32,110 nucleotides of DNA from Deltaproteobacteria bacterium. GTDB taxonomy: Bacteria; Desulfobacterota; Desulfobulbia; Desulfobulbales; Desulfobulbaceae. Positions 1 to 32,110 of this stretch are shown piece after piece. Location: positions 1-32,110 of the forward strand of contig JAJRQC010000157.1 of assembly GCA_024280455.1 (NCBI GenBank). The letters are read 5' to 3'. Position numbers and translations under genes: made by a program. Every line of letters begins with the position of its first letter. Position 1 is the stretch's first letter. The notes beneath the pieces were generated by a model, which searched no databases, was not told the origin of the DNA, and saw nothing but the letters and a program-made list of their open reading frames with translations.

Positions 1-21
1 GAGCACCTCATCTTCACTCAT
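1..21 (-). CDS. 5' end of a leftward gene, product unknown (partial)
   Basis: Only the first seven codons are inside the window, reading M-S-E-D-E-V-L from an ATG whose complement lies at 19-21. The start is supported by a perfect AGGAGG Shine-Dalgarno sequence (complement at 27-32) placed 5 bases before the ATG. The frame is open to the edge of the window. Nothing can be said about function from seven residues. Two copies of a GTAACTRTTCAGG motif lie just upstream, so this could be the first gene of an insertion sequence, but that is inference. Confidence 0.5.
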
Positions 22-84
22 TTCGGCCTCCTCGAATAGCACAAGTATGCTTCAAAGCCCTAAATAAGTAAATATGAGGCACTC

Positions 85-142
85 CTGAACAGTTACATCC
101 CCGGGTAAAGCCAAGTTTTTTACGTCTACCTGAATAGTTACC
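85..142. repeat. Two direct copies of CCTGAAYAGTTAC, 44 bp apart
   Basis: CCTGAACAGTTAC begins at 85 and CCTGAATAGTTAC at 129; they differ at one of 13 positions. On the minus strand they read GTAACTRTTCAGG and lie between the stop of the response regulator gene and the start of the gene at the left edge. They may be subterminal repeats of a mobile element or binding sites in the promoter of the left-edge gene. The sequence alone does not decide between these. Confidence 0.45.
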
Positions 143-170
143 CAAAAAACAGGACCGAAAGCAGGTGCTC

Positions 171-1514
171 TCATACTTCGAGCTCATACTTATCAAGCTT
201 CCTGTACAGGGTGCGCAAACCAATCCCCAGGATTTTGGCGGCTTTGACCTTCTCCCCCCTGGTTGAATTCAAGGTGTCAATAATAGCCTTACGTTCAAGT
301 TCATGCAGCAACCCTTCCTTGCTCCCCCCTGCTCCAGCGGTTTTAAAACTGAGATATTCAGGAATCTCTTCCGCCGTAAGAATGTCTCCGTGGGCCATGA
401 CCACGGCACTTTCAATACAGTTCATGAGCTCACGGACATTGCCCGGCCAGTTATACCCCCTGATGAGATCAAGGGCATCGTCTTCAATCCCGGTAATGGG
501 TTTGCCGTGCAGGTTCGAATACTTTTCAATAAAACCGGAAACAAGCTCATCCAGGTCTTCCTTCCGATCCCGCAGGGGAGGAATTTCTATTTTGACCACC
601 CGCAGGCGATAAAAAAGATCATCACGAAAAGTCCCCTCCTTCACCAGTTGGCCAAGGTTCTTGTTTGTGGCGGAGATGATCCGCACATCCACTTTCATGG
701 TCTTTGTTCCACCGACCCGTTCAAAGGTCTTTTCCTGGAGGAAACGAAGGAGCTTGACCTGGATCGAAGGCGGCATTTCCCCGGCCTCGTCCAGAAAGAG
801 CGTGCCGCCGTTGGCAAGCTCGAAACGTCCTTTCTTGGTGGCCACCGCACCGGTGAAGGCACCTTTTTCATGGCCGAACAACTCCGACTCCAGAACCCCC
901 TCTGAAAAGGCTGAACAGTTGACTTTAATAAGCGGACCGTGGGCGACCGGGCTGTTGTAATGAATAATATTGGTAATGAGCTCCTTACCCGTCCCCGATT
1001 CCCCCTCAATAAGAACGGTCGCCTTGGTCGAGGCGACCTGGAGGGCAAGATCCTTGCATTTGTTCAAGGCATCGGAGTGGCCGATCATATTTAAATCAGG
1101 CCCATGCTCAAGAATCTGCTGCTTCAGCAGTTTATTCTCTTCCTTGAGCCGCTTGTTTTCCAACGTTTTCTCAATAAGCAGGGCCAGTCGATCCAGATTG
1201 ACCGGTTTGCTGACATAATCGCAGGCGCCAAGTTTCATGGCCTCTACAGCGGCTTCAATATTTCCCTGCCCGGAGATGACGATAACCGGAACCGGTTCAT
1301 CCATTTCATTGATCTTTGCCAGCAGCTCAATCCCGTTCAGACCCGGCATGTCCAGATCGGAGAGAATTACGTCAATATCCTCCCGGGCAATGGTCTTCAA
1401 GGCGTTAAGGCCGTTTGTAGCCGTCAAGGTGTCGTAATCATCCTCCAGAGCCATGGACAGGGTCTGCAGTGTCATGTTGTCATCGTCAACGATAAGTACT
1501 CTGTTTTTTTCCAT
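171..1514 (-). CDS. Sigma-54-dependent response regulator, NtrC family
   Basis: A 447-residue, full-length NtrC-class activator. Residues 1-120 are a receiver domain with the acidic cluster D10-D12, the likely phosphorylation site D53 (in SDLDMPG) and the conserved lysine K103. Residues about 140-380 are the AAA+ domain: Walker A GESGTGKE at 170-177, the sigma-54 contact loop GAFTGA at 218-223, Walker B LFLDE at 239-243 and WPGNVREL at 356-363. Residues about 405-445 form a Fis-type helix-turn-helix. When phosphorylated it should remodel sigma-54 RNA polymerase at enhancer-dependent promoters. It follows the histidine kinase by 69 bp on the same strand, so the two almost certainly form a cognate pair. 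The target genes cannot be read from the sequence; no sigma-54 promoter was recognised nearby. Confidence 0.95.
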   Translation of the reverse strand: MEKNRVLIVDDDNMTLQTLSMALEDDYDTLTATNGLNALKTIAREDIDVILSDLDMPGLNGIELLAKINEMDEPVPVIVISGQGNIEAAVEAMKLGACDYVSKPVNLDRLALLIEKTLENKRLKEENKLLKQQILEHGPDLNMIGHSDALNKCKDLALQVASTKATVLIEGESGTGKELITNIIHYNSPVAHGPLIKVNCSAFSEGVLESELFGHEKGAFTGAVATKKGRFELANGGTLFLDEAGEMPPSIQVKLLRFLQEKTFERVGGTKTMKVDVRIISATNKNLGQLVKEGTFRDDLFYRLRVVKIEIPPLRDRKEDLDELVSGFIEKYSNLHGKPITGIEDDALDLIRGYNWPGNVRELMNCIESAVVMAHGDILTAEEIPEYLSFKTAGAGGSKEGLLHELERKAIIDTLNSTRGEKVKAAKILGIGLRTLYRKLDKYELEV

Positions 1515-1583
1515 AATAATAGTTGCTCATTATATCCATGGCCTGTCGAGGAGAATCCTGCGCTTTACGGCCGGAAAATGTTG

Positions 1584-3239
1584 TTATGCTTCAATAACAG
1601 GTTCTGATTCATCCTGTGAAGTTATCTGTCGAACCTCCCCGGACGAAAGCAGGGAGTCAGGACCGTGACTCATGGGAAGATGGATCGTAAACACTGTCCA
1701 TTTCCCCTCTTCACTCTCACAGGTTATCCAGCCGCCGTGATCTTCAATAATCCGCTGGACAATGGCCAGACCAAATCCCATCCCCTGCACTTTTTTAGTA
1801 AAAAACGGTTCAAATATTTTTTCCAGATCGTTGGCTTCAATGCCTTGGCCGGTATCGGAAACGGTGAGCAGCACATAGTCGTCTTCCCTGCTGGTGGAAA
1901 GCTTCAAGATCCCGCCATCGGGCATGGCCTGGATAGCATTCATACACAGGTTGAGCAAGGCCTGGGTAATCTTTTTTTCATCGAGCAGAACGGGTTCAAG
2001 AGCTTCATCCTCTGCAATCTCAATGGATACGCCCGCATCTTCGGCAACCTGATGCACTATTTCGGCAATCTGCCCGACAATAGCATTGAGGTTGTTCTCA
2101 CTGAAAACAGGGGCGGGAAAACGTGCATACTTGACAAACTCATCTATTATTCCGTTGATTCTTACAATCTCGTTGTTGATCAAGGTGGTCATCTTCAACA
2201 TCTTGTCTTTCTGAGCCGGCTCCTCCACCTTGCATTTTTTTATTGCCTTATTCAGGAGTTGAAGATTCATGTACAGAACGTTTAACGGTGTCTTAATTTC
2301 ATGGTTGACGGTGGAGGCTATCTGGCCCAGAGTCGCCATCTTTTCCATCCGGACCAGATCCTTCTGAGTATTACGCAGAGACGCTTCCGAGGCTTTTAAT
2401 TCCGCAGTCCGCTCCTCTACCAGCCGCTCAAGTTCACGATTAAACTCCTCCTGCTGCCGTTCATGTTCCTGCAGGTTCCTGGTCATGAGATTAAAGGTGC
2501 TGTACAGCACGCCGAGTTCAGTCCTTGAGGTTGTCCGCACTCGAACCGACAGATCACCAAATGTAACCTTTTCCGTAGCCTCGGCAAGATTCATAATGGG
2601 CACTATTGTGTAACGGGTCAGGGCAATATAGCCTATACAGGAGGCAACGATTCCAATGGCGCAGGAGGTCAGGTAGAGCAGCAGAACATGATTCATTTTA
2701 CCGTCTGATTCATCGACCAGCCCTTCTATAGTCTCAATATGCTCCCGGTTGATGCTCTCCACCAGTTTCTGGGTTCTGTAACCATAGGTTTCCAAATCTT
2801 TGAGAATCTCTTTGTCAACCGGACTGGAGGCATTGATATCTGCAGCCGATTTATTTAACAACGTCTTAATTGACCGAATATTCTCCTCCACCTGCTGGAA
2901 GAGCAGAAACATCCTGAGCCCATAGCGACCCTGACCGGTCTCCTCCTCCTTGTAGAGTGCTATTCGCTCCTCAACATCATTGACAATGGAGATTGCATAG
3001 AGCAACAGCTTGTTGTCAAGCTTGATGACGGAATTCTGAACCAGAAAAATTGCCTCCTGAACCTTGTTGTTCATGTCATAAATCCGAACAACGTATTCAC
3101 TTTCCGTCTTCATGTTTTCATTATCTTTTGCCATGTCGCGGACCAGTATGATGCACACACCGCCGACACTGACAATGGAAAAAATATTAAGGAAAAATGC
3201 GGCCAGAATATAGCTTGCAAGTTTACGTTTTATTTTCAT
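1584..3239 (-). CDS. Membrane sensor histidine kinase (HAMP-HisKA-HATPase)
   Basis: 551 residues. A first membrane segment at about 10-33 and a second at about 184-207 enclose a roughly 150-residue periplasmic region that is mostly helical and has no recognisable ligand pocket, resembling four-helix-bundle sensors. A HAMP linker (about 208-260) and a coiled coil (about 255-300) follow. The HisKA box has the phospho-accepting H313 in NHEIKTPLN. The ATP-binding domain has an N box around N430/N434, DTGQGI at 462-467 and GMGFGLAI at 486-493. It should autophosphorylate and pass phosphate to the response regulator encoded 69 bp downstream. The ATG at 3239 has only a weak ribosome site. The input signal is unknown. 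Confidence 0.93.
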   Translation of the reverse strand: MKIKRKLASYILAAFFLNIFSIVSVGGVCIILVRDMAKDNENMKTESEYVVRIYDMNNKVQEAIFLVQNSVIKLDNKLLLYAISIVNDVEERIALYKEEETGQGRYGLRMFLLFQQVEENIRSIKTLLNKSAADINASSPVDKEILKDLETYGYRTQKLVESINREHIETIEGLVDESDGKMNHVLLLYLTSCAIGIVASCIGYIALTRYTIVPIMNLAEATEKVTFGDLSVRVRTTSRTELGVLYSTFNLMTRNLQEHERQQEEFNRELERLVEERTAELKASEASLRNTQKDLVRMEKMATLGQIASTVNHEIKTPLNVLYMNLQLLNKAIKKCKVEEPAQKDKMLKMTTLINNEIVRINGIIDEFVKYARFPAPVFSENNLNAIVGQIAEIVHQVAEDAGVSIEIAEDEALEPVLLDEKKITQALLNLCMNAIQAMPDGGILKLSTSREDDYVLLTVSDTGQGIEANDLEKIFEPFFTKKVQGMGFGLAIVQRIIEDHGGWITCESEEGKWTVFTIHLPMSHGPDSLLSSGEVRQITSQDESEPVIEA

Positions 3240-3434
3240 CGCTCTATCATTTACCTCTGCACCGCCTAGAAACCAAGGCAGGCAATCAGTTCAAATTCAA
3301 GTTACACTATGTATCGGCTGATCCTTTGCAAAAACAACATCATCTCTCATTTAACCCCATTTTCATATGGTGCCAACGGTTCTTTACTGTTCTGCCCCGG
3401 TTCGGTCGGCATAAACGGTCACAACAGGGCCGCG
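3240..3434. other. Intergenic region upstream of the kinase operon
   Basis: 195 bp between the stop of the leftward MFS gene and the start of the leftward histidine kinase. It must hold the promoter of the two-component operon unless that operon is read through from the MFS gene. A TTGGCAC sequence occurs on the minus strand, but the -12 GC element expected of a sigma-54 promoter is missing at the right spacing. I see no convincing promoter or terminator. Confidence 0.4.
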
Positions 3435-4871
3435 TTATCCTGTTTCCAGAGTCGGCTGTTTTTTTGCCCCGCCAAAACCACGCACCAGGAGCAAGGCCAC
3501 AACAACCACAGCCAAAACCAAAAGAAGGTACCAGGGAAACCAGTAGATAGAATCTTCAAAGGCCGCATTTTTCACGGCCTGAGAAGACCAATCGGGGTAT
3601 TTCTCTCCGCCGGTGGTCCGCAACGCCTGGATCAGACCGGCATAAAAAAGTCCAATTAATCCATAGGCCGCATTAAAGGCCAACCCCTTGAAGCTGAGGA
3701 CCGTTGCCCGGTGCACGGAATCGGTAATCTCGTTGAGATAGTGGCTGGTAAAAAACGAGGTCAACATCATGCCGATAAACAGAAGGACGACCGGAGCTAT
3801 ACCGTAATAGGGAACAAACAGGGTCATTCCCCACAGGGCGGTAAAGGCAACCACGCCGACAACACAGACATTTTGGACCGGACTGAAATGATGGACCATG
3901 GCCCGGGCAATCCTGGGCACGACCAGCCCCATCAGGGCGATACCGGAGCCAATCAGGCCAAAGCTTGCTTCGGGCAGGGAGATAAGACGAAAGTACTGAC
4001 TGGTCATGGTCACCAGCATCCGCAGCACATGATCAAAACACATGCCCAGCAGAATCACGGCCAGGGCAAAGGGTGTGTGTACAATCCAGCGCCCTGCCTG
4101 CAGAGTCAATCGAGTCGCCTGTATAATATTTTTTAACCTCGAACGCTCTTTCTTTGCAGATGTCTGCACCAGTTGTGGATCCCGCATACCCAGAGTTGTC
4201 AACAGGGCGAGCAGAGCCAGGATCAGAGTCAGAAACACCGGATAACGCATACTCATCTGCTGGGTGATATGAATCGTACTCCCGAACCAGTGCAGGATCC
4301 GGTTCATGGTTTTCATATCATAGACCACTGCGCCAATGGTCATGGCAAAGATATACCCGAAATGCTGGACCCGCATCTGGATATCCAGAGCCCGGGGCCA
4401 CTCTTTCTCAATTCCGGCCTCGACCAGAGTATCATAGGCCATGGCCTCGTCGGCACCACTGGCCATGGCCTCGGCCAGACCGCTGAGGATACGGTTGGCC
4501 AAGAAGGCACAGAAAATGACGGTCCCGTTCCCCAGCGGAACGAACCCGATAATCAGCATCTCAAAGATCATCAGCAGACAGGTTGCCACCAGCAGCCGTT
4601 TTCTCCCCAACAGATCGGCCAGAGCACCTGAAGGGACCTCGGACAGAACAATGGTTACCGCCCAGACCGTATTGAGAAGGGCAAACTGTTCAAGGCTGAG
4701 CCCGTAATCCAGAAAAAGAATGGTAAATACAGGGTAGTAAAAACGCGCATTAAAGAGAACCCGGAACCCGATAAACCGTCGGACATTGGGCAGAGAAAAC
4801 GGCGAAGGCGGGGAGGAATGATGAACAGTCATGGGCGCATAATGGAGATAATCATGTTTTCTGTCAAGCAT
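3435..4871 (-). CDS. Major facilitator superfamily transporter
   Basis: 478 residues from the first ATG. Around a dozen hydrophobic segments and the loop motif GALADLLGRKR after the second helix identify the major facilitator superfamily; GALADLLGRKR is the usual G-x-x-x-D-x-x-G-R-R/K signature. The carrier sits in the inner membrane and uses an ion gradient. The substrate cannot be assigned. The central loop (roughly residues 230-250) is short and basic. The start is uncertain: the ATG at 4871 and an internal ATG at 4832 (MTVHHSS) both lack a clear ribosome site, and the later one would remove 13 polar residues. It is divergent from letA with 112 bp between them. Confidence 0.85.
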   Translation of the reverse strand: MLDRKHDYLHYAPMTVHHSSPPSPFSLPNVRRFIGFRVLFNARFYYPVFTILFLDYGLSLEQFALLNTVWAVTIVLSEVPSGALADLLGRKRLLVATCLLMIFEMLIIGFVPLGNGTVIFCAFLANRILSGLAEAMASGADEAMAYDTLVEAGIEKEWPRALDIQMRVQHFGYIFAMTIGAVVYDMKTMNRILHWFGSTIHITQQMSMRYPVFLTLILALLALLTTLGMRDPQLVQTSAKKERSRLKNIIQATRLTLQAGRWIVHTPFALAVILLGMCFDHVLRMLVTMTSQYFRLISLPEASFGLIGSGIALMGLVVPRIARAMVHHFSPVQNVCVVGVVAFTALWGMTLFVPYYGIAPVVLLFIGMMLTSFFTSHYLNEITDSVHRATVLSFKGLAFNAAYGLIGLFYAGLIQALRTTGGEKYPDWSSQAVKNAAFEDSIYWFPWYLLLVLAVVVVALLLVRGFGGAKKQPTLETG

Positions 4872-4983
4872 TCAGCACTGTACGGATAAAAAAACTCGCC
4901 CTGGCACCGGTTCTATGATAAAAATTAAGAATTATTGACAAGCAACTTCAACATGTTTCATTCCTGAGACGAGCAGAGGTTTC

Positions 4984-6279
4984 GTGCCGACTGAAAAAAA
5001 CAGTATTCCCGTTCCAACCCTCTGCCCGGACTGCGACCTGCTGCTCACATCGGTTGCGCCCCCGCCGGGGCATACGGTTCATTGCCCCCGGTGCGGCAAA
5101 CGGCTGCATAAGTGGAAAATTCACAGCATCGAAAAGACGCTTGCCATCAGCCTGACCGGTCTTCTTCTCTTTCTGCCGGCCAACTTCATGCCGCTTTTGA
5201 CCTTTGACATACTGGGAATCAACACCTCCTCTTCCCTGTTCACCAGCACTCTGGCCATGTTTCAACAGGAGCAGTACGCAGTCGGAATCATGGTGATCCT
5301 CAGCGGATTCATCTTTCCGCTACTCATCCTCTCGCTGCTGTTTGCCGTCAGTTTAGGCCTGTACTACGACTGGCAGCCCTCCTGGATGCCACGATTTTTC
5401 AGATGGTATCATCACCTGGCCGAATGGGCCATGACCGATGTCTACCTGATCGGGGTCTTTGTCACCATTATCAAGATGAATCACATGGCGGAAATCGAGT
5501 TCAATATCGGTTTTTTCTGTTTTATCGGCGTAGTGCTTGCGACCATCGCCGCCCAGTCAACCATGGATCACCACCTGTTCTGGTCCCGGCTCGAATTAAA
5601 AGACGCCCCTCCTCCGCCCGTAGATCCGCAGGCAACCACCGGTGTCGAAACCGGACTCTGCCTCTGCCCGGCCTGTGAGAAAGTCCTGCCGCTGACGCCG
5701 GACCGGAGACAGATCTGCCCGCGCTGCGGGCAGCACCTCCACCTGCGAAAAAATGACAGCCTCAACCGAACCTGGGCGCTGGTACTCACCGCGATTATCC
5801 TCACCCTGCCCGCAAACCTCCTGCCGATCATGGAGGTGGAATACTTTGGCGTTCCTGATCGGTCCACGATCATGGACGGCATCATTTACTTTTTCCAGGA
5901 AGGCTCCTACGGTATCGGCGCCATCATCCTGACCGCCTCCATCCTGGTTCCACTCTTTAAAATCGTCGGCATGATTCTGATCCTGCTGACCATCCGCTTT
6001 CAGCGGCTCGGCTGGATCAGGCATAAGGCGATCATGTTTCGTTTTATTGAATTTATCGGGCGCTGGTCCATGCTTGATATTTTTGTCATTGCCCTGCTCT
6101 GCGCCCTGGTTCGTTTTGGTTTCCTCTCAACCATCAGTGTAGCCCCGGCCGCCTTTTATTTTACCGGAGTGGTACTGTCCACAATGTTTGCCGCCATCAG
6201 TTTCGACCCACGCCTGCTCTGGGATGCGGGTAACACTTCACTGTCCAGGGACATACCCGATGCAACAACCTGTTCTTAA
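4984..6279 (+). CDS. letA: LetA/PqiA-family inner membrane protein
   Basis: 431 residues with two homologous halves, each starting with a zinc-ribbon pair and followed by several membrane helices: C14/C17 with C34/C37 in the first half and C228/C231 with C245/C248 in the second. This two-module PqiA layout and length match E. coli LetA (YebS), the inner membrane partner of the MCE tunnel protein LetB. It is expected to load or unload lipids at the inner membrane end of the tunnel. It starts at a GTG (4984) with an AGAGG sequence just upstream. The downstream letB start overlaps its last 20 bases, so the two are translationally coupled. The paralogue PqiA is the alternative name; the seven-MCE partner favours LetA. 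Confidence 0.88.
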   Translation: MPTEKNSIPVPTLCPDCDLLLTSVAPPPGHTVHCPRCGKRLHKWKIHSIEKTLAISLTGLLLFLPANFMPLLTFDILGINTSSSLFTSTLAMFQQEQYAVGIMVILSGFIFPLLILSLLFAVSLGLYYDWQPSWMPRFFRWYHHLAEWAMTDVYLIGVFVTIIKMNHMAEIEFNIGFFCFIGVVLATIAAQSTMDHHLFWSRLELKDAPPPPVDPQATTGVETGLCLCPACEKVLPLTPDRRQICPRCGQHLHLRKNDSLNRTWALVLTAIILTLPANLLPIMEVEYFGVPDRSTIMDGIIYFFQEGSYGIGAIILTASILVPLFKIVGMILILLTIRFQRLGWIRHKAIMFRFIEFIGRWSMLDIFVIALLCALVRFGFLSTISVAPAAFYFTGVVLSTMFAAISFDPRLLWDAGNTSLSRDIPDATTCS

Positions 6280-9061
6280 GAAAAAACGTTTTATCTCTCC
6301 AGTCTGGCTTCTGCCCTTTCTGGCCCTCTGTATCGGTGGTTGGCTGCTCTATACCAGTTATCAGAAGGCTGGTGGGAATATCACCATTCATTTTGACTCC
6401 GCTGCCGGTATCACCCCGGGTAAAACCAAGATTATTTACAAGGGTATTCCCATAGGAACGGTGAAGGACGTTGAAATCGACGACAACCTGCAAGGTGTGA
6501 CCCTGCAGGTCGAGATGATAAAAAAAACCCGCAGCGGTCTGGTTGAAGATACAAAATTCTGGGTCGTCCGCCCGGAAATATCGGCCGGTCGGATAAGCGG
6601 CCTGGAAACTTTGCTCAGCGGGTCGTATATAGCTGTAAGAAAAGGTAAGTCAACAAAAGAAAGTCGATCTTTTACCGGTCTGTCCACCCCACCTCCAGCC
6701 GACACGGACGTCCCAGGCCTGCATATCACCCTGCGCTCCCCGACACTCTACTCCCTGCAGCGCGGATCCCGGGTCTACAGTAAAAACCTGCAGATCGGTC
6801 TGGTTGAAAATTATACCCTGGAATCAGACGGCATGATCACGCTTAAGATTCTTATCAAACCCGAGTTCAGCCACCTGGTTCGCAAGGGGTCAAGATTCTG
6901 GAATGCCTCCGGCCTGTCCGTTACCGGTGACCTGCAGTCAGGCCTGACGGTCAATATGGAATCGCTGGCCTCGTTGATCTATGGCGGCATCACCTGCGCC
7001 ACCCCCGAACAGCTGGCAGACAGCCCGCCGGCGGAATCAGGACAAACCTATACCCTGTATAAAGACTTTGAAGATGCCGAATACGGGATTTCAATGACCC
7101 TGCAGCTGGCCACCGGCGAAGGCATTATTGCCGGTAAAACCAGGATACTCTACCGCGGCCTTAAAGCGGGTGTGGTCAAGAGTCTGGACATCAACGATGA
7201 CACCTTTCACACCGTTACCGCCACTATCCTGCTCGACCCCAGAGCAGAGGTCATTCTCAGGAAAAACACGCATTTCTGGGTCATTCGTCCGCAGGTCTCC
7301 ATCGAAGGGATTAAAAACCTGGAAACCCTGCTCTCCGGGCCGTACATCACCTTCCAGCCGGGCACGGGATCCTTCCGGAATAATTTTGTAGTCGAGCCAA
7401 GTCCGATGCCGATCCCCACCCTGCGCCCGGGAACGCATTTTCTCCTGGAGGCGAAAGACAGCGGATCCTTAAATATCGGGGCACCGGTACTCTACCGCAA
7501 GATAGCCGTCGGGGAGATCATCGACATCAAGCTCTCCAAAAACGGCCAGGGTGTACAGACGACCATCCTGGTCTATCAGCCCTATGACGCGCAGGTTCAG
7601 GAGAATTCCGTGTTCTGGAATGTCAGCGGGCTCCAGGTAAAAGGCAGTCTGTCGAACTTCAAGATCAACCTCTCCTCCATGCGCACCATGATTGCCGGCG
7701 GCATCACCTTTACCAATCCACCAGCCGGCAGCAATGCAAAACAGGTTGCCAGGGCAAAACCAGACTCGGTTTTCCCTATCTACGAAGGGTATCGTGAAGC
7801 GGTACAAAAAGAGTCCTCTCTCCAGCCTCAGGGTCTTGCCCTGCAGGTACGGACAAAAAATCCGGCCAATGTCGATGTCGGCTCTCCGGTTCTGTTCAAC
7901 AACATAACGGTGGGCGAGGTCATGGACCTGACACTGGCTCATAAAAGCACCATGATAAACATTGACCTGCTCATCTTTAAAAAATTTCAGCATCTGATCA
8001 CCGGCTCGACCCGTTTTTTCAACCTGTCGGGTATAAAAGCCGAAGCCGGCCTGCAGGGAATCACGGTGGAAGCCGGGCCGCTGGAGGCCATCATCAACGG
8101 TGGCATAGCCTTTTATAATCCGGAAAAAACGACAAAGTTAAAGAGAAGACGGACGTTTACCCTGTACAGGAACAGGGAGGCGGCGGACAATGCCGACAGG
8201 CTGAAGCTCAGCTTACGCCTGCATAATGCAAAGGGGATAAACAAGTACACAAAAATCCGCTATCAGGGTATTGAGATCGGCCGGGTGATCGATGTCCATT
8301 TTGACCAGAACCTTGATCAGGTTCTGGCCCGGGCCGTGGTCCGGAAAGAGGCCGAAAAGCTCTTTCGCACAGACTCGGTTCTGTCTATCGTCGGCCCACA
8401 AATCGGCCTGTCCGGCATCCAGAACCTGGACACGGTGGTGGGCGGTTCCTACATAACTCTGCGCCCGGGAACCGGAGAGCCGGCCCATGAATTCACGGTA
8501 CTCCCCCAGGCCCCCGGCAGAAGCGAGACCTATGCCGGTTTAAACCTTATCCTGGAAAGCAAATCCCGCGGCTCACTTAAACCTGGTAGCCCCATCTATT
8601 ACCGTCAAATTCCGGTGGGTCGGATCACCGGTTATGAGCTCTCACCAACAGGGCAGCAGGTCTGGATTGGCGCCAACATCCAACCCGAATACCAACATCT
8701 TATCCATACGGGAACAAAATTCTGGAATGTAAGCGGAATCGAGGTCAGCGGCGGCGTGTTCAGCGGCATGACCATCAGTACCGAATCCATGGAAGCCCTG
8801 GTCAGGGGAGGAGTTGCCCTGGCCACCCCGGAAGGGGAGGAAATGGGTGAACCCACCGCGGGTGGTGATCATTTTGTGCTGGCGAAAAAGGCTGAAGCCG
8901 AATGGAAGTCATGGGCACCTGAGCTGGCAACTGCGCCCAATAAAGAGATCCGGAGCGTCAAAATAAAGGAAATACAGCCCGAGGAAAAGACCCTTCTGAT
9001 AGTTCCGAACCGGACCAAGAAAAAGCCGCCCCGAAAGATAGAACTGCCGCTGGGAGAATAG
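6260..9061 (+). CDS. letB: LetB-type MCE protein with seven MCE domains
   Basis: 933 residues from the ATG at 6260, preferred over an upstream in-frame ATG (6188) because it follows an AGGG ribosome site and places one membrane anchor at residues about 14-36, right after a KKKR stretch. Seven MCE/MlaD repeats begin near residues 41, 153, 278, 393, 527, 650 and 760, each with a core such as Y-K-G-I-P-I-G-T-V. E. coli LetB (877 residues) also has seven stacked MCE rings forming a periplasm-spanning lipid tunnel, whereas PqiB has three. The protein should form the hydrophobic conduit between inner and outer membranes with LetA. The C-terminus ends in a lysine- and proline-rich tail. No PqiC-like lipoprotein follows. 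Confidence 0.92.
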   Translation: MQQPVLKKKRFISPVWLLPFLALCIGGWLLYTSYQKAGGNITIHFDSAAGITPGKTKIIYKGIPIGTVKDVEIDDNLQGVTLQVEMIKKTRSGLVEDTKFWVVRPEISAGRISGLETLLSGSYIAVRKGKSTKESRSFTGLSTPPPADTDVPGLHITLRSPTLYSLQRGSRVYSKNLQIGLVENYTLESDGMITLKILIKPEFSHLVRKGSRFWNASGLSVTGDLQSGLTVNMESLASLIYGGITCATPEQLADSPPAESGQTYTLYKDFEDAEYGISMTLQLATGEGIIAGKTRILYRGLKAGVVKSLDINDDTFHTVTATILLDPRAEVILRKNTHFWVIRPQVSIEGIKNLETLLSGPYITFQPGTGSFRNNFVVEPSPMPIPTLRPGTHFLLEAKDSGSLNIGAPVLYRKIAVGEIIDIKLSKNGQGVQTTILVYQPYDAQVQENSVFWNVSGLQVKGSLSNFKINLSSMRTMIAGGITFTNPPAGSNAKQVARAKPDSVFPIYEGYREAVQKESSLQPQGLALQVRTKNPANVDVGSPVLFNNITVGEVMDLTLAHKSTMINIDLLIFKKFQHLITGSTRFFNLSGIKAEAGLQGITVEAGPLEAIINGGIAFYNPEKTTKLKRRRTFTLYRNREAADNADRLKLSLRLHNAKGINKYTKIRYQGIEIGRVIDVHFDQNLDQVLARAVVRKEAEKLFRTDSVLSIVGPQIGLSGIQNLDTVVGGSYITLRPGTGEPAHEFTVLPQAPGRSETYAGLNLILESKSRGSLKPGSPIYYRQIPVGRITGYELSPTGQQVWIGANIQPEYQHLIHTGTKFWNVSGIEVSGGVFSGMTISTESMEALVRGGVALATPEGEEMGEPTAGGDHFVLAKKAEAEWKSWAPELATAPNKEIRSVKIKEIQPEEKTLLIVPNRTKKKPPRKIELPLGE

Positions 9062-9085
9062 TGGTGACGTAACGGCCGGATATTC

Positions 9086-9102
9086 AACCGTTCAAAACGG
9101 TT
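9086..9102. terminator. Small hairpin between convergent letB and SLC13 genes
   Basis: AACCGT (9086-9091), loop TCAAA, ACGGTT (9097-9102): a perfect 6-bp stem located 25 bp after the letB stop. It sits between two converging genes and could end transcription from either side, although neither strand has a long T-run after it. Confidence 0.4.
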
Positions 9103-9129
9103 AAGCGTTTGATCATTTAATCGTTTAAT
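9098..9129. repeat. Four degenerate tandem 8-mers
   Basis: The stretch reads CGGTTAAG-CGTTTGAT-CATTTAAT-CGTTTAAT, four imperfect copies of an 8-base unit close to CGTTTAAT. It overlaps the right arm of the hairpin and ends just before the stop of the SLC13 gene. Function unknown; it may be part of a bidirectional termination region. Confidence 0.45.
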
Positions 9130-9137
9130 CGGTCCGT

Positions 9138-11498
9138 CTACGGCACCAGAGGCCAGAAGAACGGCATCACCAGCATCAAGACACCCATGGTCACCAGGGT
9201 CAGCAGGCCGCCGACCTTAAAATAATCTTTAAAACTGTATCCACCCGGCCCCATGACCAGGATGTTTGCCGGATGAGAGATGGGGGTCATGAAACTGGCC
9301 GAGGCCGCCATGGCAACCGCCATCATCAGGCCCTGGGGGGAAAGCCCCATACCGGCAGAGGTGTTGAGCACAATCGGCGCCATCAGTACCACCAGGGCGG
9401 CGGTCGGCACAAAACAGGTCGCCAGAAAAGTCAACGCCACTATCCCGAACATGACCCCAAGCGGTCCAAAGGGACCGACAAGGCTAATCACCCCATCGGC
9501 AATCAATCCGGCGGCACCGGTTTGATCCAGAGCCGTACCCAGGGGCAGCATCCCGGCAATTAAAAAAACCGCCTTCCATTCGATATGCCGGTAGGCCTCT
9601 TCCATGGTCAGGCAACCGGTCAGAACCATCAGTGCCACCCCGATGACCACAGCGATATAAATCGGTACCCAGCCGATGATAACGGGCAGCAGCACGGCAG
9701 CCATAACCAGGAGGGCATACTTCATTTTGTCCCGGCGCAACTCGTCATCGGCCATTTCCGTCAAAACAATAAAATCCGCTTCCCGGGCAAGAAGCTGGAG
9801 TTTATTGCGATGCCCGTACAGGAGCAGTGCATCACCAAACCGCAGTTCCATATCACGCAGATCCAACCGATAGGCCTCTCCCCGGCGCCACAGGGCCAGG
9901 ACATTAAGACCGAATTTTTCCCGAAAATTAATCTGACGCAGGGTCTTGCCTTCAAGGGTTGTCCGTGGTGCAAGAACAACTTCCACCAGACCGAAATTGC
10001 CGGAAATCATTTCCTGGATGTCGGGTTGGGAGCGACGTTCAATCTCCAGTTCTTCCAGCCCATACAGTATATCCAGATCAGGGGCCTGCCCTTCAACAAG
10101 CAGCCGGTCTCCGGCCTGTAAAACTTCTCCCGGCTCAGGCAGAAGAAGGGGCTTATCCTGCCGCAGAATACCAAGCACCCGGCTGCCGAACACATCAGCC
10201 AGCCTGCTTTCTTTCAAAGTCTGCCCCGTCAGACCCAAGTCCGATGGTATCCGCATGACCATCAGCCGTTCATGGAGCTGATAAATGTCGGCAATCTCTT
10301 TTTGGCCGACAAAATGGAATTGCTCAAAGCCATCCGTCTCCCGCAGGGCCTCCAGGTATTCAACCAGACCGGCGACCAGAAGAAAATCTCCGCCCTGCAA
10401 TGGTTCATCCTGTAAACCGGTCCGTTGAATCGTTTCTTTTCTGCGGATAGCAAGTACGTTCAAGCCGAATCGATTTCGAAACCCCAGGAGATTCAGGGTG
10501 CTGCCGACAAACTTCGAATCAGCGGACAGGGCAACTTCGCCGATTTTAATGTCTCCGGAATAATAGGCCGACAGATCAATGTCATTCTCTTCCACAATCA
10601 GCCTGTGCCGATTCTGCAATTCCTTGACCGCATCAGCACGTCCTTCGACCGTCAGCCGGTCACCGGCCTGCAGCACCTCATCCGGCTGCGGAGCGGGCAC
10701 GGTCTGTCCATCACGGGTAATACCGATTACATTCCAACCCAGAATCGATCCCATTCGAATCTGGGCCAGGGTTTTATTAAGTAAAACCGAATTCCGGGGC
10801 ACACGAATGTAAAACAGCCTGTCTTCCAGGCCGAACTGGGTCTGCTGATACGTTCCTTCACCGTCCGTTGCCTCTTTGGCGACGTCGCGCTCGGGCAGGA
10901 GATGACGACCAATAAAGGTCATGAAGGCAATCCCCGTGAACATCACAATCAATCCCACCGGGGTGAAATCAAAAAAACCAAAGGATCGGAGTCCTGCTTC
11001 GGTTAAGGCATCACTGACCAGAATATTGGGCGGGGTCCCGATCTGGGTTGTCAGGCCGCCGAGCAGGCACCCATAGGCCAGCGGCATCAACAGCCTGGAC
11101 GGAGGCCTGCCGGTGTGGTGGGCAATATCCATGACCACCGGCAGCATCAACGCCGCCACCGCGACATTGTTCATGATGGCCGACATCAGTCCGGCCGTTG
11201 TCATGATCACAAATATCATGGTGGCCTCCCTGGTCCCGGACAGCCGCAGAACAAATGCGCCGATAACATTGGCGACCCCGGTGCGGGTCAACCCACCGCT
11301 GAGAATAAACACGGCCCAGATGGTCACCACGGCCGGATTACTGAATCCGGACAGGGCTTCAGCCGGAGAGACCAGGCCGGTCAGGGCAACAGCCCCCAGC
11401 ACCAGCAGGGCGGTTACTTCCATCGGGATTTTCTCAGTGACCAGGAAGACAATGGACACGGCCAGGATGGTGAGAACCAGGATGATTTCCGGAGTCAC
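9138..11498 (-). CDS. SLC13-type anion permease with four RCK_C (TrkA-C) domains
   Basis: 786 residues. Membrane segments fill residues 1-200 and about 590-786, with the SLC13/DASS hallmarks NNVA (about 109-112) and GTPPN (154-158) in the first half. Between them lie four RCK_C/TrkA-C-like domains at about 223-295, 314-386, 406-478 and 500-572, each with a core like G-D-R-L-x-V-E-G. The family transports carboxylates, sulfate or related anions with sodium, and the soluble domains probably regulate it by binding a small ligand. The common SLC13-RCK_C form is about 600 residues with two such domains, so this one is enlarged. The start is a GTG at 11498 preceded by AAGGA. The substrate cannot be assigned; sulfate would suit a sulfur-metabolising anaerobe but is a guess. 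Confidence 0.88.
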   Translation of the reverse strand: MTPEIILVLTILAVSIVFLVTEKIPMEVTALLVLGAVALTGLVSPAEALSGFSNPAVVTIWAVFILSGGLTRTGVANVIGAFVLRLSGTREATMIFVIMTTAGLMSAIMNNVAVAALMLPVVMDIAHHTGRPPSRLLMPLAYGCLLGGLTTQIGTPPNILVSDALTEAGLRSFGFFDFTPVGLIVMFTGIAFMTFIGRHLLPERDVAKEATDGEGTYQQTQFGLEDRLFYIRVPRNSVLLNKTLAQIRMGSILGWNVIGITRDGQTVPAPQPDEVLQAGDRLTVEGRADAVKELQNRHRLIVEENDIDLSAYYSGDIKIGEVALSADSKFVGSTLNLLGFRNRFGLNVLAIRRKETIQRTGLQDEPLQGGDFLLVAGLVEYLEALRETDGFEQFHFVGQKEIADIYQLHERLMVMRIPSDLGLTGQTLKESRLADVFGSRVLGILRQDKPLLLPEPGEVLQAGDRLLVEGQAPDLDILYGLEELEIERRSQPDIQEMISGNFGLVEVVLAPRTTLEGKTLRQINFREKFGLNVLALWRRGEAYRLDLRDMELRFGDALLLYGHRNKLQLLAREADFIVLTEMADDELRRDKMKYALLVMAAVLLPVIIGWVPIYIAVVIGVALMVLTGCLTMEEAYRHIEWKAVFLIAGMLPLGTALDQTGAAGLIADGVISLVGPFGPLGVMFGIVALTFLATCFVPTAALVVLMAPIVLNTSAGMGLSPQGLMMAVAMAASASFMTPISHPANILVMGPGGYSFKDYFKVGGLLTLVTMGVLMLVMPFFWPLVP

Positions 11499-11898
11499 GG
11501 CACATTCCTTTTCAGTATGTTTTTGTATTTGTATTTGTATCTGGACAAACGCAAGGGCAAGCGCCTTTCTTGAGCGGGGCGGATAAAATCACCTTTCTTA
11601 CCAAGACAGATGGTTGGCCCTTAAGCGGGAGTGTACCATCCGGATTAGACTTACACCAGGAAAATGGTGCAATAATCGGGCATTACAGATTAGACCTCTA
11701 GAGATAAGCGTTTCTTTAGATATTACGGTGTACTCGTTACACCGCTCCTGCGGTGTAACGCATCAGGATGCGTGCACTTTGCACTGCGTATATGGCACAA
11801 AGCGCCCATAGGTGCCGGTTACACCGCAAAGCGATGCTGCCGGAAAAATAGTGTTTTCCTGCACGGGCTAAATGCCGACCGACGCCTTTAAAGAGGGC
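11499..11898. other. 400-bp non-coding region rich in hairpins
   Basis: No convincing gene. Near the SLC13 start are three copies of TTTGTA (11522-11539). Further right are a CACCA/TGGTG hairpin (11654-11669), a repeated octamer GATTAGAC (11643, 11688), the palindrome CTCTAGAG (11696-11703), the overlapping hairpins listed separately (11726-11773), another copy of GTTACACCGC (11818-11827) and a GGAAAA/TTTTCC hairpin (11842-11859). The last may terminate the lipoprotein gene that is read leftward from 12345. Confidence 0.6.
11726..11773. repeat. Three overlapping inverted repeats
   Basis: CGGTGTA (11726-11732) can pair with TACACCG (11738-11744). CGTTACACCGC (11735-11745) is an 11-bp perfect inverted repeat with GCGGTGTAACG (11750-11760), with a TCCT loop. 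ACGCAT (11758-11763) pairs with ATGCGT (11768-11773), with a CAGG loop. The second stem shares bases with both the first and the third, so an RNA or single strand could adopt alternative folds. A further GTTACACCGC at 11818-11827 can compete for the right arm of the main stem. Confidence 0.6.
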
Positions 11899-12345
11899 TT
11901 ATGGCCGTACCGCCCGAACCCGTCCCTTTGCCTTTGGAATATACTGTCGTTCAGGGTCACAGTTATCGTCCAGCTCCCAGGTACCCACCCGTCCCTGCAG
12001 GTCCGGCTCATCCGACCAGTAGGTTCCTTCCACCTGCAGATCACAGGCGCCGTTCTGCTTCAGATCAAAGACCATATACAGATCAAAGAGCTCGGTGACG
12101 GTGGGGAGTCGCCAGTCATCATAGCCGCCGACCTTCAGAGTTGCGGCATACTTTTTTGCATCTTCCAGCGAATGGAGAGTTCTGCTTGAACCTACCTGCC
12201 ACATCTTTCCGGTTCTGAGATCCTGACAGACCCCATTTGCCAAAGGAATCATCCTGGCCCCGTCGGAGGAACCATCTTCGCTTGAATAGGTTGCACAGCC
12301 ACTCAGAAACAGTGCCAGTAGACAGATTGTTGTTAAACTTTTCAA
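11899..12345 (-). CDS. Outer-envelope lipoprotein with a DUF1566-like domain
   Basis: 148 residues. The N-terminus is a lipoprotein signal peptide with lipobox L14-S15-G16-C17, so the mature protein should be lipidated at C17 and anchored in a membrane. The remainder matches the DUF1566 (Lcl C-terminal) pattern, including D-D-W-R-L-P-T-V-x-E-L and a tryptophan- and aspartate-rich second half with T-Y-W-S-D. Such domains are common in secreted and surface proteins and have no known enzyme activity. The start is a TTG at 12345; no in-frame ATG was found. It lies 112 bp downstream of the TetR gene on the same strand, and a palindrome like the one in the TetR promoter sits in that gap. Confidence 0.8.
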   Translation of the reverse strand: MKSLTTICLLALFLSGCATYSSEDGSSDGARMIPLANGVCQDLRTGKMWQVGSSRTLHSLEDAKKYAATLKVGGYDDWRLPTVTELFDLYMVFDLKQNGACDLQVEGTYWSDEPDLQGRVGTWELDDNCDPERQYIPKAKGRVRAVRP

Positions 12346-12417
12346 AACTTTTCTGCCTGTAAAAAAAATGTTCCAGATTCCATATCAGTGTACCTCTACA
12401 GTTTTTTGATAATTATG

Positions 12418-12433
12418 TACCGACCAATCGGTA
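12418..12433. promoter_or_regulatory. Operator-like palindrome before the DUF1566 lipoprotein gene
   Basis: TACCGA-CCAA-TCGGTA is a perfect 6+6 palindrome in the gap between the TetR stop (12458) and the lipoprotein start (12345). Its core GACCAATCGGTA (12422-12433) matches GACCGTTCGGTA (13067-13078) in the TetR promoter at 10 of 12 positions. This suggests both are bound by the same TetR-family repressor. No clear -35/-10 pair was found around it. Confidence 0.55.
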
Positions 12434-12457
12434 TATTTTTTGCCCTGAAAAAAAAAA

Positions 12458-13045
12458 TTACTCCTGCTTTTCAAGCAACACGCGGATTGCCAGAATGCAG
12501 TCCTCAATACCATTTTTATTTTTATACACCCGGGAGAGCATGATCCCACCTTCCAGGGTGGCAATAATTGCGGTGGCCAGGGCATTGGCAGGAATGGGAC
12601 TCGTGAGAAGTCCAGCCCCAGAAGCCTGCCTCAACTCACGTTCTATCCTGCTTTTCCATTGGGAAAAAACCTCTTGAATAATCCTGCCGAACCGTGAATT
12701 TGAATCCGTCATTTCCAGGGCCGTGTTGCCGAACAGGCAGCCGCCGACAAAGTTGTTCTGTTCCATCATTCCCATGATAGCATTGCAGGAGTTCAAGACC
12801 TTGACTATCGGGTTCTCGCCGATCAGGGAGTCGTCGAGAAGGATAAAAAACTCATCTCTGACGTCGACCAGAACCGCAAGACCGAGTTCTTCCTTACTGG
12901 GAAAATGATAGTACAGGTTTCCCTTTTTCACCCCGGTGGCGGTAATAATCTCGCTGATGCTGGTAGTTCTGAACCCCTGCCTTGTGAACAGCTTACGGCT
13001 CTCCTTCAAAATATGATGCCGGGTTTCCTGACCTTTTGTCTGCAT
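12458..13045 (-). CDS. TetR/AcrR-family transcriptional repressor
   Basis: 195 residues from the ATG at 13045, chosen because a strong GGGGAGG ribosome site lies 4-5 bases upstream; an open frame continues further but would run through the promoter. Residues about 5-50 form the TetR helix-turn-helix, with I-L-K-E-S-R-K-L-F, T-S-I-S-E-I and G-N-L-Y-Y-H-F-x-S-K-E-E-L. The C-terminal helical domain should bind an inducer, which is unknown. It probably represses its own promoter and the DUF1566 lipoprotein gene downstream, since both carry similar GACCnnTCGGTA palindromes. Confidence 0.92.
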   Translation of the reverse strand: MQTKGQETRHHILKESRKLFTRQGFRTTSISEIITATGVKKGNLYYHFPSKEELGLAVLVDVRDEFFILLDDSLIGENPIVKVLNSCNAIMGMMEQNNFVGGCLFGNTALEMTDSNSRFGRIIQEVFSQWKSRIERELRQASGAGLLTSPIPANALATAIIATLEGGIMLSRVYKNKNGIEDCILAIRVLLEKQE

Positions 13046-13066
13046 AACCTCCCCTTGCACTAAACT

Positions 13067-13109
13067 GACCGTTCGGTACAAATTGTAGCTTCTGGATCCG
13101 AAAAGGCAA
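13067..13109 (-). promoter_or_regulatory. TetR gene promoter with overlapping operator
   Basis: On the minus strand a -35 box TTGCCT (complement 13104-13109) is separated by 16 bases from a -10 box TACAAT (complement 13082-13087). The sequence GACCGTTCGGTA (13067-13078), whose core ACCG-TT-CGGT is palindromic, covers the expected transcription start. This arrangement is typical of TetR autorepression by blocking RNA polymerase. Confidence 0.65.
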
Positions 13110-13136
13110 GTTTTTTCCCCGAAAGGAGCAACACTG

Positions 13137-13406
13137 TTTAAAGTCTGCAAGCAGGGTACGATCAACCGCTGTCACCGCCCCGTAATCAACCAGCTTAACC
13201 CCGGCCGGATCCACCACCAGGTATTTTCTCAGAAACACGGCCCAGGGCTGATAGGCAACCTTGAACTCGGATTGTGGGTCATGCTTTCTCCAGACCGGCC
13301 AGAGATCAGGCTTGGGAGCGACCGGGACGACCAGGAGAAAAAGAAGTATTCCGGCCAGACTTTTCCATAGCGTATGGAAAAAACTTTGCCGCCCTTCTTT
13401 AGGGGC
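13137..13406 (-). pseudogene. Decayed N-terminal fragment of a DUF547-like protein
   Basis: On the minus strand, an open frame after a stop at 13407-13409 reads a signal-peptide-like stretch (LAGILLFLLVVPVAPKP) followed by a segment like the start of DUF547 proteins: P-W-A-V-F-L-R-K-Y-L, then V-K-L-V-D-Y-G-A-V and V-D-R-T-L-L-A-D-F. About 90 residues remain. No ATG, GTG or TTG opens this frame, and the conserved body of the family (normally over 200 residues) is missing because the sequence runs into the TetR promoter. It is therefore a remnant. DUF547 assignment rests on recalled pattern, not a search. Confidence 0.55.
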
Positions 13407-13463
13407 TCACATCGTTTTTCATCGTTTTCACCGGGGAAAAAATAGCCTTTAGCCGCTTTAATG

Positions 13464-14318
13464 TCATACCGCCTTGGCCGGAAACAGCCGGTCACTGATG
13501 ACAGTCAACAGGATGGCGAGAACGATTGCGGCCACACCGAGCAGGACATTGAAATAGACCGGGGCCACCAGGGCAAGACGGATAATCATAGTCGACAGGG
13601 CAAAGCCCGAGTTGCGGAAGACGGAATAAAACGACGGGTGATAACACTGCGCAATCAGGACCACAAGAATATCAATCAGGATCAGCAGGGTGTAAAAATC
13701 ATGAAAAAAATCAGTATGTTCAACCCCGGTCACAGTCAGATACAGGGCTCGCCCACCCATGCCGATAAAAAAGCTCAGCAGAATCAAGGCAATGCCTTTT
13801 TTTGCGGCCACAAAGGTATACAGATCGTCCAGATGATCCCGTTCATGCTTCTGTCGTGTCTGGAGCATATAATAGACCCCGAGCAGGGTGAAAATAAGCA
13901 CCGCCCCGAAGCCATCCGAGAGAATATATAGAATACTGTCCTCGTTGCCGGCAAAGGTCACCGGCTCCTGAAAATGAGACAACTCCTTGAAGGCATTACG
14001 CATCAGGATGAGGGAGAGGATCTCGAACTGCTTACCCACGGAACGGGAAAAGGAACAGGGCAGCACAAAAATAAGGCTGATGACCTCGAGAATCAGGATA
14101 ACGGTAAAGGCCCCGCCGATGGCATAAAAGTGGTTGCCAGGAACCATTGAGGCAAACGGTTCCGGCAGCAGATTCCAGCGTTTGAGTTCAATAACCAGCA
14201 GGCTGGCGAGAAAGAACACCACCAGCAGAATGGAAATCTTGCGGTGAACCTTTTCATGTTCATAAAATCGATTCAGGGGGTCAAAAATCCAGGTGATCCA
14301 TTCATAGATTCTGTTCAC
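13464..14318 (-). CDS. Polytopic membrane protein of unknown function, coupled to copA
   Basis: 284 residues with about seven hydrophobic segments (near 28-45, 65-90, 135-155, 180-200, 215-235, 245-262 and 262-280), so an inner membrane protein. I do not recognise the family. The N-terminus is amphipathic and the loop around residues 155-175 is charged and histidine-containing (Q-K-H-E-R-D-H). The GTG start (complement 14316-14318) follows the copA stop codon with no gap, and an AGAGG ribosome site lies inside the end of copA, so translation is coupled. A role in copper handling or membrane stress is suggested by position only. Confidence 0.8.
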   Translation of the reverse strand: MNRIYEWITWIFDPLNRFYEHEKVHRKISILLVVFFLASLLVIELKRWNLLPEPFASMVPGNHFYAIGGAFTVILILEVISLIFVLPCSFSRSVGKQFEILSLILMRNAFKELSHFQEPVTFAGNEDSILYILSDGFGAVLIFTLLGVYYMLQTRQKHERDHLDDLYTFVAAKKGIALILLSFFIGMGGRALYLTVTGVEHTDFFHDFYTLLILIDILVVLIAQCYHPSFYSVFRNSGFALSTMIIRLALVAPVYFNVLLGVAAIVLAILLTVISDRLFPAKAV

Positions 14319-17276
14319 TTATTCCTCTCTGTATACTCGGGGCTTGAAGAAACGCAGCCGGTTGGCATTGCTGACCACGGTCACCGAAGACAGGGCCATG
14401 GCCGCAGAGGCGAACATGGGCTGCAGGAGCCAGCCGGTAAAGGGGTAAAAGACCCCGGCCGCCAGTGGAATACCGATTGTATTATAGACAAAGGCACCAA
14501 AAAGATTCTGCTTGATGTTTCTGATGGTGGCACTTGATATTTCAATCGCCACCGAGACATGGGCTAGGGAATCCCCGGCCAGGGTAATATCGGCATTGTC
14601 AATGGCGACATCGGTGCCGGAACCGATGGCAAAACCGGTATCGGCCTGGGCCAGGGCCGGGGCATCGTTGACCCCGTCGCCGACCATGCCCACCTTGTAC
14701 CCCCGCTCCTGCAGCTTTCTGATCACCTCCAGTTTTTCTTCCGGCAGCACTTCACTGTGGACCTCTTCAATGCCGAGTTCAGCGGCCACCGACTCGGCCG
14801 TGGCCCGGTTATCCCCGGTACACATGACCACGACTACGCCCTGTCGCTGCAGGGCTTTGACTGCAGCCTGCGAGTCGGGCCGGATCGGATCGCGCAGAAC
14901 AAGAAGACCCAGCACCTCTTTATCATTTTCATCGGCCAGCCAGATCGGGGTTGCTCCGGAGGCGGCCTGGGTGCGGGCCTGCTCCATGAGCTCATCCGGC
15001 AGAGCCACGTTCCGGTCCTGCAGGAAGAGATGGTTACCGAGCAGGTAGTTCCTGCCTTCAATTGCTCCCTGCACGCCCCGGCCGGAAACGGCCTTGAAAT
15101 TATCAACCGGCAATAGTGTGCCGCCCTCCTTTTCCAGGGCATCAAGTACCGCCTCAGCCAACGGATGCTCGGAACCGCTCTCCAGGCTGGCGGCCAGCTG
15201 GAGAATCCGGCTACGATTCTGCCCGTCCTGGGCCAGAATCTCGGTCACGGAAGGTGCACCCTCAGTCAAGGTGCCGGTCTTGTCCACCACCACATGGGTC
15301 AGTGTGGACGCGGTCTGCAGGCCGTCGGAATTTTTAATCAGCACGTTCAGCTGGGCCGCCCGGCTGGTGCCGACCATGATCGCAATCGGGGTTGCCAGCC
15401 CCAGCGAACAGGGACAGGCAATGACCAGAACCGCAATCGCTGCGGTCAGGGCAAAGGCCAGCTTCGGCTCCGGTGCGACCACAAACCAGACGATAAAAGT
15501 CAGGATGGATATACAGATAACCACCGGAACAAAAATAGAAGAAACCTTGTCCGCCAGTCGGCCGATGGGTGGCTTGCTGAGCTGGGCCTTTTTGACCATG
15601 CCGATTATATGGGAAAGGGTGGTATCCTCACCAAGGCGGGTGACCTTCAGAGTAAATGTTCCCGATTTGTTCATAGTGCCGCCGGTGAGCAGGTCGCCGG
15701 GTTTCTTTTGTATCGGCAACGGTTCCCCGGTCAACATGGACTCATCCACAGTCGACCCGCCGTCGGCAAGGGTGCCGTCGATGGGAATGCGTTCGCCGGG
15801 CCGGACCCGGAGCAGGTCGCCCAGCCTAAGCAGGGAAACCGGGATCTCCACCTCCCGCTTACCGACCTCCACCCGACCGCTCTTGGCCCGCAGACCGACC
15901 AGAGAGCCGATGGCCTCGCTGGTCGTTCGTTTGGCCCGGGTCTCCAGGGCATGGCCAAACTGGAGAAAGGCCAGGATCATAACCGAGGCATCAAGGTAGA
16001 GATGGCTGTCCCGGCCGGGAATAAAGTTGGGCCAGAGAATGACCATCAGCGATGACAGCCAGGCTGCTGCCGTGCCCAGGGCCACCAGGGTGTCCATGTT
16101 GGACGTTCCATGCCGGGCCTGTTTCCAGGCGGTCACATAATAATTCCTGCCGGAAAAATACATGGTGCCGAGACAGACCAGGGCCGCCGTCAGCCAGAAC
16201 AGCCGATGTCCGTCCAGGGGTGGAAACAGACCCGACATTTGCCCGGCCATGACCCCGAAACCAACCGAAGCCGCCAGGATCGCCCGCTGCCACGAACGAC
16301 GGATCTCCAGCCGGGTAGCCGCCTCCTGCTCAACCCAGGGGTCCTGCAGGTGTTCCTCAACCTGAACCGCAATCTTCTCATCCGCCAGCAGCAGAACCAC
16401 TTCGGCCGGATGGATATCGGTTGTCACCTGTACCCTGGAGCCGGTGATCTCCACTTCGGCATCGGGAAAATTTTCGGCAAGGATTCTTTGAATTGTAGAG
16501 AGCTTCTCCGGGTCGCCTTCGGCAGATACTAGATAAAACGTACCGATGACCTTCTGTTCCGGAAGCCGCGCCGCATAGCCCTGATCGATAATCGCATTAA
16601 CCACTGTCTGCGGATCGCCGCCCTCGATCAGGGCCTTTTTTTCAATCAGATTGACAACCGCAGTCCGCACCCCGCCGACACCTCTGATCGCCTTTTCCAC
16701 ATTGGCCACGCAGGCCGAACAGCTCATGTCATCAATCAGAACCTCATAACCGCTCCCCGTTGCTTTTCTACTTTGTTCCGGCAGCGAGGCGGCATAGCCC
16801 TTGTCAATGATGGCCGCAACCACCTGCTGTGGATCACCACCGCGGACCAGGGCCTCTTTTCCGATCAGATTGACGGCAGCCTCGGTGACTCCGTCAACCG
16901 ACAGGATCGCCTTTTCCACGTTGGCAACGCAGGCCGAACAGCTCATGTCCGTCACCCGCACCAGGTACTCCGGTTCTTCTGCGCTCAAATCCGCACCTTG
17001 CTCAGTTCCGGCTTCAGGAAGAGCAATTTCACAATTCTCCGGGATCTGCGCCTTGGGCCGGGCCTCATAGCCGGCCCGGACAATGGCCGCAATCACCGCA
17101 TGGGGCTTGCCGCCGCTCACCTGCACCAGGCCCCGGTCAAGATCGACCCGAGCCTCGGTGACCCCTTCCACGGACAGGGCTGCAGTCTCCACCGCCTGGA
17201 CGCAATGCTCGCAGCTCATATCCGTAACAAGGAACGTATAGCTGTCGGCGGTTGCAGTTACATTCTGATTACCCAT
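14319..17276 (-). CDS. copA: Cu(I)-translocating P1B-type ATPase
   Basis: 985 residues from the ATG at 17276; a GTG three codons earlier is possible, and neither has a strong ribosome site. Counting from the ATG, three HMA metal-binding domains carry CxxC pairs at about C22/C25 (MSCEHC), C113/C116 and C186/C189 (both MSCSAC). A fourth HMA-like segment at about 245-310 has lost its cysteines. The core has the CPC metal site at about 621-623, the phosphorylated D665 in DKTGT, the SEHPLAEA nucleotide motif, GDGVNDAP, the YN pair in FVYNTIG, and M-A-L-S-S near the last helix. These indicate a Cu(I) exporter of the inner membrane. HMA domains 2 and 3 are near-identical tandem copies. No copper-responsive operator was recognised upstream. 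Confidence 0.95.
16686..16949. repeat. Internal tandem duplication in copA (HMA domains 2 and 3)
   Basis: The 45-base segments at 16686-16730 and 16905-16949 are identical at 43 positions and are 219 bp (73 codons) apart. They encode the MSCSAC metal site and following helix of HMA domains 3 and 2 respectively. The DNA-level identity points to a fairly recent domain duplication or gene conversion. Confidence 0.75.
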
Positions 17277-17732
17277 GGATATCACAAAGTAAATGTTTTA
17301 TCTTCTTGCCAATATCGTTCATCAAAACAGATAAACATGATCTTGTATAGTGTATACACGTTGTAGCAGGATTAGAAATTCGCTGTTGCAATATTTTTTT
17401 ATTCCCCGACCCATTAAGTGTATTCATCCCGGCCGGACGCATCTTTTTCATTGAGCCATCCACAACAGGGACACCAAACCGGTGCCTGTAATCGTTAATT
17501 TCCAAAACTTACAACTTTAGGGCGGATCAGAGATATCCATGAAAATGGGTCAACTTTTTACCGGTGGTAACAGTCTCGGCGAACAAACAGGTTTAACGTG
17601 TTGAACTCTGAATAAAAAAATAATACAACTTCAACCAAAATCGAACACCACCATGTTTTATTCATAGAACAGTTCAGCAAGATCGTAACTGTAACAACAT
17701 CATCCAACACCTTCACTGCCAAGCGTGAACCA
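17277..17732. other. Divergent intergenic region between copA and the DUF3047-like gene
   Basis: 456 bp that must hold the copA promoter and that of the rightward operon. It is AT-rich. The clearest element is the perfect palindrome GTGTATACAC at 17350-17359, next to a possible leftward -10 box TATACA, but no -35 box stands at normal or MerR-type spacing. No matches to CueR or CsoR operators were recognised. Short open frames here look like chance. Confidence 0.45.
17350..17359. promoter_or_regulatory. 10-bp palindrome upstream of copA
   Basis: GTGTATACAC, a perfect palindrome 74 bp before the copA start on the leftward strand. It could be a regulator site for copA. Such short palindromes occur by chance, so this is tentative. 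Confidence 0.25.
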
Positions 17733-18467
17733 TTGCTCACCAGACAAACACGATGGATAGTTTTATCCTCAATTTTCCTATTCAGCCTGTGGCCGTTTTT
17801 AAGCGTCCCGGTACAGGCTGATAACCTGCTCTATGCCCTCGACTTCAGCCGGATCGACCGGATCTATCCTCTTTCCTGGCTAACAGATCTTGGCTTTACA
17901 GCAGAGAAAGATATGAATGTCCCGGGAGGCATCAAAGTAACAGCCGGAGATGGAGTGCTGGTGCTGCAGACAGACAATCCAGCCTTCGGCATGTTGATGA
18001 ATAAACAAGTACACCTTAACAATCCCCAAACCATTGAACTCCAATGGGGCGTAGATACATATCCTGCGGACAGCTCCTGGCGACAGGGAGTGAACCGGGA
18101 GGCGATCATGGTGATCCTGTTTTTTGGTGACCAGGTACCCGCAGACCGTTTTTTTCTCCCGGACTTACCCCGTTTCCTCGGCCTGTTTCTCTGCGACGAA
18201 GACTACGGCGACAGAACTTTTTACGGAAAAAGTTACACAAAAACGGGACGATATGTTTGCGTAGGCAGTCCTCCCCCCAACCTGACCATTGTGTCGAACT
18301 TTGATATAGAGAAAAATTTTCGCCGGATTTTTCACACCGAGCAGGTACCACCGATAACCGGCATCGGTCTGGAGATGGATACCAGTAACCTTACAGACGG
18401 CAGAGCCGCCGCCCATATACAAAGCCTCAAAATTTTCAGGAAAGAAGTACAAACGAGCGATAACTGA
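17733..18467 (+). CDS. Exported DUF3047-like protein
   Basis: 244 residues. Residues 1-29 are a signal peptide with a hydrophobic core (IVLSSIFLFSLWPFL) and a likely cleavage after V-Q-A, so the protein is periplasmic. The body has the general plan of DUF3047 proteins: a segment like I-E-L-Q-W-G-V, then V-I-L-F-F-G, a R-Y-V-C-V-G strand and a final N-F-R-R-I-F region. No catalytic residues can be named. The start is taken as TTG at 17733 because no ATG lies in frame upstream of the signal peptide, and this start is uncertain. The acyltransferase gene begins 13 bp after its stop, so the two are probably cotranscribed. Confidence 0.7.
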   Translation: MLTRQTRWIVLSSIFLFSLWPFLSVPVQADNLLYALDFSRIDRIYPLSWLTDLGFTAEKDMNVPGGIKVTAGDGVLVLQTDNPAFGMLMNKQVHLNNPQTIELQWGVDTYPADSSWRQGVNREAIMVILFFGDQVPADRFFLPDLPRFLGLFLCDEDYGDRTFYGKSYTKTGRYVCVGSPPPNLTIVSNFDIEKNFRRIFHTEQVPPITGIGLEMDTSNLTDGRAAAHIQSLKIFRKEVQTSDN

Positions 18468-18480
18468 AAGGAGTAGCGCC

Positions 18481-20205
18481 ATGTTTACAGTCGATGAAAT
18501 CCTCCAGGCGAGATATCCCGGCCTGGAACAACGAGGCCTCGTCTATGCCTTCAGCCGCACCATGCTCCGCTGGTTGCTGCAGGAAGAGGCCTTTACCGAC
18601 TTTGCCCGACAGTATCCCCATCTTCATGGCATTGAATTTATTGAACAGGTACTGGAGTATTTTAACTTTTCCTTTGCCGTTTCCAGTCGGGACCGTGACA
18701 ATATCCCTGCCCAGGGCCGGGTGATCATTATTGCCAATCACCCGATCGGCTCCCTGGATGGACTTTCTCTGCTCAAACTTATACATGAAGTCCGTCCCGA
18801 TGTCAAGGTGCTCGCCAACGATATGCTGATGCACATTTCCCCAATGCGCCAATATCTGTTGCCGGTCAACAACATGAGTGGACGAACCGGGAAAAAAAAC
18901 CTGGTCAATATCCTTTCCAGCCTGGAACAGGAACAGGCCGTCATTATCTTCCCCTCCGGTGAGGTTTCCCGCCTGAAACCTGCAGGCGTTCGTGACCGCA
19001 AATGGAATACCGGTTTTCTTAAAATCGCCGCCCGGACCAAAACTCCAATCCTGCCGATACACATCAGCGGACGAAATTCTCTCTGGTTCTACGGCCTGTC
19101 CATGCTCAGTAAACCGCTTTCCACTGCACTTCTGATCCGGGAAATGTTCGGCCAGCAAAACAAAAAAATCACTTTCCAAATCGGCGAACTGGTCCCCCAC
19201 TCCTCGTACACCGGCCTTGGGATTCGCAACAAAACCCGGGCCAAACTCTTTAAAAAACATGTCTATCGGGTTGGTAAAGGCCGCAAGGCCCTCTTTCGTA
19301 CTCAGACCGCCATTGCCCTTCCGGAACGACGCTGCGATCTGAAAAAAGCGCTGGACGCAGCTGAACGGCTCGGCACAACACCTGATAACAAGGTGATTTA
19401 CATCTATGACTTTCTGGATTCCTCACCGGTCATGAGGGAAATCGGTCGACTTCGGGAGATAGCTTTCCGGGCCGTTGGAGAGGGGGCAGGAAACAGACGA
19501 GATCTTGACAGACATGATCCCTTGTACCGTCACCTTATTCTCTGGGATGAAGATGACCTTGAAATCGCCGGCGCCTACCGGCTGGCGGATGCAGGCAAGG
19601 TTGTCAGCCGGTCGGGAATAGCCGGTCTGTATACCGGTACCCTGTTTCATTATGACCAGCAGAACGGCTGGTTCCTCAACAATGGCCTGGAGTTGGGTCG
19701 GAGTTTTGTCCAACCAAAATACTGGGGACGACGAAGCCTGGACTATCTCTGGTTTGGGATTGGTACCTTTCTCGCCCGTAACCCGGGGTATCGTTATCTC
19801 TTTGGTCCGGTGAGTATCAGCAACTCCATGCCCTGTTTGGCCAAGGAACTCCTTATCTTCTTTTACCGTCTCTATTTCAGTGCCCGGGACAATACGATCT
19901 TTTCAAAAAACCCTGTCCGCTTTGATCATCCACAAGCTGATCTTGCCGGAGAATTCTGCGGAGATGATTACCGCAAGGACTTCAAACATCTCAAGCAGCT
20001 GCTGGCCAACATGGGGGTTGCCGTGCCGCCCCTGTACAAACAATATTCGGAACTCTGCACCCCCGGTGGCGTCCAGTTTCTTGACTTCAATGTCGATCCT
20101 GATTTTGGTTCCTGTATAGACGGCCTTGTGGTTGTCGATCTAACCAAACTCAAAGAAACCAAGCGAAAACGGTATATGGGAACAACCGGCAGGGGACGGG
20201 GATGA
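18481..20205 (+). CDS. Two-domain acyltransferase (PlsC-like + GNAT-like), OlsF type
   Basis: 574 residues. The N-terminal half is a PlsC-type lysophospholipid acyltransferase with NHPIGSLDG at about 82-90 (H-x5-D variant of the HX4D site) and the second motif FPSGEVS near 160. The C-terminal half, from about residue 290, resembles the OlsB/GNAT-like N-acyltransferases, with A-G-A-Y-R-L, L-E-L-G-R-S-F-V, L-W-x-G-I and Y-L-F-G-P-V-S-I. This fusion is the plan of OlsF, which makes ornithine lipid: the C-terminal domain N-acylates ornithine and the N-terminal domain adds the second acyl chain. It should act at the inner membrane face. The ATG follows an AAGGAG site. The amine acceptor could be another amino acid. 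Confidence 0.82.
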   Translation: MFTVDEILQARYPGLEQRGLVYAFSRTMLRWLLQEEAFTDFARQYPHLHGIEFIEQVLEYFNFSFAVSSRDRDNIPAQGRVIIIANHPIGSLDGLSLLKLIHEVRPDVKVLANDMLMHISPMRQYLLPVNNMSGRTGKKNLVNILSSLEQEQAVIIFPSGEVSRLKPAGVRDRKWNTGFLKIAARTKTPILPIHISGRNSLWFYGLSMLSKPLSTALLIREMFGQQNKKITFQIGELVPHSSYTGLGIRNKTRAKLFKKHVYRVGKGRKALFRTQTAIALPERRCDLKKALDAAERLGTTPDNKVIYIYDFLDSSPVMREIGRLREIAFRAVGEGAGNRRDLDRHDPLYRHLILWDEDDLEIAGAYRLADAGKVVSRSGIAGLYTGTLFHYDQQNGWFLNNGLELGRSFVQPKYWGRRSLDYLWFGIGTFLARNPGYRYLFGPVSISNSMPCLAKELLIFFYRLYFSARDNTIFSKNPVRFDHPQADLAGEFCGDDYRKDFKHLKQLLANMGVAVPPLYKQYSELCTPGGVQFLDFNVDPDFGSCIDGLVVVDLTKLKETKRKRYMGTTGRGRG

Positions 20206-20270
20206 CAGAAAGAAGGTAGACGGTACAATAACGAAACAACGCTGAGTTTTACGGGTAATCAGATTTTTTT

Positions 20271-20969
20271 TTACAAAGAGTGATTTTGAAAAACGGGTAT
20301 GGTCGTTTGAAATGAATTAAAAACCTGTTCCGGGCTGGTTCCCGGCTCATATTCAAATGAGAGCGCCGACCGAAGCTGTCCGTTTCTGCCTTTAACACTG
20401 CAGTTGATGTATGTGGTGTCACCTTTTTTCATCATCCCGTGGTTGCCGTGAATATGGCCGAAAACATGGTACTTGGGTTTGACGGTGTTGACTGCGGTCG
20501 TGAGATCCGAACAACCATGACCAACCGGGCCGTCCTGGTCCATGACCCCGGATGGTGGAGAATGGGTGACGAGGATGTCGATGCCGTCCGGGATCATCGA
20601 CCATTTTTCTCTCAGTGCTTTTCCCCGCGGTAATGCAAACGCATCACAGGCACGGTCATTGAATATCGGCTGCCAGGGAGCCCCATAGATTGTTATTCCA
20701 CCGATCACAACAAGTTCATCCTGCAGATAAACCGCCTCCGGCAGGAGTGATTTTGCGGTAATCGTATTTTCGGCAAGCTGATGGTCATGATTGCCGCCGA
20801 TCACGACTTTGTGCCTGTGCGGCTGGGCCTCAAGAAAGCTGTTGAAGACGGCAACATCCTGCTCCCCCCTGCAGTTATTCATATCACCGGCAAAGATCAG
20901 AATATCTCCTTCTGGAATGTTGACCTGATTATGCAGGGTATGCGTATCACTGAATACTGTTATTTTCAT
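20271..20969 (-). CDS. Calcineurin-like metallophosphoesterase
   Basis: 232 residues from the ATG at 20969 (M-K-I-T-V-F-S-D-T-H), chosen over an earlier in-frame start because the first metal motif follows directly. Metal-binding motifs appear in order: S-D-T-H, F-A-G-D-M-N-N, G-G-N-H-D-H, V-T-H-S-P-P and G-H-I-H-G. T-H-S-P-P-S-G-V-M-D is typical of the MPPED/239FB subgroup, which hydrolyses phosphodiesters including cyclic nucleotides in some members. No signal peptide is present, so it is cytoplasmic. The start overlaps the end of the PHP-domain gene by 23 bases, so the two are an operon. The substrate is unknown. Confidence 0.88.
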   Translation of the reverse strand: MKITVFSDTHTLHNQVNIPEGDILIFAGDMNNCRGEQDVAVFNSFLEAQPHRHKVVIGGNHDHQLAENTITAKSLLPEAVYLQDELVVIGGITIYGAPWQPIFNDRACDAFALPRGKALREKWSMIPDGIDILVTHSPPSGVMDQDGPVGHGCSDLTTAVNTVKPKYHVFGHIHGNHGMMKKGDTTYINCSVKGRNGQLRSALSFEYEPGTSPEQVFNSFQTTIPVFQNHSL

Positions 20970-21927
20970 GATGACCTGTCTCTTTTTTGTCACTGATCAC
21001 TGGGTGGGAAAATCCGGCATGTAACTCCAAGCAATTCTCTTTGGTGCTATTTCTGCCGAAAAGCGGGTTGGTCCAGGCCAATTTTCCCTGTTCATCTTCA
21101 ATTTCAATCCGAGCTGTTGACCAATGAGGCGGAACAGTGAAGACGGCCTCTGTAAAAGAACCACTGTCAAGCCCGTTGATGCTGTAGCCTTCTCTGCGTG
21201 GACCGATTAAGCGAGCATACATGATCGGCGATGTGGTCACCGTCACCATGTCACCGTTGCATGTAATGGTCTTGAAATCAGGGCCCTGGCTGGAATAAAA
21301 GTTGCCTGATCGTATCGCCGTCAGCAGATCCCTTTCCGTACGGTTTTCACAATTCACCATGATCCAGCCGCCGTTCCAGTAGGGTTCCCCCTCGGCAAAA
21401 TGGGCATCATCGGTGGCAAACCCCAGCAAATCGGGCCGATGTTCAAGCATGCTGTCCCAATGGGCCAGGGAGCTGCCGCTGCCGTTTTCACAGTGGGAGA
21501 CATGGTTATAGACTTCCAAACCGTGGAATGGATACCTGACCCCGTCATCAAAGCTGTTGCCGGTCCAGTGTGGATGAGCCCATATCAGCAGAGAACCGTT
21601 TTTAACCGCCCGGTCCATGGCCTGAATAAAGTCACGACCGGCCACGAACAGTTCCGTAACCGCCCCGATAACCACCACATGATGGTAAACGCCGTTTTCG
21701 TCACAGCCGTCAAGCTCCGTTCCATCAAGGATGAGCAGGGGGGCATCATTTTTTTGTACTGCAGGTTCAGGGACCTGCCAGTGATCGGTCAGGGCAATAA
21801 AATCAAAATTTGCCGCAGCATATTTTTCAGCCAACGCAGCAACCGTCAGCTGACCGTCCGATTTGGTTGAATGAAGATGCAGATTACCCTTATACCAATT
21901 CTTTTCCTGGGAGTAATGAACGTTCAT
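20947..21927 (-). CDS. PHP-domain phosphoesterase
   Basis: 326 residues from the ATG at 21927. The frame is open to 22026, but those extra residues are low-complexity and histidine/asparagine-rich, and no start has a good ribosome site. PHP motifs are visible: N-L-H-L-H-S-T-K-S-D-G, A-L-T-D-H-W, an acidic ligand in D-G-T-E-L-D-G, W-A-H-P-H and A-T-D-D-A-H-F. These residues bind a di- or trinuclear metal centre and hydrolyse phosphate esters. The C-terminal third is beta-rich and is not part of the PHP core. The metallophosphoesterase gene overlaps its end, suggesting the two act on related phosphoesters. Substrate unknown. Confidence 0.85.
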   Translation of the reverse strand: MNVHYSQEKNWYKGNLHLHSTKSDGQLTVAALAEKYAAANFDFIALTDHWQVPEPAVQKNDAPLLILDGTELDGCDENGVYHHVVVIGAVTELFVAGRDFIQAMDRAVKNGSLLIWAHPHWTGNSFDDGVRYPFHGLEVYNHVSHCENGSGSSLAHWDSMLEHRPDLLGFATDDAHFAEGEPYWNGGWIMVNCENRTERDLLTAIRSGNFYSSQGPDFKTITCNGDMVTVTTSPIMYARLIGPRREGYSINGLDSGSFTEAVFTVPPHWSTARIEIEDEQGKLAWTNPLFGRNSTKENCLELHAGFSHPVISDKKETGHHENNSIQ

Positions 21928-22066
21928 TGCATTTTTGTGGTTATGGTTGTCTGTGTCGTAGAAAGCGAGCCTGTGAGATTTCGAAAAATCCTTACCACCG
22001 ATGGCGGAGAGCTCGCAACTTGTCACTTTTACGTATTGCCCAATAAGCGTATTTGACTTTTGATGG

Positions 22067-22225
22067 TTTGTAAAAAGTCTTCGTTTCGGTCATCCCGAGG
22101 GGGGAGCGACGCATAAGTGATCACGGGCACTACAGAGTCGGGAAACCTGTGATCACTTACGACGCCGTTCCGGCCCCTATGGTATTAGGCTGAACTATAT
22201 TCTTCACAAATGAAGATTTTGTAAG
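22067..22225. repeat. MITE-like element with imperfect terminal repeats and an inner palindrome
   Basis: The ends are related as imperfect inverted repeats: AAAAAGTCTTCGTTT near 22072-22086 and the complement of AAATGAAGATTTTGT near 22208-22222 share a TCTTC core. Inside, TAAGTGATCAC (22114-22124) is an exact 11-bp inverted repeat with GTGATCACTTA (22149-22159), and the stem extends three more pairs if one G-T pair is allowed. The left part contains CATCCCGAGGGGGGAGCGACG, reminiscent of dispersed intergenic repeats in related bacteria. No gene lies within. It may be a non-autonomous mobile element or a strong hairpin. Confidence 0.5.
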
Positions 22226-22408
22226 AATTCTGTTATTTTTTCATTAACCAGAGATGATGACCTCGTGGAATGTCGTCAGGAAGAAGCACCCTGTTTTCAT
22301 GTCAACCAATTACATCCAGAAAACCACCGGCAGAGTTGTTTTGGCAAAACCCGAAAAAGACGGGTATCCACTTATTGGACAATGGGCTGTATTCGTCCTA
22401 ATCAAACA

Positions 22409-22424
22409 GTTACGCTATCGTAAC
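22409..22424. promoter_or_regulatory. Palindrome upstream of the ABC importer operon
   Basis: GTTACG-CTAT-CGTAAC is a perfect 6+6 inverted repeat 95 bp before the start of the substrate-binding protein. A possible weak promoter, TTGGAC at 22375 with a poor -10 near 22398, would start transcription at this palindrome, which could then be an operator. Tentative. Confidence 0.3.
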
Positions 22425-22518
22425 AATTACATAACACACCCCTGCTATGTTCAATCCTGATTACTTAATGTAATGCTCCACAGAGGGCATATTTTTTCTA
22501 AAAAGCAGGAGGGCTTGG

Positions 22519-24618
22519 ATGTATCCGGAAAAAACAAATATTCAGGGCAGACGCAACATATTCTGCCGCTCGCTACTCATCAAAACAACCATGACCTTCA
22601 TAACGGCTGGGCTGTCGCTGCCGGTGATAGCCGGAGCTGCACCCTGCCCGTCGATTTCAGCTACCGACCTGCAGGGTATCAAAGGGAATTTCCCTCTGCA
22701 GTTTGAACTCAGTGAGTTCCAGGATAAGGGCAAGTGCACACTGACCTTTCAGGAAAATCCTGCTATCGCCGCAATGAACAAACGCATTACCGGCAACCCG
22801 CAACCCTTGCCGAAGGTGGAAAACAGGCTGCCGGCCGAGCCTCTTGTCATTGCCCCGTACAATGAGATAGGTATCTATGGCGGCACACTCGAGGGTCTGT
22901 CCAAGGGAACAGAGTCAGGCACTTCCGACTTGCTTTCCGTCCGGCACGTCAACCTGTTTCGCTACCATGACGATCTCAAGACCGTGGTGCCGAATGTGGC
23001 CAGGTCATGGAAATGGAACAACGATTTTACCGAGCTCACCGTTGTCCTCCGCGAGGGCCACAAGTGGTCCGACGGCGCCCCCTTTACGGCAGAAGACATC
23101 GTCTTCTGGTATGAGGACCTGATTCTCAACAAGGATATTTACGAGAAGACCCCGAATCGCTGGCTTTTTGCCGGCAAACCGATGCAGGTTGCCGCCGTAA
23201 CCCCGACCATGGTCAAGTTCACTTTTCCGGTGCCCACTCCAGGGATTGTCAACCGGTTCGCGGTTGATTACGGTCAACCCTTTCAGCCCAAACATTTTCT
23301 CAAGCAGTTCATGCCCAAATACAATCCCAAAGCGGAAGAACTGGCCAAGTCCGAAGGACTGAAAAATGCTGCCGCACTATTGAAAAAATATTATGGCAGT
23401 TCCGACTGGAAGGATGTAGCCACCCCATTGCTCAGCGGTTTTGACAGGCAGGTCACCCCGACTTTGGAATCGTACCTTGTGGTTGAAGACACCCCGACCG
23501 GTCGTCACCTGGTCGCCAATCCCTATTTCCACATGGTGGATACCGCCGGCAATCAATTGCCCTATATCAATGAAATCAATGAGACCTATGTCAAGAACAA
23601 GGAAGTACAAAATCTGAAAATCACCGGCGGTGAGGTTACCTTCAAGCAACAGGCTATCTTCATCGAAGATTATCCGCTTTTCAAAGAAAATGAATCCACT
23701 GGAAACTATCAGGTCGACTTGGCCCCGGCCCTTGGCGAGAATGTCTTTTATGCCTTCAACACCACCAGCAAGGACGAGGTTCTACGTAAAATTTTTAATG
23801 ACCTGCGCTTCCGCCAAGTCATGTCGCTGGCCATGAACCGCGATGAAATGAATGAGCTGGTCTATCTTGGTCAGGGCAAACCGATGCAGGTGACACCGGC
23901 TGAACCGTCAACGGTTTCCTTTGTCACCAAGAAAAACAAGAACTATATGACCGAATACAACCCGACCAGGTCCAGGGAACTCCTTGCCGATATGGGATTG
24001 AAAGATACGGGTAAGGACGGCATCCTGGAACGTCCTGACGGCAAGCCCTTGATTGTTCGCCTGGTTTACGCCAACCAGGGTGCCCCGGTCAGGCTGCATG
24101 AACTGGTTCGTGACTACTGGGGAAAGGTCGGGATTCGGGTTGACCTGAAAGAGGTCTCTTCCGACGAGTACCGGGCCGAGGCCAATAACAATCAGCTGGA
24201 TCTCTGTACCTGGAAGGGTGACGGGGTCAGTGGGCCGACTATTTCTCAGGATTTTACCGTCATGGTGCCTCCCTTTGGCGACTACTTCAACCCGGGAACC
24301 GGTTTCGGCTGGGCGGCCTGGCATACCTCCGGAGGCAAGGAAGGAATTGAGCCGCCAAGTGATGTGAAAAAACTCTACACGCTGGCGGAAAAATTCATCC
24401 AGGTGCCGCTCGGCTCTGCACAATCCAACAAAATCGGTAAAGAGATCGTTGACATTCATCTAGCCAACCTGTGGAAAATCGGTACAGTGGGTGAGGTTAC
24501 CAACCCGATCATCCACAGTAATGCGCTTGCCAACTTCAAGAAGTTCGCCGCCAAGACCTACGACTTCTACTGGACCTATCCCTATCGTCCAAGCCAGTGG
24601 TACCTCATGAAAAAATAA
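22519..24618 (+). CDS. ABC importer substrate-binding protein, oligopeptide family (SBP_bac_5)
   Basis: 699 residues. A signal sequence covers residues about 10-40, with basic residues (G-R-R-N), a hydrophobic core and a likely cleavage near V-I-A-G-A-A, so the protein is periplasmic. The body carries family-5 solute-binding signatures: a segment like V-P-N-V-A-R-S-W-K-W, L-R-E-G-H-K-W-S-D-G-A-P-F-T-A-E-D-I-V-F and a later R-Q-V-M-S-L-A-M-N-R-D-E. It is longer than typical OppA/DppA (about 530-550 residues), with an extra N-terminal segment of about 80 residues. It starts the five-gene operon and has an AGGAGGG ribosome site 5 bases before the ATG. Peptides are the default ligand; some large members bind oligosaccharides. 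Confidence 0.9.
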   Translation: MYPEKTNIQGRRNIFCRSLLIKTTMTFITAGLSLPVIAGAAPCPSISATDLQGIKGNFPLQFELSEFQDKGKCTLTFQENPAIAAMNKRITGNPQPLPKVENRLPAEPLVIAPYNEIGIYGGTLEGLSKGTESGTSDLLSVRHVNLFRYHDDLKTVVPNVARSWKWNNDFTELTVVLREGHKWSDGAPFTAEDIVFWYEDLILNKDIYEKTPNRWLFAGKPMQVAAVTPTMVKFTFPVPTPGIVNRFAVDYGQPFQPKHFLKQFMPKYNPKAEELAKSEGLKNAAALLKKYYGSSDWKDVATPLLSGFDRQVTPTLESYLVVEDTPTGRHLVANPYFHMVDTAGNQLPYINEINETYVKNKEVQNLKITGGEVTFKQQAIFIEDYPLFKENESTGNYQVDLAPALGENVFYAFNTTSKDEVLRKIFNDLRFRQVMSLAMNRDEMNELVYLGQGKPMQVTPAEPSTVSFVTKKNKNYMTEYNPTRSRELLADMGLKDTGKDGILERPDGKPLIVRLVYANQGAPVRLHELVRDYWGKVGIRVDLKEVSSDEYRAEANNNQLDLCTWKGDGVSGPTISQDFTVMVPPFGDYFNPGTGFGWAAWHTSGGKEGIEPPSDVKKLYTLAEKFIQVPLGSAQSNKIGKEIVDIHLANLWKIGTVGEVTNPIIHSNALANFKKFAAKTYDFYWTYPYRPSQWYLMKK

Positions 24619-24639
24619 ATACTTGTGGTATCAGCGAGG

Positions 24640-24672
24640 TCGGGAGTCGACGTGTTGCCGATTCCCGATTTT
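24640..24672 (+). terminator. Intercistronic hairpin between binding protein and permease genes
   Basis: TCGGGAGTCG (24640-24649) pairs with CGATTCCCGA (24659-24668) as a 10-bp stem with one G-T pair and a 9-base loop, followed by TTTT. It lies 21 bp after the binding-protein stop. Such structures commonly stabilise or attenuate the message so that the binding protein is made in excess over the membrane subunits. Confidence 0.6.
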
Positions 24673-24738
24673 CGTCTGCTGAGTGTTAAGACTTCCAACT
24701 GCTTCTTCAACAACCTCTCAACTCAGGTAGCCAGACAG

Positions 24739-25734
24739 ATGCTCCGCTTCTTGGTTCAACGTTTTTTCGGCATGTTCATTACCATGCTCTTTGTCTCCAT
24801 CATAATCTTTGTGATTATGGAATTACCGCCGGGAGACTATGCCGATCGTTATGCATTTATGAAATTTTCCGGTACCGGCGTCAATATTACCCAAGGGGAT
24901 ATCCAAAATATCCGTCATGAATTAGGCCTTGATCGACCGGCATACGAACGCTACTTTGCATGGATCAAAGGCATTGTCACCCGTTTTGATTTCGGCCAGT
25001 CGTTTGCCTTTGAGACATCGGTCAACCATGTCATCGGCCAGCGACTGTGGATGACCCTTGCCATCCTCTACTCCACCCTGATCCTGACCTATATCCTTGC
25101 CATTCCCATTGCCATTTATGCGGCCATTCACCGTAACGGCACCGCTGACTACGGCCTTACCTTTTTCAGCTACCTGGGCCTTGCCCTGCCGAATTTTCTT
25201 CTGGCCCTGATCCTCCTCTATATTTCGGTTACCGTCTTTGATACCAGTATCGGCGGTCTCTTTTCTCCACAGTTTAAAAAGGCATCCTGGAGTGTAGCCA
25301 AGATGACGGATATGCTCCAGCATCTGATCATTCCGGCAATTGTTCTCTCCTGGTCGGCCACGGCTCTACAGCTACAGACGGTGAGGGCCACCATGCTGGA
25401 TGAACTCAACAAACTATCCGTCACCGCTGCCCGGGCACGCGGTATTCCCGAGTGGAAGCTTTTGCTCAAATATCCGGTCCGGCTTGCCATTAATCCGGTG
25501 GTTTCCACTATGGGTTTTGATGCCAACCGCATTTTTTCCGAACTGCCTATTGTCGCCCTGGTTCTGGGGCTGCCTGAACTGGGACAGTTACTCATTCAGT
25601 CATTTCTGGATCTGGACATGTATGTTGTCGGTGCGATCCTGCTCATGCTCACCTTTTTTATTGTGATTATGAACTTCATCTCCGATCTGGCCCTTGCCGC
25701 CCTTGACCCCAGGATTGCGTTGGAGGGCGGATGA
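24739..25734 (+). CDS. ABC importer permease, OppB/DppB family
   Basis: 331 residues from the ATG at 24739 (M-L-R-F-L-V-Q-R-F). An in-frame GTG lies 114 bases upstream, but that stretch holds the intercistronic hairpin and is not protein-like. The N-terminal R-F-L-V-Q-R-F plus the first helix is typical of OppB proteins. About six membrane helices and the coupling loop T-A-A-R-A-R-G-I-P-E-W-K (EAA-type motif) that contacts the ATPase are visible. It forms half of the inner membrane channel. Its stop overlaps the next permease start by four bases. Confidence 0.9.
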   Translation: MLRFLVQRFFGMFITMLFVSIIIFVIMELPPGDYADRYAFMKFSGTGVNITQGDIQNIRHELGLDRPAYERYFAWIKGIVTRFDFGQSFAFETSVNHVIGQRLWMTLAILYSTLILTYILAIPIAIYAAIHRNGTADYGLTFFSYLGLALPNFLLALILLYISVTVFDTSIGGLFSPQFKKASWSVAKMTDMLQHLIIPAIVLSWSATALQLQTVRATMLDELNKLSVTAARARGIPEWKLLLKYPVRLAINPVVSTMGFDANRIFSELPIVALVLGLPELGQLLIQSFLDLDMYVVGAILLMLTFFIVIMNFISDLALAALDPRIALEGG

Positions 25735-26882
25735 TGCAGAACGGTTCACCGGAAAAGAAACGGTCGAAAAGGAAAGATTCAGGGGATGAAAAAATCAAAT
25801 ATTATACCGCTTCCCAGTGGCAACTCGTCTGGTGGCGTTTCAGGCGGCATAAAATGGCACTTGTCGGTGGCGTGGTTCTTCTCAGCATGGCCCTGCTCGG
25901 TCTCTTTTCCGACTTCATTGCCCCCTATAACATAACTTCCCGGGACAACAGTTACGTCATGGGCGCGCCGCAGATCCCACAGTTATGGGATCACAATGGT
26001 TTCTCCCTGCGACCCTTTATCCATGGAGTTGTCACCAAACGTAATCCGGTCACCCTGCGAAAAGTTGCCGAGGTTGACCCGGAAACAAGGCGTTACGTCC
26101 ACTTCTTTGTCCGTGGTGAAAAGTACAAAATGCTTGGCCTTATCAACAGCACACGCCATTTATTTGGCCTGGACGAGGGCAAGGTTCATCTCTTTGGTAC
26201 CGATGAATTAGGGCGGGATCTTTTCTCCCGTACACTCTTTGCCACCGGCACCTCGCTTTCCATCGGCATTCTCGGGGTTTTGATTGCATTTGTCCTGGCC
26301 CTGATCATTGGCGGTATAGCCGGATATTTCGGCGGGATCATCGACTACATTATTCAGCGAATAACGGAAATTGTCAGGGTGATTCCGGTTATTCCGCTGT
26401 ACATGGGCCTGTCGGCCGCCTCGCCAAGGGAGTGGTCCAATGTTCAGGTCTATTTCGCCATGACCCTTATCTTAGGCTGTATCGGCTGGCCAACCCTGGC
26501 CCGGCGGGTTCGCAGCCATCTGCTCAGCCAGCGCAGCGAGGATTACGTGGTGGCCGCTGAACTCTCCGGGGCTTCGGTTTCCCGAATCATTGCCAAACAT
26601 CTGCTGCCGAGCTTTACCAGCTATATCATAGTCGACTTGGTCATCAGTTTTCCCTACATGATTCTCAGCGAAACCGCCTTGAGTTTTATTGGTCTCGGCC
26701 TGCGGCCGCCAAGTGTCTCCTGGGGGATCATGCTTCAGGATGCCCAGAACATCAGAGCCATTGAACAGGCACCGTGGTTTTTTCTGCCGGCTTTTTTTGT
26801 GGTTACGGCGGTTCTGGCCTTTACTCTTCTTGGTGACGGCCTGCGCGATGCGGCTGATCCTTATGCAGTTTCAGGAGCATAG
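25731..26882 (+). CDS. ABC importer permease, OppC/DppC family
   Basis: 383 residues, longer than most OppC proteins (about 300). The N-terminal 25 residues are lysine-rich and cytoplasmic, followed by W-R-F-R-R-H-K-M-A-L, the usual start of the family, and the first helix. A periplasmic loop of about 110 residues (near 65-160) is larger than usual. The remaining five helices contain the EAA-type coupling loop E-D-Y-V-V-A-A-E-L-S-G-A-S. The ATG overlaps the stop of the first permease (ATGA), indicating translational coupling. Confidence 0.9.
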   Translation: MMQNGSPEKKRSKRKDSGDEKIKYYTASQWQLVWWRFRRHKMALVGGVVLLSMALLGLFSDFIAPYNITSRDNSYVMGAPQIPQLWDHNGFSLRPFIHGVVTKRNPVTLRKVAEVDPETRRYVHFFVRGEKYKMLGLINSTRHLFGLDEGKVHLFGTDELGRDLFSRTLFATGTSLSIGILGVLIAFVLALIIGGIAGYFGGIIDYIIQRITEIVRVIPVIPLYMGLSAASPREWSNVQVYFAMTLILGCIGWPTLARRVRSHLLSQRSEDYVVAAELSGASVSRIIAKHLLPSFTSYIIVDLVISFPYMILSETALSFIGLGLRPPSVSWGIMLQDAQNIRAIEQAPWFFLPAFFVVTAVLAFTLLGDGLRDAADPYAVSGA

Positions 26883-26890
26883 CATAGAGC

Positions 26891-27982
26891 ATGCATAATC
26901 CTACAAGCCGGCTGGCAGACGACCCCCTGCTCGACGTCAAGGATCTGCGGGTTTCCTTTCGGACCGACGAGGGGCTTATTACCCCGGTTGACGGAGTTAC
27001 TTTTCAAGTCCGTAAACAACAAACTCTCGGCATTGTCGGCGAGTCCGGATCAGGCAAGTCGGTATCGACCAGAGCGCTGGTCAAGCTGCTGCCTAAAAAC
27101 GGATTCATTGATCCAGGCTCCAGAATGAATTTCTACAACAACGGCCGTGTTCCACTGGATATCACCCCGTTGACCCCGCATTCCAGAGCCATGGGAAAAC
27201 TGCGCGGAGGTGAAGTCGCCATGATCTTTCAGGAACCCATGGCCTCCTTTTCCCCGGTCTATACTATCGGCAATCAGATCGTTGAAGCGGTGCGGCAGCA
27301 TCGGATCACTGCCAAAGGACCGCTGGCACCAACTGCACGGATCGGTGAACAGATAGGTGAAGGCATCAGGGCGGCCCGAAAAGTTGGCAAAAAGGAGGCC
27401 CGTGCAATAGCCATTGAAATGCTTGACCGGGTCGGCATTGCCAATGCAGCAATGCGGGTGGACCAGTACCCGCATGAGCTTTCCGGCGGTATGCGCCAAC
27501 GGGCCATGATTGCAGTTGCCCTGTCCACCCGTCCGAAGTTGCTGATCGCCGATGAACCCACCACTGCTCTTGACGTTACTATCCAGGCCCAGATCCTCGA
27601 TCTGATGAAAGAGCTGCAGGCGGAGCTGAACATGGCCATTATCTTCATCAGTCACGATATGGGAGTTATTGCCCGGATCGCCGATGAAGTGGCAGTGATG
27701 TACCTGGGGATCATTGTGGAACGTGGGCCTACGGCCATGCTTATCAAAGATCCCAAGCATCCATACACCAGAGGTCTGCTTGATGCCATTCCCAGGCTGG
27801 ATCGTCTTGACACCCCCCTCAAGCCGGTGGGCGGAGATATACCGGGCCCGCAGGAACGACCAGCCGGCTGTCCATTTCATCCACGATGCAGCCGGTTCAT
27901 ACCACAAATCTGCGATCAGAAAATGCCGCCATCGGTGCAGGTCGGCAAGAATCGTTTTACCCGTTGTTTTCTTTATACTTAA
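26891..27982 (+). CDS. ABC importer ATPase, OppD/DppD family
   Basis: 363 residues. Walker A GESGSGKS at 50-57, Q-loop Q114, signature LSGGMRQR at 197-204, Walker B ending in DEPTTALD at 221-228, and the switch histidine in I-S-H-D. The C-terminal oligopeptide/dipeptide motif follows, with P-A-G-C-P-F-H-P-R-C-S providing cysteines that in this family hold an iron-sulfur cluster or zinc. A segment of about 40 residues (132-175) after the Q-loop is longer than in standard OppD. It starts 8 bp after the second permease and powers transport together with the next ATPase. Confidence 0.92.
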   Translation: MHNPTSRLADDPLLDVKDLRVSFRTDEGLITPVDGVTFQVRKQQTLGIVGESGSGKSVSTRALVKLLPKNGFIDPGSRMNFYNNGRVPLDITPLTPHSRAMGKLRGGEVAMIFQEPMASFSPVYTIGNQIVEAVRQHRITAKGPLAPTARIGEQIGEGIRAARKVGKKEARAIAIEMLDRVGIANAAMRVDQYPHELSGGMRQRAMIAVALSTRPKLLIADEPTTALDVTIQAQILDLMKELQAELNMAIIFISHDMGVIARIADEVAVMYLGIIVERGPTAMLIKDPKHPYTRGLLDAIPRLDRLDTPLKPVGGDIPGPQERPAGCPFHPRCSRFIPQICDQKMPPSVQVGKNRFTRCFLYT

Positions 27983-27984
27983 CC

Positions 27985-28983
27985 ATGAAACAAAATCCAC
28001 TCATTCGGGTTGAAAATCTGAAAGTCCACTTTCCTCTCTACTCCAAAGGACTGTTTCGCAAGGTTGTCGGCCATGTCAGGGCCGTTGACGGGGTAACTTT
28101 TGATCTGCACAAAGGGGAAACCCTGGGCCTTGTCGGCGAGTCGGGATCGGGAAAGACGACCATCGGCATGGCGTTGCTGCGTACCCTGAAGGAGACCGCA
28201 GGCAACATCTCCTTTTCAAATTCCAGGGGTGTTGTTGACCTGACAACGCTTACGGGAAAAAGATTAAAAAAATTCCGGCGTCACATGCAGCTGATCTTCC
28301 AGGATCCTTACGCTTCGCTTAATCCGCGCATGACGGTGCGGGATATTATTGCCGAACCTCTGGAATGTCAGACCCGTTTGAACAAAGCGGAAATTAATGA
28401 GCAACTACTGGAATTTGCAGCCAGGTGCAAACTCAATCTTGAGCATCTGCGCCGTTTTCCACACGCCTTTTCCGGCGGTCAGCGTCAGCGTATCTGTATT
28501 GCCAGGGCACTTATTACCCGACCTGAATTCGTGGTCTATGACGAATCGGTCTCAGCCCTGGATGTTTCCATTCAAGCTGAAATCATTAATTTGCTCATTA
28601 AACTGCAAAAGGAATTGGGCCTGACCTACCTGTTTATTGCCCACGACCTGTCGGTTGTGGCCCATATCTCCACCAGAGTCGCGGTCCTGTATCTCGGTCG
28701 TTTTGTCGAACTGGCCCCCACCAGTGATATCTTTTTCAAGCCGATGCACCCCTATACAAGAGCCTTGATGTCGGCAGTACCTACCGTGGATGGAACGTAT
28801 ACCTTTGAGCCGATAAAACTGACAGGGGAAATTCCCAATCCCGCTGATCCGCCGGCGGGATGCCGGTTCCATACCCGTTGCCCGTACAGCGAAGCGTTAT
28901 GCCGACAGAAAATTCCGATATGGCGTCAAGTGGCAACAGACCATTTTATAGCCTGTCACCGGGCGGAAGAAGTTCTTTTTTGA
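27985..28983 (+). CDS. ABC importer ATPase, OppF/DppF family
   Basis: 332 residues from the ATG at 27985, two bases after the stop of the first ATPase; an earlier in-frame ATG lies inside that gene and is rejected. Walker A GESGSGKT at 51-58, Q-loop at F-Q-D-P-Y-A-S-L-N-P, signature FSGGQRQR at 162-169, Walker B DESVSALD at 186-193 (normally DEPVSALD, here with Ser in place of Pro), and I-A-H-D. The C-terminal P-A-G-C-R-F-H-T-R-C-P motif is the oligopeptide-family cysteine cluster. It pairs with the OppD-like subunit as a heterodimer. Confidence 0.92.
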   Translation: MKQNPLIRVENLKVHFPLYSKGLFRKVVGHVRAVDGVTFDLHKGETLGLVGESGSGKTTIGMALLRTLKETAGNISFSNSRGVVDLTTLTGKRLKKFRRHMQLIFQDPYASLNPRMTVRDIIAEPLECQTRLNKAEINEQLLEFAARCKLNLEHLRRFPHAFSGGQRQRICIARALITRPEFVVYDESVSALDVSIQAEIINLLIKLQKELGLTYLFIAHDLSVVAHISTRVAVLYLGRFVELAPTSDIFFKPMHPYTRALMSAVPTVDGTYTFEPIKLTGEIPNPADPPAGCRFHTRCPYSEALCRQKIPIWRQVATDHFIACHRAEEVLF

Positions 28984-29012
28984 CAGGGAGAACTGGAAAC
29001 GACTAGAGCTGC

Positions 29013-29037
29013 CGGTGTCGTATATTTTACGACACCG
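29013..29037. terminator. Hairpin between convergent importer and PhoH genes
   Basis: CGGTGTCGTA (29013-29022) and TACGACACCG (29028-29037) form a perfect 10-bp stem with a 5-base loop TATTT. It lies 30 bp after the last importer gene and 22 bp after the stop of the leftward PhoH gene, so it could serve both. No strong T-run follows on either strand. Confidence 0.6.
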
Positions 29038-29059
29038 ACAGAGTTGTAAGGTAAATCTT

Positions 29060-30396
29060 TTACAACAGTTCACTTGCCAGCATGGAGAGTACCGATCGTT
29101 CCCCCTTCTGCAGGGTCACGTGGGCATACAGGGGTTGCCCCTGCATCTTCTCGATCAGGTAACTCAGTCCGTTTGACTGGCTGTCAAGGTAAGGATGGTC
29201 AATCTGGTGAACATCTCCGGTAAATACAATTTTAGTTCCCTCGCCGGCCCGGGTAATGATAGTTTTCACCTCATGAGGGGTCAGATTCTGAGCCTCATCG
29301 ACAATCATATACAATTTCACCAGACTACGTCCCCGGATATAGGCCAGAGGTTCGATGACCAGTTTTTCATCGTCAATGAGTCGATTCAGTCGCTGATACA
29401 TTTCACTTTGTTCGGAAAATTGATTTCGGATCACTGCCAGATTATCATATAATGGTTGCATATATGGTCGTATCTTTGACTGGATATCACCTGGAAGGTA
29501 GCCTATATCTTTGTTGGAGAGCGGGATAATGGGACGGGCCAGCAGAATCTGGCAGTACCGCCGCCTCTGTTCAAGGGCTGCGGCAAGGGCCAGCAGAGTT
29601 TTACCGGTACCGGCCTTGCCGGAAATAGTCACCAGCGGTGTTTCCATATTACACAGGGCGTGAACGGCAAAACTCTGCTCGGCATTACGAGGGGTGATAC
29701 CGTAAACACTCTTTTCCGAATGGTGGTGATCACACTTTCCTGGGAACGAAAAGTGGAAAGCACTGATTTTTTTCCGTTGCGCAGGATAAGATACTCGTTG
29801 GGCAGCAATCGATTATCCGATTCCAGCCTATCCGGTTTTATCCCCTCCCCAGAGCGGTATAGTTCCTCAACCAGGCCGTGATCGACATTTTCGATGCATC
29901 GGCACCCCGTGTACAATCCCCTGACATCCTTTACATGATCGCTGGTATAATCCTCGGCCATCAACCCCACCGCCTTGGCCTTCATCCGAAAATTGACGTC
30001 CTTGGTCACGAGGATATAAGAACGTGAGGTGTCGCTGTGGGCGAGCTGATAGCCGATATTAAGAATTTGATGATCCGGTTTGGCGGTTGCAGGAAAATGC
30101 TGTCTCAAATCCGGGTGCAGTTCCTGTTCAAGCTTGATGGAAATTCGTCCCCTGCCGGTTCCGATCGATACCCCGCCGTTAAAAAGTTTATTGGCACTCA
30201 GGTTATCGAGAGCGCGGACAAATTCCCGGGCATGAAAATTGAGCGTCTGATTTCCTTTTTTAAAGTGATCCAGTTCTTCCAGGACGGTAATCGGCACAAC
30301 AACATCATGTTCGTCAAAGTGATTGATGCAGGAAGAGTCGTGTAGAATAACATTGGTATCGAGTATAAAGGTTTTGTTTTTGTTCACGGTGACCAT
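29060..30396 (-). pseudogene. PIN-PhoH ATPase gene broken by a frameshift
   Basis: Two halves of one fused protein lie in adjacent frames. From 30396 the first frame encodes a PIN nuclease-like domain (L-D-T-N-V-I-L-H-D, V-L-E-E-L-D, V-T-K-D-V-N) and the linker [12 protein letters not shown]. From about 29715 the protein-like sequence moves to another frame: [11 protein letters not shown], then the PhoH ATPase with [16 protein letters not shown] and T-G-D-V-H-Q-I-D. The joined product would be about 445 residues, the usual size of PhoH2-type proteins thought to act on RNA. The break is at a run of four A on the coding strand (29712-29715); one more A restores R-K-K-S-V-Y-G-I. The downstream ATG at 29647 has no ribosome site. 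This may be a real mutation or a sequencing error. Confidence 0.88.
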
Positions 30397-30557
30397 AGTT
30401 CGTCAATTCCTCAGTACGTTATTTGCTTGAGTCTGTTGAGCGGAGAACCATCCTGCCGTATTACGTTTCCCCGGCAGACAAGAAAAGGAGAAGATGACAA
30501 TTGATTCGGCATGACCTTGTTCGTGCATAGCCGTCTAAGGGAAAAACTATCATCTGC

Positions 30558-30571
30558 AATAACCGGTTATT
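30558..30571. terminator. Palindrome after the endonuclease-family gene
   Basis: AATAACCGGTTATT (30558-30571) is a 14-bp perfect palindrome 10 bp after the stop of the leftward gene at 30581. It may act as part of a terminator, although a loopless palindrome must open a few central pairs to fold as RNA. Confidence 0.35.
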
Positions 30572-30580
30572 TTTCAATCC

Positions 30581-31489
30581 CTAACAGAAGCATTCTCTTT
30601 TCTTCTTCCCAGACCAGGGCTGAGTGCACGCAACATACCGGTACACCTGACTGATTTCGTCTTTTTTTACACGCGACAGCTTAAGCTCAAATGCAACGCC
30701 AAAATGATCGGGGTGCAGGATGCTGTCACTCTCTGTCCTCTCTGTCTGATCAAAAAGAAGGTGGCTGTTGGCAAAATTAAGTTTTGCCACAGGCTGTTTC
30801 TTTTCTTCCAACACAAAGATATGATCAATGCGCCGGCAGCTCTGCCTGTCTGTTGCATCACTTCCCTGAACCAATGTCGAGAACAGGCGACCGGCACTAC
30901 CAGCAAGAAAACCATCTCTTACCTTGTAGAAAGATTGTTTTTTCAACAAAGCCAGCTCTTCACCTGCAGAATTCTCAAAAAAATCTCCGCAAAACAGAAT
31001 GGCGGCAAACTGTTTGTCCATAATCGGATGAGCGAAGATGGCCTGTAGCTGTTTTCGCCGCAAACGCCCCTTGTTCTGTAGGTGGGAAAAATGAAGATTG
31101 ATAACCAGGACAGCATTTCCATCTTTCCGGATGACGGCAAACTGTACCACCGGCCCCTTATCTCCGGTCTTTGCAGGCAGGGTAAAACTCCCGCTATGAA
31201 GCATCCACACACCAGCCCCGGTTAAAATGGCAAGACCGAAAATTGATTCAATCTCTTTTTCCTGGAAAAACATCCTCTCCTGCCTTGCCGCTGAAAAAGA
31301 ACAGGTCATGCCAAGTTTCGTTGCCAGAATTCCTGCCGAACTGTACTTCCCGTCCAAGGTACAAAATGCTTCTCGGCAGCAGAGAATATCAATTTTTTCT
31401 TTCTTCAGACTACGGACCTGAAAAGCCAACTGCTGTTCATAATCACTTGCACAGTTCCAGGTATTCATCGTGGCCACCTTGATCATCAT
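30581..31489 (-). CDS. Endonuclease/exonuclease/phosphatase-family protein
   Basis: 302 residues. The EEP fold is indicated by M-N-T-W-N at the N-terminus, an acidic metal ligand in C-C-R-E-A-F (usually Q-E), N-L-H-F-S-H in the middle, G-D-F-F-E-N (usually G-D-F-N), R-R-I-D-H-I-F and H-P-D-H-F-G-V near the C-terminus. The family cleaves phosphodiesters in nucleic acids, lipids or sphingomyelin. Replacement of the conserved Asn by Phe in the GDFN motif may change activity, although an Asn follows two positions later. There is no signal peptide, so it is probably cytoplasmic. The ATG at 31489 has an AAGGAG site 4-5 bases upstream. The C-terminus ends in a short basic, cysteine-containing tail. 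Confidence 0.8.
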   Translation of the reverse strand: MMIKVATMNTWNCASDYEQQLAFQVRSLKKEKIDILCCREAFCTLDGKYSSAGILATKLGMTCSFSAARQERMFFQEKEIESIFGLAILTGAGVWMLHSGSFTLPAKTGDKGPVVQFAVIRKDGNAVLVINLHFSHLQNKGRLRRKQLQAIFAHPIMDKQFAAILFCGDFFENSAGEELALLKKQSFYKVRDGFLAGSAGRLFSTLVQGSDATDRQSCRRIDHIFVLEEKKQPVAKLNFANSHLLFDQTERTESDSILHPDHFGVAFELKLSRVKKDEISQVYRYVACTQPWSGKKKRECFC

Positions 31490-32110
31490 TTTTCTCCTTC
31501 ATGACTGAACTTTCCTAGTTTTCCGAAAGACTCTCAGGCTACCGATTTATAAAAGTTTTCAACAGCACCTCAGTTTTTTCATTTGAGCCTGCGAAGTATA
31601 GCCCTTATTCGATAAGTTCAGGTAGCGAGAAACGAGACTCCAAAATGGTCGAAGATGGTGTTGCACTCTTACGGCAATTCAATACATCGATCTTGTTACA
31701 AACAGGTTAACGCACGGTTAAGAGATTATTAAAATCACTCAATTTGGTTTTTCTCCGGTGGCGCCATGTCATAATGAATCCCATCGAAACCACAACCGAT
31801 GAGGATTCAGGTGGCAGACGGAGATCGAGCAAGATCCAGGTGCCATTGGCAGACACATATCAGGCCCCATGTCGAGTAGCAGATTATCCCCGGAACTCCG
31901 CCCTTTAACGCAGCAATTAAATAAACTGTCCCCGAAACTCCCGGAAATAGGCGAGGGAAAAAATAGGGGACAGACCACGTTTTCCATCTGACTTTTTTTG
32001 TTTCCATGCAGTTTTTTTGGAAAAACGTGGTCTGTTCCCTATTTCCTTCTGACATCTGAACCCTGGCACCTGAAATCTTTTTGACCCTACAGCGGCAGAA
32101 TATGCACCTC
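31490..32110. other. 621-bp right-edge region without a gene
   Basis: No convincing coding sequence. The left part holds the ribosome site of the leftward gene at 31489 and presumably its promoter. The right part (31837-32072) is an inverted-repeat unit: CAGGTGCCA (31837-31845) and TGGCACCTG (32064-32072) flank a longer imperfect palindrome at 31961-32044, listed separately. Open frames of 70-80 codons on the minus strand through this unit are shadows of the repeats. Confidence 0.6.
31961..32044. repeat. Long imperfect palindrome resembling REP/RAYT-associated repeats
   Basis: The left arm 31961-31986 contains AATAGGGGACAGACCACG and the right arm 32018-32044 contains CGTGGTCTGTTCCCTATT. They pair over about 26 bases with one mismatch and one bulged base, and the 31-base centre is T-rich. 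Sequences of the form GGGACAGACCACG are, as I recall, common around genes for REP-associated tyrosine (Y1, IS200-like) transposases in related bacteria. No transposase lies inside the window; one may lie beyond the right edge, or this may be a solitary copy. Confidence 0.65.

Follow-up and report, generated by a model that had tools for sequence, protein, structure and literature searches.

The window, i.e., the whole stretch of 32110 bases analyzed here, is the complete contig C2; the contig ends at position 32110 and the sequence to its right is absent. Close to this end lies an inverted repeat with arms of 23 nt each (31961-31983 and 32022-32044), which are 96% complementary and spaced by 38 nt. 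The left arm reads GGGGACAGACCACGTTTT and the right arm differs by one substitution. In the left arm, the 13-mer GGGACAGACCACG occupies 31967-31979, and the opposite strand carries a one-mismatch version at 32026-32038. On the left side, the nearest open reading frame (ORF) of annotated length (302 aa, minus strand, 30581-31489) reads away from the element and gave no NCBIfam or Pfam match at E 0.001. Beyond it, a PhoH2-like gene (29060-30396, minus strand) is split into two overlapping ORFs. The ORF at 29629-30396 matches positions 2-206 of NF053827 (427 long) and the ORF at 29060-29647 matches positions 239-423. Since these are separate parts of NF053827, the gene looks frameshifted. The parts of the palindromic element and the features adjoining it are given in Table 1.

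Table 1. Parts of the palindromic element at the right end of the window and features adjoining it. The outer limits at +8 are an analogy, taken from how conservation fades across 346 repeat ends.
Feature	Position	Strand	Basis
Whole element (outer tip, TIR arm, loop, TIR arm, outer tip)	31958..32047	.	Inverted repeat and fold
Left outer tip, 8 nt	31958..31965	-	Sequence; tip length from conservation over 346 ends
Left TIR arm: GGGGACAG head, ACCACG tail and TTTT	31966..31983	+	Sequence, inverted repeat
Inter-arm loop, 38 nt	31984..32021	.	Inverted repeat
Right TIR arm, one substitution relative to the left arm	32022..32039	-	Sequence, inverted repeat
Right outer tip, 8 nt	32040..32047	+	Sequence; tip length from conservation over 346 ends
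Truncated end-copy beyond the left end, weak trace	31945..31951	-	7-nt match, offset 16
Second TIR-like unit with another tail (GGGGACAGTTTATTTAATTGC), adjoining the element	about 31913..31933 (to 31941)	-	Sequence

The near-perfect palindrome that the original prediction placed at the right edge of the window is thus present, with arms of 23 nt instead of the approximately 26 bases it had given. As single-stranded DNA, the element folds with -22.8 kcal/mol (z -7.2), and none of 200 dinucleotide shuffles was equally stable. One arm alone has no fold of its own (-0.9 kcal/mol, with 40 of 200 shuffles as good). The prediction had also drawn in an outer 9-bp inverted repeat as a flank of the palindrome. 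This repeat (CAGGTGCCA/TGGCACCTG, at 31837-31845 and 32064-32072) does exist, but it is asymmetric, 112 nt beyond the left end of the element and 16 nt beyond the right end, and 2.5% of 5000 mononucleotide shuffles give a perfect 9-bp inverted repeat between these flanks (a post hoc test). It was not seen in the examined flanks of the copies on contigs C7 and C116 described below. We therefore leave it out of the element and regard it as a probable coincidence.

Two features adjoin the left end. The 7-nt trace of an end-copy may be chance, as a match of at least 7 nt is also found at 2.7% of control sites in the same comparison. The GGGGACAGTTTATTTAATTGC unit has one further place in the genome at up to three mismatches (C147:2587-2607; reversed control 0), where an additional repeat, GGGGACAGTATATTAAA, occurs about 120 nt further along.

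The assembly to which the window belongs is bin-like (4.15 Mb in 173 contigs), with an estimated completeness of 99.85% and an estimated contamination of 4.83%, so that contigs C2, C7, C116 and C101 need not share one organism. The 13-mer GGGACAGACCACG is found in it at 23 places with at most one mismatch (7 exact, 16 with one mismatch) versus 14 for the reversed control, and many of the one-mismatch places may be due to chance or to a related ACCCCG variant. Full palindromes, forming an element of about 90 bp, are present four times. Besides the window copy there are three more, two on C7 and one on C116, and further copies, which the original prediction had thought possible, thus exist in the assembly. 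The two C7 palindromes flank, one per side, a 326-aa ORF which, judged by eye, we take to be an M48-type protease. With several copies in the assembly, common ends and no coding capacity, the palindrome is MITE-like in these respects. By eye, the loops of the C7 copies are alike and those of C116 and C2 are different; as the loops mostly differ among the copies, recent copying from one source is unsupported.

At the C7 site, the motif is absent from all nine homologous loci (9/9) in five same-genus genomes, an absence that fits later insertion. No base-precise empty site was seen there in these five genomes, the flanks being too diverged to align, nor in genera g23 and g41, in which the flanks are partly rearranged. 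For the window site, a genus-wide search found no homologous flank. Same-genus genome G177 carries a 28-nt match to the arm at another place. The 17-mer GGGACAGACCACGTTTT occurs in 32 of the 193 genomes of the order (own genome included; reversed control 0) and in 2 of 20 genomes of one other genus. A search of a collection of bacterial and archaeal genomes with the two-armed pattern yielded at least 119 stretches, and among the 80 matches listed most were gamma- or betaproteobacteria by title, with one acidobacterium. Among plasmids, the palindrome of Pseudomonas locus L082 as query gave one weak 25-base match, and 28 records had relatives of the transposase of locus L061 (see below), all of them below 60% identity. 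Phages yielded one partial relative.

Two further repeat arrangements came to light in these genomes. Genomes of Janthinobacterium fluminis (loci L075, L090, L107, L117, and others) each contain numerous copies. In these, the arms are adjoined on the inside by sequence that is palindromic too but varies from copy to copy, so that the whole unit is one hairpin. In genus g41 (L217, L216, and others), repeats of about 32 nt with CGTAGGTCGGGTAGAG are numerous and often have inverted neighbors. Bearing GTAG, they may be a canonical REP family.

Judged by its sequence, the window palindrome is an inverted pair of terminal repeats of TIRYTs (TIR-associated tyrosine transposases; Di Nocera, 2013, PMC3733652), with the head GGGGACAG and the tail ACCACG. 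The accessible text of that paper describes TIRYTs as RAYT-like transposases with flanking TIRs, many of which have GGGGWSAS, and notes such repeats as dimers or clusters too. In the accessible text of Quentin (2018, PMC6006769), 20 out of 26 TIRYTs are assigned to subclass 2.1, a subclass that is found in 14.9% of the strains surveyed, is described as being without REP-like sequences and is named as calling for further analysis. The window element agrees with GGGGWSAS through GGGGACAG at 31966-31973. An inverted repeat bordering a Y1_Tnp gene is found in relatives, and the own genome has a broken gene with a decayed repeat. As far as TIRYTs/TIRtrons are described in the accessible text of these sources, they share with our system the GGGGWSAS head, the inverted repeats on both sides of a Y1_Tnp gene, the dimers away from genes, a protein length near 238 aa and the NHVH motif. 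They differ in the Y motif, which is YIEMNP here, similar but not identical to the published YIELNP or Y[IV]HLNP, and the L061 protein is without a C-terminal helix-turn-helix (HTH) match. Neither the clade-specific tail nor the truncated end-copies described below were found in the accessible text of PMC3733652 and PMC6006769. A literature search by short DNA strings apparently returned nothing on the repeat of the window, judging by titles and the beginnings of abstracts.

The original prediction had called the palindrome REP-like and linked it to Y1 transposases. The link holds, but the REP part does not. A canonical REP or REPIN of a GTAG-recognizing RAYT, in which each arm forms its own short hairpin with GT[AG]G at its foot, would likewise be an intergenic, inverted pair of units linked to Y1_Tnp, and the right arm does contain GTGG (32027-32030). 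However, a single arm does not fold, GTAG is absent from 31958-32047, and the GTGG lies inside the long stem, not at the foot of a hairpin, and is absent from other TIRYT tails; moreover, the neighboring genes group as TIRYTs with GGGGWSAS ends. We therefore reject this very improbable reading. Still less credible is a terminator or other regulatory hairpin of a neighboring gene, unrelated to transposition: the strong stem is intergenic and a secondary effect on transcription is possible, but many genomes have the same arm at unrelated sites as well as next to transposase genes, the ORF to the left (30581-31489) reads away from it, and copies are not confined to the ends of one gene family in the loci seen.

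Comparison with the known systems, as far as the accessible text of the sources describes them, places the element outside the REP proper. REPINs (Bertels and Rainey, 2011, PMC3116915) are also inverted pairs of short repeats with a proposed mobilization in trans by a Y1 transposase, and they also form tandem clusters, with REPINs inserted beside REPINs. In contrast, their REPs have a hairpin of their own, and their clusters consist of nearly whole REPINs with flanks, not of truncated ends with one fixed edge. Canonical REPs are served by Y1 HUH enzymes that cut single-stranded DNA beside a palindrome (TnpA-REP of E. coli and Stenotrophomonas, PMC8266576), as proposed here, whereas they depend on GTAG and a hairpin, neither of which is present in our single arm. 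The IS200/IS605 family (subclass 1.1, PMC6006769) shares the PF01797 domain and is different in having Y---Q and small subterminal hairpins, in place of YIEMNP and inverted repeats.

The Y1 link rests on the transposase genes. The own assembly has 11 Y1_Tnp matches. In relatives, Y1_Tnp genes are directly bordered by the repeat of the window; loci L061 and L214 have it at either side in inverted orientation, other loci at one side. The observation that would speak against the original prediction, a genome with neither other copies nor a Y1 transposase, is not what we see, given the three additional palindromes and these 11 matches. The GGGGWSAS-like repeats seen near the Y1_Tnp genes of the own assembly carry other tails, e.g., GGGGTCAGGTCTTGAA and GGGGTCAGATTTATTT. 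The L061 protein has 239 aa, NHVH, YIEMNP and a PF01797 domain. The proteins of L061, L042, L047 and L053 gave no HTH match at E 1, and that of L027 reached 24.4 bits for HTH_23 (cut-off 24.6).

A protein search with the L061 enzyme in 116 genomes gave a match at 1e-20 in 85 of them. In the own assembly, it revealed a cognate-like gene at C101:7848-8535 (L284) that is 68-70% identical to the L061 enzyme, lies in two reading frames and has a decayed repeat, GAGGACAGCCCACG, upstream, as well as a fragment on C31 (L033); this search found no intact cognate gene in the assembly. Both broken copies adjoin one common sequence of more than 100 nt, located downstream in L284 and upstream in L033, which resembles a group II intron end.

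A tree was built from 42 transposases out of 43 distinct hits, rows of less than 170 aa being dropped. The 15 rows labeled ACCACG (a label that also takes in the ACCCC variant) form one group, with the C101 piece inside, supported by 91/85 with the betaproteobacterial L092 and by 100/98 without it. Although the rows include copies or near-copies of one gene and 10 are without a recognized repeat, the ACCACG label needs two changes on the tree versus a mean of 12.5 after shuffling (0/500 as low), and all seven tail labels together need nine versus 23.2 (0/200 as low). The WTTTATTT label accounts for three changes, one of them due to row L287, which is possibly mislabeled by the pattern; L027 and others sit on long branches. 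The tail thus behaves as a clade label of the transposases, as far as the sequences tell. Along with its structure and its other copies, the link of its tail to one transposase clade and the broken gene of that clade in the assembly are established for the element.

We collected 346 distinct ends with an ACCACG tail from loci L001-L187, of which L149-L187 stem from the two-armed pattern scan of bacterial and archaeal genomes; L035-L039 were omitted for overlap, and ends with N or close to a locus edge were dropped. The core CGTGGTCTGTYCC was the search pattern and is hence conserved by construction. Beyond it, AAAA is conserved on the inside and a fourth C (82%) and T at +3 (75%) and +4 (79%) on the outside, and the information drops to about zero at +9. 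Between related copies within genomes (86 pairs in 14 genomes, leaving out pairs with less than 4 nt of agreement), the tips agree over about 5-8 nt and then diverge gradually.

At 56 of the 346 ends (16%), in 39 out of 150 loci, the end is repeated outward, exactly and in tandem, over 8 nt or more, compared with 94 of 5119 CCCC control sites (1.8%); a first, slightly different count gave 53/348 ends versus 59/5010 control sites. Shuffling the outer flank left a mean of 1.8 out of 346, and swapping flanks among ends a mean of 4.95 (maximum 10). The random CCCC controls contain other TIR families themselves, with duplications at 20 of the 177 sites that have a TIR-like motif versus 71 of the 4824 others. 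On the same flanks, copies at 55 of 339 ends compare with 14, 8, 3, 4, 4 and 3 of 339 after outward shifts of 30, 40, 60, 80, 100 and 130 nt, respectively, and the excess at 30 and 40 nt may stem from further copies in ladders. Ends with other tails have stacked copies in 19 out of 55 cases, some of which are neighboring ends of one array. Beside transposase genes, they are found at 7/28 upstream and 3/19 downstream ends, including both ends of L061.

Among copies of at least 12 nt (46 of 366 ends, all families), 35 of 46 reach outward to between +7 and +10; the standard deviation of this outer edge is 2.0 versus 5.4 for random sliding (0/5000 as tight). The inner start varies from -19 to -1 (standard deviation 5.0, a lower bound, since the span compared ends at -19). 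At the 8-nt threshold, control sites had a similar spread of the outer edge, so that a fixed edge finds no support in the copies counted at that threshold. The most frequent inner start, -7 (10/46), is preceded by a C and has T as its first base, which hints weakly at the cutting at CT described for TnpA-REP enzymes in the accessible text of PMC8266576. We found no report of stacked end-copies or of the tail-clade link in the literature searched, which consisted mostly of papers outside subscription. According to the accessible text of Bertels and Rainey (2011, PMC3116915), about 6 bp of the right-hand invariant sequence stay behind when REPINs are excised, which may be related to the stacked end-copies.

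The stacked copies may be the footprint of cleavage. We tentatively suggest, at less than even confidence, that the ends grow outward ladders through a fixed cut about 8 nt outside GGGG, weaker cuts inside the repeat and unequal strand transfer. Long palindromes are unstable, and a possible, if doubtful, alternative is that the copies are replication or repair errors at the long hairpin without any role for the transposase. Such errors would suit the 14 of 56 junctions that share 1-3 nt and the lack of a stacked copy at most ends (290/346). Against them, 18 junctions abut exactly and 24 have a gap, so that shared bases are not needed, the outer edge of the long copies is tightly placed, and stacked copies also occur at transposase-gene ends whose two repeats stand hundreds of bases apart. 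This makes it less probable that microhomology-driven slippage alone produced the ladders. It is less likely, though conceivable, that the transposase cuts one strand at a fixed outer site, the other strand breaks at a variable point within the stem, and the ends are filled in and joined. Such a staggered break would yield tandem duplications directly and is in line with the fixed outer edge, the variable inner edge and the junctions without shared bases, but the second break that it calls for is hypothetical.

To return to the palindrome itself, it is very probably a miniature non-autonomous element made of two facing TIRs of ACCACG-clade, TIRYT-type Y1 transposases, each with the GGGGACAG head, the ACCACG tail and an outer tip of about 8 nt. 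In a single-stranded state, e.g., on the lagging-strand template, the arms would pair into one long hairpin. A cognate Y1 enzyme would recognize head and tail on the single strand, cut near the outer tips, about 8 nt outside GGGG, and move the paired-end unit in trans. Truncated copies might be stacked when two copies of one end, e.g., on sister strands, undergo unequal strand transfer. Relatives have intact genes of the matching clade, but all cognate genes that we found in the own assembly are broken, which probably leaves the window copy stranded as a MITE-like passenger.

The window element is an ordinary member of the known TIRYT-repeat kind. The accessible parts of the literature searched held no biochemical test of the TIRYT enzyme class, and in the accessible text of PMC6006769 and PMC3733652 we found no mapped cut site or repeat-recognition test for subclass 2.1. 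The tail-clade link names matched pairs of enzyme and substrate, and from the stacked end-copies one would expect a cut 7-10 nt beyond GGGG. If this reading is true, the ladder would be a genomic record of the cut sites of a biochemically unstudied class of Y1 enzymes, common to several transposase clades and to bacteria of at least two phyla.
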